Part shown: positions 1 through 64,000 of the stretch, piece by piece | Numbering within the stretch: position 1 is the first letter of the stretch | How the letters are laid out: each line of letters starts with the position of its first letter | Assembly: GCF_030362795.1 (NCBI RefSeq) | Contig: NZ_JAUCBM010000001.1 | Span: 62,001 to 126,000 of the forward strand | DNA: 64,000 bases | Direction: 5' to 3' | Source of the DNA: Pseudochrobactrum kiredjianiae | Lineage (GTDB): Bacteria; Pseudomonadota; Alphaproteobacteria; Rhizobiales; Rhizobiaceae | The notes under the pieces: model-generated | Seen by the model: only the letters and a program-made list of their open reading frames with translations | What the model was told of the DNA's origin: nothing | Databases searched by the model: none | Translations under genes and position numbers: made by a program

Positions 1-657
1 AGGGATTGTGGCTTTGCGTGCTTCCAGTACCCGTAAAGCCCCCTGAACATCGCCCTGCAACACCTTATGCCCCAGAACGGCATTGCTTGCCCATTCCAAC
101 TGCGGTGCCATTGTGCTGGCTTCCTGTGCATATTGAAATGCAGCTTCCTGCACACCTTCACGGCTGGCCTCAAGGTAAAGACCGCGTAATCCCAGCAATT
201 TGGTTTCCGGATCGGCAATCATTTCCTCAAAATAACGGCGCAAATCTTCCTTGCGTCCTTCCAGCAAAGCGGTCTGGGCATCAAGCAAACGGATCAGCGG
301 CTCCTGATCAACACTCAGCAATTTGGAGGCCTGCTTGCTCATACGCCGCGCGGCCTCTGCATCGCCCGCACCGGCAGCAATCAAACCTGTAGAAAGCGAC
401 TGATAACCACGATCGCGTTTGCGCGCACGAAAATGACGCTGCAAAATATACGGCGAACGCACCAGATTTTTGACGACCCACCACAACAGCATGGCGCAGG
501 CAATCGCTGCAACAACCATGCTGGCAGCCGTCATCAGAGAAATATTGTGCCGTTCTCCGGCAAAAGTGAAGACCAGATCTCCCGGACGATCCGCGAGCCA
601 TCCGAACCCCAGCCCCAGCGCTGCCACAACAACAAGAAACAGGATTACCCGTATCAT
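1..657 (-). CDS. hemY: HemY family protein, N-terminal part (cut by window edge)
   Basis: Only the first 219 codons are present; the reading frame is open to the left edge. The start is the ATG at 657-655, with an AAGGAG ribosome site six bases upstream. The product opens with two membrane spans (about residues 3-20 and 42-62). A basic stretch and an alpha-helical repeat region of the tetratricopeptide kind follow, which is the layout of the HemY (COG3898) family. In proteobacteria this gene closes the hemC-hemD-hemX-type operon, and its product is an inner-membrane protein linked to late heme synthesis with an undefined biochemical role. The gene before it in the operon ends 24 bases upstream. 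The call rests on this architecture and on the operon. It is not the oxidase also called HemY in Gram-positives. Confidence 0.88.
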   Translation of the reverse strand, partial: MIRVILFLVVVAALGLGFGWLADRPGDLVFTFAGERHNISLMTAASMVVAAIACAMLLWWVVKNLVRSPYILQRHFRARKRDRGYQSLSTGLIAAGAGDAEAARRMSKQASKLLSVDQEPLIRLLDAQTALLEGRKEDLRRYFEEMIADPETKLLGLRGLYLEASREGVQEAAFQYAQEASTMAPQLEWASNAVLGHKVLQGDVQGALRVLEARKATIP

Positions 658-681
658 ACCGTTCTCCTTTTCTTGTTTCGC

Positions 682-2124
682 TTATTGCGCAGCCGGTTTT
701 GTCTCAGAGACTTGCGTCGAGGCCGCAATCAGCTGTGCAAGCAGTGCATCCGCATCACGTCGTGCACTCAACGCATTATAAAAATCCTGACCAACCTGTT
801 TGGCAGCTTCCGGTAATTGTGCCCATTCGGTGATCGCACGCTGCACATCCCCATTTTGCAAAGCAAACTCAATCCGTGCAGTCACCGGCCCAACACCGGT
901 ACCAGCCACATCACCGATCGGCCGCGAACGCACTAGATTTTTGGCACTGCCCACCAGCTGATCCCAAACACCCGCATCCGCCGCAGGTTTATTCACCGCA
1001 GCAACCATATCATCCGCTAGTGCTGCAAATTGCGTATTCAGCTGGCTTAATGTCGGAATACCACTGTCCGCGAGTGCATCCAGTCCTGCGGCAGAGCCCG
1101 CCTGTGCAGGCAACAAGGATTTATAGGTCTGCAATTCGTTGGCGTATGAACCGCCGCGATCAATCGCGGTTTTCAACGCATTGGCGGCAATGATAACGGC
1201 CATATCCGGCTGCGAAGCCTGCCCGTCAATTTTTGTCTGCAAGGCAGTCAGCTGCTCTTTCAGCGCATTGACCGCATCACCATCGGTGTTCAGAGCGGCA
1301 TTGGCCTGCTCAGCCTGTGAACCAATGGTGTTAAGCTTGGTTTCCATCGTATTCAGACGTTCCGTCAGGCTAGTGACCAGCGCATCATCTGCCGGTTGTG
1401 CACGCTCTGCCAGTGCTTTCAGCTGCTCCTGCAAACCCGCCACATCTGCACGAATGGCTTCATCATCCGCTGCAGGCACCGGACTGGCTCTCATCATTTC
1501 ATTCAAATGTTTTTGAGCCTCTGCTGCATTTTTCTCCGCCACCTCCAGACGCGCCAATAAGTCAGCATCCGGTTTGGCATCCGCCTGCATGGCAGCGATC
1601 TGCTGTTTGAGATCAGCAATCTGCGCATTCACAGCTTGCGCTGCTGCATCCGCTCCATTGTTTTGCCCTGTAAGCGGCATCAAACCTGTCCATTGCAATG
1701 CGCTCACACCTGCAAGAGCAATCACACCACCGGTTAGTCCTGCGAGCCATGGCGAAGCCGTTTTTTTCGTCTGCGGAGCGGAACTGGCGGCATTATTCAT
1801 GGTTTTTCCCGATGCATATGGATTGGGGCCGGAAACTCCGGCAGAAGAAGCCGGACGTGAAGTTGCCTGTGCCGGCTGAGACTGAGGCTGTACCGGCGAG
1901 GCAGGTTTTGCCTCAGCCTGCGGTTTTGGCGATGGCGGTGCGAAAGGTTTTGCAGCCGTCTGTGCAGCCGGTTTCGGATCACCTACCGGCTCAGCATCCG
2001 GCACAATTTTATCTGCAGTTTTGGAGGTAAACTTCCCGACAGGTTTCACATCAGACGGATCGAGATCGATCACTACCGGTTTGCGGGTTGTCTTGCTGTG
2101 ACGCGACACTGTGGATTTAGCCAT
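682..2124 (-). CDS. Mitofilin-like inner-membrane protein (COG4223)
   Basis: A 480-residue protein with a short basic N-terminus and a Pro/Ala-rich low-complexity stretch (about residues 40-115). One membrane span follows at about 123-146, then a long periplasmic coiled coil (about 165-310) rich in Ala, Gln, Glu and Leu, and a compact C-terminal domain. This is the layout of alphaproteobacterial mitofilin-domain proteins, homologues of mitochondrial Mic60, which sit between hemD and hemY in Rhizobiales. It occupies the place of enterobacterial hemX, which also has one span plus a coiled coil. The family shapes membrane folds in purple bacteria and mitochondria; its role in this organism is not known. 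It is translated in the same direction as hemD, 82 bases upstream. Confidence 0.85.
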   Translation of the reverse strand: MAKSTVSRHSKTTRKPVVIDLDPSDVKPVGKFTSKTADKIVPDAEPVGDPKPAAQTAAKPFAPPSPKPQAEAKPASPVQPQSQPAQATSRPASSAGVSGPNPYASGKTMNNAASSAPQTKKTASPWLAGLTGGVIALAGVSALQWTGLMPLTGQNNGADAAAQAVNAQIADLKQQIAAMQADAKPDADLLARLEVAEKNAAEAQKHLNEMMRASPVPAADDEAIRADVAGLQEQLKALAERAQPADDALVTSLTERLNTMETKLNTIGSQAEQANAALNTDGDAVNALKEQLTALQTKIDGQASQPDMAVIIAANALKTAIDRGGSYANELQTYKSLLPAQAGSAAGLDALADSGIPTLSQLNTQFAALADDMVAAVNKPAADAGVWDQLVGSAKNLVRSRPIGDVAGTGVGPVTARIEFALQNGDVQRAITEWAQLPEAAKQVGQDFYNALSARRDADALLAQLIAASTQVSETKPAAQ

Positions 2125-2206
2125 AAGCCCTCTCGCAGTAATTTATTTCTCTTACACGCTGCTGCAACCTAAATGACGGTATTAAACAAATGGTTGCATA
2201 ATTTCG

Positions 2207-2917
2207 TCAAATCAATGCCAGCAGGTGCAATAAAGCATCTTCATCCGGTGTTTCACTGATCTGCACACGCGCGCTGCAATCTTCAGGTAATTCTGCAGCA
2301 ATCCGCTTTGAAAGACAAAAAATATATTTTGCGCTCCGGAGAAAAGCCCCCTGTGCCTGCTCATTTAAAGCTACAAACTGCTTGGCGGCAACCGCAGAAT
2401 AGAGCAAAATGACATCAACTTGCCCTGCGACTGAAATCCGTTTCAATTCAGCGTCACTATAGGCCACAGGACGGGTGTCATAGGTTTCTGCCACTGTCAG
2501 CTGAATACCAGCGGCGCTCAACTGCGCTTCAAAATCTGGCCGCCTGATTTTTCCGGTTAAATACAGCACATGACTGCTCGTTGGCATCGCAGCAGCCACA
2601 TGGCGCCCCAAATGCAACCCCCAGCCATCACCGGCATAAATTGCCTCAAAACCACATTCTTTCGCGACAGAGGCGGTTTTTTCGCCAACCGCATAAAGCT
2701 GTAAATGCCGGTAAGGTTCCAGCAATTCAGGTGCAATATGGCGCAAAGCATTGGCACTGGTCACAGCCACGGCATCAAAATCACACTGTGGTAATGATAT
2801 ACCCGTTGCCACAGTCTCACTCACCGGCAGACAGACCGACTGATAACCGGCAGCTTCAAGCTTTGCCGCGGTCAGAGCGGCATCCGGTTGCGGGCGTGTG
2901 ACCAGAACCCTGTGCAT
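2207..2917 (-). CDS. hemD: Uroporphyrinogen-III synthase
   Basis: A 236-residue cytoplasmic enzyme that cyclises hydroxymethylbilane to uroporphyrinogen III, the branch point to heme and cobalamin. The N-terminus VLVTRPQPDA is the typical HemD start, and the middle holds DAVAVTSANALRHI, matching the conserved 'vxxTSxnxv' strand. HemD sequences are poorly conserved, so position supports the call: the start lies 3 bases after the hemC stop, and the mitofilin and hemY genes follow. Length is normal. Cobalamin genes cobS and cobT elsewhere in the window are consistent with use of the same precursor. Confidence 0.93.
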   Translation of the reverse strand: MHRVLVTRPQPDAALTAAKLEAAGYQSVCLPVSETVATGISLPQCDFDAVAVTSANALRHIAPELLEPYRHLQLYAVGEKTASVAKECGFEAIYAGDGWGLHLGRHVAAAMPTSSHVLYLTGKIRRPDFEAQLSAAGIQLTVAETYDTRPVAYSDAELKRISVAGQVDVILLYSAVAAKQFVALNEQAQGAFLRSAKYIFCLSKRIAAELPEDCSARVQISETPDEDALLHLLALI

Positions 2918-2920
2918 TGC

Positions 2921-3850
2921 TTACCCCCAGCTGGTGAAGAAATCAGCACCGGCTTCTGCACGAATACGCTCGGCGGCCTCTGTTCCCAGAGCGCTTGCAT
3001 CTGCAGCAGTACCTTCAATAGAAACGCGATGCAGGCGCGAACCATCCGGCGTCAAAATCATACCGATAAAGGAAACGCGCCCATCCTTGACCTCAGCCAG
3101 TCCGGCAATCGGCGTGCGGCAGGAACCGTCAAGACGTGCCAGAAATGCCCGTTCACAGGCAAGACGCACAAATGTCTCTTCATGGTTCAAAGGCTTGAGC
3201 AGTGCATCAATACGCGTATCATTCATGCGGCTTTCAATGGTGATTGCACCCTGCCCCGGAGCCGGCAAAAACCGCTCCGTATCCATCAGCTCAGTCACCA
3301 CATGCTCAAGACCAAGGCGCTTCAATCCTGCAAAAGCGAGGAAGGTACCATCGACCTGCCCCTCTTCAAGCTTACGCAAACGGGAATTTACATTGCCGCG
3401 AAATGTAATGACATTGAGATCAGGGCGGATATGTCGGATTTGTGCCTGACGGCGCAGGCTGGATGAACCAACCGTCGCGCCCTGCGGCAGATCGGTCAGC
3501 TTGGCACTGGTTTTACCCACAAAAGCATCACGCGGATCTTCGCGCTCCAGATAGGTAGAAAGATGCAGACCTTCCGGCAGAACAGTCGGCATATCTTTTG
3601 TCGAATGCACGGCAATATCAATACGCCCCTGCAACAGCGCATCCTCGATCTCTTGCGTGAACAGACCCTTGCCGCCGATTTCCGACAAAGACCGATCCTG
3701 AATACGGTCACCCTGCGTGGACATCGGCACGATTTCAACATCCGCTTCGCTTAAACCATGCGCGGCCATCAGGCGTGTGCGTGTTTCTTCTGCCTGTGCC
3801 AGTGCCAAAGCACTGGAACGTGTTCCGATTTTTAAACGTGGTGTTTGCAT
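2921..3850 (-). CDS. hemC: Porphobilinogen deaminase (hydroxymethylbilane synthase)
   Basis: A 309-residue enzyme that polymerises four porphobilinogens into hydroxymethylbilane using a covalent dipyrromethane cofactor. It starts [20 protein letters not shown]. The conserved blocks [27 protein letters not shown] and [10 protein letters not shown] are all present, and GSCRTPIAG near residue 246 carries the cofactor-binding cysteine. An upstream in-frame ATG at 3919 would add 23 residues unlike the family, so 3850 is preferred. First gene of the heme operon; divergent from tsaD, as is common in alphaproteobacteria. Confidence 0.96.
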
Positions 3851-4059
3851 CTGGCTCTGTCCGTGGTACGCGAATATCAAAGCTTCTCTAACTGCCTTTC
3901 GCCTTCGGGGCAAATTCACGCCTGTAATATCGTGAATATAATGCCACTATCCGGTGAAAGACAGAAAGATCAGCGAAGTTTATTTAGTTGACGCATTCTC
4001 CTTACGCGAAACCGCTCTGCAATTTTGCCGGAAATGCTTGAATACGGGTCTAATCGCTT

Positions 4060-5151
4060 ATGCGCGTGCTTGGAATAGAGACAAGTTGCGACGAAACAGC
4101 CGCAGCTATCATTGAACGCTTTGAGAATGAACAAGGCGAGGTGTCTTCGCGCATCCTGTCCAATGTTGTTCTGAGCCAGATTGCCGAGCACGAACCCTAT
4201 GGCGGCGTGGTGCCGGAGATCGCCGCACGCGCCCATGTTGAAGCGCTCGACGGACTGATTGCCAAAGCGCTGGCCGATGCGGATATGAGCATTAACGATG
4301 TGGATGCTATCGCCGCCACCGCAGGCCCCGGCCTGATCGGCGGCTTGATTGTCGGTCTGATGACCGCGAAAGCCATGGCCTTTGCCGCAGACAAGCCTTT
4401 TTATGCTGTCAATCATCTCGAAGGCCATGCTCTGACAGCGCGCCTGACCGACGGATTGCCCTTCCCTTATCTACTGCTGCTGGTATCCGGTGGTCATACG
4501 CAGGTTATTCTCGTCCATGGCCTCGGCCACTATGAGCGCCTCGGCACCACAATTGACGACGCGCTGGGCGAGGCTTTTGACAAGACCGCCAAGCTGTTGG
4601 GATTGCCATATCCGGGCGGGCCTGCCGTTGAACAGGCCGCCTTGAAAGGCGATGCCTCACGCTTTGAACTGCCCCGCCCGCTCAAAGGTGAGGCGCGGCT
4701 GGATTTCTCTTTCTCCGGTCTCAAAACCGCTGTGCGCCAGACCGCAACCCAGCTTGTGCCGCTGAGCGATCAGGATGTAGCAGATATTTGCGCTTCATTT
4801 CAGACGGCAGTTGCCGACACCCTGAATGACCGCGTGAAGCGCTCGCTGAATAAATTCCTTGAAACCTATCCGGATAAAGAAAAACCGACGCTCGTCGTTG
4901 CCGGGGGCGTTGCCGCCAATAAAGTGTTGCGCAAAGGGCTTGAGACGCTTTGTAAAAAACACGGCTTCGATTTCCTCGCACCACCGCATATTCTGTGCAC
5001 GGACAATGCGGCGATGATTGCATGGGCCGGTGCGGAACATGCTGCGCGCACAGAGCCGGATAATCTGGATTTTGCACCGCGCTCGCGCTGGCCGCTGGAC
5101 AGCACAGCAGCGCCATTGATCGGTTTTGGCCGCAGAGGGGCAAAGGCATGA
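4060..5151 (+). CDS. tsaD: tRNA N6-adenosine threonylcarbamoyltransferase
   Basis: A 363-residue ASKHA-fold protein (Gcp/Kae1 family) that transfers the threonylcarbamoyl group to A37 of ANN-decoding tRNAs, working with TsaB and TsaE. Seen in the sequence: the N-terminal signature [17 protein letters not shown], the metal-binding motif NHLEGH at residues 118-123 (H119, H123), LVSGGHTQ, and the C-terminal [12 protein letters not shown]. The last four bases form an ATGA overlap with gpsA, so the two genes are translationally coupled. Divergent from hemC with a 209-base shared regulatory region. Confidence 0.97.
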
Positions 5152-6128
5152 GCAAGAAAATTGTCATTCTCGGCGGCGGTGCATGGGGAACAGCTCTCGG
5201 CTGTATGGCCGCACAGAATGGGCATGAAGTTGTGCTCTATGCCCGCGATCAGGCAACGGTCGACGAGATCAACCACAAGCACCGCAACAGCCGCTATCTT
5301 GGCGATATCGCCCTGCATGATAATCTGCGTGCCACCAGTGATGCAGCCGCAGCTCTGGACAATGCCGATACGGTTCTCGCCGTTATCCCCGCGCAATCCA
5401 TGGCTGCCGCATTGCAAGAGTTGAAACCACTCATTCCCGCCAATTGCCCCGTTGTGCTTTGCGCAAAAGGCATTGAACGCTCCACCGGACGGCTGATGTC
5501 GCAGATCATTGCGGATATTTTGCCGGATCATCCGATTGCAGCGCTTTCTGGCCCGAGCTTCGCCAGCGATGTTGCCCGTGGCTTTCCGACTGCCGTGACG
5601 ATTGCCTGTGAAAATATTGCCATTGCCGATGATCTGGCCGCTCAGTTTTCCGGCAGCACCTTCCGTTGCTATTCCTCTGATGATCTGACCGGCGTTGAAA
5701 TCGGCGGCGCGTTGAAAAATGTGATCGCCGTGGCAGCCGGTGCCACCATCGGCAAAGGTCTGGGCGCTTCGGCACAGGCGGCACTGGTCACCCGCGCTTT
5801 TGCAGAATTGCGCCGCATTGCAGCAGCCTTCGGCGGACGGCCTGAAACCCTGATGGGATTATCCTGTCTGGGTGATCTGATGCTGTCCTGCTCCTCTCCG
5901 CAATCGCGCAATTATTCATACGGACTAGCACTGGGGCGCGGTGAACCACTAGAAGGCTTGTTGTTAGCCGAAGGTGTGGCAACTGCGCCGGTGATCGCCG
6001 AGCTTTGTGCCCAACGCCAGATTTATGCACCGGTTATCAGCACCATTGCAGCCCTGCTCAATGGCAGCATCACCATTGATGCGGCTGTTACCGGACTGTT
6101 ATCCCGCCCCTTGAAAAACGAAGATTAG
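5148..6128 (+). CDS. gpsA: Glycerol-3-phosphate dehydrogenase [NAD(P)+]
   Basis: A 326-residue soluble dehydrogenase that reduces dihydroxyacetone phosphate to sn-glycerol 3-phosphate for phospholipid synthesis. The N-terminal Rossmann motif [10 protein letters not shown] lies at residues 9-18. [15 protein letters not shown] and the catalytic-lysine block [13 protein letters not shown] follow, then GLGDL-like [10 protein letters not shown]. It overlaps tsaD by four bases (ATGA) and leads into the yciI and EVE genes with short gaps. This tsaD-gpsA-yciI-EVE string is a usual alphaproteobacterial arrangement. Confidence 0.97.
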
Positions 6129-6140
6129 GAACCTGACCTC

Positions 6141-6428
6141 ATGCTATTCGCGATTCTCTGCAATGACAAAGCCGATCATCTGCAACTGCGTCTTGATACC
6201 CGCCCTGCCCATCTCGATTATCTGAAAAGCCTTGGCGACAAAATCAAATTCGGCGGCCCTTTTCTGAGCGAAGCAGACCAGAAGCCAACCGGCAGCATGT
6301 TGATGGTCGAAGCAGAAACCATTGAAGATGCAAAAGCTATTGCAGCCGCAGATCCTTACGCATTGGCTGGCCTGTTTGAAAATGTAACCGTGCGCCCTTG
6401 GAATTGGGTTATCAACAAACCTGAATAA
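6141..6428 (+). CDS. YciI family protein
   Basis: A 95-residue single-domain protein of the YciI/YCII fold (ferredoxin-like, dimeric). The family pattern is clear: RPAHLDYL with the conserved histidine near residue 27, FGGPF, and ADPYALAGLFENVTVRPW in the C-terminal half. Biochemical roles in the family are few, including 5-chloro-hydroxyhydroquinone dehalogenation by a relative, and none can be assigned here. It lies 12 bases after gpsA and 14 bases before the EVE gene, so it is probably cotranscribed. Confidence 0.88.
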   Translation: MLFAILCNDKADHLQLRLDTRPAHLDYLKSLGDKIKFGGPFLSEADQKPTGSMLMVEAETIEDAKAIAAADPYALAGLFENVTVRPWNWVINKPE

Positions 6429-6442
6429 ATCCGGAGAAAATT

Positions 6443-6871
6443 GTGGCATATTGGCTGTTTAAATCTGAACCATTCAAATGGTCGTGGGAAATGCAAAAGG
6501 CCAAAGGCGCTGTCGGCGAACAGTGGGATGGCGTGCGCAATTATCAGGCACGCAATAATATGCGCGCTATGGAACTTGGCGATAAAGCTTTTTTCTACCA
6601 CTCCAATGAAGGACTGGAAGTTGTCGGCATTGTGGAAGTTTGCGCTCTGGCGCATCCGGACAGCACAACCGACGATCATCGCTGGGAATGTGTCGATATC
6701 CGCGCTGTCTGCGATATGCCAAAACCGGTGACACTGAAAGATGTGAAGGCCAATCCGCTGTTGAGCGACATGGCACTGGTCACATCCATGCGTCTTTCCG
6801 TGCAACCGGTTAAGCTAGATGAATGGATCGAGGTCTGCCGCATGGGCGGATTAGACCACACCAAAATCTGA
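6443..6871 (+). CDS. EVE domain protein
   Basis: A 142-residue EVE-domain protein (PUA-like fold, relative of thymocyte nuclear protein 1). The start is a GTG at 6443, chosen because GGAG lies seven bases upstream and the following residues AYWLFKSEP are the family's invariant opening (YWL.KSEP). WDGVRNYQARNNMRAM and the FYHSN block complete the domain. EVE proteins bind modified bases in nucleic acid. Many sit with restriction or modification systems, but this housekeeping form sits next to gpsA in many alphaproteobacteria, and its ligand is not known. No restriction gene is nearby. Confidence 0.92.
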   Translation: MAYWLFKSEPFKWSWEMQKAKGAVGEQWDGVRNYQARNNMRAMELGDKAFFYHSNEGLEVVGIVEVCALAHPDSTTDDHRWECVDIRAVCDMPKPVTLKDVKANPLLSDMALVTSMRLSVQPVKLDEWIEVCRMGGLDHTKI

Positions 6872-6881
6872 GAGTATAAAG

Positions 6882-6924
6882 ATGCAGAACGCAACCCAAA
6901 CACTATTTCGGAAGCGTTCTGCAT
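6882..6924 (+). other. Inverted repeat between EVE and methyltransferase genes
   Basis: Perfect 11-bp arms ATGCAGAACGC (6882-6892) and GCGTTCTGCAT (6914-6924) with a 21-base loop, in the 90-base gap between the two genes. There is no T-run after it, so it is not an obvious intrinsic terminator. It may slow transcription or stabilise the upstream message. Confidence 0.5.
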
Positions 6925-6961
6925 TTGCAGTCGCTTATCCTCTGCTTGATCCGGAGCGTCT

Positions 6962-7645
6962 ATGCCCCTCCTGATCCCCGACACGAGACGCGCAACGCAA
7001 TTTATCCTTGCCAATACCGGCATTCACCACCCGCCCCATGTGGCGGAAATTACGCTTCATCTTGCTGATGAGGCACATGACCTTTGGCACAAGACCGAAG
7101 AAGAACTGTCTGAAATCGGACTACCGCCACCCTACTGGGCTTTTGCATGGGCAGGCGGACAGGGCGTTGCCCGCTATATTCTCGATCAGCCGCAGGTTGT
7201 GCAAAACAAACGCATACTGGATTTTGCCTCAGGCTCTGGTCTGGTCGGCATTGCAGCCCTTTTAAGCGGTGCAAGTTCTGTGACCGCCAATGATATTGAT
7301 CCTTTTGCCCGTCACGCCATCAGCATCAACAGTGCTTTAAACAAAGTATCCTGCGACTTCAGCGATGCCGATCTGATCGGACAGGATGTCAGTGCCTCTT
7401 TTGATGTGCTGCTCGCCGGTGATGTTTTTTACGACAAACCGCTCGCCGATCGGCTGATTGTCTGGTTTGATATGCTTGCCGCCAAAGGGGTGCAGATCAT
7501 TGTCGGCGACCCCGGACGATCTTATCTGCCACGGCACCGGCTGACAGAGCTGGACGTTTATTCCGTGCCGGTCACCCGCGCGCTGGAAGATGCAGACGTG
7601 AAGCGCACCACCGTCTGGCACTATGGTGCAACAGAAAAGGCGTAG
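6962..7645 (+). CDS. Class I SAM-dependent methyltransferase, METTL20/ETFBKMT-like
   Basis: A 227-residue methyltransferase. The SAM-binding glycine motif is DFASGSGLVGI (around residues 83-93), followed by the acidic loop ANDIDPFA and the AGDVFYDKPLA post-II motif. PPPYWAFAWAGGQG before motif I is typical of the METTL20 group. Bacterial members of that group, such as the Agrobacterium enzyme, methylate lysines of electron-transfer flavoprotein beta and ribosomal L7/L12; the substrate here is inferred from family only. A GGAG ribosome site precedes the ATG. The gene ends just before a cluster of short hairpin repeats. Confidence 0.85.
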   Translation: MPLLIPDTRRATQFILANTGIHHPPHVAEITLHLADEAHDLWHKTEEELSEIGLPPPYWAFAWAGGQGVARYILDQPQVVQNKRILDFASGSGLVGIAALLSGASSVTANDIDPFARHAISINSALNKVSCDFSDADLIGQDVSASFDVLLAGDVFYDKPLADRLIVWFDMLAAKGVQIIVGDPGRSYLPRHRLTELDVYSVPVTRALEDADVKRTTVWHYGATEKA

Positions 7646-7659
7646 CAAACGCCACGCCT

Positions 7660-7855
7660 GATTTGATTTAAGTGTGCGGTTCTGTGCAGCGCCCTCATAA
7701 CGCTTCGCACTTCTCTTAGATTTGTCGCTCAGCTTATGTCTAACTATGCCGCTTCGCCACATACCTAGACATAACGCTTCGCATGTTTTTTACTTTCGTC
7801 GCTCCGCGCATGTTTGATTATGTCTTACAACATATTCAAACATAGCGCTTCGCTC
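7660..7855. repeat. Cluster of short GCTTCGC hairpin repeats
   Basis: The space between the convergent methyltransferase and EamA genes holds four copies of GCTTCGC (7702, 7751, 7776, 7847), mostly preceded by CATA or ATAA. It also has two copies of GTCGCTC (about 7724 and 7799). Local inverted repeats include TTATGTCTA (7734-7742) with TAGACATAA (7765-7773), and ATGTTTGA (7810) with TCAAACAT (7836). Read on the minus strand, the last copy is the 3' end of the EamA gene itself (codons Ala-Lys-Arg-Tyr-Val-stop). The array may therefore have grown by duplication of that gene's tail. Confidence 0.55.
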
Positions 7856-8717
7856 CGGCAACACACATCACCACAACACAAGCCACTACCATCATCGCCA
7901 CACTCACCGGCTCTCCCAGCACAAAAGCCGCCAGTGCAAGGCCGAAAAACGGCTGTAGCAATTGCAACTGCCCGACCCCTGCCGCACCGCCAAGCGCCAG
8001 CCCGTGATACCAGAAGAAAAAGCCAATCAGCATACTAAACAGCGACACATAGCCCACGCTCAGCCAGACAGGTGCCTCAATACTGGCAAAACTATCAGGA
8101 CGCAGCGCAACCACCAGCACCAACATCAGCGGCAATGCTAACACCAGCGCCCAGCAGATCACCTGCCAGCCACCTATTGTACGAGACAAGCGCGCACCTT
8201 CGGCATAGCCATAACCGCAGACAATGATCGACAGAAACATCATCACATTACCAAAGAGCGAAAATTCACCGCCCGACTGATCTTTCGCTAAGGCAAAAAA
8301 TGCAACCGCTGCACTCCCCGCCAGTGAGAACGCCCAGAAACGCCATTGCGGATTGCTGTCACCACGCAACACGGCAAAGATTGCCGTGCTCAACGGCAAC
8401 AAGCCAATAAAGACAATCGCATGAGCCGAGGTCACATATTGCAATGCCAGCGCAGTAAATAGCGGAAAACCAACAACAACCCCACCCGATACCAGTGCGA
8501 GTGAAAACAGCTCTGATCGGCTCGGCAGTTTTTCACGAAATGCCAGCAACAATGCACCACTCAGAATACCGGCAATGGTTGCCCGTAGAACTGTCAGGTA
8601 AACCGGATCGATCTGTAATACCGCCAAACGTGTGGCGGGGAGAGAACCGCTAAAGATCAAGACACCAATAAAGCCGCTTATCCAGCCCGCACTCTGACTC
8701 TCAGTCTGCTTATTCAT
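7836..8717 (-). CDS. EamA-type (DMT superfamily) transporter
   Basis: A 293-residue inner-membrane protein with about ten hydrophobic segments forming two EamA repeats (roughly residues 10-145 and 150-288). It matches the 10-TMS drug/metabolite transporters that usually export amino acids, nucleobases or other metabolites. The substrate cannot be read from sequence. It is divergent from a MocR-type regulator 120 bases away, an arrangement in which the regulator commonly controls the transporter. Its 3' end lies in a hairpin-repeat cluster. Confidence 0.88.
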   Translation of the reverse strand: MNKQTESQSAGWISGFIGVLIFSGSLPATRLAVLQIDPVYLTVLRATIAGILSGALLLAFREKLPSRSELFSLALVSGGVVVGFPLFTALALQYVTSAHAIVFIGLLPLSTAIFAVLRGDSNPQWRFWAFSLAGSAAVAFFALAKDQSGGEFSLFGNVMMFLSIIVCGYGYAEGARLSRTIGGWQVICWALVLALPLMLVLVVALRPDSFASIEAPVWLSVGYVSLFSMLIGFFFWYHGLALGGAAGVGQLQLLQPFFGLALAAFVLGEPVSVAMMVVACVVVMCVAGAKRYV

Positions 8718-8760
8718 TTTTATAAAATCTCGATATTCATTACATATTTTTCAATAAATA

Positions 8761-8789
8761 TTGATACAAAGACAAAAGTGTCAGATACA
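8761..8789 (+). promoter_or_regulatory. Candidate promoter of the MocR-type gene
   Basis: TTGATA (8761-8766), a 17-base spacer and GATACA (8784-8789) form a sigma-70-like promoter. Its start point would fall at about 8796, inside the left arm of the 8793-8820 palindrome. This is a pattern match only. Confidence 0.45.
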
Positions 8790-8792
8790 GTT

Positions 8793-8820
8793 GCAGTACA
8801 ATTTAATCAAACTGTACTGC
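8793..8820. promoter_or_regulatory. Perfect inverted-repeat operator between MocR-type regulator and EamA transporter
   Basis: GCAGTACA (8793-8800) and TGTACTGC (8813-8820) are exact reverse complements separated by 12 bases, so the arm centres are 20 bases (two helical turns) apart. This is what a dimeric regulator would bind. It lies just downstream of the candidate promoter and upstream of the ATG at 8838, a good place for autoregulation and for control of the divergent transporter. Confidence 0.6.
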
Positions 8821-8837
8821 TAAAATCAGGAATACAG

Positions 8838-10328
8838 ATGATGGTTCAGTCCGGACATAAATATCCAGACCCAATGGTCACGACAGATAACACAACCAGT
8901 CAGCTGTCTGTCAGTCAGGAAATTCTGGAAGCAACAACATTGGTTGAAAAGGTCATGACCATCATCCGTGACCGGATCAATGCCATGAGCCTGATGCCCG
9001 GTGCCCGCCTGCCATCCATTCGCCGCCTGTCGGAAACCATGTCCGTTTCCAAATCCACCATTGTAGAAGCCTATGACCGGCTGGTGGCTGAAGGCATTAT
9101 TCAGGCACGACGCGGCGCCGGTTTCTATGTGGCAGAGAGAAATCACCATACACCCGCCACGGCTGATTTTACCGAAGCGCATAACCGTAATATTAACCCC
9201 TATTGGGTGATGCGTCAGTCTTTCAATAACAATGATACGCCATTCCGGCCGGGTTGTGGCTGGCTGCCGCAAGACTGGTTGCCGGAAGATGCCATCCGTC
9301 GCGCTTTACGCCAGATTGCCCGTAATCCCGCTGCCAATCTATCGGACTATGATGAACCGCTCGGCTTTTTACCATTACGCCAACTACTGAGCACACGTTT
9401 ACGGGAACAGGGCGTTGTTGCTGCTCCCTCGCAAATATTACTGACCGATTCCGGCACCAATGCGCTGGATCTGATTTGCCGTACCTTTGTTCGTTCCGGC
9501 GATACGGTACTGATTGATGATCCCTGCTATTTCAATTTCAGGGGGCTGCTGCTGGCTCAGGGCATCCAGCTCATCGGTGTTCCCTACACACCACAAGGCC
9601 CTGATCTCGAACATTTTGCGCAGCTATGCGCGCAAAATCGCCCAAAGCTCTATATCTGCAATTCCGGTATTCACAATCCGACCGGCGCAACGATACAACC
9701 GGCCACCACACATCGCCTGCTGAAACTGGCAGAGCAATATGATCTGCTTCTGGTCGAAGATAATATTTTTGCCGACTTTCACGGAAACCCGCCGCCGCTT
9801 CTGGCGGAACTTGACGGGTTGGAGCGGGTTATTCACATCGGCAGTTTTTCCAAATCACTGTCTGCGGCTGTGCGCTCCGGCTATATTGCCGCCCGTCCTG
9901 ACTGGCTGGAAATGATCACCGACATGAAGCTGGCCACCAGTTTCGCAAGCAATGCTTTGTCTTCGCAGATTATCTATCAATTACTGACGGATGGCAGTTA
10001 CCGCAGCCATATCGAAAAAATCCGCGTCCGGCTGGCAGAATGCCAGACACGGATACGGCAAAAACTGCTCAATGTAGGTTTTAAACTCTGGTGTGAACCG
10101 GTTGGCGGTCTTTTTCTCTGGGCACAATTACCGGATGATCTGCCTGAAGGCGTGGACAGTGATGTGATTTCCAAGCGGGCTCTGGATCACAAAATCGTCT
10201 TGGCACCCGGCAATATTTTCAGCCAGTCCCAGACCTGCGGGCAGTTCATGCGCTTCAATGTGGCGCAATCAGCCCATCCGAAAATTTTTGAAACCCTCAA
10301 AGAGATTATGTATCAGCCCGAACGATAA
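8838..10328 (+). CDS. MocR-type transcription regulator (GntR wHTH + PLP aminotransferase fold)
   Basis: A 496-residue two-domain protein from the ATG at 8838, which has AGG seven bases upstream. An in-frame GTG at 8778 would put the palindromic operator inside the coding sequence and is rejected. The N-terminal winged helix-turn-helix (about residues 35-105) has the GntR pattern PGARLPSIRRLSETMSVSKS, with YDRLVAEGIIQARRGAGFYV following. A fold-type I aminotransferase domain comes next, with NSGIHNPTG and the PLP-lysine block HIGSFSKSLSAAVRSGYIA. MocR proteins sense PLP or amino-acid ligands, and this one probably controls the divergent EamA exporter. Its stop codon abuts the stop of the convergent YkuD gene with no base between. 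Confidence 0.92.
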   Translation: MMVQSGHKYPDPMVTTDNTTSQLSVSQEILEATTLVEKVMTIIRDRINAMSLMPGARLPSIRRLSETMSVSKSTIVEAYDRLVAEGIIQARRGAGFYVAERNHHTPATADFTEAHNRNINPYWVMRQSFNNNDTPFRPGCGWLPQDWLPEDAIRRALRQIARNPAANLSDYDEPLGFLPLRQLLSTRLREQGVVAAPSQILLTDSGTNALDLICRTFVRSGDTVLIDDPCYFNFRGLLLAQGIQLIGVPYTPQGPDLEHFAQLCAQNRPKLYICNSGIHNPTGATIQPATTHRLLKLAEQYDLLLVEDNIFADFHGNPPPLLAELDGLERVIHIGSFSKSLSAAVRSGYIAARPDWLEMITDMKLATSFASNALSSQIIYQLLTDGSYRSHIEKIRVRLAECQTRIRQKLLNVGFKLWCEPVGGLFLWAQLPDDLPEGVDSDVISKRALDHKIVLAPGNIFSQSQTCGQFMRFNVAQSAHPKIFETLKEIMYQPER

Positions 10329-10922
10329 CTATCCCCGACGCACACGGATCACCGTTTCACCGGAGAGGTGTGGCAAGAGACGCATCATATCGCGGCGGCT
10401 CAGCGCAATACAGCCTTCCGTCGGCGTATATGTTTCACGTGAAAGATGAAAGAAAATCGCACTGCCGCAGCCTTGTTTGCGCTCAGACACATTCCAGTCC
10501 ATCACTACGCAAATATCGTAAACATCATCCTTGCGCCACATCTTCTCATGGCTGCGCTTGTAAGTAGCCGCCACTGGCCGGTTATAATTCCGGTCATTGG
10601 CTGCATCGCACCAGCCGTCATGCAGCTGTGTAGCGCGAAAATTCAGTGCTGTGGCAGGCTGATCCGCAATCACCGGTGTCCGTCGTTTATATCCATAAAG
10701 CAGGCGCATTTGCGCCAAAGGCGTTGCGCCGTCGCCTTCACGTTTGCGCGAAGAGACACCGCCCTTACCCAGTGCACAACGCAACACCAACGGCCCTGCG
10801 ATCAGGTAGCCCTGACTGCGGTGTCCCGGCCGCACATGAACATCCATCGTTTTAAGCGTGCGCGATGACGTTCTTCCTGCCTGCAACAAACCGCTTTGCT
10901 TCGTCTCTCTGCCCAATATCAT
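10329..10922 (-). CDS. L,D-transpeptidase catalytic-domain (YkuD) protein
   Basis: A 197-residue protein whose C-terminal half matches the YkuD fold. GCGSAIFFHLSRETYTPTEG holds the conserved histidine, and TEGCIALSRRDM has the catalytic cysteine in the place of the usual S/T-x-G-C-h-x motif. Such enzymes form 3-3 cross-links in peptidoglycan or attach proteins to it. There is no clear signal peptide, so this belongs to the short group found in many Rhizobiales, whose location is uncertain. The start has a strong GGAGG site. It is convergent with and immediately adjacent to the MocR-type gene. Confidence 0.8.
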   Translation of the reverse strand: MILGRETKQSGLLQAGRTSSRTLKTMDVHVRPGHRSQGYLIAGPLVLRCALGKGGVSSRKREGDGATPLAQMRLLYGYKRRTPVIADQPATALNFRATQLHDGWCDAANDRNYNRPVAATYKRSHEKMWRKDDVYDICVVMDWNVSERKQGCGSAIFFHLSRETYTPTEGCIALSRRDMMRLLPHLSGETVIRVRRG

Positions 10923-11060
10923 TGTGAAGGCCCCCTCCGGACCGGATTGACTGTCTTTTCAATTCTTTTCGCTAACGCCCTGAAACACCAGAGAATCAGT
11001 TCTTACATTATATATTTACAGAAATGGGTTTATGCACAGCCTCAAACACCATCCGGCCAT

Positions 11061-11075
11061 TTAAACCAGCATTAA
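11061..11075. promoter_or_regulatory. Possible CtrA-type box upstream of the response regulator
   Basis: TTAA-N7-TTAA at 11061-11075, about 125 bases before the cenR-like start, matches the core spacing of CtrA sites. The outer motif is short and the region AT-rich, so chance is a real possibility. Confidence 0.25.
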
Positions 11076-11199
11076 GAGTGCATTTTATCAGGTAAATTTT
11101 GTTTCATCTGAGCTCTCTTTAGTTTTTGTTCGTTAAATGTCATAAATCACCCATCTTGCTGATGTTCAGCTCCTGTTTTTACAACCGAATGAGGCAGAT

Positions 11200-11880
11200 A
11201 TGATCGCCCATACACTTCTGATCGTTGATGATGATGAGGATCTTCGTTCCATCCTGATCGACCAGCTGTCACTGCATCCTGAATTTCAGATCCTGCAGGA
11301 AGATACTGCCAGCAAAGCTATTCAGACCGCACGGGCAAATAATATCAGCCTGTTGATTATGGATGTCGGCCTGCCGGATATGGACGGCCGTGATGCAGTC
11401 AAACAACTGCGTGCCGGTGGCTTTACATCACCGATCATTATGCTGACCGGCCACGATACGGATAGCGACACAATTCTCGGCTTTGAATCCGGTGCCAATG
11501 ATTATGTTACCAAGCCGTTCCGTTTTGCGGTGCTGCTTGCCCGCATCCGCGCACAGCTGCGCCAGCATGAGCAAAGTGAGGATGCGACCTTTATCGTCGG
11601 GCCTTACACGTTCAAACCAAGCCAGAAGCTGCTGCTGGATCAGAAAGGCGATAAAATCCGTCTGACTGAAAAAGAAGCCGCTATCATCAAATTCCTGTAT
11701 CGCGCCGGTGGCGTGGTCGGGCGCGATGTGCTGCTGGAAGAGGTCTGGGGTTATAATTCAGGCGTCACAACCCACACGCTGGAAACTCATGTCTATCGTC
11801 TGCGCCAGAAGATTGAACCGGATCCGTCGAATGCCAGCCTCTTGGTCACCGAAAGCGGCGGCTATAAGCTGGTTCCTTAA
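11200..11880 (+). CDS. cenR: CenR-like OmpR-family response regulator
   Basis: A 226-residue response regulator. The receiver domain (1-120) has the acidic pocket DDDEDL, the phospho-acceptor aspartate in MDVGLPDMDGRDAV (around residue 58), the LTGHD threonine and the YVTKPF lysine. The C-terminal OmpR/PhoB winged helix (about 130-226) ends in the recognition block TTHTLETHVYRLRQKIEPD. The sequence closely resembles CenR of Caulobacter and Rhizobiales, an essential regulator of cell-envelope functions normally paired with CenK. No kinase gene is adjacent here. It stands alone with a 277-base upstream region. Confidence 0.8.
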   Translation: MIAHTLLIVDDDEDLRSILIDQLSLHPEFQILQEDTASKAIQTARANNISLLIMDVGLPDMDGRDAVKQLRAGGFTSPIIMLTGHDTDSDTILGFESGANDYVTKPFRFAVLLARIRAQLRQHEQSEDATFIVGPYTFKPSQKLLLDQKGDKIRLTEKEAAIIKFLYRAGGVVGRDVLLEEVWGYNSGVTTHTLETHVYRLRQKIEPDPSNASLLVTESGGYKLVP

Positions 11881-11917
11881 TCCAGACTGCCTGCAAAAGG
11901 TATAACACAAATTAAAA

Positions 11918-11950
11918 TTCAGGGAGAAGCGGCAACCGCTTTTCCCTGAA
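11918..11950 (+). terminator. Terminator-like hairpin after cenR
   Basis: A 15-bp stem with one G-U pair (TTCAGGGAGAAGCGG / CCGCTTTTCCCTGAA) closes a three-base loop 37 bases after the cenR stop. No U-run follows, so it may act as a 3' stabiliser or factor-dependent terminator. Confidence 0.6.
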
Positions 11951-12112
11951 GCCGTGATAAAGACAAAAAGATAGCGCGGTTTTAATTATTTTATTTTAAA
12001 TTAAGATCGCCCTATCAAAAACTTTAGAGATTTTTGGGTATTTTAGGGTACTGCATAATTCTCCCCAATTAGAAAAATGCGGGAAACAGAATTATGTTGA
12101 AGAAAGAGGCAA

Positions 12113-12568
12113 ATGGCACTCGATGATGATATTCAGTTCCTGAGCACGATCGGCCTCTTCGAGGCCTTCTCGGCTCAGCACCTGCGACTGCTTGCCTTTG
12201 GCGCAGAGCGCATGGTTCTGCGTACCGGCAGAGAACTGTTTCAGGAAGGTCAGAGCGCTGACTGCGCCTATATTGTCGTCAGCGGCAGCATTACCCTTTT
12301 TCACCACAGCAAACAGGGACGCGTCAACTTGCAGTCCATCAGCACTGGTACAGTGCTTGGTGAAATGGCACTGATCGCCCAGAGCAACCGCCTGACCGGC
12401 GCTGTGGCCGACACGGAAACAGAAGTGATCCGCCTCAGCCGCGCTATCTTCCATCGCATTCTGGAAGAATATCCGGAACTTGCAGCCTCCCTCTATCAGC
12501 ATATCAGTAATAATCTGAATGAGATGGTCGAGCAGATCGACAAGCTGTCCTCGCGCTTTGCGGATTAG
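12113..12568 (+). CDS. Stand-alone cyclic-nucleotide-binding domain protein
   Basis: A 151-residue protein that is essentially one cNMP-binding beta-barrel with flanking helices. GQSADCAYIVVSGSI, GTVLGEMALI and NRLTGAVADTETEVIRL align with the Crp/Fnr effector domain, with GEMAL at the phosphate-binding position. There is no DNA-binding helix-turn-helix after the C-helix, so it is not a transcription factor by itself. Related short proteins occur across Rhizobiales. Its ligand and partner are unknown. A good AGAGG ribosome site precedes the ATG. The TAG stop is made by the end of a palindromic repeat element (12565-12673). Confidence 0.85.
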   Translation: MALDDDIQFLSTIGLFEAFSAQHLRLLAFGAERMVLRTGRELFQEGQSADCAYIVVSGSITLFHHSKQGRVNLQSISTGTVLGEMALIAQSNRLTGAVADTETEVIRLSRAIFHRILEEYPELAASLYQHISNNLNEMVEQIDKLSSRFAD

Positions 12569-12673
12569 AGCGGGTTTCGATCCGATTGGATCAGATCGAA
12601 ACCCGCTCTAATCATTTGTTTTAACGCGCATCTTTTCCGAAAACCGTTTCACGTTTTTCGGGATGCGCTCTAA
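12565..12673. repeat. RIME/Bru-RS-type palindromic element A1
   Basis: About 109 bp filling the space between two convergent genes. The left half is a perfect 18-bp inverted repeat (12565-12582 with 12594-12611). The right half is a second imperfect palindrome built on GCGCATC / GATGCGC and CCGAAAA / TTTTCGG. Both ends read TTAGAGC, and the TAG within them is the stop codon of the cNMP gene on one side and of the ABC-F gene on the other. Confidence 0.85.
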
Positions 12674-14253
12674 TTTGAAAGATTAATCCGGCGTGTAATG
12701 CCGATCGCATTTAAGAACACTTCATCATGACTGGTGATAAGCAAAGCTCCCTGATAGGCATTCAATGCTGTTTCTACGGATTGCAAGGCAACAATATCGA
12801 GATGGTTTGTCGGCTCATCGAGAATGAGCAGCTCGGGTGCATGAACACCGCCCAGAACACAAGCCAGCCCTGCACGCAGTTTCTCCCCGCCACTGAGCAC
12901 ACTGACTTTCTGTAAGGCAGCATCCGCCCGAAACATGAAACGTGCAAGCGCCGCGCGACAATCATTATCCGATGCCTTCGGGTGAATGCGCTTAAAATTA
13001 TCCCTGATATTCAGCTCAGGATCGAGCAGGCTCACATGCTGATCCAGCATAGCGTGGCTGACATGCCATTGCACAGTGCCTTGCTGTGGTGTCAGCTTCC
13101 CTGCCAGCAGATGCAGCAAACTTGTTTTCCCCGAGCCATTGCGCCCGCATAAAGCAACGCGCTCCGGCCCTGTAATCTGCAAAGACAGGTTCTGAAATAC
13201 CGGCCTGTCCGCGTGATAAGCGAGTGTCAGATTCTCTGCGGTCAGAACGGTTTTAGACGCAGGAAGGCTGACAGTCCCGAGATTGAAATTTTGCGGAACA
13301 AGCCGTTCAATTTTACTCTGCGCCTCACTCAGCGCCTGCTGGCCACTTTCTGCCTGCTTTTGTGCCAGTAGATTGTTCCGTCCGCCGGTTGCCTGCGCAC
13401 GATCCGCCTTGGCATCCAGTAACAACTTGCTCTGTCCGGCACTAAAACGCGATTTTTTACCTGCAGAATCACTTTTTTCCTGACGCTCTTTAATCAGCCG
13501 CGCCTGTTTTTCAGCCTGCTTAATTGTTGTTTCTGCAACGGCCAGATCATGCTGGGCTGCCGCCAGTTCTTCAGCCTTGCGCGTTTCATAAAAATCCCAG
13601 TTACCGGCATAGGAGGAAACACCGATTGATGTCAGTTCCACAATCCGGTCCATCTCGCGCAATAATGCGCGGTCATGGCTGACCACCAGCGCCCCGCCAC
13701 GCCAGTTTCGCAACAGCTGCAACACAGCATCACGCCCCTGCGCATCCAGATTATTAGTCGGCTCATCCAGCAGGATCAGATCAGGCTCCTGAAAAATCAG
13801 TGCAGCCAGTGCCGCGCGGGTCTTTTGTCCGCCGCTCAGTGTATGTAACGCTGTTTGCAGACTAAGATCAGACAGCCCCATTTTAGCCAGCGCATCATCC
13901 ATGCGCGTTTCCAGCGTCCAATCCGCATCTGCCAGATCTTCGTCACTGCCTTCACCGGTCAGAATACGTGCTTGCGCTACCAGTTGTCGGGTAACACCAA
14001 ACAAATCCGCGACAGTTTCATGGCTTTCATCGGCTATCTGATGCAGAAAACCGAGTTTGGCATGACTGGTCAATGAGCCGCTGGCCGGCGGTATTTCACC
14101 GGCGATAATACGCAGCAAAGTAGACTTACCTGTACCGTTACGCCCGATCAGACCGGTACGTTCACGCGACAGATGCAGAGAAAGATTTTGGAAAAGATTG
14201 CGCCCGTCAGGCGTTTGGGCAACAAGATTGTGAAGTGTGAACAGAGTTATCAA
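12670..14253 (-). CDS. ABC-F family ATPase
   Basis: A soluble protein of about 527 residues with two ABC domains and no membrane segment. First domain: Walker A GLIGRNGTGKST, signature LSGGQKTRAALAAL, Walker B LILLDEPTNNLD. Second domain: GRNGSGKTSLLHLL, LSGGEKLRAGLA and LLILDEPTNHLD. A charged linker (about 230-310) joins them. ABC-F proteins act on the ribosome as translation factors or resistance proteins; the exact subgroup is not clear. The start is uncertain. An ATG at 14283 would add a hydrophobic ten-residue leader unlike the family, so a TTG at 14253 giving MITLFTLHNLVAQ is preferred. The stop lies in a palindromic element. Confidence 0.88.
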   Translation of the reverse strand: MITLFTLHNLVAQTPDGRNLFQNLSLHLSRERTGLIGRNGTGKSTLLRIIAGEIPPASGSLTSHAKLGFLHQIADESHETVADLFGVTRQLVAQARILTGEGSDEDLADADWTLETRMDDALAKMGLSDLSLQTALHTLSGGQKTRAALAALIFQEPDLILLDEPTNNLDAQGRDAVLQLLRNWRGGALVVSHDRALLREMDRIVELTSIGVSSYAGNWDFYETRKAEELAAAQHDLAVAETTIKQAEKQARLIKERQEKSDSAGKKSRFSAGQSKLLLDAKADRAQATGGRNNLLAQKQAESGQQALSEAQSKIERLVPQNFNLGTVSLPASKTVLTAENLTLAYHADRPVFQNLSLQITGPERVALCGRNGSGKTSLLHLLAGKLTPQQGTVQWHVSHAMLDQHVSLLDPELNIRDNFKRIHPKASDNDCRAALARFMFRADAALQKVSVLSGGEKLRAGLACVLGGVHAPELLILDEPTNHLDIVALQSVETALNAYQGALLITSHDEVFLNAIGITRRINLSN

Positions 14254-14410
14254 GAGCAGTATCCATTGAAACAACAAAAACATCAGTTAGGAAAAACTGT
14301 GCTGTCTGCTTCATTGGTCTGCACTCCTGAAATTACACTTCTGCCCAGCATCAATGGCCGGTAACACTCATTTAAACAAGCATTGTGGCCATTTCAAGCC
14401 ACGATGCTCT

Positions 14411-14519
14411 TTATAGCATTTGCGAGCCAAAAGTGGGAACCGGTTTTGCGTCGGATAATGCGTAAAAACAAATAATTACAGTGGTTCCAACGCTTCAGTC
14501 TTAACTGGAACCGCTGTAA
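14411..14519. repeat. RIME-type palindromic element C1
   Basis: About 109 bp from TTATAGC to GCTGTAA, nearly the same as the element at 49800-49907. It has a central AAAAGTGGGAACCGGTTTT module, ATAATGCG-AAAAACAAA, and a terminal hairpin TTACAGTGGTTCCA / TGGAACCGCTGTAA. It lies between the ABC-F and xthA genes. Confidence 0.85.
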
Positions 14520-14522
14520 GTT

Positions 14523-15329
14523 TTAGTCGAGATCAAAACGGGCAATAACCGGCACGTGATCGGAAGGGCGCTCCCAGCCACGGGCATCCCGCAAAATCTG
14601 CAAATCCTTCATATGCGGCTCAAGATCTTTCGAACCCCAGATATGATCCAGACGGCGCCCGCGATCCGCAGCATTCCAGTCCTTGGCGCGGTAGCTCCAC
14701 CAGGTATAGATTTTCTGATCGGCAGGGATCATCTGGCGCATCAGATCGCTCCAGCCACCTTTGACACGCAAATCTTCCAGCGTTTCGGTTTCAACAGGCG
14801 TGTGGCTGACGATCTTGAGCATCTGCTTATGCGACCAGACATCATTTTCCAGCGGCGCAATATTCAGATCACCCACGAGAATAGAAGACAAGCCATCACC
14901 GCGATCAGCCGTTACAGCCCGCATTTCCTCAAGAAAACTCAGCTTATGGGCAAATTTCGGATTGATCGAAACATCCGGCTCATCACCACCGGCAGGCACA
15001 TAAAAATTATGAATACGGATGGATTTACCACCGGCCTGCACAACACTGCTCAAGTGACGGCAATCGCCCATATCGCAAAAACCGATCACTTCAGTGTTTT
15101 CCATCGGTCTGCGCGACAGCGTCGCTACGCCGTGATAACCCTTCTGGCCGCTGATCGCGATATGTTCATAACCGGCATCGCGCAGGGCTTGCAGCGGAAA
15201 CTGATTATCAGGGCATTTGGTTTCCTGAAGACACAACACATCAGGGGCATATTTTTCAAGAAAATCAAGAACCAGCGGCAAACGAAGACGAACGGAGTTG
15301 ATGTTCCAGGTGGCGACGGAAAAACTCAT
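14523..15329 (-). CDS. xthA: Exodeoxyribonuclease III
   Basis: A 268-residue AP endonuclease / 3'-5' exonuclease of the EEP fold, used in base-excision repair. Catalytic blocks seen: WNINSVR, LQETKCPDNQFP (metal glutamate), GYHGVA, LVGDLNIAPLENDVW, the YTWWSYR region and the C-terminal SDHVPVIARF (Asp-His pair). The start chosen is the ATG at 15329 (MSFSVATWN); the in-frame TTG four codons earlier is unlikely. A single gene between two convergently or codirectionally placed units, with no operon partner evident. Confidence 0.95.
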   Translation of the reverse strand: MSFSVATWNINSVRLRLPLVLDFLEKYAPDVLCLQETKCPDNQFPLQALRDAGYEHIAISGQKGYHGVATLSRRPMENTEVIGFCDMGDCRHLSSVVQAGGKSIRIHNFYVPAGGDEPDVSINPKFAHKLSFLEEMRAVTADRGDGLSSILVGDLNIAPLENDVWSHKQMLKIVSHTPVETETLEDLRVKGGWSDLMRQMIPADQKIYTWWSYRAKDWNAADRGRRLDHIWGSKDLEPHMKDLQILRDARGWERPSDHVPVIARFDLD

Positions 15330-15437
15330 TAAACTGCTCAACGGCTGAAGGACAAAAGAAACAAGACGGTGCGGTTCACCAATGTGCGCTCACCATAAGC
15401 CGCTTATACAGGATGTGCAAATACCGGATAAATAAAA

Positions 15438-15465
15438 AATGCCGCGCCAATTACGGCACGGCATT
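15438..15465 (-). terminator. Intrinsic terminator of lolA
   Basis: AATGCCGTGCC / GGCGCGGCATT stem with one mismatch. On the minus strand it is followed by TTTTTTATTTAT, and it lies 20 bases after the lolA stop. Confidence 0.8.
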
Positions 15466-15485
15466 GTCAAAGATAATCTTCACGA

Positions 15486-16127
15486 TCAGCGGGTTTTGCG
15501 TTTCATCGCCATGCGCTGATAGTCAATCTTGAACATATTATCCGTGAACCTCACGCCCTTTTGCACGTTAAAAATCATCACGGTTGTATCCTGACGCTGA
15601 GCATCGGTGATTGTCCACTGTTTCAATTCCGCATTGGCCGGATCAAACATCAGCGCGATTGTGGCATCGGCAAAGACAGCTTTATCGCCCAGCACCATTG
15701 TCAGCGCATCAGGTTCATTTTTCAATCCGCGCAGACGGCCGCTCCCCAAATCGACATGGTCGCTTAACAGCAGTTTCAATGGGGTTTTAGACAGCGGATA
15801 AAGATCCCACGTATCCAGTTTCTTATTATTCACCACCACAGATTCACCGTCAGAAATCACGGTGATCGGGGATTTATCATAGTTGAAGCGAATTTTACCC
15901 GGACGCTCAATATAGAACTTTCCGCCCGTCTGATCGCCTTTAGGGCCAAACTGCACAAACTCACCGGTCATGGTTTTCACAGATGTAAACTGATTGGCAA
16001 TAGCCTGCGCCTGCGCACCACTATTGGGCGACTGAGCCTGTGCCAGACCTGCAGGCAACAGAACAGCCAAAGCAACGGATGTAAGCGTGAGATATTTTGC
16101 GACCATAAAAGGCAATTTCAGTTTCAT
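15486..16127 (-). CDS. lolA: LolA-family outer-membrane lipoprotein carrier protein
   Basis: A 213-residue periplasmic protein with a signal peptide (hydrophobic residues about 12-28, cleavage near AQAQS). The mature part has the LolA pattern of FTSVKTMTGEFVQFGPKGDQ, GKFYIERPGKIRFNYD and VWDLYP-like DTWDLYPLSKTPL. LolA carries lipoproteins from LolCDE to the outer membrane. Placement beside ftsK, in the same direction, is the common proteobacterial arrangement and supports the call. Omp19 at 50137 would be one of its cargoes. Confidence 0.9.
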   Translation of the reverse strand: MKLKLPFMVAKYLTLTSVALAVLLPAGLAQAQSPNSGAQAQAIANQFTSVKTMTGEFVQFGPKGDQTGGKFYIERPGKIRFNYDKSPITVISDGESVVVNNKKLDTWDLYPLSKTPLKLLLSDHVDLGSGRLRGLKNEPDALTMVLGDKAVFADATIALMFDPANAELKQWTITDAQRQDTTVMIFNVQKGVRFTDNMFKIDYQRMAMKRKTR

Positions 16128-16220
16128 CAGAGAAATACGCTCCCGTATTCGTTATGACGGTTTTCACCGTGTTCTTTTATCTTTTATACCGGCAGTTTGA
16201 CCTGACTATGGCAGAAAACA

Positions 16221-18791
16221 TCAGTAATCATCGTCCTGTGTCGGCACAAGAATCTCACGTTTACCCGCATGATTGGCAGGACCAACAATGCCTTCTTCTT
16301 CCATGCGCTCGATAATGGAAGCAGCACGGTTATAGCCGATACCAAGACGACGCTGGATATAGCTGGTCGATGCCTTCTTATCACGCAGCACCACAGCAAC
16401 CGCCTGATCATACGGATCATCAGAACTTTCCAGATTTGAAGTACCGGAAGGCGCAGAACCACCCTCGTCCTCATCATCTTCCATAACCGCATCCAGATAT
16501 TCCGGCACACCCTGGCTTTTGAGATGCTGAACCACCTGTTCAACTTCATCATCACCGACAAATGGCCCGTGAACACGTTGTATGCGACCGCCACCGGCCA
16601 TGAACAACATGTCACCCATACCCAACAATTGCTCTGCCCCCTGCTCGCCCAGCACCGTGCGGCTGTCGATTTTGGAAGTAACCTGAAACGAAATCCGTGT
16701 CGGGAAGTTGGCTTTAATCGTACCGGTAATCACGTCCACGCTTGGGCGCTGCGTCGCCATAATCACATGGATACCAGCGGCACGCGCCATCTGCGCCAGA
16801 CGCTGTACTGCACCTTCAATGTCTTTACCCGCCACCATCATCAGATCGGCCATTTCGTCGATAATTACGACGATATAAGGCATTGGTGCCAGATCCAGCT
16901 CTTCGGTTTCATACACCGCCTCACCGGTATTACGGTCAAAGCCCGTCTGAACTGTACGGGAAATCTGCTCGCCTTTTTTCTCGGCCAGCGAAACGCGACT
17001 GTTGAAGCCGTCAATATTGCGCACGCCGACTTTCGACATTTTACGATAGCGGTCTTCCATTTCGCGCACCGCCCATTTCAGGGCAACAACGGCTTTTTTC
17101 GGATCGGTCACAACAGGTGTCAACAAATGCGGAATACCGTCATAGACAGAGAGCTCCAGCATTTTCGGATCAATCATAATCAGGCGGCATTCCTGCGGGG
17201 TCATACGATAGACCAGCGACAGGATCATCGTATTAATCGCCACAGATTTACCGGAACCGGTGGTACCGGCCACCAGCACGTGAGGCATCTTTGCCAGATC
17301 AGCAATCACGGGCTCGCCATTAATGGTTTTACCCAGCGCCAATGCCAGCTTGGTCTTGGTCTGCATGAAATCGCGGCTTGCCAGCATTTCACGCAAGAAC
17401 ACCATTTCACGCTTCGGATTTGGCAGTTCAATACCAATCGCATTGCGTCCAGGCACCACAGCCACGCGCGCAGAAATTGCGCTCATGGAGCGGGCAATAT
17501 CATCAGCAAGACCAATCACACGGGAAGACTTGATCCCCGGAGCAGGTTCCAGCTCATACATAGTGACTACAGGGCCCGGTTTGACCTGAATAATCTCTCC
17601 GCGCACACCGAAATCTTCCAGCACACCTTCCAGCACGCGGGCATTCTGTTCCAGTGCTTCTTTCGACAGCGACGGATCCCGCGCCAACACTTTCGGCTCA
17701 CTCAGATAATTGAGATCCGGCAGCATAAAGCGGCCACCATTATTCACCGGATGGCTTGGCGCACGCGCTGTTGGTGCCTTGCGTGCAGTCTGCATACGTG
17801 GAGCTTGCGCAGCAGCAGGCTGTTGCTGCACCGGCGCATCATCATAATCATCATCGTCAAAATGCGTATCATTAGCAGCATGGTTGGCAGGCTCAAAGCC
17901 CGGTTCGAAGCGCTCACCGACATTCTTACGTGAAACAGCAACATCACCGAACGGATCATCTTCATAGTCGCGCCTGCGCGATGGAGAGATTTTGCGCTTC
18001 AGCCCAAACATACGGCGCACCGATGCTTTAGCACTGAGCATCCAATGTGATGCGGCACCGATTGTGGAGGCAGAAAGACGCGCAAAGAAACCAATACGTC
18101 CGTCGCCCTGCTCATAATCATCAAAATCGTCAGCATCGTCTTCATAAGGATCATCTTCAACCTGTCGCGCTTTGGCACGAACAGGTTTGGTCAGGCTGCG
18201 TTCACGGCCGATCAGCCCGCTGGCAAAAGCGCAGAGCCACAAAGCCGGAACAGACAGAATAACCGCAATACCAAGCGCAATCACGCCGGTCGGGAAAGCT
18301 CCCAGAAATACCCCCGGCACTTTCAGCATCATATCGCCGAATACACCGCCAAGGCCGATTTGCATCGGCCAGCTTTCCGGCGGCTGGATACAACTGGCAA
18401 TAGCCGCAAACAAAAGAGAGGCAAAAAACCATGCGGAAATACGGCGTGGCAAACGGTCAATACGACCGGTGGCTATCAGCAAAATGCCCCAAAAAACCAG
18501 TGGCAGCAGAACAACAACACTAGAAAGCCCATAAAACTGCATGGCCAGATCGGCGAAAACCGCACCCGGATAACCCGCAGCATTGGTCACTTCATTGGCA
18601 GTCGCATGGCTGAAACTCGGGTCAGCCACATTCCATGTTGCAAGTGCGGCAACAGCTCCCGCCACCAACGCCAACAGGAGCAAGCCTGAGAAAATATCGA
18701 TCTGGCGGCGCAACAAAGCGCTGAGCCTCAATCGTTCTCCCCGAACTTCCTGCTCATCTGGCCCGTAGGACGGTGAATAGCCTTGCCGCAT
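16221..18791 (-). CDS. ftsK: DNA translocase FtsK
   Basis: About 856 residues. Four to five N-terminal membrane spans (about 30-190) anchor it at the septum. A charged, Gln/Ala-rich linker (about 195-340) follows, then the motor: alpha/beta RecA-like domain with Walker [15 protein letters not shown] (near residue 515) and Walker [15 protein letters not shown]. The C-terminal gamma domain (last 65 residues, [25 protein letters not shown]) reads KOPS sites and activates XerCD, both of which are in this window. Start ambiguous: ATG 18791 ([10 protein letters not shown]) is used; a GTG at 18815 is possible. A CtrA-type box lies about 100 bases upstream. Confidence 0.96.
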
Positions 18792-18889
18792 TAAACCTGC
18801 CTCAAATGTCTTCACCTCTTTTCCAAGCGAAAAACACGCTGAAAACAGGTAAATTTTATGAATCGCATCCGATCATACAATATTGGCAG

Positions 18890-18908
18890 TTAAGGCAACA
18901 TTAACCAT
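18890..18908. promoter_or_regulatory. CtrA-type box upstream of ftsK
   Basis: TTAA-GGCAACA-TTAACCAT: the exact TTAA-N7-TTAAC spacing of full CtrA sites together with the TTAACCAT half-site. It is about 100 bases upstream of ftsK. CtrA control of division genes is well known in alphaproteobacteria; binding here is inferred. Confidence 0.5.
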
Positions 18909-18934
18909 GGGCGCATCGCTATTCATGCCTCAGC

Positions 18935-18976
18935 TAGAGCGCCGCGTGCCATACTTGGTACACAAAGATCGCTCTA
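18935..18976. repeat. Palindromic element A4 (short form)
   Basis: TAGAGCG...CGTGCC-ATACT-TGGTACAC...CGCTCTA, a 42-bp hairpin unit nearly identical to the first part of the composite element at 41348-41508. It sits between ftsK and the phosphoglycerol-transferase-like gene. Confidence 0.75.
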
Positions 18977-18982
18977 ACACTT

Positions 18983-20554
18983 TTAAGACCCCTCATTGCT
19001 TGATAACCAAATTTTCTTTGTTAGAGCCCTGTCGTATTTAATCATACTGTTCAACTGCCCTGTACCAAATTGCTCAACCAATGTCGGCTGATCGGATAGC
19101 AGAGACACGCCTAATCCCGCACGTCTTTCCGGCAGATTAAACCCAAGCAATTCCAGTATTGTAGGGTAAGTATCAAAAGTTGCAGCCTGTTTATTTCTCA
19201 CAGAAACATCAACACCAGAACCGATAAATGCAAGAAAATTCAAACGATTATGCTTCTTAAGCTGTGATGTGACCTCTGTTTGCATTACCAGATGATCACT
19301 CATGACCACGACCAGGGTATTATCTAACAAATTCGCTTTTTCGAGATCACTGATAAACTGCTTAATATGATGTCCCATACATTGCACAGAGAATAAAATG
19401 CTTTTATCACTGGCCGGAGCCAGATCAGATTTACAGCTTTGCGACGGATAACCTTTTGAACTATGACCACCAATCGTCAAAACTGTAAGCAAAAACGGCT
19501 TTTCATTTTCACGTAATTCATGCGCTTTTTCCAATGCCGCACCAAACAATGTGTCATCATACAAGCCCCATGAGTTTAAATAATCGCCCGCTTTTTCCCT
19601 ATAAATCGGATAAGTAACTGATTTTTTATAGTTATGTTGCGACATAAATTTATCTGTGCCGGCAAAAGCCAGATCACCACCATAAACAAATTCATTATTA
19701 TAGCCGTTTGCCGCCAGAACATCGCTTAGGCATGTCACTCCAGGCAGAAAATCTTTACGTTGCGCAAAATTATTTTCACTTAACAAGCCAATAGGCTGCA
19801 GGGAAGTACCGCATTGACTGGCGATTAATCCAGCAACAGTCCAGCCTGTATTCGTCACCTGCTCAACACCAACAATTTCCATTCCCTGACTGGCAACATC
19901 AATCATAGGTGCATAAACGGTCTTACCATTTTCCAAATATTGATAAGTTCTCTCTCCGCTTTCGGCATAGATCAGAATAACATTCTTAGGAGGAGCAGAT
20001 AATGCAATATTCCGATCCACATCCTGAAACAGCGCAGGCATAACGGAGTGATATTGGGAATAATATAGCGACCCAATTAAATGGGTAGCAAAAGGCGTTA
20101 CCAGAAAAATTGGAAGCGCCAACAAACGATCCGCGATCTCTATAACTCTGAACCTGTTGATCAGGTATACCAAAGAAACGCTCATCAATACAAAAAGCAG
20201 AAAATATCGCGAAGCCTCACGGAAAAGAGCTGCTTCTGTAGCTGCACCTTCGAGACCTGCCTCGAAGTGAAACATTAAAGCCCCAACATCTACATCACCG
20301 AATAATTTTTGATACCAAAAGCAAAAATAAACAACAAACAAAGGAAGTATAGAAAAAGCAAATTTATGCTTTTTCGTTACTGCGTTTTTTCCAAGAAAAA
20401 TCAAAATACATATTAAAAAAACGGCACAAATTATACCAATATTGACCCATGCATAGCGAGGTAACTCGGTTATTTTTCTGGCTATGTCTCCCACCAAAAA
20501 TGAAATTATCACGGCAAATATTATATCAACTATATTTATTTTGTTTTTCTTCAT
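18983..20554 (-). CDS. LTA synthase / MdoB-like phosphoglycerol (or phosphoethanolamine) transferase
   Basis: A 523-residue inner-membrane protein. About five membrane spans lie in the first 185 residues, then a periplasmic alkaline-phosphatase-superfamily domain. Metal and nucleophile residues are recognisable: ILIYAESGERTYQ (Glu near 196), NTGWTVAGLIASQCGTS (nucleophile Thr near 242-244), IGGHSSKGYPS and VVVMSDHLVM (Asp-His near 420). Relatives include MdoB and rhizobial CgmB, which add phosphoglycerol to periplasmic glucans, and EptA-like lipid A enzymes; the donor and acceptor cannot be decided. The gene and its upstream region are clearly richer in A+T than all neighbours, and it stands alone, so horizontal transfer is likely. 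Confidence 0.8.
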   Translation of the reverse strand: MKKNKINIVDIIFAVIISFLVGDIARKITELPRYAWVNIGIICAVFLICILIFLGKNAVTKKHKFAFSILPLFVVYFCFWYQKLFGDVDVGALMFHFEAGLEGAATEAALFREASRYFLLFVLMSVSLVYLINRFRVIEIADRLLALPIFLVTPFATHLIGSLYYSQYHSVMPALFQDVDRNIALSAPPKNVILIYAESGERTYQYLENGKTVYAPMIDVASQGMEIVGVEQVTNTGWTVAGLIASQCGTSLQPIGLLSENNFAQRKDFLPGVTCLSDVLAANGYNNEFVYGGDLAFAGTDKFMSQHNYKKSVTYPIYREKAGDYLNSWGLYDDTLFGAALEKAHELRENEKPFLLTVLTIGGHSSKGYPSQSCKSDLAPASDKSILFSVQCMGHHIKQFISDLEKANLLDNTLVVVMSDHLVMQTEVTSQLKKHNRLNFLAFIGSGVDVSVRNKQAATFDTYPTILELLGFNLPERRAGLGVSLLSDQPTLVEQFGTGQLNSMIKYDRALTKKIWLSSNEGS

Positions 20555-20564
20555 AATATTACCG

Positions 20565-20600
20565 TTAAATTTAAATTTTTTGTTTATTTAAATTTAAATT
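20565..20600. repeat. Direct repeat of an AT 13-mer upstream of the transferase gene
   Basis: TTAAATTTAAATT occurs at 20565-20577 and again at 20588-20600, 23 bases apart, inside an AT-rich tract just upstream of the transferase ATG. It could be a site for an AT-hook or MucR/Ros-like silencer; this is a guess from composition. Confidence 0.5.
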
Positions 20601-20701
20601 CAGTATTGTCAACAAAGTATCTCAAACAATAAACAATAAACAAGTAAAATGAGTTTAAAATTAATAAAGTCTAATTTATAAATTATCTTACTAAAAATAA
20701 A

Positions 20702-20725
20702 AAAACACGCCCGCAGGCGTGTTTT
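20702..20725 (-). terminator. Intrinsic terminator of tesB
   Basis: AACACGCC-TGCG-GGCGTGTT followed by TTTTTTATTTTT on the minus strand, 28 bases after the tesB stop. A-rich on the other side, so it may work in both directions. Confidence 0.85.
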
Positions 20726-20752
20726 GTAATTTCATAGCTAAAAGCTTCAGGC

Positions 20753-21616
20753 TTAATCACGTATGCGGATCAGACCTTCCTGAGCTGTTGAAGCAATCAG
20801 CACACCATCTCGGGTGAAAATAGAACCGCGATTGAAGCCACGGGCACCGGTCGCCATCGGGCTGTCCTGACTATAAAGCAGCCAGTCATTCAGCTTGTTC
20901 GGGTGATGGAACCACATGGAATGATCCAGACTGGCAACCTGTATGCCCGGATCAAATACAACGCGACCATGCGCGTGCAGCGATGTATCCAGTAAAGTCA
21001 TATCTGAAAGATAAGCCAGAATGGCGGATTGTAAGGCGCGGTCATTTGGCACTTCGCCACAGGCACGCACCCAGACATTCTGTTCCGGCGGGAGCGGGTC
21101 TCTGGTCAGATAGTGACTGAGCGAAACCGGCTTCATATCAATCGGCTGCTCGCGCTCCAGATATTTACGCACCACTTTCGGCGCCATTTCGAGATATTGC
21201 TCTTTCATATCCCTGATGCTGAGCAGCTTTTCCGGCATTGGTACATGCAGTGGCATCGGAATCTGATGTTCCAGCCCCGGCTCATCAATTTGGAAAGATG
21301 CAGAAAGCGTGAAAATTGCCTTGCCATGCTGCACAGCCACAACCTGACGGGTCGAGAAACTGGAACCATCACGCAGCCGTTCAACGCGATAAATAATCGG
21401 GATCGAAGGGTCGCCCGGCCGCATGAAATAACCATGCAGCGAATGGACAAAGCGCCCCTCCTCAACAGTACGTTGCGCCGCTACCAGCGCCTGACCGATC
21501 ACCTGTCCGCCAAACACCCGCTGCCAGCCCACCTGCGGGCTGCGACCACGAAACAGATTATGCTCCAGCGGTTCCAGATCAAGGATCGACAATAATTCTT
21601 TCATCGCGTCAGACAT
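20753..21616 (-). CDS. tesB: Acyl-CoA thioesterase II
   Basis: A 287-residue double-hotdog thioesterase that hydrolyses medium and long acyl-CoAs. Typical TesB blocks: EHNLFRGRSPQVGWQRVFGG near the N-terminus, GYFMRPGDPSIPI, FSTRQVVAVQHGKAIF and the C-terminal YLSDMTLLDTSLHAHG with DHSMWFHHP and GSIFTRDGVLIASTAQEGLI. The ATG at 21616 gives the family's usual length; an ORF start 20 codons earlier has no matching N-terminus. Monocistronic, with its own terminator. Confidence 0.95.
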   Translation of the reverse strand: MSDAMKELLSILDLEPLEHNLFRGRSPQVGWQRVFGGQVIGQALVAAQRTVEEGRFVHSLHGYFMRPGDPSIPIIYRVERLRDGSSFSTRQVVAVQHGKAIFTLSASFQIDEPGLEHQIPMPLHVPMPEKLLSIRDMKEQYLEMAPKVVRKYLEREQPIDMKPVSLSHYLTRDPLPPEQNVWVRACGEVPNDRALQSAILAYLSDMTLLDTSLHAHGRVVFDPGIQVASLDHSMWFHHPNKLNDWLLYSQDSPMATGARGFNRGSIFTRDGVLIASTAQEGLIRIRD

Positions 21617-21818
21617 AGAAAACTCATTTTCTGCAACAGATACACTATGGCTACAACCGGTTGACCGAAGGTGCAAGGGAATGCGGATAAAAACTGCGGC
21701 ATTTCCGCTTGAGACAAACCAGCTTAAAGCCTATCTACATCTATATGATATAAAGCACGAACACGTTTAAAAGGAACTGACAGTCCTGCAAACCTGTTGT
21801 GCAGAGAAGGAAACCCTC

Positions 21819-23090
21819 ATGGCCAAAACGTCCCGCAAATCATCGCCGGTTACTGCTGAAACACCTTCAGCGCCGGTCAAAACAGATGTTCTGATTGCCG
21901 GTGCGGGCTATGTGGGGATGACCACTGCGGTTGCTATTAAAACCGGCGCACCGCAGCTTGACGTTACCATCATTGATGCGGCTCCTGCCGGTCAGTGGAA
22001 AAAAGATCCGCGCGCTTCCGCCATTGCTGCTGCCGCAACCCGTATGCTCGGACAGCTTGGCTGCTGGCAGGCCATTAAAGCAGATGCGCAGCCGATCAAC
22101 GATATGGTGATTACGGATTCGCGTGTTTCCGATCCGGTACGCCCTGTTTTTCTGACTTTTGCCGGTGAAGTTAATCCGGGTGAACCTTTCGCTCATATGG
22201 TTGAAAACAAGGTTCTGAATGCTTCGCTCCATGCCAAGGCTGCGGAGCTTGGCATACACGTTATTGAAGGCTGCGGCGTTGACGGTTTCACCACCGCGTC
22301 CAATGCTGTGACTGTAACCTTAGCAGATGGCCGTCTTCTTGAGACGCGCCTGTTGGTTGGAGCTGACGGCGTACGCTCCCGTATGCGCGATCAGGCCGGT
22401 ATCAAAACAGTACATTGGAGCTATGGTCAGTCCGGGATTGTTTGTAATGTTTCTCATGAGCGCCCGCATGAAGGCCGCGCGATTGAGCATTTTCTGCCAG
22501 CCGGCCCCTTTGCGATTTTGCCACTGAAAGGCAATCGTTCATCCCTCGTCTGGGCAGAGCGCACTGAAGATGCGAACCGTCTGGTTGCACAGGATGATTT
22601 TGTCTTTGAAGCAGAACTGGAACAGCGCTTCGGTCATCACTTGGGTGAAATCCGTATTGAAGGTAACAAACGTGCCTTTCCGCTCGGTCTGACACTGGCA
22701 CGTGAATTTGTAAAACCGCGTTTTGCACTGGTCGGTGATGCCGCACATGGTATTCACCCGATTGCCGGACAAGGCCTTAATCTCGGCTTCCGCGATGCGG
22801 CAACGCTTGCACAGGTGATTGTCGATACCGAGCGTCTTGGCCTTGATATCGGCTCCTTTGCCGCATTGGAACAGTACCAGACATGGCGCCGTTTCGACAC
22901 CGTACAGATGGGTGTCAGCACCGATGTTCTGACCCGCCTGTTCTCCAATGATAGTCTGGCGCTTCGCACCGTGCGCGATATCGGTCTCGGTCTGGTTGAT
23001 CGTCTGCCGGTGATGAAGAACTATTTCATCAAACAGGCTGCCGGTTTTGGCAAGGAAAACCCGCGCCTGTTACAGGGTGAAGCCATCTGA
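21819..23090 (+). CDS. UbiH/UbiF/Coq6-family FAD-dependent hydroxylase
   Basis: A 423-residue flavoprotein monooxygenase. The N-terminal dinucleotide fold is VLIAGAGYVGMTTAV. The GD motif is LVGADGVRSRMRDQAGI, and the ribityl-binding block is VGDAAHGIHPIAGQGLNLGFRDA, as in UbiH, UbiF and VisC. It probably hydroxylates the ubiquinone ring precursor; alphaproteobacteria use UbiL or UbiM forms with broader regioselectivity, so the exact carbon is not assigned. The first 20 residues are a polar extension. It has its own AAGGAAA ribosome site and diverges from tesB. Confidence 0.9.
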   Translation: MAKTSRKSSPVTAETPSAPVKTDVLIAGAGYVGMTTAVAIKTGAPQLDVTIIDAAPAGQWKKDPRASAIAAAATRMLGQLGCWQAIKADAQPINDMVITDSRVSDPVRPVFLTFAGEVNPGEPFAHMVENKVLNASLHAKAAELGIHVIEGCGVDGFTTASNAVTVTLADGRLLETRLLVGADGVRSRMRDQAGIKTVHWSYGQSGIVCNVSHERPHEGRAIEHFLPAGPFAILPLKGNRSSLVWAERTEDANRLVAQDDFVFEAELEQRFGHHLGEIRIEGNKRAFPLGLTLAREFVKPRFALVGDAAHGIHPIAGQGLNLGFRDAATLAQVIVDTERLGLDIGSFAALEQYQTWRRFDTVQMGVSTDVLTRLFSNDSLALRTVRDIGLGLVDRLPVMKNYFIKQAAGFGKENPRLLQGEAI

Positions 23091-23190
23091 AAATTGGCAT
23101 AGCAGACATAAATTCGGTTCATTCTCTGGATAAGCCATAAAAGGGGACTATCTCTTTTATGGACGTTAAACTCTCACCGAGGATAAGATA

Positions 23191-23628
23191 ATGAACCGAA
23201 CTGCCACAGCAATCTGGAACGGCGATCTGAAGACCGGTACAGGTAAATTATCTACGCAAAGCACTGCGCTCAATGATCTGGGCTACAGCTTTAAATCACG
23301 TACAGAAGATATTCACGGAAAAGCCGGCACCAACCCCGAAGAACTCATTGGTGCTGCACATGCCGGTTGCTTTGCCATGATGCTGTCATCGCTGCTGTCA
23401 ACCAATGGCACACCACCAACAGAATTGCAGGCGACTGCAACCATCAGCACAGTGCCAAATGAAGGTGGTGGTTTTTCCATTGCCAAAAGCGATCTGACAT
23501 TGCGTGCCCGCGTTGCCAATATTTCAGAGAGTGACTTCCAAAAACTGGCCAAACAGGCCAAGGAAAACTGTCCTGTATCCCGCGCCTTGAACGCACTGGA
23601 GATCAGCCTGACTGCCACACTGCTTTAA
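23191..23628 (+). CDS. osmC: OsmC-family peroxiredoxin
   Basis: A 145-residue thiol peroxidase that reduces organic hydroperoxides. The N-terminus TATAIWNGDLKTGTGKLST, GTNPEELIGAAHAGCFAMMLS with the peroxidatic cysteine near residue 60, and AKENCPVSRAL with the resolving cysteine near 125 match OsmC rather than Ohr. Own ribosome site, and a hairpin terminator 16 bases downstream. Confidence 0.95.
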   Translation: MNRTATAIWNGDLKTGTGKLSTQSTALNDLGYSFKSRTEDIHGKAGTNPEELIGAAHAGCFAMMLSSLLSTNGTPPTELQATATISTVPNEGGGFSIAKSDLTLRARVANISESDFQKLAKQAKENCPVSRALNALEISLTATLL

Positions 23629-23643
23629 ATACGATCAAAGATA

Positions 23644-23675
23644 AAAGCCGCAGGTTTAACCCGCGGCTTTGCTTT
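23644..23675 (+). terminator. Terminator of osmC
   Basis: AAAGCCGC...GCGGCTTT with inner GGTT/AACC pairs, then TGCTTT. It is directly followed by palindromic element A2. Confidence 0.75.
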
Positions 23676-23778
23676 AGAGCGCATCCCGAAAAGTGGAAAA
23701 TGGTTTTCGGAAAAGATGCGCGTTAAAACAAATGATTAGAGCGCCGATCTGATCCAATCAGATCGAAACGCGCTCTAA
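23674..23778. repeat. RIME/Bru-RS-type palindromic element A2
   Basis: A 105-bp copy of the same element as 12565-12673 but in the opposite orientation: TTAGAGCGCATCCCGAAAAG, GATGCGCGTTAAAACAAATG, then a hairpin TTAGAGCG.../...CGCTCTAA. The right end contains the TAG stop of the convergent VOC gene. Confidence 0.85.
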
Positions 23779-24146
23779 GCAGGCATATGGCACACAACCT
23801 CAATCATATGTCCGTCCGGGTCTTTGACCAAAGCGCTGAAATAATCCGCATGATAATTCGGGCGTAAAACCGGTGCGCTATGGTCAATACCACCTGCACT
23901 GAGTGCCGCCTGATAAAATCGTTCAACTTCACCGCGCGTCCCAGCCATAAACGCCAGATGCATATGACCTTTATAGGCAGAGCCTTTTTGTGAGCCTATC
24001 CAAAATTCCGGCTTACCGTGCCGACCATAGCCCTGCCAGTTACCAAATTCTGTGACCGCATCAATACCCAGCGGCGCCAAAGCAGCGGAATAAAACGCCC
24101 GCGCTTTATCTTTATTGGTGACCATAAATCCGATCTGATCAAGCAT
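23775..24146 (-). CDS. VOC (glyoxalase/bleomycin-resistance) family protein
   Basis: A 123-residue single vicinal-oxygen-chelate domain protein: MLDQIGFMVTNKDKARAFY, HMHLAFMA and KDPDGHMIEVVCH, giving the metal residues His, His and Glu. The ATG at 24146 is chosen because GGCGGAGG lies eight bases upstream; a TTG five codons earlier would put that site inside the gene. Substrate unknown; related small proteins are annotated as glyoxalase-like. The stop codon is supplied by the repeat element A2. Confidence 0.85.
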   Translation of the reverse strand: MLDQIGFMVTNKDKARAFYSAALAPLGIDAVTEFGNWQGYGRHGKPEFWIGSQKGSAYKGHMHLAFMAGTRGEVERFYQAALSAGGIDHSAPVLRPNYHADYFSALVKDPDGHMIEVVCHMPA

Positions 24147-24273
24147 AACGGCCTCCGCCAAAGATTACACAGCTTATGCAAACACCAAATGCTGTAAGCG
24201 CGCAAGAGTTGCAGAATGAACTGTAAAATTTAAGCGCGCTTAATCAGGCAGATTTATGAAAGATCATAAAAAA

Positions 24274-24294
24274 GGCACCGCGAACGGTGCCTTT
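24274..24294 (-). terminator. Intrinsic terminator of the sdh operon
   Basis: GGCACCG-TTCG-CGGTGCC with a UUCG-type tetraloop, followed by TTTTTTATG on the minus strand, 26 bases after the sdhB stop. Confidence 0.9.
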
Positions 24295-24319
24295 TCGATT
24301 TGTATATTGCTCGTCTCGA

Positions 24320-25099
24320 TTACACGCGGCGCTCGACCATCATTTTCTTGATTTCGGCAATCGCCTTCGCAGGATTCAGGCCTTTAGGGCAGGTCTGCGC
24401 GCAGTTCATGATCGTATGGCAGCGATAAAGACGGAACGGATCTTCGAGATTGTCGAGACGTTCGCCTTTCGCTTCATCGCGGCTATCAATCAACCAGCGA
24501 TAAGCCTGCAGCAGCACGGCTGGGCCGAGATAACGGTCGCCGTTCCACCAATAGCTTGGGCACGAGGTCGAGCAGCAGGCGCAGAGAATGCACTCATAAA
24601 GGCCGTCCAGTTTGGCGCGATCTTCATGGCTCTGCAGCCACTCTTTCTGCGGTTCAGGAGAAACCGTTTTCAGCCATGGCTCAATCGAGCGATGCTGCGC
24701 GTAGAAGTGGCTCAAATCAGGAACCAGATCCTTCACAACCGGCATATGCGGCAATGGATAGATCTTAACTGTGCCTTTGATGTCTTCCATGCCTTTGGTG
24801 CATGCAAGCGTATTCGAGCCATCAATATTCATTGCGCAGGAGCCGCAAATACCTTCACGGCAGGAGCGACGCAGCGTCAGGGTCGGGTCAATGTTGTTCT
24901 TGATGTACAGCAGTGCATCGAGAACCATCGGGCCGCAATCATCAAGATCGACATAAAATGTGTCGAGACGCGGGTTTTCACCATCATCCGGCGACCAGCG
25001 GTAAATCTTGAATTCACGCAGATTTGTTGCACCCGCAGGCTTGTCCCAGACTTTGCCGGGACGGATCTGCGAATTCTTGGGAAGTGCCAGTTCTACCAT
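24320..25099 (-). CDS. sdhB: Succinate dehydrogenase iron-sulfur subunit
   Basis: A 259-residue subunit carrying the three Fe-S clusters that pass electrons from FAD to quinone. Cluster ligands are visible: 2Fe-2[11 protein letters not shown] with a later Cys in NTLAC, then [15 protein letters not shown] and [17 protein letters not shown] for the 4Fe-4S and 3Fe-4S centres. Last gene of sdhC-sdhD-sdhA-sdhB, 17 bases after sdhA, with a strong terminator after it. Confidence 0.98.
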
Positions 25100-25116
25100 T
25101 GCTCTTTCCCTTGTCC

Positions 25117-26979
25117 TTAGTAAACGCGCGCTTTAGGCGCGATTTTTGCCAGACTGATACCACCGTCTTCTTCCTTGACCAGCGGGTCAAGATGAACAGG
25201 GCGGCTTCCAAGCGTAACCTTACCGTCTTCTGAGAGCCAGGACAGCGAATGCTTACGCCAGTTCACGTCATCACGATTCGGGAAATCCTCATGGGCATGG
25301 GCGCCACGGCTTTCCTTACGGGCTTCAGCGGCCACAACAGTGGTCATCGCATTCGCCATCAGGTTTTCCAGCTCCAGCGTTTCCATCAGATCGGAGTTCC
25401 AGATCAATGAACGATCGGTCACTTTGATATCCGGCATTTCTTTCCAGATTTCGGCCATACGTTCACAACCCTGCTTCAGGGATTCTGAGGTACGGAACAC
25501 AGCAGCATCTTCCTGCATGGTGCGCTGCATCTTTTCACGCAACACGGCAGTCGGTGTGCCGCCGTCAGCAAAACGCAGACGGTCGAAACGTTCCATGATC
25601 TTGTCGCAAGCAGCGAGATTCAGATCAGGAATTTTTGCATCACGGTCAATCACTTCACCGGCGCGGATTGCAGCCGCACGGCCAAATACCACGAGATCGA
25701 TCAGCGAGTTTGAACCGAGACGGTTTGCACCGTGAACGGACGCACAACCAGCTTCACCAACAGCCATCAGACCAGGCTGTACACGATCCGGATTTTCTTC
25801 GGTCGGGTTCAGCGCTTCACCCCAATAGTTGGTCGGCACGCCGCCCATATTGTAGTGAACAGTTGGCAGAACCGGAATAGGCTCTTTGGTCAGATCAACA
25901 CCGGCGAAAATCTTGGCGCTTTCCGAAATACCCGGCAGACGCTCATGCAGAATTGCCGGATCAAGATGATCCAGATGCAGATAGATGTGATCTTTGTTCT
26001 TGCCAACGCCGCGGCCTTCACGGATCTCAATGGTCATGCAGCGGGACACAACGTCACGCGATGCCAGATCTTTTGCCGAAGGTGCATAACGCTCCATGAA
26101 GCGCTCGCCCTCAGAATTCACCAGATAGCCGCCTTCACCGCGTGCGCCTTCAGTAATCAGGCAGCCTGCACCGTAAATACCGGTCGGGTGGAACTGAACA
26201 AATTCCATATCCTGCAAAGGCAAGCCGGCACGTGCAACCATACCGCCACCGTCACCGGTACAGGTATGGGCAGAGGTTGCCGAGAAATATGAACGACCAT
26301 AACCACCGGTCGCCAGAACCACCATTTTGGCAGTAAAGCGATGGATTGTACCATCATCCAGATTCCATGCCACAACGCCTGTGCAGACGCCGTCAGTCAT
26401 GATCAGATCAAGCGCAAAATATTCAATGAAGAACTGCGCATTGTTCTTAAGCGACTGGCCGTAAAGTGTGTGCAAAATCGCGTGACCGGTACGGTCAGCA
26501 GCCGCGCAAGTGCGCTGAACTGGCGGACCATCACCGTAGTTCTGCATGTGACCGCCGAACGGACGCTGATAAATTTTGCCTTCTTCGGTACGCGAAAATG
26601 GCACGCCGTAATGTTCCAGCTCATAAACCGCCGCAGGCGCTTCACGGGCGAGATATTCCATAGCGTCAGTATCACCGAGCCAGTCAGACCCTTTAACAGT
26701 GTCATACATATGCCACTGCCAGCTGTCCGGACCCATATTGGAAAGCGAAGCCGCAATACCGCCCTGCGCTGCAACCGTATGGGAGCGCGTCGGGAAAACC
26801 TTGGTAATACAGGCTGTTTTAAAGCCCTGCTCTGCCATACCCAGTGTTGCACGCAAGCCTGCACCACCGGCACCGACAACCACAACATCAAATTTGTGAT
26901 CGACAAAAGTATATTTGCTGCCGCTGGCAGCTTTGTCTTTACCGCTGCTATGAGCAGCTTTGTCTTTAGTTGTTGCCAT
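25117..26979 (-). CDS. sdhA: Succinate dehydrogenase flavoprotein subunit
   Basis: A 620-residue catalytic subunit. Residues from about 30 carry [18 protein letters not shown], then [16 protein letters not shown] with the FAD-linked histidine. [22 protein letters not shown] and the active-site arginine region [19 protein letters not shown] follow. The start at 26979 ([16 protein letters not shown]) gives a Lys/Ser-rich 25-residue extension; a longer ORF start at 27072 overlaps sdhD and is rejected. Second-last gene of the sdh operon, 8 bases after sdhD. Confidence 0.98.
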
Positions 26980-26987
26980 TTGGCCTA

Positions 26988-27371
26988 TCAACCTCCGAAG
27001 CTGAGCTTGAGGATTGCAAAAACACTCGCGCCACCAACAACAATCGCAAAGAAGGTGTTGAGCATAACGCAAACAATCTTCAGGCCTTCGCCATGAATAT
27101 AATCTTCGATAATAACCTGCATGCCCAAGCGCATGTGATAAACACCGGTCAGAACAAACAGTGCCATAACAATCGCATTAAACGGATGGGCGATTGCAGC
27201 GCGGACTTCTGCATAATCTGCACCATTGAGGCAGATGAGCAAGCCGACAAAGTAAATCACCAGCGGCACCAGTGCGACTGCACTCATACGCTGGGTCCAG
27301 AAATGTCCGGTTCCTTCCTTGGCAGAACCAAGGCCGCGAACCTTACCCAGAGGGGTACGCATATCTTGCAT
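26988..27371 (-). CDS. sdhD: Succinate dehydrogenase membrane anchor subunit
   Basis: A 127-residue protein with three membrane spans. The N-terminal motif [20 protein letters not shown] and [13 protein letters not shown] (quinone-site region) are typical of alphaproteobacterial SdhD, and the heme-ligand histidine is in [14 protein letters not shown]. The start at 27371 matches family length; the ORF start at 27407 overlaps sdhC. Lies 13 bases after sdhC. Confidence 0.95.
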
Positions 27372-27384
27372 AATGTCTGTCCTC

Positions 27385-27786
27385 TCAGCGCAGGCTGTAA
27401 GCAACAACCCAGATCAGGATTGTCGCAATTACGGAAAACACCACAGTTGCCCAAGCAATTTTGCTGGCTGTGTGTTTTTCAAGTCCTGCGCCCATATCCC
27501 AGATGAAATGACGGATACCGCCCGCCAGATGCTGCATCAGTGCCCATGTGTAGCCGAACAGCACAAGCTGTCCTACCCAGGAGCCGAACAGGCCATTGAC
27601 GAAATTAAAGCAGTCTTCACTGACCGCTGCGGAAATCAGCCAAACGGCAAGTAATACAGTGCCGAAATAAAGAGCGCCGCCGGTAATACGGTGAATAATC
27701 GACGTCGTCATGGTAATTGCCGGTTTGTAAATCGACAAATGCGGTGACAGCGGGCGCTGGCTTTTGACTATTGGTCTTGTTGTCAT
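27385..27786 (-). CDS. sdhC: Succinate dehydrogenase cytochrome b556 subunit
   Basis: A 133-residue three-span membrane anchor. RPLSPHLSIYKPAITMTTSI and HRITG are the SdhC signature, and the heme-ligand histidine is in MQHLAGGIRHFIWD. The ATG at 27786 has AGGA seven bases upstream and is preferred to a start 12 codons earlier. First gene of the sdh operon; its 5' region carries a long perfect inverted repeat. Confidence 0.96.
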   Translation of the reverse strand: MTTRPIVKSQRPLSPHLSIYKPAITMTTSIIHRITGGALYFGTVLLAVWLISAAVSEDCFNFVNGLFGSWVGQLVLFGYTWALMQHLAGGIRHFIWDMGAGLEKHTASKIAWATVVFSVIATILIWVVAYSLR

Positions 27787-27870
27787 AGCTATCCTGGTAA
27801 AAGTTACCGATAAACAGGCCACATTAAATAAGCCGGTACTCCGGCAAAATTCAGGATCTGTTCATGCCCA

Positions 27871-27922
27871 ACAGAGTTTTCTTGTATGATGCTCCTACGA
27901 ACATCATACAAGAAAACTCTGT
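27871..27922. repeat. Perfect 21-bp inverted repeat upstream of sdhC
   Basis: ACAGAGTTTTCTTGTATGATG (in two parts: ACAGAGTTTTC and TTGTATGATG) at 27871-27891 pairs exactly with 27902-27922; the loop is 10 bases. It lies 85 bases before the sdhC start. It could be a terminator for upstream transcription, an operator (the TTGTATGATG half is GntR-like in appearance), or a mobile-element relic. Confidence 0.8.
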
Positions 27923-27967
27923 CATAATAACATGCTGCACAAGTGCTGTAGCTGAATGCTCAGAACC

Positions 27968-28033
27968 GCGCAGTAGAGCGAATACGGCCAAGATCGTTTA
28001 AAGGACGACCATGTTAGGGCTTATCTACTGCGC
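27968..28033. repeat. Inverted repeat GCGCAGTAGA / TCTACTGCGC with inner hairpin
   Basis: Arms at 27968-27977 and 28024-28033 are exact. Inside, GATCGT (about 27992) can pair with ACGACC downstream, giving a branched structure. The GTAGAGCG start resembles the ends of the palindromic elements elsewhere in the window, so it may be a diverged relative, or a small structured RNA. Confidence 0.5.
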
Positions 28034-28214
28034 TTTTGTCACCACGTCAAAGTCACAACCATGCGACCAGCCATGCAATTAGTCGCACCTGAGCAGAGAG
28101 ATGACGTTTTAAACGGTTTTATACGGGCTATTTCCAGACATCTGTCTGAAAAATAAAATCCGGCGGCAGAGAAATTGTCCTGAATATGAACCGCCGGACA
28201 GCATATCCGCGTAT

Positions 28215-28682
28215 TTATTGTAAATGCGGTGCGAAACGAATCACAAAACTACTCCAGTCAGCAGTCGTTGCCATTTGCTCATAGAGCTTGCGGCCATCTT
28301 CCGGCTGGCGCGGTGCATTGAGTGCCAGTTTGCTCCATGTACGCTCTTCGGCCTTGTCGGCCAGCACGTCGATCAGCGCTTTGGCGATGCCCTTTTTGCG
28401 ATGGTCATGATGCACATAAATATGATCGACCTGCCCTGCACGCATACCGGAAACCGGCTCCGGCAGATCATAGAAAATCACAAAGCCGACCAGCACACCA
28501 TCAATACGGGCACCAAGCAATTCGGCACTGCGATCCTGCAACAGTTTTTCCGCATAATATTCATCCGGCCGACGCGGCGCCCCGCGCTTCAGCGCCTGCG
28601 CATAGTCGGCCAGCAAAGGGGCAAGTTCACGGGCATCACGTAAGTGAAGCAGCGAAATATCAATAGCGTGATCCTGTGTCAT
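28215..28682 (-). CDS. GNAT-family N-acetyltransferase
   Basis: A 155-residue acetyltransferase. The acetyl-CoA binding motif is YVHHDHRKKGIAKALID (Q/R-x-x-G-x-A form, about residues 87-103), preceded by QVDHIYV and followed by LALNAPRQPEDGRKLYE. The ATG at 28682 is chosen for its AAGGGG site; the longer ORF has none. The acceptor is unknown. Downstream lies the sdh upstream region; upstream is a tandem pair of repeat elements. Confidence 0.87.
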   Translation of the reverse strand: MTQDHAIDISLLHLRDARELAPLLADYAQALKRGAPRRPDEYYAEKLLQDRSAELLGARIDGVLVGFVIFYDLPEPVSGMRAGQVDHIYVHHDHRKKGIAKALIDVLADKAEERTWSKLALNAPRQPEDGRKLYEQMATTADWSSFVIRFAPHLQ

Positions 28683-28737
28683 GATAGTTTCCCCTTTGAG
28701 ACTATAAAGCAGACTAACTGCTTCTTTTAAAAACACC

Positions 28738-28841
28738 AGAGCATGTCGCAGCTAAATGGACTCATTTAGCGTTCGCGAACATGCGACAATCAAAAAAATC
28801 TAGAGCGAGCTTAGTGGATACGATTAAACGCGACACGCTCT
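28738..28841. repeat. Palindromic element B, first tandem copy
   Basis: 104 bp from AGAGCATGTCGC to the CGCTCT end. The first half is a hairpin with inner arms GCTAAATG / CATTTAGC and outer arms TCGC / GCGA. The second half is TCTAGAGCGAGCTTAGTGG...GATTAAACGCGACACGCTCT, almost identical to copy two. Confidence 0.85.
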
Positions 28842-28946
28842 AGAGCATTTCACAGTCAAGTTGAATCAACTTGACGTCGTGATAATGCGACAACTAAAGA
28901 ATCTAGAGCGAGCTGAGTGGGTACGATTAAACGCGACACGCTCTAG
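28842..28946. repeat. Palindromic element B, second tandem copy
   Basis: 105 bp. The second half (from TCTAGAGCGAGC) matches copy one with about two changes. The first-half hairpin has quite different arms, GTCAAGTT / AACTTGAC inside TCAC / GTGA, yet pairs as well as copy one. Confidence 0.85.
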
Positions 28947-28976
28947 TCCAATCAGTGCTGTTTTAGCTGAAAAGAA

Positions 28977-29013
28977 AAACCCGCCCATTGATCTTACGCA
29001 ATGGACGGGTTTT
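28977..29013 (-). terminator. Bidirectional terminator after leuC
   Basis: AAAACCCGCCCATTG / CAATGGACGGGTTTT with one mismatch and an 8-base loop. The minus strand runs into TTTTTCTTTT and the plus strand into TTTTATTTTTTT. It lies 22 bases after the leuC stop. Confidence 0.88.
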
Positions 29014-29035
29014 ATTTTTTTAAAAGCTGAAAAGC

Positions 29036-30445
29036 TTAATGCCAGTCGCGGATATCAACAAAGTGCCCCGCCACAGCTGCGGCGGCGGCCATTGCAGGCG
29101 ATACCAGATGGGTACGACCTTTAAAGCCCTGACGGCCTTCAAAGTTACGGTTTGAAGTAGATGCGCAACGCTCCCCCGGCGCCAATCGGTCATCATTCAT
29201 TGCCAGACACATCGAGCAACCCGGCTCGCGCCAGTCAAAGCCTGCTTCGATGAAAATCTTGTCCAGACCTTCAGCTTCAGCCATTTCTTTGACAAGGCCG
29301 GAACCCGGCACGATCATCGCGCTGACAGTGGAGGCAACCTTTTTGCCTTCAACCATACGTGCGGCATCGCGCAAATCTTCAATACGGCCATTGGTGCAGG
29401 AGCCGATAAAGACGCGGTCAATCGTAATATCAGTGATCTTGGTACCAGGCTTCAGATCCATATATTCCAGCGCACGCCATTTCGATGAACGCTTGGTATC
29501 ATCCTGAATATCATCAGGGTTAGGCACCACATCGGTCACAAAAACCACGTCTTCCGGTGAAGAACCCCATGTGACAACCGGTGAGATTTCAGCGGCATTT
29601 AGAGTCACAACCTTGTCGAAATGCGCACCTTCATCAGTGTTCAAGGTCTTCCAATACGTCATGGCCTGCTCAAGCTGCTCGCCCTTAGGCGCGCGCGGCT
29701 TGCCACGAATATAATCAAAAGTCGTCTGATCCGGTGCGATCAGACCAGCGCGTGCGCCACCTTCAATCGACATATTACAGACCGTCATACGGCCTTCCAT
29801 GCTCAATGAGGTGATTGCATCACCGGCATATTCGATAACATAACCGGTACCGCCAGCGGTGCCGATTTTACCGATGATCGCCAGTGTAATGTCTTTGGCG
29901 GTCACGCCTGATGCCAGCTTACCATCCACACGCACCAGCATGTTTTTGGCTTTTTTCTGGATCAAGGTTTGGGTGGCCAGCACATGTTCCACTTCGGATG
30001 TGCCGATACCATGTGCTAACGAACCAAAAGCACCGTGGGTTGATGTGTGGCTGTCGCCGCAAACAATGGTCATGCCCGGCAGGGTAAAACCCTGTTCAGG
30101 ACCGACAATATGGACAACGCCCTGACGCTTATCGCGCTCGGAATAATATTCAACGCCGAACTCGGCCGCATTTTTAGCCAGAGCTTCAACCTGAATGCGG
30201 CTTTCTTCGTTCTTGATGCCGTTGATACGATCCGCCGAGGTTGGCACGTTATGGTCAACAACAGCCAGTGTGCGTTCCGGATGACGCACTTTGCGGCCAG
30301 CCATGCGCAGACCTTCAAAAGCCTGAGGGCTGGTCACTTCATGCACAAGATGGCGATCAATATAAAGCAGGCAGGTACCGTCATCCTGCTGATCTACCAG
30401 ATGATCGTCCCAGATCTTGTCATAGAGTGTACGCGGCGCGCTCAT
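29036..30445 (-). CDS. leuC: 3-isopropylmalate dehydratase large subunit
   Basis: A 469-residue aconitase-family subunit that, with LeuD, converts 2- to 3-isopropylmalate in leucine synthesis. 4Fe-4S ligands are [13 protein letters not shown] and the [11 protein letters not shown] pair. [25 protein letters not shown] and [16 protein letters not shown] are further family blocks. The ATG at 30445 ([12 protein letters not shown]) fits the usual length. leuD is not in the window, as is common when the subunits are split in Rhizobiales. Confidence 0.97.
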
Positions 30446-30628
30446 GGGTCTTGTTATCCTTTGCAAGCGTTCTGCAGCCTTAGCCTCCCGGCAATCATAG
30501 CACTACAGAACCGATATGATTATGGTTCATATGCACCTGCCACGCGATTTCGTCAAGAAATGACAAGCGTAACAGGGTGTCGCAGCAAGATTATTACCAA
30601 AGCGGCATTTAATCTTTGCAAAAAGAAA

Positions 30629-30652
30629 AGGGCGGCCATTGAGGCCGCCCTT
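30629..30652 (-). terminator. Intrinsic terminator of rplS
   Basis: GGGCGGCC-TCAAT-GGCCGCCC followed by TTTTCTTTTTGC on the minus strand, 37 bases after the rplS stop. Confidence 0.88.
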
Positions 30653-30688
30653 ATCAATTGAAATTCAAAAAATCGTAACTGGCAGAAA

Positions 30689-31126
30689 TTATTCTGCAGC
30701 TGCAGCCTTAGCAGCAGCATCACGCTCAGCAGCGCGCTTGTCTGCTTCACGTTCAGCTTTCGAACGATTGTCTTTTTTCTCAACGATACGGGCAGCCTTA
30801 CCTGTAAGACCACGAAGGTAGTAAAGTTTCGCACGACGTACTTTACCGCGACGAACAACTTCAACGCCTTCAACCAGCGGAGAATAAACAGGGAATACGC
30901 GCTCTACACCTTCGCCGTAAGAAATCTTACGAACGGTGAAGCTTTCCTGCAGGCCTGCGCCTGAACGGGCAATGCAAACGCCTTCGTAAGCCTGTACACG
31001 TGTACGTGTGCCTTCAGTTACGCGTACGAGAACGCGAACAGTGTCACCGGCGTCGAAAACAGGCAGAACGCGCTTTTCAGAAATTTTTGCAATCTGTTCA
31101 GCTTCAAGCTGCTTAATAATGTTCAT
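30689..31126 (-). CDS. rplS: 50S ribosomal protein L19
   Basis: A 145-residue protein: [56 protein letters not shown] and [20 protein letters not shown] are the L19 landmarks. The C-terminal 25 residues are a Lys/Arg/Ala/Glu extension usual in Rhizobiales. It ends the rimM-trmD-DUF4260-rplS group, although a 212-base gap before it leaves room for its own promoter. Confidence 0.98.
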
Positions 31127-31338
31127 AGTTTTATTCCTTCTGATTCTTCTCGAACAGTCAGAGCGCTATCACTTGCAAAACAGTCTTTGCCGTCATGCTA
31201 TGCCGTAAAGGCAGGAGCGGTTTCACTACTCATTGATTTCAGGTCAACGAAAATTGGATTTCAGGAAATCCCGAAATGTGAGGCGGCAATACACCATTAC
31301 CGCCTGTGAATCAACTCACCTCTGCAAGAAGTTCTGAT

Positions 31339-31695
31339 TCAATTGAGCCCTATGCGCCCCAGATGCGTATCGTGAAACGCTGAGGCATATTTCAGTCCGT
31401 AGCCCAGCATCCGGTCGAATGCGATATGCCCTGCCCAGATCAGCACATAAGGCCACAGCCAGTTCTGCCCTGACAAATGCATCAACAGACCGAGCGCGGC
31501 AACGCCCAGAAAGCTATGACCTGCATTATAGACCAGCGCACCGGCGCGATTGCCAAACGCATAGCCAGCCATTGTCAGGTCAGGCACCAGAAACAACAAC
31601 ACAAACCACCACCAGCTCGCACCGCTTTGCCCATAAAGCCACAAAACAAGCAGAAAAACAGCCGCATATTCCGCGCGTCTCAGAATCTGCATCAT
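31339..31695 (-). CDS. DUF4260 family membrane protein
   Basis: A 118-residue protein with three to four membrane spans ([53 protein letters not shown]). [12 protein letters not shown] and [14 protein letters not shown] are the DUF4260 signature; function unknown. The ATG at 31695 overlaps the trmD stop by ATGA, so it is coupled to trmD. It is an unusual insertion into the rimM-trmD-rplS ribosome/tRNA cluster. Confidence 0.82.
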
Positions 31696-32387
31696 TTGCT
31701 CCTGTTCTGATAAGCCTCCCACAGATCGGGGCGGCGTTCACGGGTAATGCGCTTTGCTTCTTCCAGCCGCCACTGATCGACAGCTTTATGATTACCGGAC
31801 GTCAACACAGTCGGAATAGAGCGGCCTTCCCATTCCTGCGGGCGGGTATAATGCGGATGCTCAAGCAGGCCGGTTTCAAAACTCTCGGTTTCACCGGATT
31901 CATGATTGCCCATTACCCCCGGAATTAAGCGAACAATAGCATCAAGCAGCACAATTGCGCCGGTTTCACCGCCAGAGAGAATATAATCTCCGACCGAGAC
32001 TTCCATCAGATTGCGCGCTTCAATAACCCGTTCGTCCACGCCCTCAAAGCGCCCGCAGAGAATCACTGCGCCCTCGCCTTGCGCCAGTTCGCGCACCAGA
32101 TCCTGTGTCAGCGGCCTCCCACGCGGGCTCATCAGAATACGCGGGCGGTTGTCCTGCTCTAAACTGTCGAGCGCTCTGGCCACAACATCCGGCTTCATTA
32201 CCATACCGGCACTGCCGCCAGCCGGTGTATCATCAACCATCCGGTGTTTATCGGGCGCAAAATCTCTGATCTGCACAGTTTCGAGCTGCCATTTATCATC
32301 GCGCAAAGCGCGCCCTGCAAGTGCAGTACCCAGCGGCCCCGGAAACATTTCAGGATAAAGGGTCAGAACAGAAGCTTTGAAACTCAT
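31692..32387 (-). CDS. trmD: tRNA (guanine-N1)-methyltransferase
   Basis: A 231-residue SPOUT-class enzyme that makes m1G37 in tRNAs reading CNN/GGG codons and so prevents +1 frameshifts. The trefoil-knot region [20 protein letters not shown] is clear, with [14 protein letters not shown] and the [18 protein letters not shown] loop. The ATG at 32387 overlaps the rimM stop by one base (TAATG) and the stop overlaps the DUF4260 start. A start four codons earlier is less likely. Confidence 0.97.
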
Positions 32388-33022
32388 TATCGCGCCCATC
32401 CGTCATCATCTGTTTCAAGCGCATCACCAGCATCGCCTTCATCATCGCCCGTTTCGTCAGAGGATGTTGAACCATCATCAACTAGACCGGCTGCCAGCGG
32501 ATCAATCAGGATAGCGCCTTCTGCCATCAGGATTTCAGGCACAGAAACCAAGGTGAACGGGATCAAAACCGGCTTTTTGCCGCTTTCTTTAATTTCCAAA
32601 ACGTCACCGCCGCCGAAATTAAATACGGCTGAGACTTTGCCGTAAATCGTGCCTTCACGGTCACGCACGGTCAAACCAATCAGATCAGTATAATAAAATT
32701 CGTCTTCGTCGAGATCCTGCGGCAGTTGCGCATGATCCACATAAAGCTCTTTACCGTTCAGCGCTTCCGCCGCATTGCGGTCCTCCACACCGGCAAAGCG
32801 CACAACCACAACCGTTTTGCTCGGGCGGATCGTCAGGATTTCATAGCTTTTGCCGGATGCATCATAGAGCAGACCATAGGAGCCCAGATCCAGCGGATCG
32901 CCGGTATAGGTTTTAACACGCACTTCCCCTTTGATGCCATGGGCAGCACCAATAACGGCGAGCTGAACCGGATTATCAAGATTTGCAACCTTCACAGGGC
33001 TGCCTTTTTTCTGAGAAGACAT
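32387..33022 (-). CDS. rimM: 16S rRNA processing protein RimM
   Basis: A 211-residue 30S maturation factor that binds S19. The N-terminal RimM domain reads [19 protein letters not shown], and the PRC-barrel follows with [14 protein letters not shown] and [16 protein letters not shown], then VLIPFT. The last 30 residues are a Ser/Asp/Glu tail. In relatives ffh and rpsP lie directly upstream. Here the upstream neighbour is the divergent xerC, so the usual cluster is broken at this point. Confidence 0.94.
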
Positions 33023-33114
33023 GAAAAACCTTAAACTGTGGACGGCAACGGTTCCGTAACCTGACCATGAGAAACTCTATTTTTATTAAGATAACCGGAT
33101 TATAGATTCAATCC

Positions 33115-34095
33115 ATGCAAACAGCCAAAACAGAAACATCTAAAGCGGAATTTCTGATTATCGCCGCGCCGGACCTTAATCAGGCACGCCAGGACTGGCT
33201 CGGAAGTTTAGCCAACAGCCGCAGACTGGCAGCACATACGCTGAATGCTTATGAGCGCGACAGCCGACAGTTCCTGCACTTTATGACAAGTCATCTAGGC
33301 ACACCACCCGCATTAAAAGACGTGTCGGAGCTACGCGTTTCAGACTTGCGCTCCTATCTGGCATCGCGCCGTAATGATGGTGCGGGTGCGCGGACTCTCG
33401 GGCGCGGTCTGGCCGGTGTACGCTCATTGCTGCGTTATCTTGAAAAGCAGGGACTGGCGAATGCAGCCGGTGCCAGCGCGATCCGCGCGCCGCGCCAGCC
33501 AAAATCACTGCCAAAACCATTGACGGCAGACGCAGCTTTGCGGGTTGTGGACACACAGCAGCAACTGGCCGAGGAGCCGTGGATTGCTGCACGCAATGCC
33601 GCCGTTCTCACCTTGCTTTATGGTTGCGGTTTACGCATTTCTGAAGCGCTTGGCCTGACACCGGATGCGATAGCCGATACCACTGCCCGCTCTCTGACAA
33701 TTCAGGGTAAAGGCGGCAAGAGCCGTCTTGTACCGCTGCTGCCTGCCGTGCATCAGGCGATTGCTGAATATCGACGCCTCTGCCCGTTCCTTTTAAGTGA
33801 TGGTGTCCCCCTGTTTCGCGGCGCGAAAGGCGGCGCACTTCATGCAGGGATTATTCAGCGGGAAATGCAGAAAATGCGCTCGGCACTCAACCTGCCGGAA
33901 ACCGCAACACCTCATGCTTTGCGACACTCTTTTGCCACCCATCTGCTGGCACGTGGCGGTGATCTGCGCACGATTCAGGAACTGCTCGGCCATGCCAGCC
34001 TTTCCACCACACAGGTCTATACCGGCGTGGATACAGACCGCTTGCTGGAGATCTACGATAAAGCGCATCCCCGGGCGCGGCCCTCAAGCGCGTAA
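33115..34095 (+). CDS. xerC: Tyrosine recombinase XerC
   Basis: A 326-residue recombinase that resolves chromosome dimers at dif with XerD under FtsK control. The N-terminal core-binding SAM-like domain (about 20-120) precedes the catalytic domain with Arg in YGCGLRISEALGL, Lys in GKGGKSRLVPL, HALRHSFATHLL, the GHASLSTTQ histidine and Tyr in VYTGVD. The ending IYDKAHPRARP is XerC-like (XerD ends HHPRA), and the second recombinase at 63431 is XerD-like. The assignment of C rather than D is by sequence only. Upstream of aroK in the same direction. Confidence 0.88.
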   Translation: MQTAKTETSKAEFLIIAAPDLNQARQDWLGSLANSRRLAAHTLNAYERDSRQFLHFMTSHLGTPPALKDVSELRVSDLRSYLASRRNDGAGARTLGRGLAGVRSLLRYLEKQGLANAAGASAIRAPRQPKSLPKPLTADAALRVVDTQQQLAEEPWIAARNAAVLTLLYGCGLRISEALGLTPDAIADTTARSLTIQGKGGKSRLVPLLPAVHQAIAEYRRLCPFLLSDGVPLFRGAKGGALHAGIIQREMQKMRSALNLPETATPHALRHSFATHLLARGGDLRTIQELLGHASLSTTQVYTGVDTDRLLEIYDKAHPRARPSSA

Positions 34096-34204
34096 TCGTC
34101 AATAGCGGCAGAAAATCACTGATCTTTCTTGACAAGCTTGTGATCAGCAGCGATTGACTTGATCTAAGTGTTTCAAACGGAAGCACCGTCATGAGAAGAA
34201 GACG

Positions 34205-34813
34205 ATGCCGCACCAAAATAACAAAGCTGACCAGTCACACCTGCGCAGCCAAGCCGACGAAATCAAAGCCCTGCTGAACCAGCGTCCAGTGGTGCTGGTC
34301 GGGCTTATGGGAGCAGGAAAATCCACCATCGGCAAAAAAATGGCCGCAATGCTGGAATTGCCGTTTTACGATCTTGATACGGAAATCGAAAATGTTTCCC
34401 GTATGAGCGTTACAGAATTGTTTTCCTCTTACGGCGAGCCGGAATTCCGCGATCTTGAGCGCCGCGTTATGCAGCGTCTGCTGGAAGGCGGATCAATGAT
34501 CCTTGCCACCGGCGGCGGCGCTTTCATGAATGAACAGACCCGCGAGAATATTGCTGAAGCCGGTATCTCCCTGTGGCTCAATGCCGAGCTTGATGTATTG
34601 ATGGAGCGCGTACTGCGCCGTCACGACCGCCCGCTCCTGAAAAACGACGATCCCCGCGCAGTCATGCAGAAACTGATGACCGAGCGTTATCCGGTTTATG
34701 CCACCGCCGATCTGAGCATCATGTCGCGTGATGAAAAACGTGAAGTGATCGCACAGGAGGTCATTAATTTGCTGCTCAATCACTTACGCAAGACAGAACC
34801 CAACCAGGACTGA
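34205..34813 (+). CDS. aroK: Shikimate kinase
   Basis: A 202-residue NMP-kinase-fold enzyme that phosphorylates shikimate. Walker [13 protein letters not shown] (about residues 37-48), shikimate-binding DLDTEIE, and [13 protein letters not shown] with GGGAFM follow. A 30-residue N-terminal extension is present as in other Rhizobiales. It lies 15 bases before aroB, so the two form an operon of the shikimate pathway. Confidence 0.96.
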
Positions 34814-34828
34814 ACACGAGTATCTCCC

Positions 34829-35953
34829 ATGACATCAGCAAGACACATCGCAACCGAAACCGTTCATGTATCTCTGGGAGACCGCTCTTATGACATTCTG
34901 ATCGGCAGCGGTCTGCTTGCCCGCGCCGGTGAGGAAATCGCCATGCGCCTGCCGGGCATCCGTGCAGCCGTCGTTACTGATGAAAATCTTGCACAACTGC
35001 ATCTGCCATCCTTGCTCAAAGCTTTGGAAGCAGCGGGTATTACCGCGACACCGGTTGTGGTGGCGGCCGGTGAAAAATCCAAAGGCTTTGCTACGCTTGA
35101 AACTGTGACCAATGAGATTCTCAAAGCGCGTTTAGAGCGCGGCGATGCCGTGATTGCCTTGGGTGGCGGTGTAATCGGTGATCTCGCCGGTTTCGTTGCC
35201 GGTATTGTGCGCCGTGGCATGAATTTCATTCAAATTCCGACCTCGCTGCTGGCACAGGTTGATTCGTCCGTTGGCGGCAAAACCGGCATTAATACCGGAT
35301 ATGGCAAAAATCTTGTCGGCGTTTTCAACCAGCCGCAACTGGTGCTGGCCGATACCGATATTCTCGACACCCTGAGCAAACGTGAATTTGCAGCCGGTTA
35401 TGCGGAAGTTGCCAAATATGGCCTGATCGATCAGCCGGAATTCTTTGAATGGCTGGAAAACAACTGGCAGGACGTCTTTGCAGGCGGTACTGCGCGCCAA
35501 CAGGCCATTGCCACATCCTGCCGCGCCAAAGCAGCCGTTGTTGCCCGCGATGAGCGTGAAACCGGCGACCGCGCCTTGCTCAATCTCGGCCATACATTCG
35601 GCCATGCGCTGGAAACAGCGACCAATTATGATTCTTCACGCCTCGTGCATGGTGAAGCCGTTGCCATCGGTATGGTACTGGCGCACCAGTTCTCTGCACG
35701 TCTCGGCCTGATTTCAGAAGATACTGCTGCACGGGTTGAAGCGCATTTGAAAGCCGCCGGCTTGCCGGTTTCCATGAAAGAGATTGCCGGTCTGCCATCA
35801 GCAGACGTGCTGATGTCTTATATCGCGCAGGATAAGAAAGTCTCACGCGGTTCACTGACGTTCATCCTGACCCGCGGGCTCGGCCAGTCCTTCATCGCTA
35901 AAGACGTCAGTGCGGCAGATGTACAGGCTTTCCTACAGGAAAAACTGGTGTGA
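34829..35953 (+). CDS. aroB: 3-dehydroquinate synthase
   Basis: A 374-residue NAD- and metal-dependent enzyme for the second shikimate step. [33 protein letters not shown], the metal glutamate in [14 protein letters not shown], and the histidines in [11 protein letters not shown] and [11 protein letters not shown] are all present. It closes the xerC-aroK-aroB run, with an intrinsic terminator 7 bases after the stop. Confidence 0.97.
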
Positions 35954-35959
35954 AAGGAC

Positions 35960-35998
35960 GTCCGGCAGAAACAATGTAGCTGCCGGACACTTCTTTTG
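35960..35998 (+). terminator. Terminator of aroB
   Basis: GTCCGGCAG / CTGCCGGAC with an 11-base loop, followed by ACTTCTTTT. Weak U-tract but well placed. Confidence 0.75.
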
Positions 35999-36015
35999 GG
36001 TGCGTGATAACCTGA

Positions 36016-36345
36016 TCAGTCCTGTTTACGGCTACGGCGGGTCGGTTCACCCGGTGCGCTTGGCTCCAGCGCAATCGCATGCAAACCCGCATGCAATTCT
36101 TCTGCCAGCTGCGCATTGATCGCACGATGACGCTCTACACGGCTCAGACCTGTAAATGCCTCTGCCACAATTACAACGCGGTAATGTGTTTCACCGGTTC
36201 CGTCGAACACTTCCTCATGGCCGCCGTCCGTATGATGATGCCCCGCATGAAGATGGCTTTCATTGATGACATCAAGCAACACCGGCTGAAAAGCATCATG
36301 GAGTTTTGCGGTAATCCGTTCTTGTCGCGTCAAAGGAATAGACAT
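36016..36345 (-). CDS. BolA family protein
   Basis: A 109-residue protein with the BolA fold: ITAKLHDAFQPVLLDVINES, the conserved SHLHAGHH and ETHYRVVIVAEAFTGLSRVERHRAIN. The His-rich segment GHHHTDGGHEE is typical of the larger BolA proteins that bind [2Fe-2S] with monothiol glutaredoxins. The ATG at 36345 has GGAG seven bases upstream; the longer ORF does not fit. Divergent from the DnaJ-like gene, a pairing seen in many Rhizobiales. Confidence 0.92.
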   Translation of the reverse strand: MSIPLTRQERITAKLHDAFQPVLLDVINESHLHAGHHHTDGGHEEVFDGTGETHYRVVIVAEAFTGLSRVERHRAINAQLAEELHAGLHAIALEPSAPGEPTRRSRKQD

Positions 36346-36524
36346 TCTGATCTCCTGCCCCCATATAGGGGTTATGTTATGCGCATGCGTTACCATTACG
36401 GTATACATAATGCCGCGAAATCCCGATTTCACGTCTGCTTTGATTCTACCCCTTCAGGGGTTGGTCATGCATCGTGAAATGTCAATTCTTGTATCATCAG
36501 ATCTGACCCCGAAATATTGATATC

Positions 36525-37148
36525 ATGGCAACGAATTCAAAATATTTTGACAGCATCCGTATCCGCTCCCGCAAGGAAGAAAAAAAAGCCGCAGGCCCTC
36601 AGTGCCAGTGGGAAGGATGCGAAGAAATCGGAACGCACAAAGCCCCTGCAGGCGGTGCGCGTGAAGGCTTGTATCTTCATTTCTGTATTAATCACGTCCG
36701 GGAATATAACAAAAACTTCAATGCATTTTCCGGCCTGAGCGATGAAGAAATCGCCAAGTTCCAGAAAAATGCAGCTGTCGGCGACCGGCCGACCTGGACA
36801 ACGACCAAAAACACCACATCCCGCCAGACAGCAACACAGTTTGCCCGTATGCGCTCAGGGACTGCGGCCTATCATAATAAAATCCGCGATCCGCTGAATC
36901 TGTTTGAGCAGACCAAAGCCCGCGCTGAAGCCGCAACCCCGACCAGACGCCCGCGTCCGCTCGAATCCAAAGCTTTTGCCACAATGGGTATTGCGGCAAA
37001 TTCGACCAGCGACGAGATCAAATCGCGCTATAAAGAGCTGGTAAAGCAGCATCACCCTGATGCCAATGGCGGTGATCGCGGTTCGGAAGAGCGTTTCCGC
37101 GACGTTGTGCAAGCTTATCAATTGCTAAAGACCGCAGGTTTTTGCTAA
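36525..37148 (+). CDS. J-domain (DnaJ-like) protein
   Basis: A 207-residue protein. The C-terminal 60 residues are a J-domain with the HPD motif near residue 177 (VKQHHPDANGGDRG), which stimulates an Hsp70. The N-terminal part (about 1-130) has a short Cys-containing segment (CQWEGCEEIGTHKAP, then HFCINHVREYN) that looks like a small zinc-binding module. There is no Gly/Phe or DnaJ zinc domain, so this is a type III J-protein. The client is unknown. It sits between bolA (divergent) and cobS-cobT (same direction, 286 bases on). Confidence 0.88.
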   Translation: MATNSKYFDSIRIRSRKEEKKAAGPQCQWEGCEEIGTHKAPAGGAREGLYLHFCINHVREYNKNFNAFSGLSDEEIAKFQKNAAVGDRPTWTTTKNTTSRQTATQFARMRSGTAAYHNKIRDPLNLFEQTKARAEAATPTRRPRPLESKAFATMGIAANSTSDEIKSRYKELVKQHHPDANGGDRGSEERFRDVVQAYQLLKTAGFC

Positions 37149-37434
37149 ACAGGCAAAGACTTTTTCAGAGAGCATCGTAAGTATAACTGCTTTCGCTCTC
37201 TGATAACCTGTCTGTGGCAAATACACCGGCACAGCACTTCAGGCAGTTTCATAGAAAACCGGAACTGGCTATGTGGCAAAAACTGAGCCAAGACACACAG
37301 AAAAAGCAGTGCCGGCTTCTTTCCGGCTCTGTTGCAAAGTAAAGAAATAGAGGGATTTCCGCTACCGGAAAACAAACCAAACCCTCTGAACATATGATGA
37401 CATAGCGGCATGCAGGCGCCGCTCAGGAGGCATG

Positions 37435-38421
37435 ATGAGCAAGGTTGATCTCGACATAAACAATATGCCGGACACAACTGTATCGGTGCGTGACGTGTTC
37501 GGGATTGATTCCGATATGACCGTGCCCGCATATAGCAAAAAAAATCCGCATGTACCGGAAACAGATCCGGATTACATTTTTGACCGCCAGACAACCTTGG
37601 CGATTCTCGCCGGCTTTGCCTATAACCGCCGCGTCATGGTTTCCGGTTACCACGGTACCGGTAAATCCACCCATATTGAACAGGTTGCAGCCCGTCTGAA
37701 CTGGCCATGTGTGCGCGTCAACCTCGACAGCCATGTCAGCCGTATTGATCTGATTGGTAAAGATGCCATCGTTGTTAAAGACGGTATGCAGGTTACCGAA
37801 TTTAAAGACGGTATTCTGCCTTGGGCTTATCAGAACAATGTCGCTCTGGTTTTCGACGAATATGATGCCGGTCGTCCGGACGTCATGTTCGTTATTCAGC
37901 GCGTTCTGGAGGCTTCAGGCCGTTTGACCTTGCTCGACCAGAGCCGTGTTATCAATCCGCATCCGGCATTCCGCATGTTTGCAACCGCGAACACTGTTGG
38001 TCTCGGCGATACCACCGGTCTTTACCACGGTACCCAGCAGATCAACCAGGCGCAGATGGACCGTTGGTCGATCGTTACCACGCTGAACTACCTGCCGCAT
38101 GACAATGAAGTTGAGATCATTCTCGCCAAATCCAAGCATTACCAGAATGCGGAAGGCCGTGAGATCGTCTCGAAAATGGTTCGCGTTGCCGACATGACCC
38201 GTCAGGCTTTCATCAATGGCGATCTGTCGACCGTTATGAGCCCGCGTACTGTGATTACATGGTCTGAAAATGCCAATATTTTCAAAGATGTCGGCTTTGC
38301 ATTCCGCTTAACCTTCCTGAACAAATGTGACGAGCTGGAACGCTCCATCGTTGCCGAGTTCTATCAGCGTGCTTTCGGCGAAGAACTGCCGGAATCAGCA
38401 GTTAATGTCGTTCTCGCTTAA
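37435..38421 (+). CDS. cobS: Cobaltochelatase subunit CobS
   Basis: A 328-residue MoxR-type AAA+ ATPase of the aerobic CobN-CobS-CobT complex, which inserts cobalt into hydrogenobyrinate a,c-diamide. Walker [10 protein letters not shown] (about residues 70-78), Walker [10 protein letters not shown] and sensor [14 protein letters not shown] are present. A perfect AGGAGG lies at 37425-37430. The second of two adjacent ATGs (37435, giving [10 protein letters not shown]) is used because the first is only one base from it. cobT follows after a hairpin; cobN is not in the window. Confidence 0.95.
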
Positions 38422-38434
38422 AGCGCAAATATGA

Positions 38435-38457
38435 CGTCCCCGTATTCCACGGGGACG
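38435..38457 (+). other. Hairpin between cobS and cobT
   Basis: CGTCCCCGT / ACGGGGACG with a 5-base loop, 13 bases after the cobS stop and with no U-run. It probably protects the cobS 3' end or partly attenuates cobT. Confidence 0.6.
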
Positions 38458-38517
38458 CTCTCGCTTCATTGTGACAGCGAAACAGGGTTAAGTTTTCTGA
38501 TATAAGGCAGTTTCATC

Positions 38518-40404
38518 ATGGCAGGCCCCGGCGATAACACACGCGAACGTCCTAAAGGTCCGGTCGATTCCGAACCTTTCAAACGTGCGGTCACTGCCTG
38601 TGTGCGTGCAATCGCCGGAAGCAATGAATTTGAAGTCGGGTTCAGCCATGACCGTCCGGCCTTGACCGGTAATCATGCCCGCCTGCCTGATCTGCCAAAG
38701 CGTCCGACAGCTGAAGATATTTCCATCATCCGCGGCCTTGGCGATTCCATGGCACTGCGTCATGCCCGTCATGATCCGCGCATTCATGCGCAGCTTGCAC
38801 CTCAGGGGCAACAGGCACGCGCTATTTATGATGCTGTTGAACAGGCACGCGTTGAAGCTATCGGCGCTCTTGCTATGGAAGGCGTGGCAGCCAATTTGTC
38901 CTCCATGCTGGCAGATAAATATAGCCGCGCCAATTATTCCGCTATTACCTCGCGTGATGATGCCCCGATTGAAGAAGCCATCTCCCTGCTTGTGCGTGAA
39001 AAGCTCACCGGCTACCGTCCGCCTGTACAGGCCGGCAATGTAGTTGAGCTGTGGCGCGACTGGATTGAGGAAAAAGCCGGTAAACGGCTTGAAACACTTG
39101 GCGATCGTCTGAACAGCCAGCAGGATTATGCGCGACTGGTGCGTGAAATGCTGGTTGCACTGGATATGGCTGAAGAACTGGCCGAACCGTCTGAGAGTGA
39201 CGACGAAGAAAGCCAGCAGGAAGAACAGGCTGATCCGGAAGAATCACAGGAAGGCGCATCGGAAGAAGATGCAGAAAACCAGTCCGGTGATGGCGACAGT
39301 TCTGAAGATACAAATGATGATCGCGAGCGCGGTGATCTGGAAGCTGAAGATGCCGCTTATGAAGATGCGGATGACGGCGAAGAAGAAGATGCGGAAACAC
39401 CGGGGGAAGCACGCCGGTCGAACCAGCCGTTCTCTGATTTCGACAAGCACAATGATTACAAGGTTTTCACCCGTGAATTCGACGAGATCGTAGAAGCAAC
39501 GGATCTCTGCGACGATGCGGAGCTGGAGCGTCTGCGCGGCTTTCTCGATAAGCAGCTTGCGAATTTGCAGGGCGTTGTCGGTCGCCTCGCCAATCGTCTG
39601 CAGCGCCGTCTGATGGCGCAGCAGAATCGCTCATGGCTGTTCGATCTGGAAGAAGGTCATCTCGACAGTGCCAAGCTGGTGCGTGTGGTGATTGACCCAA
39701 CCCAGCCACTTTCTTTCAAAACCGAGCGCGACACCAATTTCCGCGATACGGTCGTCAGTCTGATTATCGACAATTCCGGCTCCATGCGCGGCCGCCCGAT
39801 TACGGTTGCCGCAACTTGCGCCGATATTCTCGCACGCACGCTGGAGCGTTGCGGTGTGAAAGTTGAGATTCTCGGCTTTACCACCAAAGCGTGGAAAGGC
39901 GGCCAGTCGCGTGAAGCATGGCTGGAACGCGGCAAGCCTGCACAGCCGGGCCGCCTCAATGATCTGCGTCATATCGTTTATAAGAGTGCAGATGCGCCAT
40001 GGCGCCGCGCACGACGCAATCTCGGCCTGATGATGCGTGAAGGTCTGCTGAAAGAAAACATCGACGGTGAAGCACTGATGTGGGCACATCAGCGTATGCT
40101 CGGTCGTCCTGAGCAGCGCAAAATCCTGATGGTGATTTCTGATGGCGCGCCGGTTGATGATTCGACCCTGTCGGTTAATCCGGGCAATTATCTGGAACGC
40201 CACTTGCGTGCCGTGATTGACGAGATTGAAAACCGTTCGCCAGTCGAACTGATTGCTATTGGTATCGGTCATGACGTGACACGCTATTACCAACGCGCGG
40301 TGACGATTGTTGATGCGGAAGAGCTGGCCGGTGCAATGACCGAGCAGCTCGCATCGCTGTTTGACGATCAGGATCAGCCAAAGCGTGGTCGCGGCAGAGG
40401 CTGA
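38518..40404 (+). CDS. cobT: Cobaltochelatase subunit CobT
   Basis: A 628-residue partner of CobS. The N-terminal half (1-215) is the CobT family domain. A strongly acidic linker of about 85 residues rich in Glu/Asp (about 220-305) follows, then a C-terminal von Willebrand A domain with the MIDAS motif DNSGSMRG (near 418) and [14 protein letters not shown]. CobS and CobT form a two-ring chaperone-like motor that drives CobN. Length and domain order are standard. A shared bidirectional terminator follows. Confidence 0.95.
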
Positions 40405-40422
40405 TCACTTCACTCACATTTA

Positions 40423-40470
40423 AGATAAATAAAACCTGAAAGTCACACGGCTTTCGGGTTTTATTTATCT
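40423..40470. terminator. Bidirectional terminator between cobT and the SDR gene
   Basis: A 20-bp stem with one G-U pair (arms 40423-40442 and 40451-40470: AGATAAATAAAACC.../...GGTTTTATTTATCT) and an 8-base loop. It gives a U-rich tail on each strand and serves both convergent genes. Confidence 0.9.
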
Positions 40471-40474
40471 GCAA

Positions 40475-41212
40475 TCAGGCCTGCTGGCGGGTAGCCGCCA
40501 ACACAATCTCACGAATACAAACCTGCTGCGGTTGTTGATAGGCATAAAGCACCGCCCGCGCCACATCGTCTGCCGATAAAACCGGACTGCCCATTGAAGT
40601 CTTCCAGTCCTCATAACCGGCTTTAATTGCTGCATCACTGGTATGGCTAAGCAATTCCGTTTCAACGGCTCCCGGTGCGATAGTCACAACCCGTACACCG
40701 CTTGGCGCCAATTCCTCGCGCAGATTTTCTGACAAGCCGTGAACGGCGAATTTGGTCGCCACATAGGCCGTATGATTGGCAAAAGTTTTTCGCCCTGCCA
40801 CGGAACTGATATTAATGATTGTTCCGCTCCCGCGTGCCGCCATACCGCTTGCAACGGCATAAATTCCATTCAGCAGCCCTTTAATATTTACATCAAGCAT
40901 CCGGTCCCATTCCACCGGATCCTGCCGTGTTATATCGCCAAGCAACATGACACCGGCGTTATTCACAATTGCATCAGCCATACCGAAACGAGCCTGCGCA
41001 GTCTCAACCGCCGAAAGAAACGCAGCACGATCCATCACATCAACGGACAAGCAAAGACTGTTTGGCAGTTTCAGCGCCTGCATGGCCTCGACACGCCGCG
41101 CCAGCAATAAGAGCGGATGCCCTGCTGCGGATAGGTGTCTCGCAGTTGCCAGACCGATACCGGAACTGGCGCCGGTTACAATAACAAGCGGTTTGGTGGT
41201 TTTCGCAATCAT
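40475..41212 (-). CDS. Short-chain dehydrogenase/reductase
   Basis: A 245-residue classical SDR. NAD(P)-binding TGASSGIGLATARHL, the structural NNAGVM motif, the serine in IINISSVAGRK and the catalytic YVATK. The C-terminal substrate loop is short. The ATG at 41212 is used; an in-frame TTG two codons earlier is less likely. Resembles the YdfG/YqjQ-type oxidoreductases that act on 3-hydroxy acids, but the substrate is not assigned. Confidence 0.9.
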   Translation of the reverse strand: MIAKTTKPLVIVTGASSGIGLATARHLSAAGHPLLLLARRVEAMQALKLPNSLCLSVDVMDRAAFLSAVETAQARFGMADAIVNNAGVMLLGDITRQDPVEWDRMLDVNIKGLLNGIYAVASGMAARGSGTIINISSVAGRKTFANHTAYVATKFAVHGLSENLREELAPSGVRVVTIAPGAVETELLSHTSDAAIKAGYEDWKTSMGSPVLSADDVARAVLYAYQQPQQVCIREIVLAATRQQA

Positions 41213-41347
41213 TTTCAAAAATCCGGTTGTGAAAATACTGCACGATTATCCCGTACATAAAATCAATTCGCAACCGGTAGAATTACAAGGTGTCGTACTG
41301 CCCTGAAAACGAGCGCAGCAGATGCACTCAGGAGCATTACGTTAAAG

Positions 41348-41508
41348 CTAGAGCGCCGTGTGCCAGACTTGGCACACAAAGGTCGCTCTAACACTTTAAG
41401 ATTAGAGCATTTCCCGTTTATTTTGAATGATAGGAATTGCTCTATCTTTTTTGTTTTTATGCGCATCCTTTCCGAAAACCGGCTTCCACTTTTCGGAATA
41501 CGCTCTAG
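41348..41508. repeat. Composite palindromic element A3
   Basis: Three modules in a row between SDR and yhhQ. 41348-41392 is a hairpin like 18935-18976 (TAGAGCG...GTGTGCC/GGCACAC...CGCTCTA). 41402-41444 is TTAGAGCATTTCC...GGAATTGCTCTA. 41458-41508 is the GCGCATCC-TTTCCGAAAACC...TTTTCGGAAT-CGCTCTAG half of element A1. Each begins or ends with TAGAGC. Confidence 0.8.
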
Positions 41509-41512
41509 CTGG

Positions 41513-42169
41513 TTATTTAGTGCGCACCGGTTTGCCTGCGCCATAGATAGATGGTGCAAACAGTGCCAGAATCGCCCCGTAAGGCACCAGCATCACCACA
41601 CTCATCAGAACCTTGACACCAAAGTCACCAAGCGCCAGTGACAGCCACAGTGGCATTGTCAGGCCAAACCATTGCACCTGATCAATCATGGAACTGTCAG
41701 CAAAGCCAAAAACCGTGTCCAGCATGGCGAAGGGGGCAGCAAAAGCCAGCGAGAAGAACAGGATTGTATCCAGAACCGATCCGCAAAGTGCTGCGGCTAG
41801 AGGTGCTTTCCACCAGCGCAAACGGCGCAAACGGCTGAACACGCTGATATCAAGCAATTGCGCGAACAGAAACGCACTTCCCGACGCCACAGCAAGCCGT
41901 GGGCTCGCAAGCCAGATCGACATGATCACACCCAGAGCAAAACCGGCATAAACGACCTGACGGGCGCGTTGCGGACCAAAGCGGCGGTTGGTCAGATCAT
42001 TGACCAGAAAGGCAAACGGATAGGTAAAGGCGCCATAAGTGAGAATTTCCTGCAAACCCAGATAATGCACCGGATATTGAACAAGAATATTGGAAGCGGC
42101 AACGGCCGCACACATGGCAAGAACGGGAAAAATCAACGCTTTTAAAGCGGAACTATGCTGTAATGGCAT
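41513..42169 (-). CDS. yhhQ: Queuosine precursor transporter (YhhQ, DUF165/VUT family)
   Basis: A 218-residue inner-membrane protein with about six spans. AASNILVQYPV, YPFAFLVNDLTNRRFGP and the second-half GDFGVKVLMSVVMLVPYG are the COG1738 signature. Members import queuosine precursors such as preQ0/preQ1 for tRNA modification. The ATG at 42169 forms part of a candidate preQ1-I aptamer. The only transcription source visible is read-through from rpmB, whose terminator ends four bases before that aptamer. Confidence 0.9.
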   Translation of the reverse strand: MPLQHSSALKALIFPVLAMCAAVAASNILVQYPVHYLGLQEILTYGAFTYPFAFLVNDLTNRRFGPQRARQVVYAGFALGVIMSIWLASPRLAVASGSAFLFAQLLDISVFSRLRRLRWWKAPLAAALCGSVLDTILFFSLAFAAPFAMLDTVFGFADSSMIDQVQWFGLTMPLWLSLALGDFGVKVLMSVVMLVPYGAILALFAPSIYGAGKPVRTK

Positions 42170-42195
42170 TTTTTTATCCTGGGTAATGGAACCAG
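42167..42195 (-). promoter_or_regulatory. Candidate preQ1-I riboswitch of yhhQ
   Basis: On the minus strand: CTGG-TTCCATTAC-CCAG-GATAAAAAA-ATG. CTGG/CCAG forms P1, GGTTC and ACCC sit at the conserved aptamer positions, and an A-rich tail follows. CAT in the loop can pair with the AUG start codon to form the pseudoknot, so ligand binding would hide the start. The gene it precedes encodes a queuosine-precursor transporter, the expected target. Confidence 0.72.
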
Positions 42196-42198
42196 CAA

Positions 42199-42221
42199 AA
42201 AGGCCGGATAAACCGGCCTTT
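42199..42221 (-). terminator. Intrinsic terminator of rpmB
   Basis: AAAGGCCGG-TTTAT-CCGGCCTTT followed by TTGC on the minus strand. It lies 28 bases after the rpmB stop and directly before the yhhQ aptamer. Confidence 0.85.
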
Positions 42222-42249
42222 AGCAAACGAAAATTAGCCGAAAAGACTA

Positions 42250-42543
42250 TTAAGCAGCAACTTCTGCCAGCTTCTTAGCAACCTGACGCTTCAGCAGACG
42301 TGCGCGCTGTGACAGCTCGTTGTCCGATGATTTAGCAAGGAATGCATCCAGGCCACCGCGATGCTCTACCGAGCGAAGCGCATGGGCTGTAATACGCAGA
42401 CGGTAGCTCTGGCCCATTGCATCGGACATCAGAGTTACATTGCAAAGATTTGGCAAATAACGGCGACGCGACTTGTTGTTCGCATGGCTTACATTGTTGC
42501 CGTAGAGGACCGCTTTACCGGTCAGTTCACAAGCGCGGGACAT
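42250..42543 (-). CDS. rpmB: 50S ribosomal protein L28
   Basis: A 97-residue protein: [33 protein letters not shown] and [20 protein letters not shown] are the L28 landmarks, with the longer C-terminal tail usual in alphaproteobacteria. The start at 42543 is preferred to an ORF start five codons earlier. Own promoter upstream and terminator downstream. Confidence 0.98.
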
Positions 42544-42881
42544 TGGTCTCACCTTCAAAATTCTGTTTCAGGCCCCGGCACAAATACCCGATACCGTCTT
42601 CGCTTCAAGCATAATCAATATAAAATTGATATGTCGCGGCGCGCAATATCGGACAGCGGCCCATTGGGAAAGTCGGGTTTCTATAGTGAAAGCAGCTGTT
42701 GTCGTCAAGCCGTTTCAGAGGATTACAGGTCCAATTCCTGCCAATGACAAGGAATTGACTGTCTTTGACCCCATTTTGCCGCTTTTATCATAGAAATAGC
42801 GGGCATTAAAAGAGCCAGTACTGCAGTTTCAGGCTGGCAGACAGTGAAATACCCGCTCAGGTGAGTCTCAGGGAGATACGA
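42544..42881. other. Divergent intergenic region between rpmB and the DUF3108 gene
   Basis: 338 bases without a gene. It holds the rpmB promoter (42680-42708), leaving about 130 bases of rpmB leader. A possible plus-strand TTGACC with a weak -10 near 42765-42794 may serve the DUF3108 gene. Nothing else is recognised. Confidence 0.6.
42680..42708 (-). promoter_or_regulatory. Promoter of rpmB
   Basis: TTGACG, a 17-base spacer and TATAGA on the minus strand: near-consensus sigma-70 elements with ideal spacing, about 135 bases upstream of the rpmB start. Confidence 0.75.
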
Positions 42882-43730
42882 ATGCTGTTGACGGATATAG
42901 CTGCAAAGACACAACAAAAAACGGTCGCAAAACGCCTGATCGGAACCATTTTTCTCACAGCAGTTTCTCTTCTGCCTGCTACTGCATATGCTGCTGATTC
43001 CGGCTACCGCACGGAATATGGAATTTACATTTTCGGCATGACAATTGCGCGTTCTGAAATGAATACCAAGATGTCCGATACCAGCTATACCCTTGACGGC
43101 GAGTTTCATAGTTCCGGCCTCGCCCGTATTTTTGACAGTACCAAAGGCTCCATCACCATTCGCGGCGCGGTGCTGAATCAAGGCACCGCAGCCTCTGTGC
43201 AGCCTGCCTCTTATCTCACAACCTATCGCAGCGGTAAAAAGCACAAGCGCACATCCATCAGTTTCAAAAACGGCTCTGTCAGCGCTTATGATAACCAACC
43301 GCCGATCAACAAAGTTGCGCCATGGGCAGAACTGGGTGCCAATGATCTGAAAGCAGTTTTTGACCCGATCAGCTCTATGATGATCACAAGCCCATCTGCT
43401 GCTGCGGTCTGTAACCGCACTTTGCAAATCTTTGACGGACAAACACGCGCACAAATCCGGCTTAGTCCGGCGGGCACAGAGCGCTTGTCAGTCAAAGGCT
43501 TTGATGGCACAGCAATCACCTGCAATGCCAGGTTCGTGCCGGTCTCAGGCTATGAAAAAGATAAAAAATCCGTGCGGTATCTCGCCGATAAAAGCAAAAT
43601 CACCATCAGTTTTGCGTCCCTGAACACGGATAATCAGGGCGCAGGTATTTATGCCCCTGTGGGCGCCAGCGTCGGCACCCAGATCGGCACGGTCAAAGTA
43701 CGTGCAACACGCTTTGAAAAGACAAAATAG
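42882..43730 (+). CDS. DUF3108 domain-containing periplasmic protein
   Basis: A 282-residue protein with an N-terminal signal peptide (hydrophobic run LIGTIFLTAVSLLPATAYAA, cleavage near AYAAD). The mature part is mostly beta-strand: YGIYIFGMTIARSEMNTKM and LDGEFHSSGLARIFDSTKGS match the DUF3108 pattern of a lipocalin-like barrel. Two cysteines (CNRTLQIF and ITCNARF) could form a disulfide. Function unknown. The ATG at 42882 has AGGGAG upstream; an in-frame GTG at 42861 would place that site inside the gene. Confidence 0.82.
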   Translation: MLLTDIAAKTQQKTVAKRLIGTIFLTAVSLLPATAYAADSGYRTEYGIYIFGMTIARSEMNTKMSDTSYTLDGEFHSSGLARIFDSTKGSITIRGAVLNQGTAASVQPASYLTTYRSGKKHKRTSISFKNGSVSAYDNQPPINKVAPWAELGANDLKAVFDPISSMMITSPSAAAVCNRTLQIFDGQTRAQIRLSPAGTERLSVKGFDGTAITCNARFVPVSGYEKDKKSVRYLADKSKITISFASLNTDNQGAGIYAPVGASVGTQIGTVKVRATRFEKTK

Positions 43731-43739
43731 CAATCTGAT

Positions 43740-43906
43740 ACCAAAGCTCCATGAATGTGACTCGTGGAGCTTTGGTCAGGCCCGAATGGCGATTGAACTT
43801 CTTCAAGGCGTGATGCGTCAGCATCTTGATGCCGCTTGGTATGACTACGTAAATATTCAAGCGGAGTGGTCATTCAACCGGAATGCTTTCCGCTTGAGAT
43901 TGATGA
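43740..43906. other. Structured gap after the DUF3108 gene
   Basis: Begins with a 12-bp hairpin (43740-43751 with 43765-43776, ACCAAAGCTCCA / TGGAGCTTTGGT) that lacks a U-run. Then come three arms that can pair in two ways: CCGCTTG at 43832, CAAGCGG at 43858 and CCGCTTG at 43890. An open frame crosses it (MAIELLQGVMRQ... from 43786) but has no ribosome site and resembles nothing I know, so I do not call it a gene. Confidence 0.4.
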
Positions 43907-44410
43907 TTATTCACCCATCAGTTTATGAATACGGTCAAGATACTTCTTGCCAAAGGCGATGTGCGCCGGATTGATGCCTTTTAACTCATCAACAATCTGA
44001 TCTTCGTCTTCTGCTTCCACCGCGCTCACACTGCTGACCAGCGCAAAATAACCGTAAATATAATCCTGCGCTGTCAGGCCGTGTTTTTCCAGCACGGCTT
44101 TGACTTTTGGTTGCTTGTCGATTCGCGCAGCCAGCGCTTTCGGCGAATGATCACCGGTACCGTCCTCATCATTACCTTCACCAGACATATCGATTGTATT
44201 AAGCTCTGCTTGCGCGGCTTCCATTCGGGTCAGAAATGCCTCATCCAGCGGGAAATTATTCACTTCTGCCGGCACTTCCGGCTTGGCCATTTCCGAAAAA
44301 CTCTGCGCAAATGCCTGATTGTCTGTCAAAGGCAGGCCACTGAGACAAGCTACAGCAAAAAAAGAACCGGCCATAAATGTAAGAGCCGGACGGCGAAACA
44401 GACAAATCAT
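43907..44410 (-). CDS. Secreted hypothetical protein
   Basis: A 167-residue protein of unknown function. It starts MICLFRRPALTFMAG with a hydrophobic signal segment (about 8-30) and a likely cleavage near NQAFAQS. The mature part is helical and acidic, with KVKAVLEKHGLTAQDYIYGY and ending NPAHIAFGKKYLDRIHKLMG. The ORF could extend 63 codons upstream but that stretch overlaps gloB and is not conserved-looking. The start lies 13 bases after gloB, so it is probably transcribed with it. Confidence 0.72.
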   Translation of the reverse strand: MICLFRRPALTFMAGSFFAVACLSGLPLTDNQAFAQSFSEMAKPEVPAEVNNFPLDEAFLTRMEAAQAELNTIDMSGEGNDEDGTGDHSPKALAARIDKQPKVKAVLEKHGLTAQDYIYGYFALVSSVSAVEAEDEDQIVDELKGINPAHIAFGKKYLDRIHKLMGE

Positions 44411-44423
44411 GCTTATACCTTTG

Positions 44424-45188
44424 TCAAAAATGATCTTTGCGTTTACGCAGTTCTGCAAAGATCTGCAATTCACTGGCGTCTTCCATCCCAAGCCGTTTGG
44501 CGATTGCACCGTCATGGGTGCGCAGAAACGGATTGGTAGCCATTTCCAGACCGATACTGGTAGGCAGGGTCGGCAGACCTTCTGCCCGCAGCCGTTCAAT
44601 CTCGCGGCCGCGCTCTTTCAGAGCCGGATTGGTGCCATCCACATCCAGTGCAAAACGCAAATTGCTCAGCGTATATTCATGTCCGCAATAGACTTTCACA
44701 TCCACAGGCAGCAAAGCCAATTTTTGCAGCGATGCATACATATCCGCCGGTGTACCTTCAAACAGACGACCGCAACCAAGCGCGAATAGAGTATCGCCAG
44801 TGAAAACAACCTTTGCCTGCGGCAGATAATAGCTCACCTCTCCGGCCGTATGACCGGGCGTGGCAATCACCTGCACTTCAAAACTGCCGAACTGAAAGGT
44901 GTCACCGTCTTTAACGCCACGATCTGCACCCGGAATTTTCTCCGCGGCAGGTCCTGTGATCATGGCGCCATATGTGCGTTTCAATGCTTCATTGGCATCG
45001 ACATGATCGAAATGATGATGGGTGGTAAAAATATAATCGAGCTTCCAGCCGCGTCGCGCCAAAGCCGAACGGATTGCCAGTTCTTCCGGCGCATCAATCG
45101 ATGCGGTCAGTCCGGTTTCCGGATCATGAATCAACACGCCAAAATTATCTTCACGGCAATAGAACTGTTCAATTTCAAGACGAGCCAT
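44424..45188 (-). CDS. gloB: Hydroxyacylglutathione hydrolase (glyoxalase II)
   Basis: A 254-residue metallo-beta-lactamase-fold enzyme that hydrolyses S-lactoylglutathione. The metal motif THHHFDH is near residues 56-62. The second histidine is in TPGHTAGEVSYYL, the aspartate in FTGDTLFALGCGRLFEG, and the third in YCGHEYTLSNL. The C-terminal glutathione-binding region is complete (NPFLR). Probably cotranscribed with the secreted protein downstream and yciB upstream (14-base gap). Confidence 0.96.
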   Translation of the reverse strand: MARLEIEQFYCREDNFGVLIHDPETGLTASIDAPEELAIRSALARRGWKLDYIFTTHHHFDHVDANEALKRTYGAMITGPAAEKIPGADRGVKDGDTFQFGSFEVQVIATPGHTAGEVSYYLPQAKVVFTGDTLFALGCGRLFEGTPADMYASLQKLALLPVDVKVYCGHEYTLSNLRFALDVDGTNPALKERGREIERLRAEGLPTLPTSIGLEMATNPFLRTHDGAIAKRLGMEDASELQIFAELRKRKDHF

Positions 45189-45202
45189 CGTTCTGCTCCC
45201 GA

Positions 45203-45877
45203 TTATTTTTTATCCGCTGATGCTGCGCTATCTTCACTACCCCAAGGCACCAGAGAATGTTTTTTGATCAATGGCAACTGGAACATTGTAAAGGCAATCG
45301 TCAGCGGCATCACGCCCCAGACTTTAAAGGTAACCCACGCATCGGTGGAAAAGTTCCGCCACACAACCTCATTGATCACTGCCAGCACAAAGAAGAACAG
45401 CCCCCAGCGCAATGTCAGCTTGCGCCAGCCTTCCGCATCCAGTTTGAAAGCCTGATCAAAGACATAGCCGAGAAGCGCTTTACCGAACAACAAACCACCA
45501 AGCAAAATCGCTCCGAACAGGCTGTTAACGATGGTTGGTTTCATTTTTATGAAAGTATCATTGTGCAGCCACAGGGTCAGCGCACCAAAGACCAGCACAA
45601 CAATGCCTGAAACCAGCGGCATGATCGGCAGGCTGCGTGTCATGATCCACGAGACAACCAGCGCAATCACAGTAGCCGCCATAAACAAGGCTGTCGCGAT
45701 GAAAATCGGCTGACCGATCTGTGCCAGTACCGGAAAGCGCTCAACCAACCACTCACCACGGGAGTTGGCGAAGAAGAAGATCAGCAATGGCCCCAGTTCC
45801 AGAGCCAGCTTTAGCAGCGGCGGAACATCTTTGCGTTTCGGATCGGAAGGATCACGTTCAAAAATCTGATCGTTCAT
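45203..45877 (-). CDS. yciB: Inner-membrane septation-type protein YciB (IspZ family)
   Basis: A 224-residue protein with about six membrane spans. [20 protein letters not shown], the [22 protein letters not shown] region (WxxFxxxxxxxNExxWRN) and WVTFKVWGV match the YciB/IspZ (IspA septation) family. Members influence division and envelope shape by an unclear mechanism. The ATG overlaps the ftsY stop by four bases (ATGA), so the two are coupled. Confidence 0.93.
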
Positions 45878-47298
45878 CGTGCCTCTCCCGCAATTGCTCC
45901 GGCAAAATCTTGCGCCGTAAACGGCTCAAGATCATCAATCTGTTCACCGACACCAATAAAATAGACCGGCAATTTATGTTTGGCGGCAATCGCCACCAGA
46001 ATACCGCCACGGGCAGAACCATCGAGCTTGGTCATCACCAAGCCATTCACACCAGCAATATTCTTGAAAATCTCTACCTGATTAAGCGCATTCTGACCGG
46101 TGGTAGCATCCAGCGTCTGTAACACCGTATGCGGTGCTTCCGGATCATGCTTACCAAGTACACGCACGATCTTAGCCAGCTCTTCCATCAGCTCGGCCTT
46201 GTTTTGCAAACGCCCTGCCGTATCAATAATCAGCACATCGCTGCCGGCATCTTTGGCCTGTTGCCATGCATCAAAGGCAAGCCCCGCAGCATCAGCACCA
46301 AGTTTGGAAGACACCACCGGTGAACCGGTACGCTCACCCCAGATATGCAATTGTTCAATCGCCGCGGCACGGAATGTATCACCGGCTGCCAGCATCACTT
46401 TCAGACCGCCTGCGGTGAGCTTGGCCGCGAGCTTACCGATTGTTGTCGTCTTCCCTGTGCCGTTCACGCCAACCACAAGAATGACATGTGGTTTATGGGA
46501 CAGGTCGAGCTCAAGGGGTTTTGCCACCGGCACCAAAACTTTTTCGATTTCAGAGCGCATAATGCTGCGGACTTCATCCGTCGAAATATCTTTGCCATAG
46601 CGGCCGGATGACAGGCTATCTGTGATGCGCATCGCTGTTTCCAGACCAAGGTCGGCCTGAATCAACACATCTTCCAATTCCTGCAACGTATCTTCATCCA
46701 GCTTACGCTTGGTGAAAATACCGCCGATCGAATCACCAAGCTGTTGTGACGAACGCGACAGGCCGCTGCGTAACCGCTCGAACCATGACAATTTTTTTTC
46801 CGGTTCCGCTTCAACAACAACCGGCTCCTGCTTTGCTTCAACCGCTTTGCTGACAGTCACCTTCACCGGTTTGGGCGCAGGCACCACATCCGCATCAGTG
46901 AATTTTGGTTCGGTCTCAGGAAAAGACGGTGTCAGTTCAACAGTTGCCGGATCAGCCACCACCGGCTGTGACAACAGCTCTTCAATTTTTTCAAGAACCG
47001 TTTCATGAGGCAGCTCTTCCGCCTGCAGCTTTTCCTCAGCAACAGGCTCATCAAGCTCATCAGTTTCAGGCGTATCATAAACCGGTTTCAGTTCTATGGT
47101 CGCCGGATCAGCGATCAATGGCTGAGAAAGCAATTCCTCAACCTGATGAAGCACGCTCTCATGCGGCGGCTCAACAGGAGAATGCGCTTCTTCTGCGCCC
47201 TGTTCCGCTAAAGGTGACAGAGTTTCCTCAGACGGCGCGGAAGAGGCCTCCTCCTTTTTGCCGAAAGAAAAAATCTTTTTAATAAAACCCATAGCCAT
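45874..47298 (-). CDS. ftsY: Signal recognition particle receptor FtsY
   Basis: A 474-residue SRP receptor GTPase. The N-terminal acidic A region (about 1-160) contains a 52-residue tandem repeat (see findings). The N domain (about 165-260) precedes the G domain with G1 [15 protein letters not shown] (about 275), the DTFRAAA insertion, [12 protein letters not shown] and [10 protein letters not shown]. The ATG at 47298 ([15 protein letters not shown]) gives the usual membrane-binding basic start; the internal ATG at 47292 is possible. An ORF start at 47370 would overlap mtaB. Confidence 0.96.
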
Positions 47299-47329
47299 GA
47301 ATACAGCGCTTCTTATTTTCGAATGATAA

Positions 47330-48610
47330 TTAGATATTTTGCGGAACAGCCAACAGCTTGTCACCATCATGACCGGAGATCACGCGGCTGACAATCTGTC
47401 CTGCGGTCAGCTCTGTCGTATCCAGTCCTGTCAGCGTAAAGCCTTCTGTGCGACCAAGCCCATCCCGCTCCACCAGAATATTCTGTACAGTGCCTTTGAG
47501 ACTTTCCAGATGCAAGCGATAAGCCGCATCACCAGCTACACGCAGACGCGCTGCACGTTCCTTGATCACTTCACGACGCAATTGCGGCATGCGCGCGGCA
47601 GGTGTGCCCTCGCGCGGACTATAAGGGAAAACATGCAAATGGCTGAGGCCGCATTCTTCGACAATACGGATAGAGTTCTGGAACATCTCTTCCGTCTCGG
47701 TCGGGAAACCGGCGATGATATCCGCACCAAATACGGCATCAGGTCGTAATTTACGCACATCCTCGCAGAAGCGGATTGAATCATCACGCAAATGGCGGCG
47801 TTTCATCCGCTTGAGGATCATATTATCCCCTGACTGTAGTGACAAGTGCAGATGCGGCATCAGGCGTTTTTCATTGGCCAGCGCTTCCATCAGGTCTTCA
47901 TCTGCCTCGATTGAGTCGATAGAAGACAAACGCAGGCGCTGCAAATCCGGCACCTGAGACAAAACAGTTTTCACCAATTTACCAAGGCGCAAATTTCCCG
48001 GCAAATCAGGTCCGTAGGAAGTCATATCCACGCCGGTCAGCACCACTTCCGCATAGCCGTTACTGACCAGTCGTTTGACTTGGCTCACCACGCCGCCCAT
48101 CGGGACAGAGCGGGAATTACCACGGCCATAAGGAATGATGCAGAAAGTACAGCGATGGTCACAACCATTCTGCACCTGTACAAAAGCACGGGCGCGGCCT
48201 TCAATGGCATCCACCATATGGCTGGCGGTTTCGCGCACTTCCATAATGTCGTTGACGCGAACCTTCTCAAACTGGTTCACACCAAAGTCCGGCAACATGC
48301 GGTAGGAATTGGATTTCAGTTTTTCTTCATTGCCGAGTACGAGATCAACTTCATCCATCGCGGCAAAATCATCAGCGCCGGTCTGCGCCGCACAACCGGT
48401 GACGATAATACGGGCCTCCGGATTATCCCGTCGTGCTTTACGGATCGCCTGGCGTGCCTGGCGCACCGCTTCCGCTGTGACTGCACACGTGTTGAAAATA
48501 ATCGCGCCGTTTTCCAATGTGCCGAGACCGGCCTCATCAGCTTCGCGTTTCATCACTTCGGATTCATAGGTATTCAGCCGGCAGCCGAATGTTACAACCT
48601 CAACCGCCAT
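47330..48610 (-). CDS. mtaB: tRNA threonylcarbamoyladenosine methylthiotransferase
   Basis: A 426-residue radical-SAM enzyme that converts t6A37 to ms2t6A37, acting after TsaD. The N-terminal UPF0004 cluster cysteines are in TFGCRLN, FNTCAV and VTGCAAQ. The radical-SAM motif is CDHRCTFC, and the C-terminal TRAM domain is short. TFGCRLNTYES and GCAAQTGAD are MtaB rather than MiaB features. The start at 48610 lies 2 bases after the dapF stop; the gene ends 31 bases before ftsY. Confidence 0.94.
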   Translation of the reverse strand: MAVEVVTFGCRLNTYESEVMKREADEAGLGTLENGAIIFNTCAVTAEAVRQARQAIRKARRDNPEARIIVTGCAAQTGADDFAAMDEVDLVLGNEEKLKSNSYRMLPDFGVNQFEKVRVNDIMEVRETASHMVDAIEGRARAFVQVQNGCDHRCTFCIIPYGRGNSRSVPMGGVVSQVKRLVSNGYAEVVLTGVDMTSYGPDLPGNLRLGKLVKTVLSQVPDLQRLRLSSIDSIEADEDLMEALANEKRLMPHLHLSLQSGDNMILKRMKRRHLRDDSIRFCEDVRKLRPDAVFGADIIAGFPTETEEMFQNSIRIVEECGLSHLHVFPYSPREGTPAARMPQLRREVIKERAARLRVAGDAAYRLHLESLKGTVQNILVERDGLGRTEGFTLTGLDTTELTAGQIVSRVISGHDGDKLLAVPQNI

Positions 48611-48612
48611 AA

Positions 48613-49509
48613 TCAGGCACCTTCCGCTGTTGTGTCTTTTGCCCAAAGACCTGTTGCCGGATCAAACTGCCCCGAAAACTCCCATTCAGCCGGTCCTGTC
48701 ATTAAAACATGATCATCATCGCGCCAAATGATCTGCAATGGCCCGCCCGGAACAATGACTTTTACATTGCGCCCTGTACGGCGTGTGCGTGCTGCCGATA
48801 CACCGGCGGCGCAGGCAGCAGAGCCGCAAGCACGCGTCAACCCGACACCACGCTCCCAGGTGCGGATTGTCAGCTCATCTTGTGCCGTGACCTGCGCGAT
48901 AGAAATATTTGCTTTTTCCGGAAACATCGGATGATTTTCCAGCAATGGCCCAAACTTATCCAGCTCATAGGACCAGACATCCTGATCCACCCAGAAAATC
49001 GCATGGGGATTGCCCATCGACGCCACAGACGGCGAATGCAGTACCGGTGCATCAATCGGCCCAACCTGCAATTCAATCATGCGGGTATCACGAAACTCTT
49101 CTGCCAGCGGGATCGCCTGCCATTCGAAATGCGGCTTGCCCATATCCACACGAATCTGTCCGTCCGGCAATTCCTCTGCCAGTAACAAACCGGCCAGCGT
49201 TTCAAAAGTGAATTGCGATTTTCCGGTTTCCGCTGCCAGCGCCTGCACCACGCAGCGAGTGCCATTGCCACAAGCCTGTGCTTCACTGCCGTCACAATTG
49301 ATAATGCGGATATAATAATCTGTGCCCGCAGTTTTCGGATCATGGATCGCCATAATCTGATCGAAACCGGTCTCATTGTGACTATTCAATGCGCGAGCGG
49401 CATCAGGCGTAATCCGGTCATTCCGGCCACGCATATCCGCCACAATAATTTTATTGCCAAGACCATTCATTTTGGCAAAAGCTGCATTGACTGACATAGC
49501 TACAGACAT
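48613..49509 (-). CDS. dapF: Diaminopimelate epimerase
   Basis: A 298-residue racemase that makes meso-diaminopimelate for lysine and peptidoglycan. Two catalytic cysteines are visible in [10 protein letters not shown] and TRACGSAAC, with [13 protein letters not shown] at the N-terminus and GNPHAIFWV. The start at 49509 or an internal ATG four codons later cannot be separated. Leads the dapF-mtaB-ftsY-yciB run. In relatives ffh follows upstream; here that place is taken by a repeat-bearing gap and omp19. Confidence 0.96.
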
Positions 49510-50136
49510 AATTTCACAATTTAAAACCGCCGGATCAAAACATAAAGACTGCCTGAACCGGCATAAGACGACAAATGACGTTTATTCCGGATGATTTGCC
49601 TTAAACCACGGCCATAAGACTGTGAAGCAGTTTCCGGACAGGATACAGGTTCTATATGGCGGAACTTGTCTCAAATTGCCAGATATGCCGGACGGATTCA
49701 AAAAGCCGCGATACATTTTTGTCTCCAAAACCGGTTTTGAAGCCAGATCAAGCCTTGGCCGCAAGGCAAAATATGTTTATCCTTTAATATATAACCTGCT
49801 TATAGCATTTCCAGCAAAAGTGCGAAGCAGTTTTGGCAATGGATAATGCGCAAAAACAAACAGTTACAGCGGTTCCAACAATTCAGTCTTTACTGGAACC
49901 GCTGTAAACGGCATATCTGGCCATATTATTTCCGCCTGACTATGATGATGTCACAAGCGTAAAATAAAGGACGGAAGCCAGAAATTTGCACTATCCTGCT
50001 CATTTCCCATTTGTTCAATAATTCCTTTTGAATCCAAAATGGTCTAAACTGCGCCGAATTGTGCTTCAATATTGACCTGAAGACGGAACTGTTTCACTGA
50101 TTCCCGTCACAAACCACCATAATCAAGGAGATGGGT
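49510..50136. other. 627-base gap between dapF and omp19
   Basis: Divergent promoter region without a convincing gene. It contains repeat element C2 (49800-49907). A 74-codon frame at 49622-49846 has no ribosome site and runs into the repeat, so it is not called. No SRP RNA or tRNA pattern was found. Confidence 0.65.
49800..49907. repeat. RIME-type palindromic element C2
   Basis: 108 bp, the same element as 14411-14519: TTATAGCATTT...AAAAGTGCGAAGCAGTTTTGG...ATAATGCGCAAAAACAAA, then the hairpin TTACAGCGGTTCCA / TGGAACCGCTGTAA. Confidence 0.85.
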
Positions 50137-50682
50137 ATGGGAGTTTCTAAGATTGGCCTGCTCGGACTTGCAGCTGCCACTATTCTCGCAGGCTGCCAGA
50201 GTTCGCGCTTTGACAATATGGCCAGTAACACTCCCCCGCAGGCTCAGCGCCCTGCTCCTTTGCGTCCTGCACCGACGACATCGATTCAGTCCGGCTCGCT
50301 GAGTGATGTGAATGCATCGCAGTTTCCGGCAAATCCGAATGATATGAATACGCAGCCGCAGGGCAATACGCAGGTTGCCAGCCTGCCACCTGCGACTTCC
50401 GTCGAGCTGACACCGGGCAAAGTTGCCGGTGTATGGAATGCTTCACTTGCCGGTCAGAGCTGTAAAGTTGCGACACCGCAGACCAAATTCGGTCAGGGCT
50501 ATCGCGCCGGTCCGCTGCGTTGCCCGGGTGAACTTGCCAACCTGTCCTCATGGTCGGTCAACGGCAAACAGCTGGTTCTCTATGATGCAAATGGCGGCAC
50601 AGTTGCTTCGCTTTATTCGTCTGCTGACGGACGTTTTGACGGTCAGACATCCGGCGGCCAGCCGATCAGCCTGTCCCGCTAA
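50137..50682 (+). CDS. omp19: Outer-membrane lipoprotein Omp19 (protease-inhibitor family I38)
   Basis: A 181-residue lipoprotein. The lipobox ILAGC ends the signal peptide, so the lipidated cysteine is near residue 20. A Pro/Gln-rich spacer (about 25-90) follows, then the AprI/Inh beta-barrel: GVWNASLAGQSCKVATPQTK, GYRAGPLRCPGELA and VLYDANGGTVASLYSS. It is very close to Brucella Omp19 (U-Omp19), known to inhibit host proteases and act as an immune stimulant. The second ATG at 50137 is chosen because AAGGAG ends directly before the first one at 50131. Strong terminator downstream. Confidence 0.93.
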   Translation: MGVSKIGLLGLAAATILAGCQSSRFDNMASNTPPQAQRPAPLRPAPTTSIQSGSLSDVNASQFPANPNDMNTQPQGNTQVASLPPATSVELTPGKVAGVWNASLAGQSCKVATPQTKFGQGYRAGPLRCPGELANLSSWSVNGKQLVLYDANGGTVASLYSSADGRFDGQTSGGQPISLSR

Positions 50683-50706
50683 GATTTGCTAACAGTTTGA
50701 ACTCAT

Positions 50707-50738
50707 AAAAGCTGCAGACACAATCTGCGGCTTTTCAT
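50707..50738 (+). terminator. Intrinsic terminator of omp19
   Basis: A 12-bp stem with one G-U pair, AAAAGCTGCAGA / TCTGCGGCTTTT, loop CACAA, then TTTTC, 25 bases after the stop. Confidence 0.88.
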
Positions 50739-50777
50739 TTATAAAACAGCGCCTGAATGAGCCCGAATGAGGTTGTC

Positions 50778-51962
50778 ATGTCTTTCAATGAAACGCTGAA
50801 AGCCTATCCGTCCGTATCAGAACGCTACGACTCTCTGGCTGCTGCCGGTGATATTGAAGCTGATCCGCAGCAGCAAATTCTTGCAAAACGCTTTGATGCT
50901 TTGATTGAAGCCATTTGTAGCAAACGCCTTTCGCGCAAATCCAGTGCATTGGGCTGGTTGTTCGGCAAGTCCAAAAAAGTGGCTGAGCCGATCAAAGGCT
51001 TATATATTCATGGTAAAGTCGGTCGCGGCAAAACCATGCTGATGGATATGTTTTTTGAATTGCTGCCGGTTGAGCGTAAACGCCGTGCGCATTTCAATGA
51101 TTTCATGGCTGATGTGCATGATCGTATCAATGCACATCGCCAAGCCCTGAAACGTGGTGAAACCAAACAGGAAGACCCGATCCCGCCCGTGGCGGAAGCA
51201 TTGGCACAGCAGGCATGGGTGCTGTGTTTCGACGAATTCACCGTAACTGATATTGCTGATGCAATGATCCTGTCCCGCCTGTTCTCTGCGCTTTTCGAAC
51301 GCGGTGTTGTGCTGATCGCTACCTCCAATGTCGCACCGGATAATCTCTATCCGAACGGTCTCAACCGCCAGCTGTTCATGCCTTTTGTCAGCATACTCAA
51401 AACCCGCGTCGATGTGATCAATCTGGATTCAAGAACCGATTATCGTCTTGAAAAGCTCGACCGCCAGCCGGTCTATCTCACGCCTCTTGGCGCTGAGAGT
51501 GATGCTAAGATGGATGAAACCTGGAAAATTTTGACTGAAGGCCGCAGGGAAACACCGGTTACGATTGATTTCCGTGGCCGTCAAATCGTTCTGAACCGGA
51601 CTGTCGGCGATGCTGTCCGTGTTACCTTTGAAGAACTCTGCGCCAAACCGCTGGCTGCTGCCGATTATCTGGCAATCATGGCGCGTTTCCGCACCATGTT
51701 TATTGACCATGTGCCTGCACTTGATTTGAGTCGCCGCAATGAGGCCAAACGTTTCATCCTGCTGGTCGATACACTTTATGATCATCGTGCCCGCGTGGTG
51801 ATCAGTGCCGCAGCCTCTCCCGATAAGCTCTATATCGCCTCAAGCGGTACAGAAGCTTTTGAATTTGACCGCACCGCATCGCGCCTTTTCGAGATGCAAA
51901 GTGCCGAATATCTGGAAGCATTTGAGACAAATGAGTCAGGTGCAGTGCGGATAACCGCGTGA
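50778..51962 (+). CDS. zapE: Cell division protein ZapE (AFG1-like ATPase)
   Basis: A 394-residue AAA-type ATPase. GLYIHGKVGRGKTMLMDMFF holds Walker A (near residue 80), FNDFMADVHDRI and the Walker B CFDEFTVTDIADAMIL follow, then LFERGVVLIATSNVAPDNLY. Bacterial ZapE acts at the division ring under stress; mitochondrial AFG1 relatives handle membrane proteins. The ATG at 50778 has GAGG nine bases upstream; an ATG seven codons earlier is less likely. It precedes the TCA operon by 438 bases. Confidence 0.93.
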   Translation: MSFNETLKAYPSVSERYDSLAAAGDIEADPQQQILAKRFDALIEAICSKRLSRKSSALGWLFGKSKKVAEPIKGLYIHGKVGRGKTMLMDMFFELLPVERKRRAHFNDFMADVHDRINAHRQALKRGETKQEDPIPPVAEALAQQAWVLCFDEFTVTDIADAMILSRLFSALFERGVVLIATSNVAPDNLYPNGLNRQLFMPFVSILKTRVDVINLDSRTDYRLEKLDRQPVYLTPLGAESDAKMDETWKILTEGRRETPVTIDFRGRQIVLNRTVGDAVRVTFEELCAKPLAAADYLAIMARFRTMFIDHVPALDLSRRNEAKRFILLVDTLYDHRARVVISAAASPDKLYIASSGTEAFEFDRTASRLFEMQSAEYLEAFETNESGAVRITA

Positions 51963-52039
51963 AGAACGAGCTAAACAGGCCATATATTCCTGTTGTCACT
52001 ATTTTGTGACGATCATAGCCTAATTTATGTCGATTAGAG

Positions 52040-52063
52040 GAATCATAAGAGCTCTTATGATTC
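52040..52063. promoter_or_regulatory. 24-bp perfect palindrome upstream of mdh
   Basis: GAATCATAAGAG/CTCTTATGATTC, a continuous palindrome with no loop bases. It lacks a U-run, so it fits a protein-binding site better than a terminator. Confidence 0.55.
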
Positions 52064-52211
52064 AGCAAATAAGCATTCCGCAATCAGGCTGACTGTAAGC
52101 CGTTCTGAATAAACAAAAATTAGCTGTAAGCGGACAAATTTCAGGGACAATTCCTCTTCTTGATTTCACCAGATGAAACAGGAGAAAAATTCGGCTTTTG
52201 TCAAAAATGAT

Positions 52212-52225
52212 TTACGTTTACGTAA
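52212..52225. promoter_or_regulatory. TTACGT-TT-ACGTAA palindrome upstream of mdh
   Basis: Six-base arms around two bases, 175 bases before the mdh start, in AT-rich sequence. Possible operator; the protein is unknown. Confidence 0.4.
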
Positions 52226-52382
52226 GAACTTATTTAGCTAAACGATTGAAATAATTAAATACAAATTTATTAGTTGAGTTATTTTGAAAACGGGCATATC
52301 GACCATACAGCGTAATGGCCTCTGCGGGCATAACTGAACGGAAAGCTCAAGCAGAGGTTAAGCTGTTTTAGTTAGATTTTAG

Positions 52383-53363
<981 letters not shown>

Positions 53364-53393
53364 GCACCCGTAATTTAAAGTTCTGGGATGTAT

Positions 53394-53421
53394 CGGGGCG
53401 CTTTTCCCAAAAGTGGCCCCG
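53394..53421 (+). other. Hairpin between mdh and sucC
   Basis: CGGGGC-g-CTTTT / AAAAG-tg-GCCCCG with a CCC loop, 30 bases after mdh. It has no U-run and is likely an mRNA stabiliser or partial terminator that sets the mdh:suc ratio. Confidence 0.6.
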
Positions 53422-53517
53422 AACTGCTCTCTGGAACTTCATATAAAAATCACGAAACCTGTCTATCAACGCAAGTTGAAACCACAGTTTTCAGGGCGCC
53501 TTACAAAGGACAACCAG

Positions 53518-54714
53518 ATGAACATTCATGAATATCAGGCCAAGCGCCTGCTCCACTCCTACGGCGCACCGATTGCCAATGGCGTGGCTGTATACTCCGC
53601 TGAACAGGCTGAAGAATGGGCAAAGACCCTTCCTGGCCCGCTTTATGTGGTCAAGAGCCAGATCCACGCCGGTGGCCGCGGTAAAGGTAAGTTCAAAGAA
53701 CTGCCTGCTGAAGCTAAAGGTGGCGTACGTCTTGCCAAATCCATCGAAGAAGTTGTTGCCAACGTTAAAGAAATGCTCGGCAACACTCTGGTGACCAAGC
53801 AGACCGGCCCTGCCGGCAAGCAGGTTAACCGTCTTTACATCGAAGATGGTGCGGATATTGACCGTGAGTTGTATCTCTCCCTGCTGATCGACCGTACCAA
53901 CGGCCGTCCGGCTTTCGTTGTCTCCACCGAAGGCGGTATGGACATTGAAGCTGTTGCGGAAGAAACACCGGAAAAGATCATCAATGTTGCAATCGATCCT
54001 GCCAAAGGCGTGACCGATGAAGACAATGCAAAGCTCGCAGACGCGCTGAAGCTCGAAGGCGAAGCCCGTGCAGATGCAATTGCGCTGTTCCCGGTTCTCT
54101 ACAAAGCTTTTGTTGAAAAAGACATGAGCCTGCTGGAAATCAACCCGCTGATCGTCATGACCAATGGTCGCGTACGCGTGCTGGATGCCAAAGTATCCTT
54201 CGACGGCAATGCTCTGTTCCGTCATCCTGACATTCAGGAACTGCGCGATCTGTCCGAAGAAGACGAAAAAGAAATCGAAGCTTCCAAGCATGATCTGGCT
54301 TATGTTGCCCTCGAAGGTAATATCGGCTGCATGGTCAATGGTGCCGGTCTTGCTATGGCAACCATGGACATCATCAAGCTTTACGGCGCAGAACCGGCAA
54401 ACTTCCTCGATGTTGGCGGCGGCGCTACCAAAGAAAAAGTAACAGCTGCATTCAAGATCATCACTGCTGATCCGGCTGTTGAAGGTATCCTCGTGAACAT
54501 CTTCGGCGGCATCATGAAATGCGATGTTATCGCTGAAGGCGTGATCGCAGCTGTTAAAGAAGTTGGCCTTAAAGTTCCTCTGGTGGTTCGTCTCGAAGGC
54601 ACCAATGTTGAGCTTGGCAAGAAAATCATCAACGAGAGCGGCCTGAATGTTATTTCAGCTGACGATCTCGACGATGCAGCGCAGAAAATCGTTGCTGCAG
54701 TGAAGGGAAATTGA
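53518..54714 (+). CDS. sucC: Succinyl-CoA synthetase beta subunit
   Basis: A 398-residue ATP-grasp subunit. [19 protein letters not shown] is the standard start, placed at 53518; a longer frame from 53413 lacks family similarity. [17 protein letters not shown], the nucleotide-binding and metal residues in LEINPLIVM, and [13 protein letters not shown] at the C-terminus. It ends 3 bases before sucD, whose ribosome site AAGGGA lies inside the end of sucC. Confidence 0.98.
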
Positions 54715-54717
54715 TCC

Positions 54718-55620
54718 ATGTCTATTCTTGTAAACAAGGACACCAAGATCCTCGTTCAGGGTCTGACCGGTAAGACAGGTACTTTCCACACCGAACAGGC
54801 GCTGGCTTATTACGGCACTCAGATGGTTGGCGGTATTCACCCTAAAAAGGGTGGCGAAACCTGGACAGGTTCCAAGGGCGAAAATCTGCCGATTTTTGCA
54901 ACTGTTGCTGAAGCAAAAGAACGTACCGGTGCAGACGCATCCGTGATCTACGTTCCGCCTGCAGGTGCAGCTGATGCCATCATCGAAGCAATTGAAGCTG
55001 AAGTCGGTTTCATCGTCTGCATCACTGAAGGTATTCCGGTTCTGGACATGGTTCGCGTGAAAGAACGTCTGGAACGTTCAAAGTCACGTCTCCTCGGCCC
55101 TAACTGCCCGGGCATCCTGACCCCTGAAGAATGCAAAATCGGCATTATGCCAGGCAACATCTTCAAAAAAGGTTCGGTCGGCGTTGTTTCCCGTTCGGGT
55201 ACACTTACTTACGAAGCTGTGTTCCAGACCTCCAATGAAGGTCTTGGCCAGACAACCGCTGTTGGTATCGGCGGCGATCCGGTTAAAGGCACAGAATTCA
55301 TCGACGTGCTGGAAATGTTCCTTGCGGACGAAAACACCAAATCGATCGTTATGATCGGTGAAATCGGTGGTTCGGCTGAAGAAGAAGCAGCTCAGTTCCT
55401 CAAAGACGAAGCCAAGCGCGGCCGTTCAAAGCCAATGGTTGGCTTCATCGCCGGTCGTACCGCTCCGGAAGGCCGCACCATGGGTCATGCCGGTGCCGTT
55501 ATCTCCGGTGGCAAGGGCGGCGCTGAAGACAAGATTGCAGCTATGGAAGATGCGGGCATCCGCGTTTCCCCATCGCCTGCACAGCTCGGCAAAACACTTG
55601 TTGAAGTTCTCAAGGGCTAA
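54718..55620 (+). CDS. sucD: Succinyl-CoA synthetase alpha subunit
   Basis: A 300-residue subunit with the CoA-binding fold and the phosphorylated histidine in [18 protein letters not shown] (near residue 257). [20 protein letters not shown] and [18 protein letters not shown] are further landmarks. Its last codons are repeated just after the stop (55630-55658), and an intrinsic terminator follows at 55706. Confidence 0.98.
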
Positions 55621-55658
55621 GGCCCTTGGGTTGAAGTTCTCAAAGGTTAATCCCTTGG
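55600..55658 (+). repeat. Tandem duplication of the sucD 3' end
   Basis: Two 30-base units: 55600-55629 (last codons Val-Glu-Val-Leu-Lys-Gly, stop and nine more bases) and 55630-55658 with a few changes. The unit length is a multiple of three, so the second copy keeps the frame and again ends Val-Glu-Val-Leu-Lys-Gly-stop. Confidence 0.85.
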
Positions 55659-55705
55659 AACCCTGACGATAATGGCAGTTTTTAAGCACAACTGCCTCTA
55701 AAAAG

Positions 55706-55755
55706 CCCGGTTCGTGGCCCAAGCCACAGCAAAGCACGAACCGGGTTTTATAAAA
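55706..55755 (+). terminator. Intrinsic terminator of sucCD
   Basis: CCCGGTTCGTG / CACGAACCGGG, 11-bp stem with an 18-base loop, followed by TTTTATAAAA. It separates mdh-sucCD from sucAB, although read-through is possible. Confidence 0.85.
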
Positions 55756-55883
55756 ACGATTACCTATGCCTGTTTCTATTGGAAATCAGTTTTAAAACAC
55801 TATTTCTCAATACAGAAACAACAGACCAGTAACTTAAAACGGGACCGGAAGATTTTCCGGTATGGCCGGTATAAGGAGACGGA

Positions 55884-58800
55884 GTGAATACTCCGGCAAG
55901 GACAATGGCACGGCAAGAAGAAGCCAACGACGTTTTCGCCCTGACCTCGTTTCTCTATGGCGGCAATGCCGACTATATTGAGGAGCTCTATGCTGCATAT
56001 GAAACCGATCCGAATTCGGTTAATGCAGAATGGCGTGATTTTTTCGCAAATCTCGGTGACAACCGACAAGATGTGCTTGAAAATGCCCGCGGCGCATCCT
56101 GGGAAAAGAGCAACTGGCCTGTTACGCCTAAAGATGAGCTGACCAATGCTCTCGACGGCAACTGGGCAGAAGTTGAAAAACACATCTCGGACAAGCTGAA
56201 AGGCAAAGGCGGCAAAGCTGCTCCTGCTGCACCAGCTCTGAGCGAAGTTGAAATTACACAGGCAGCACGCGATAGCGTTCGCGCGATCATGATGATCCGC
56301 GCTTACCGTATGCGCGGTCACCTGCATGCCAATCTTGATCCGCTGGGTCTTTCCGAAAAGCCAAATGATTATAATGAACTGGCTCCGGAAAACTACGGTT
56401 TCACTCCGCAAGATTTTGATCGCAAAATCTTCATCGACAATGTGCTTGGTCTTGAATATGCGACCGTGCGCGAAATGCTCGATATTCTAAAGCGCACCTA
56501 TTGCTCAACACTCGGTGTTGAATTCATGCATATTTCTGATCCGGCTGAAAAAGCCTGGATTCAGGAACGTATTGAAGGTGCCAATAAAAATATCGCTTTC
56601 ACACCGGAAGGTAAGAAAGCCATCATGTCCAAACTGATCGAAGCTGAAGGCTTTGAACAGTTCATTGACGTGAAATACAAAGGCACCAAGCGTTTTGGTC
56701 TCGATGGCGGTGAATCTCTGATTCCTGCTCTTGAACAGATCGTCAAACGCGGCGGTTCCATGGGCGTTAAAGAAATCATTTTCGGTATGGCTCACCGTGG
56801 CCGTCTGAACGTGCTTTCGCAGGTTATGGGCAAGCCACACCGCGCTATTTTCCACGAATTCAAGGGCGGCTCTTATGCGCCGGATGATGTGGAAGGTTCG
56901 GGCGACGTTAAATACCATCTGGGCGCATCTTCGGATCGTGAATTCGACGGTAACTCCGTTCACCTGTCACTGACAGCCAACCCTTCCCATCTGGAAATCG
57001 TTAATCCGGTTGTTATGGGTAAAGCCCGTGCCAAGCAGGATCTGCTCGTTGGCCGTACCCGTGATGATATGGTACCGTTGAGTGAACGCGCAAAAGTTAT
57101 GCCGCTGCTGCTGCATGGCGATGCTGCTTTTGCCGGTCAGGGTGTTGTTGCTGAATGTATGGGTCTGTCGGGTCTGCGCGGTCACCGCGTTGCCGGTACT
57201 GTACATTTCATCATCAATAACCAGATCGGTTTCACCACTGATCCGTCCTTCTCCCGTTCATCGCCATATCCGTCCGATGTTGCGAAGATGATTGAAGCTC
57301 CGATCTTCCACGTCAATGGTGATGATCCGGAAGCTGTGGTTTTTGCTGCAAAAGTTGCAACCGAATTCCGCCAGACCTTCCATAAGCCGGTTGTTGTGGA
57401 CATGTTCTGCTACCGTCGCTTTGGTCATAACGAAGGCGATGAGCCTGCGTTCACCCAGCCTTTGATGTACAAAGAAATTCGCAAGCACAAAACCACTGTT
57501 CAGCTCTACAGTGAGAAGCTGATTGGCGAAGGTCTGCTGACTCAGGCTGAAATCGACCAGATGAAAGCTGAATGGCGCGATAAACTGGAAACAGAATTCG
57601 AAGCCGGTCAGAACTATAAGCCGAACAAGGCCGATTGGCTTGACGGCGCATGGGCAGGTCTGCGTACCGCTGATAATGCCGATGAACAGCGCCGTGGTAA
57701 AACCGGCATGCCAATGAAATCCCTCAAGGAAATCGGTAAAAAGCTTGCCGAGACACCTGAAGGTTTCAATGTTCACCGTACCGTTCAGCGTTTCCTCGAC
57801 AATCGCTCCAAGATGATTGATTCCGGTGAAGGCATTGATTGGGCAACAGCTGAATCGCTGGCTTTTGGTTCGCTTGTAACTGAAGGTAATCCTATCCGTC
57901 TTTCCGGTCAGGATGTTGAGCGTGGCACGTTCTCGCAGCGCCACACTGTTCTTTACGATCAGGAAAATCAGCAGCGTTATATCCCTCTGAATAATCTTCA
58001 GAAGGGTCAGGCGATCTACGAAGCCATCAACTCGATGTTGTCCGAAGAAGCCGTGCTTGGTTACGAATATGGTTATTCCCTGTCAGAGCCTCGCGCACTG
58101 ACTGTCTGGGAAGCTCAGTTCGGTGACTTCGCCAACGGTGCTCAGGTTGTTTTCGACCAGTTCATCTCTTCGGGTGAGCGTAAGTGGCTGCGTATGTCCG
58201 GTCTCGTCTGCCTTCTGCCACATGGCTATGAAGGTCAGGGTCCTGAGCATTCATCCGCACGTCTGGAACGCTTTCTGCAGCTTTGCGCGGAAGATAATAT
58301 GCAGGTTGCCAATGTTACGACACCGGCAAACTACTTCCACATTCTGCGCCGTCAGATGAAACGCGACTTCCGTAAGCCGCTGATCATGATGACACCAAAA
58401 TCCCTGCTGCGTCACAAGCGTGCAATTTCTTCTTTGAGCGAACTGTCCGGAGACAGCACATTCCACCGCCTGTTGTGGGATGATGCACAATATCTCAAGG
58501 ATCAGCCGATCAAACTGCAGAAAGATGCCAAGATTCGTCGCGTCGTTCTCTGCTCCGGTAAAGTCTATTACGACCTTTACGAAGAGCGTGAAAAACGCGG
58601 CATCGACGATGTCTACCTGCTGCGCGTTGAACAGCTTTATCCGTTCCCGGCCAAAGCCCTCATCAACGAACTCTCCCGCTTCCGCGGTGCAGAAATCGTC
58701 TGGTGTCAGGAAGAGCCAAAGAATATGGGCGCATGGTCGTTCATCGAGCCTTATCTGGAATGGGTTCTGGCGCATATTGATGCGAAATATCCGCGTGCCC

Positions 58801-58901
58801 GTTATACTGGCCGTCCGGCTGCCGCATCGCCTGCAACAGGTCTGATGTCCAAGCATCTTGAACAGCTCGCAGCCTTCCTTGAAGACGCGCTCGGTTCTTA
58901 A
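55884..58901 (+). CDS. sucA: 2-oxoglutarate dehydrogenase E1 component
   Basis: A 1005-residue thiamin-diphosphate enzyme that decarboxylates 2-oxoglutarate. The N-terminal FLYGGNADYIEELYAAYETD recruits E2. GMAHRGRLNVLSQVMGKP, LHGDAAFAGQGVVAE and INNQIGFTTDP (ThDP site) follow, then YEYGYSLSEPRALTVWEAQF. The GTG at 55884 is chosen because AAGGAG lies five bases upstream; an internal ATG at 55908 is the alternative. Followed by a hairpin and sucB. Confidence 0.98.
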   Translation: MNTPARTMARQEEANDVFALTSFLYGGNADYIEELYAAYETDPNSVNAEWRDFFANLGDNRQDVLENARGASWEKSNWPVTPKDELTNALDGNWAEVEKHISDKLKGKGGKAAPAAPALSEVEITQAARDSVRAIMMIRAYRMRGHLHANLDPLGLSEKPNDYNELAPENYGFTPQDFDRKIFIDNVLGLEYATVREMLDILKRTYCSTLGVEFMHISDPAEKAWIQERIEGANKNIAFTPEGKKAIMSKLIEAEGFEQFIDVKYKGTKRFGLDGGESLIPALEQIVKRGGSMGVKEIIFGMAHRGRLNVLSQVMGKPHRAIFHEFKGGSYAPDDVEGSGDVKYHLGASSDREFDGNSVHLSLTANPSHLEIVNPVVMGKARAKQDLLVGRTRDDMVPLSERAKVMPLLLHGDAAFAGQGVVAECMGLSGLRGHRVAGTVHFIINNQIGFTTDPSFSRSSPYPSDVAKMIEAPIFHVNGDDPEAVVFAAKVATEFRQTFHKPVVVDMFCYRRFGHNEGDEPAFTQPLMYKEIRKHKTTVQLYSEKLIGEGLLTQAEIDQMKAEWRDKLETEFEAGQNYKPNKADWLDGAWAGLRTADNADEQRRGKTGMPMKSLKEIGKKLAETPEGFNVHRTVQRFLDNRSKMIDSGEGIDWATAESLAFGSLVTEGNPIRLSGQDVERGTFSQRHTVLYDQENQQRYIPLNNLQKGQAIYEAINSMLSEEAVLGYEYGYSLSEPRALTVWEAQFGDFANGAQVVFDQFISSGERKWLRMSGLVCLLPHGYEGQGPEHSSARLERFLQLCAEDNMQVANVTTPANYFHILRRQMKRDFRKPLIMMTPKSLLRHKRAISSLSELSGDSTFHRLLWDDAQYLKDQPIKLQKDAKIRRVVLCSGKVYYDLYEEREKRGIDDVYLLRVEQLYPFPAKALINELSRFRGAEIVWCQEEPKNMGAWSFIEPYLEWVLAHIDAKYPRARYTGRPAAASPATGLMSKHLEQLAAFLEDALGS

Positions 58902-58912
58902 AATTTAAATTA

Positions 58913-58937
58913 TGACCCGCTGTTATGCAGCGGGTCA
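58913..58937 (+). other. Hairpin between sucA and sucB
   Basis: TGACCCGCTG / CAGCGGGTCA with a TTATG loop, in a 75-base gap and without a U-run. Probably a 3' stabiliser of sucA or a partial block before sucB. Confidence 0.65.
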
Positions 58938-58976
58938 GTCTATCATTCAGATTAAAGTTCCAGGGAAGATAAAACC

Positions 58977-60188
58977 ATGGCCACCGAAATCCGCGTTCCC
59001 ACCCTTGGGGAATCCGTCACAGAGGCAACCATCGGCAAATGGCTCAAAAAAGTTGGCGATGTGATCGTTGCTGACGAACCATTGGTTGAGCTGGAAACCG
59101 ACAAAGTTTCTATTGAAGTTCCGGCACCTGTTTCCGGTGTTCTGACAGAAATCGCCGCTCAGGAAGGTGACAATGTTGGTCTCGATGCTCTGCTCGGTCA
59201 GATTGATGCATCCGGCGCAGCGAGCGCCCCTGCCGCAAAACCTGCTGCTGCACCAGCCGCTGCACCTGTAGCCGCTGTTGCTCCTGCGGCAACTTCTTCT
59301 TCTATGCCTGCTGCGCCGGCAGCTGCCAAGCTGATGGCTGAAGCCGGTCTGAACAATGATCAGGTTGACGGTTCCGGCAAACGTGGTCAGGTTCTCAAAG
59401 GCGATGTTCTTGCAGCGCTTGCAAAAGGTACTGCTCCAGTTGCAGCTGCTCCTGTTGCCGCTCGTCCTGCGTCGCCTGCCAGCGATGCACCACGCGAAGA
59501 ACGCGTGAAAATGACCCGTCTGCGTCAGACCATTGCGCGTCGCCTGAAAGATGCTCAGAACAGCGCAGCCATGCTCACCACTTATAATGAAGTGGACATG
59601 AGCGCGGTTATGGATCTGCGTGCACGTTACAAAGATATCTTTGAGAAGAAGCACGGCGTTAAGCTCGGCTTCATGGGTTTCTTCACCAAAGCTGTAACCC
59701 ATGCGCTGAAAGAAATTCCGGCTGTTAATGCCGAAATCGACGGCACCGACATCATCTACAAGAACTTTGCACATGTCGGCGTTGCAGTCGGTACTGACAA
59801 GGGCTTGGTGGTTCCGGTTGTTCGCGATGCCGACCAGATGTCGATTGCTGAAATCGAAAAAGAAATCGGCCGTCTCGGTCGTTCAGCACGCGATGGTCAG
59901 CTATCGATGGCTGACATGCAGGGCGGCACATTCACCATCTCCAATGGTGGTGTATACGGTTCCCTGATGTCTTCCCCGATCCTGAACGCACCGCAGTCCG
60001 GTATTCTCGGCATGCACAAGATTCAGGAACGTCCGGTTGTTGTCGGCGGTCAGATCGTTATCCGTCCGATGATGTATCTGGCTCTGTCCTACGATCACCG
60101 TATCGTTGACGGCAAAGAAGCTGTGACCTTCCTCGTCCGCGTTAAGGACAGTCTGGAAGATCCGGAACGTCTGGTTCTCGACCTGTAA
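58977..60188 (+). CDS. sucB: Dihydrolipoamide succinyltransferase (E2)
   Basis: A 403-residue core subunit of 2-oxoglutarate dehydrogenase. It has one lipoyl domain with the modified lysine in [13 protein letters not shown] (about K43), an Ala/Pro linker (about 80-110) and an E3-binding domain ([20 protein letters not shown]). A second linker and the catalytic domain follow, with the active histidine in [15 protein letters not shown]. Strong terminator after it. Confidence 0.98.
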
Positions 60189-60198
60189 TAAACGGAAT

Positions 60199-60230
60199 AA
60201 GAGCGCTGTTATAAAACAGCGCTCTTTTCA
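60199..60230 (+). terminator. Intrinsic terminator of sucAB
   Basis: AAGAGCGCTGTT-ATAA-AACAGCGCTCTT, 12-bp perfect stem followed by TTC, 11 bases after sucB. Confidence 0.88.
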
Positions 60231-60339
60231 TCTGCATCATATCTGAGCCGTTGCGGCTCTCTCTTTTTATAGTGCATATTTTGACTGTGAGGGCTGTCTC
60301 GCAGTTTCAAGATGCGTACAAAAAATCACGGAGCCTTTC

Positions 60340-60999
60340 ATGCAGTATGTGATCGAATTTACCGGTCTGATGGCGGTATTCGTGATCCTGCTCGTAGCGC
60401 CCGGTGCGGATTTCGCGCTGATCGTGCGCCAGAGCATCGTGCATGGCCGCCGTGCAGCCTTTATTACCAGTTTGGGCATTGGCGCATCGCTGATGTTCCA
60501 CATCTCCTATACGATCCTCGGCATCGGCCTGATCGTTTCCCAGTCTCTGTTTCTGTTCTCATTGATTAAATGGGCCGGTGCTGCCTATTTGTTTTATCTC
60601 GGTATCAAGGCGCTGCGCGAAAAACCGCTCAATGCAGCCGATGCGGAGAAAATCATTCAGACAGACGCGGACGCTGTTAAACCACAACCAATGGCAATTT
60701 CCGCAAAGCGCTGCTTCACTATGGGCTTCATCACCAATGCGCTGAACCCGAAAGCCGTTTTATTCTTTCTTTCCCTGTTCTCATCTCTTGTCAGCCATGA
60801 AACACCAGCTGCCATTCAGGGCATCTATGGCGTGTTGATCGCCATCGTCGTGATCGGCTGGTTTGCGATTGTGACACTGTTCTTCACGCTGGAGCCTGTA
60901 CGTAAACGCTTTTTTGCTCTGGGCGCATGGTTTAATCGTGTGACCGGTATGGTATTTATTGGCTTAGGCATTAAGCTTGCCAGCCAGCAAGCCCATTAA
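60340..60999 (+). CDS. LysE/RhtB-family exporter
   Basis: A 219-residue inner-membrane protein with six spans. The family signature PGADFALIVRQSIVHGRRAAF is near the N-terminus, with GASLMFHISYTILGIGL and GFITNALNPKAVLFFLSLFS in the second half. LysE/RhtB proteins export amino acids such as homoserine, threonine or lysine; the substrate is unknown. It lies between sucB and lpdA but has its own spacing (151 bases) and terminators on both sides of the region. Confidence 0.9.
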   Translation: MQYVIEFTGLMAVFVILLVAPGADFALIVRQSIVHGRRAAFITSLGIGASLMFHISYTILGIGLIVSQSLFLFSLIKWAGAAYLFYLGIKALREKPLNAADAEKIIQTDADAVKPQPMAISAKRCFTMGFITNALNPKAVLFFLSLFSSLVSHETPAAIQGIYGVLIAIVVIGWFAIVTLFFTLEPVRKRFFALGAWFNRVTGMVFIGLGIKLASQQAH

Positions 61000-61062
61000 A
61001 ACAACGCATTGTGCTTCAGGCCGATGCTGTAAATCAGACTTTTAAAGCCCGGTGAGGGAACA

Positions 61063-61596
61063 ATGCTTATCAGAACAGTCATTTTAAAAAAGACCTTTGC
61101 CTGCCTCGCAAGCTGCACAATCCTGCTGACGGCAACAGCGGTTGCTTCGGCGGCCTGTATGCAGAACCGCGCCATTTATTCTGACAAAGACCAGAATTAC
61201 ACGCTGACTTTTAGTCCTGTACAAAAAGAGGATGATCAGTCCGGCAACAGTTTCACGATCATTGCCAATGAAAAACCTGAATTTAAATTACAGGGTGCAG
61301 TGCAATGGACAGAGGGGGCTGCGCGCCCCACAGCCATGATCACTTATAATTGTGCGGGTGATGATGCTGCAGAAGATGAAATTGATGACTGCACAATCTG
61401 GCAGGGCGTAGTATATGCCCTTAAAGATGGTGCAGATGCAGAGTTTCTGCCCCGCAATGACGAACCGGCTGCCGCTGCTATTCTTCTGCCGGACTTTGTC
61501 AGCATGCTGGACAGCTATGATTTTGGTGAGGTCAAACCAGCCGAGCCGCTGAACTGGGACGTGTTTCGTTTTAAAGCCTGCACACCCGAAGAATAA
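61063..61596 (+). CDS. Secreted hypothetical protein with four cysteines
   Basis: A 177-residue protein not recognised. Residues 1-33 form a signal peptide (KKTFACLASCTILLTATAVA) with cleavage likely after ASA. The mature part has cysteines in ACMQN, YNCAG, DDCTIW and FKACTPEE, enough for two disulfides, and many Asp/Glu. Predicted mostly beta. It sits between a LysE-like gene and lpdA in the sucAB-lpdA region, in the same direction, 74 bases before lpdA. No function is implied. Confidence 0.75.
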   Translation: MLIRTVILKKTFACLASCTILLTATAVASAACMQNRAIYSDKDQNYTLTFSPVQKEDDQSGNSFTIIANEKPEFKLQGAVQWTEGAARPTAMITYNCAGDDAAEDEIDDCTIWQGVVYALKDGADAEFLPRNDEPAAAAILLPDFVSMLDSYDFGEVKPAEPLNWDVFRFKACTPEE

Positions 61597-61669
61597 AAAA
61601 ATCGACCCTCCCCCTCAAGCAGAAATCCCCTGCCTGAGCGGACTTAAAAAGAGTTAAAAGGATAGAGCA

Positions 61670-63076
61670 ATGTCTTACGATGTCGTAGTCATCGGTACCG
61701 GCCCAGGCGGCTATGTTGCAGCGATTAAAGCTGCACAGCTCGGATTGAAAGTAGCAGTTGTTGAAAAACGCAGCACTTTCGGCGGTACCTGCCTGAATGT
61801 CGGCTGCATTCCTTCAAAAGCATTGTTGCACGCTTCGGAAGTTTTTGCTGAAGCCGGTCATTCTTTTGACGCGCTCGGCGTTGAAGTCAGCGCACCGAAG
61901 CTGAACCTCGAAAAAATGCAGGGTCACAAAGTTGCAACTGTAAAAGCCAACACCACCGGCGTTGAATTCCTGTTCAAAAAGAACAAGATCGAAGCTTTCA
62001 CTGGTTTTGGTAAAGTTGTTGCTGCTGGCAAAGTATCGGTCACAGCTGAAGACGGTTCTGTAAAAGAACTCGAAACCAAAAACATCATCATCGCCACCGG
62101 TTCTGATGTTGCCGGTATTCCGGGTGTTCAGGTTGATATTGATGAAAAAATCATCGTTTCCTCAACTGGCGCACTGGAATTCACCAAAGTGCCTGAAAAT
62201 CTGATCGTTGTCGGCGGCGGTGTTATCGGTCTGGAACTCGGTTCAGTATGGTCGCGTCTCGGCTCAAAAGTGACTGTTGTTGAGTATCTCGACAAAGTTC
62301 TTGGGCAAATGGACGGCGACGTTTCCAAGCAGTTCCAGCGTATGTTGGCCAAACAGGGCATGGATTTCAAACTCAGTGCCAAAGTAACCGGCGTTGAAAA
62401 ATCCGGCAATGGCGCCAAGGTAACTTTTGAGCCTGTTAAGGGCGGCGATGCTGTTACCCTTGAAGCCGATGCTGTGCTGATCTCAACCGGCCGTCGTCCT
62501 TACACTGATGGTCTGGGTCTGGCTGAAGCCGGTGTATCTCTTGATGAACGCGGTCGCGTTGCCATCAACGATCATTGGCAGACCAATGTTGCCGGCATTT
62601 ATGCAATCGGCGACGTGGTTAAAGGCCCGATGCTGGCGCACAAAGCGGAAGATGAAGGCGTTGCGGTTGCAGAAATCATCGCCGGTCAGAAAGGCCACGT
62701 CAATTTTGATGTGATCCCAAGCGTTGTTTATACCCAGCCGGAAGTGGCTTCTGTTGGTAAAACTGAAGAAGAACTGAAAGCTGCAGGTATTGAATATAAA
62801 GTGGGCAAATTCCCGTTCACAGCCAATGGCCGTGCCCGCGCAATGCAGCACACTGACGGTTTTGTGAAAATTCTGGCTGACAAAGCAACAGACAAAGTTC
62901 TCGGCGCCCATATCCTCGGTTACAATGCCGGTGAAATGATCCACGAACTGACTGTTTTGATGGAATTTGGTGGTTCTTCCGAAGATCTGGCTCGTACATG
63001 CCACGCACATCCGACCATGTCGGAAGCTGTTCGTGAATCAGCAATGGCCACTTACGACAAGCCAATTCATATGTAA
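61670..63076 (+). CDS. lpdA: Dihydrolipoyl dehydrogenase (E3)
   Basis: A 468-residue FAD disulfide reductase that reoxidises the lipoyl group. VIGTGPGGYVAAIKAAQLG is the FAD fold, the redox disulfide is in GGTCLNVGCIPSKALL (about residues 42-47), and IVVGGGVIGLELGSVWSRLG is the NAD fold. The catalytic His-Glu pair is in CHAHPTMSEAVRESA. It completes the 2-oxoglutarate dehydrogenase complex with sucA and sucB. Terminator after the stop. Confidence 0.98.
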   Translation: MSYDVVVIGTGPGGYVAAIKAAQLGLKVAVVEKRSTFGGTCLNVGCIPSKALLHASEVFAEAGHSFDALGVEVSAPKLNLEKMQGHKVATVKANTTGVEFLFKKNKIEAFTGFGKVVAAGKVSVTAEDGSVKELETKNIIIATGSDVAGIPGVQVDIDEKIIVSSTGALEFTKVPENLIVVGGGVIGLELGSVWSRLGSKVTVVEYLDKVLGQMDGDVSKQFQRMLAKQGMDFKLSAKVTGVEKSGNGAKVTFEPVKGGDAVTLEADAVLISTGRRPYTDGLGLAEAGVSLDERGRVAINDHWQTNVAGIYAIGDVVKGPMLAHKAEDEGVAVAEIIAGQKGHVNFDVIPSVVYTQPEVASVGKTEEELKAAGIEYKVGKFPFTANGRARAMQHTDGFVKILADKATDKVLGAHILGYNAGEMIHELTVLMEFGGSSEDLARTCHAHPTMSEAVRESAMATYDKPIHM

Positions 63077-63098
63077 TCTGCCAATTACACAAAATACG

Positions 63099-63130
63099 AG
63101 GCCCGGTTTTTATCGGGCCTTTTCTTTTTC
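63099..63130 (+). terminator. Intrinsic terminator of lpdA
   Basis: AGGCCCG / CGGGCCT with an 8-base loop, followed by TTTTCTTTTTC, 22 bases after lpdA. Confidence 0.88.
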
Positions 63131-63213
63131 ATGTCGAATTTGGTTAGGCTTTATTGAGAATATCAGGGCACAATAGGCTCACGCATCATGAAAATGAAAG
63201 CACTGCTGCCTTT

Positions 63214-63441
63214 ATGCCTACCCTCACCCGACTGATCATTCTGTTGGCTGTTATTGCCGCCTGTATTTACGGGCTGATGCTGGCGCTTGTTAAAACGGTT
63301 AGCCCGGTTACCTCAGAGATCACTATTCGTGTGCCTGCCAATAAAATGCTGCAACAACCACATGATCCGGCACCTGTAGGGCCTGCACCGGTACCATCAC
63401 CCTATACAGACGGAGAACCGGAGGCTGAAGATGCAGAATAA
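63214..63441 (+). CDS. Small single-span membrane protein
   Basis: A 75-residue protein with one membrane span (LIILLAVIAACIYGLMLALV, residues about 6-25). A short periplasmic part ends in a Pro-rich, acidic tail. Similar small genes lie between lpdA and xer genes in Rhizobiales; function unknown. The start has no clear ribosome site; upstream in-frame codons at 63154 give an unlikely N-terminus. It overlaps the xerD start by 11 bases, so translation may be coupled. Confidence 0.68.
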   Translation: MPTLTRLIILLAVIAACIYGLMLALVKTVSPVTSEITIRVPANKMLQQPHDPAPVGPAPVPSPYTDGEPEAEDAE

Positions 63442-64000
63442 TCTCTCGACAGAAGCAGCAATCGACTCATTTCTTGAAATGATGAGCGCCGAGCGGGGTG
63501 CGGCCGATAATACACTGGAATCCTACCGCCGCGATCTGGAGACGGCGGCAGAGTTTATGAAGGGTCGTAAAACCAGACTGGTTATTGCCACATCTGCCGA
63601 TCTCAAAACCTGTCTTGATGATATGAATATTCAGGGTTTTGCGGCTACCTCGCAGGCACGCCGGCTCTCCTCTTTACGGCAGTTTTTTCGCTTTCTCTAC
63701 ACAGAGGGGCTCCGCACGGATGATCCGACCGGTATTATCGACGTGCCAAAGAAAAATCAGGCTTTGCCAAAAATTATGAGCGAAGACACTGTTTCAAAAC
63801 TTCTCATGCAGGCAGAGACTGAGGCAAGGCCTCAAGAAGACATGAGCGGCTATTTTAATGCCGTGCGTCTCCATGCGCTTCTGGAAGTGCTCTATGCCAC
63901 CGGTATGCGTGTGAGCGAGCTTGTCGGCCTGCCGGAAAAAACCATTCGCAGCAATCAGCGTTTTCTGCTCGTGCGTGGCAAAGGCTCCAAAGAACGTATG
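63431..64000 (+). CDS. xerD: Tyrosine recombinase XerD, N-terminal part (cut by window edge)
   Basis: The first 190 codons of a recombinase that continues beyond the window. The ATG at 63431 has GGAGG six bases upstream and lies inside the end of the small membrane-protein gene. The core-binding domain FLEMMSAERGAADNTLESYR and SSLRQFFRFLYTEGLRTDDP match XerD, as does VPKKNQALPKIMSEDTV. The first catalytic Arg is in YATGMRVSELVGLP and the Lys region GKGSKERM is at the edge. It would pair with XerC (33115-34095) at dif. Confidence 0.88.
   Translation, partial: MQNNLSTEAAIDSFLEMMSAERGAADNTLESYRRDLETAAEFMKGRKTRLVIATSADLKTCLDDMNIQGFAATSQARRLSSLRQFFRFLYTEGLRTDDPTGIIDVPKKNQALPKIMSEDTVSKLLMQAETEARPQEDMSGYFNAVRLHALLEVLYATGMRVSELVGLPEKTIRSNQRFLLVRGKGSKERM

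Follow-up and report, generated by a model that had tools for sequence, protein, structure and literature searches.

The leader of yhhQ in Pseudochrobactrum kiredjianiae very probably contains a translational riboswitch of the preQ1 type, closest to class I type III, that represses the gene by capturing its start codon. The case is built by sequence comparison, from the conservation of the motif, the likeness of its loop to that of E. coli type III, a compensated difference between CCU/AGG and CAU/AUG, a rule for the first base of codon 2, and the reading frame.

A candidate start-codon pseudoknot upstream of yhhQ

The window, the whole 64,000-nt stretch of DNA that was analysed, carries CTGG-TTCCATTAC-CCAG-GATAAAAAA-ATG at 42195-42167 on the minus strand, and its ATG is the start codon of yhhQ, as the first-pass annotation had described. 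Read from the sequence, the 5' strand of helix P1 is CTGG (42195-42192), followed by a 9-nt loop, TTCCATTAC (42191-42183), the P1 3' strand CCAG (42182-42179) and the linker GAT (42178-42176). A tract of six A residues (42175-42170), the putative loop L3, then leads to the ATG (42169-42167). The anti-start triplet CAT at 42186..42188 would form the 5' strand of the pseudoknot helix P2 and the ATG its 3' strand; in E. coli the triplet is CCT and its partner AGG. A putative Shine-Dalgarno (SD) sequence, AGGA (42177..42180), stands 7 nt 5' of the ATG with half its length within P1. The preQ1-I-like layout with CAU and AUG as the pseudoknot, as first proposed, is thus supported by sequence comparison, and its assignment to preQ1-I can be refined in two respects: type III is the nearest relative, and the ribosome-binding site AGGA probably lies half inside P1.

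Both neighbouring genes, on the same strand, are identified by TIGR models with which Pfam agrees. The yhhQ gene (42169-41513) encodes a queuosine precursor transporter (COG1738; Vut_1) that scores 86.4 bits against TIGR00697 (cut-off 50.95) and 112.4 bits against NF008406, under the cut-off of 252 for that model. Upstream lies rpmB (42543-42250), encoding ribosomal protein L28 (TIGR00009, 80.6 bits).

By itself P1 is worth -2.1 kcal/mol, and the lowest-energy fold of the window string under a pseudoknot-blind model is another structure at -4.1 kcal/mol; for the E. coli string, too, such a fold does not give the solved P1 register. The heptamer CCATTAC occurs twice in the window on the minus strand, within the loop (42189-42183) and directly 3' of the ATG (42166-42160), and the GCCA of the second stretch is used by the pseudoknot-blind fold. 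This second copy is common to locus L008 and absent in L006 and L007.

From the comparison with E. coli set out below we infer the ligand, the sign of regulation and the atomic contacts of the switch. When ligand is present, the CTGG/CCAG hairpin would be locked, and the CAU of the loop would pair with the yhhQ AUG as P2. If the E. coli structure (PMC10622847, in the part accessible to us) is a guide, U42191, C42183 and A42170 would hold preQ1, the last of these, the A preceding the AUG, reading the ligand as the putative counterpart of E. coli A27. P2 would stack above the ligand through A42169-U42186, U42168-A42187 and G42167-C42188, while half of AGGA is held in P1. With the AUG and half of AGGA hidden, initiation would be blocked and yhhQ expression lowered. 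When ligand is absent, P1 would be weak and the start codon free; locking P1 would take both ligand and P2, because P1 by itself is less stable than the other fold.

Conservation and distribution of the motif

To place the motif among relatives, we used YhhQ homology to choose 112 loci: 7 of the same genus (the window included), 25 of the same family and 80 further family regions. These 80 come from part of the places found in a family search that itself returned only part of its matches, so the set leans towards closer relatives. The strict motif stands upstream of yhhQ in 103 of the 112 loci, the window included. In the other nine it is absent (L063, L073, L097, L115, L123, L132), degenerate (L082, L105) or interrupted by one inserted base (L141). 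None of 29 yhhQ loci from other families of the order has it. The pairings CAT/ATG and CTGG/CCAG, whose persistence in close relatives the first-pass annotation had taken as decisive, are kept in 7 of 7 same-genus loci and in those 103 family loci.

Two pattern-chosen sets, 24 of 25 loci from a search with the TGC-loop pattern and 118 of 119 from named genomes, bring the motif loci to 245, which represent 220 distinct contexts; L155 and L225 were dropped because their contigs end too soon. A YhhQ match follows the motif in 140 of the 142 pattern-chosen loci, and in the remaining two (L243 and L274) the contig ends after 90 and 88 nt. Pattern-chosen loci are by construction incapable of showing variation in P1. 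In the homology-chosen motif loci P1 is CTGG/CCAG in 102 of 103, with CCGG/CCGG in one (L057). CAT accompanies ATG in 245 of 245 motif loci, a figure to be read with the fact that the scan demanded a loop triplet complementary to the start codon. The CAU/AUG pairs are invariant within the group as well as required by the scan, and accordingly offer no internal covariation. A narrow pattern, with P1, linker length and the A tract fixed, was run on 394 genomes of the family and turned up neither a CAC/GTG nor a CAA/TTG version.

Across the 29 positions from P1 to the ATG the mean information is 1.85 bits in 101 aligned homology-chosen motif loci, against 0.17 bits in the 30 nt upstream and 0.25 bits in the 30 nt past the ATG. 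In 218 distinct contexts from all sources the values are 1.82, 0.16 and 0.28 bits, respectively, some of the 29 positions being fixed by the motif scan itself. By these measures of sequence conservation the motif is far from chance.

Named loci with the motif belong to Rhizobiaceae-like alphaproteobacteria. At the level of the class the pattern occurs in 3 of 337 genomes, the window's own included, a count that says little about the order because the 337 contain so few genomes of the same order: two with "same order" family codes outside the family f1, one further genome and, from f1 itself, no other. By eye, P1 was not seen in L291 and L292. Three loci of another family of the order (f44: L012, L017 and L018) have a hairpin just 5' of yhhQ, preceding a AGGAGGGTGACA stretch. 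It reads TGGGCTATTCTCCCA in L012 and L017 and TGGGCTATCTTCCCA in L018, and may be another regulatory leader. As a candidate relative of the present motif it was set aside: its loop pairing, judged by eye, is inconsistent among the three loci, and it has no Rfam match at the gathering score.

Relationship to E. coli type III and other preQ1 switches

The yhhQ leader of E. coli K-12 reads TTGGG-TTCCCTCAC-CCCAA...AAAAAGG, followed by a spacer and then the ATG; the form of the present group to be compared with it is TTCCATYAC...AAAAAAATG. Between the window loop TTCCATTAC and the E. coli loop TTCCCTCAC two positions differ. One is a C/T difference at the seventh position, which varies among relatives too. 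The other changes CCU to CAU in the pseudoknot strand and is matched by a change of AGG to AUG in the tail, and counts as one compensated difference between two groups, not as repeated events. In the E. coli crystal structure the P2 pairs are U11-A28, C10-G29 and C9-G30, with C8 in a triple (PMC10622847). By analogy, these pairs would map onto the U-A, A-U and C-G of CAU/AUG, and the first U and last C of the loop would correspond to bases that contact preQ1 in that structure. Of 30 loci taken from a search of the phylum with E. coli YhhQ, 27 have the E. coli-type form, with the start codon further 3', and L310, L311 and L323 do not. Among the 27, the loops of L303 and L307 deviate slightly, and the linker can be as long as 46 nt.

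With class I type III as described for E. coli yhhQ (PMC10622847, accessible part), the window motif shares a 9-nt pyrimidine-rich loop with UU at its 5' end and AC at its 3' end, an A-rich tail, the H-type pseudoknot layout and the gene itself. The UU that follows the P1 5' strand is TT in the window and occurs in the TTC loops of 104 of the 220 contexts, whereas the TGG (89) and TGC (27) loops of relatives lack it. The AC that precedes the P1 3' strand is present in the window; its A stands at 0.85 across 218 contexts, and its C, the last of the loop, was demanded by the scan. The window likewise has the short pyrimidine-rich loop and A-rich tail (TTCCATTAC and A6), and yhhQ lies downstream according to TIGR00697 and the frame test. 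The difference is in P2, which in E. coli joins a CCU of the loop to the AGG of the Shine-Dalgarno sequence, but here would join CAU to the start codon AUG. The pairing of the type III loop with AAGG of the Shine-Dalgarno sequence is therefore not seen in the window, where the partner is AUG and the putative Shine-Dalgarno sequence, AGGA, lies upstream, half in P1. Furthermore, P1 has 4 bp and the linker 3 nt, and the host is an alphaproteobacterium, as are those of the named loci, whereas type III has been reported almost solely from gammaproteobacteria in the accessible part of that source. We file the motif near class I type III, as a variant working like it and not as a plain member, because loop, tail and gene agree with the type while the Shine-Dalgarno pairing and the gammaproteobacterial range do not. 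Among the literature matches listed, a body that excludes McCown 2014 (the cited source of type III), there is no alphaproteobacterial or start-codon version.

Other preQ1 switches are more distant. Class I types I and II (RF00522) have in common with the motif the P1 hairpin, the C before the P1 3' strand, an A-rich L3 and the H-type layout, but their loops are longer, they act by partial or indirect Shine-Dalgarno occlusion or by transcription control (PMC11625349, accessible part), and RF00522 gives the window motif no score. Members of preQ1 classes II and III are reported upstream of queuosine-precursor transporter genes as well, but they are larger HLout pseudoknots of another size and layout (PMC11625349).

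In the window no Rfam family scores as high as its gathering threshold. RF00522 (PreQ1, gathering score 39) is absent from the five Rfam matches with E up to 10 in 42050-42300, and the four weak matches that it has genome-wide lie elsewhere than the motif site. The covariance-model search that had been proposed as a check on the preQ1 assignment was thus negative, but it also misses a validated member: the E. coli type III yhhQ leader, for which a preQ1-bound structure has been solved, has no RF00522 match with E up to 10 over 201 nt. Because of this, lack of an Rfam match is uninformative as a refutation, and we rejected it as an argument against a riboswitch. L310 is the only one of 20 scanned loci in which RF00522 passes its cut-off (52.5 bits, at L310:2683-2727 on the minus strand); the yhhQ leader of this locus lacks the type III form.

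Ligand and queuosine metabolism

The function of yhhQ matches a preQ1-type ligand. QueA and TGT matches are present in the window genome and two genomes of the same genus (G000, G001, G002), and QueF and QueC have no match at 1e-5 in any of the three. As QueA and TGT are found there and QueF and QueC are not, these organisms probably depend on imported preQ1, in which case YhhQ would govern how much ligand reaches its own switch. Salvage of preQ1 is probable for these three genomes, and in the window genome YhhQ would be the likely main source of that ligand.

The same pseudoknot might sense another compound of the queuosine pathway, preQ0 or queuine, in place of preQ1. YhhQ also transports preQ0 (PMC5372724), and a Bartonella YhhQ transports queuine (PMC11570991), as the accessible parts of these sources report. 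We consider such a ligand improbable: the motif retains the loop bases with which the E. coli switch reads preQ1, that switch prefers preQ1 over preQ0 about 133-fold (PMC10622847), and the window genome, with QueA and TGT and no QueF, fits the use of preQ1.

We also surveyed Que genes more widely, in 23 genomes for QueF and QueC and in 19 for QueA and TGT, for a correlation of motif loss with Que gene loss, and left the result unused because the correlation is not clean. The motif and QueA are both missing in G377, G319 and G244, and G161 combines a degenerate motif with no QueA; G263, with a degenerate motif, has QueA, and G246, G372 and G313 keep QueA without the motif. In G298, G287 and G193 the motif is kept with no QueF or QueC match. 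TGT of G287 appears as two overlapping pieces (G287:C1:1665398-1666347), possibly a broken gene or a sequencing error.

A link between the loop and codon 2

The base following the ATG, at +4, depends on the type of loop. It is C in 89 of 89 distinct contexts with TGG loops and G in 27 of 27 with TGC loops, and among the 104 with TTC loops it is A in 60, C in 24, T in 20 and never G. The homology-chosen set alone gives the same picture (TGG with C in 34/34, TGC with G in 4/4, TTC with G in 0/65). At the level of sequence, this rule agrees with TG loops forming a fourth P2 pair (G-C or C-G) and UU loops avoiding it; the corresponding base in E. coli, C8, is part of a triple. G is likewise missing after AGG in the 27 leaders of E. 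coli type (T 19, C 6, A 2).

Shared ancestry could produce such an association. The loop base shares 0.59 bits with position +4 and 0.62 bits with the upstream base at -2, a strong lineage signal, and because mutual information between loop and +4 is confounded in this way we set it aside as evidence and counted changes within loop classes instead. These were counted on a quick YhhQ tree of 120 rows, obtained from 154 long-match rows by removing same-loop rows more than 93% alike. This tree requires 10 or more changes of loop state; if only well-supported branches are counted, the minimum is 2 for TTC, 3 for TGG and 3 for TGC. Position +4 is constant within TGG rows (0 changes, against 9-19 at positions +5 to +11) and within TGC rows (0 against 3-11); among TTC rows it changes 16 times, never to G. 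On well-supported branches the TGC rule has 3 independent pairs, 3 for and 0 against (sign test, p 0.25), rising to seven independent pairs on all branches, and the TGG rule has 3 pairs, on average 2.6 for, 0 against and 0.4 undecided.

That the conserved hairpin and start region are a translation signal independent of ligand, or a site for protein binding, is a reading to which P1, nearly invariant, the conservation of the 29-nt block as sequence, and the nature of the Shine-Dalgarno sequence and AUG as ordinary parts of initiation would all be congenial. We hold it to be quite unlikely, as it leaves unexplained the likeness of the loop to that of a validated aptamer, the loop-dependent rule at +4, and the occurrence of the transporter downstream of nearly every pattern-chosen locus.

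Possibly interchangeable expression platforms

A linker with G as its first base, which lets CCAGG keep AGG just 5' of the A tract, occurs in 208 contexts, and the ATG shares the YhhQ frame in 208 of 208. The other linkers (CCT, CCC, CTG) lack the upstream AGG and occur in 12 contexts, all with TGC loops, among them L274, whose frame is not determinable. The ATG of the motif is out of frame in 10 of these 12, and in 10 of the 10 a start codon of the YhhQ frame (ATG or GTG) lies 13-16 nt past the captured A. L111 and L152 have a nearer in-frame ATG as well, and in L153 the motif ATG is in frame and a GTG follows 15 nt on. The captured codon reads ATGGA in all 12 contexts, at Shine-Dalgarno distance from the downstream start, and the captured strand may here be a Shine-Dalgarno sequence again. 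ATGGA was rejected as a sufficient mark of that platform: 7 of 15 TGC contexts with G linkers carry it too, so that by itself it is no proof of Shine-Dalgarno use. On the YhhQ tree the non-G linkers fall at three places: the Aureimonas clade, L161 and L170. In L149 and L229 the captured ATG opens five-codon frames (MDPKT and MDQSP) whose stop overlaps the yhhQ start, and upstream frames with translational coupling are a possible alternative for these two loci.

On balance we favour the view that one aptamer is served here by interchangeable expression platforms. The pseudoknot of the Rhizobiaceae-like group would capture the start codon and would extend, where the loop is of the TG kind, to the first base of codon 2; RNA structure would thereby constrain the second amino acid of the protein. 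Where the upstream Shine-Dalgarno sequence has been lost, at three places on the YhhQ tree, the captured AUGGA may serve as the Shine-Dalgarno sequence of the start 13-16 nt downstream.

The putative rpmB terminator

In the window the motif is preceded by a terminator-like hairpin, AAAGGCCGG-TTTAT-CCGGCCTTT with a T-run, at 42197..42221 on the minus strand, in the interval between rpmB and the motif. It was recognised by eye and folds at -14.4 kcal/mol. The T-run ends at 42197, which leaves a gap of 1 nt to P1 instead of the four bases first reported. The placement of a terminator-like hairpin right against the motif, to which the first-pass annotation had drawn attention, is real in the window and is not general in the group: with terminator-like defined as a fold of -7 kcal/mol or lower followed by four or more T residues, such a hairpin lies within 60 nt of P1 in 87 of 220 distinct contexts and ends within 4 nt of it in 30. 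The tight placement is a local feature. The gene order is more general, with rpmB within 700 nt upstream in 229 of the 242 loci that have at least 150 nt there. A generic promoter and terminator scan of 42150-42750, using an E. coli-type consensus, reported no promoter and did not report the window hairpin. Read-through of the rpmB terminator as the main control of yhhQ, with the conserved hairpin as a by-product, would suit the closeness of the T-run to P1 and the empty promoter scan, but it is very improbable given a motif that stays constant while the abutting terminator does not, and a scan whose consensus is of the E. coli type.

Implications

The expression platforms of preQ1 switches in the review PMC11625349 comprise kinds of Shine-Dalgarno occlusion, domain docking, and transcription termination or pausing. 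Start-codon capture is not named in the accessible part of this review, and a word-start search of that text gives neither "start codon" nor "AUG". The review calls for riboswitches in mRNAs that lack a Shine-Dalgarno sequence; the present switch keeps one yet would act on the AUG, and is thus a neighbouring case. What would be new is a known kind of preQ1 switch that, in rhizobia and their relatives, includes the gene's own start codon in the ligand-bound knot. The sister lineages would provide a natural series on how an expression platform changes between capture of the Shine-Dalgarno sequence and capture of the AUG. If our reading is correct, rhizobia widely carry a natural switch in which the start codon closes the binding pocket, and RF00522 does not detect it.
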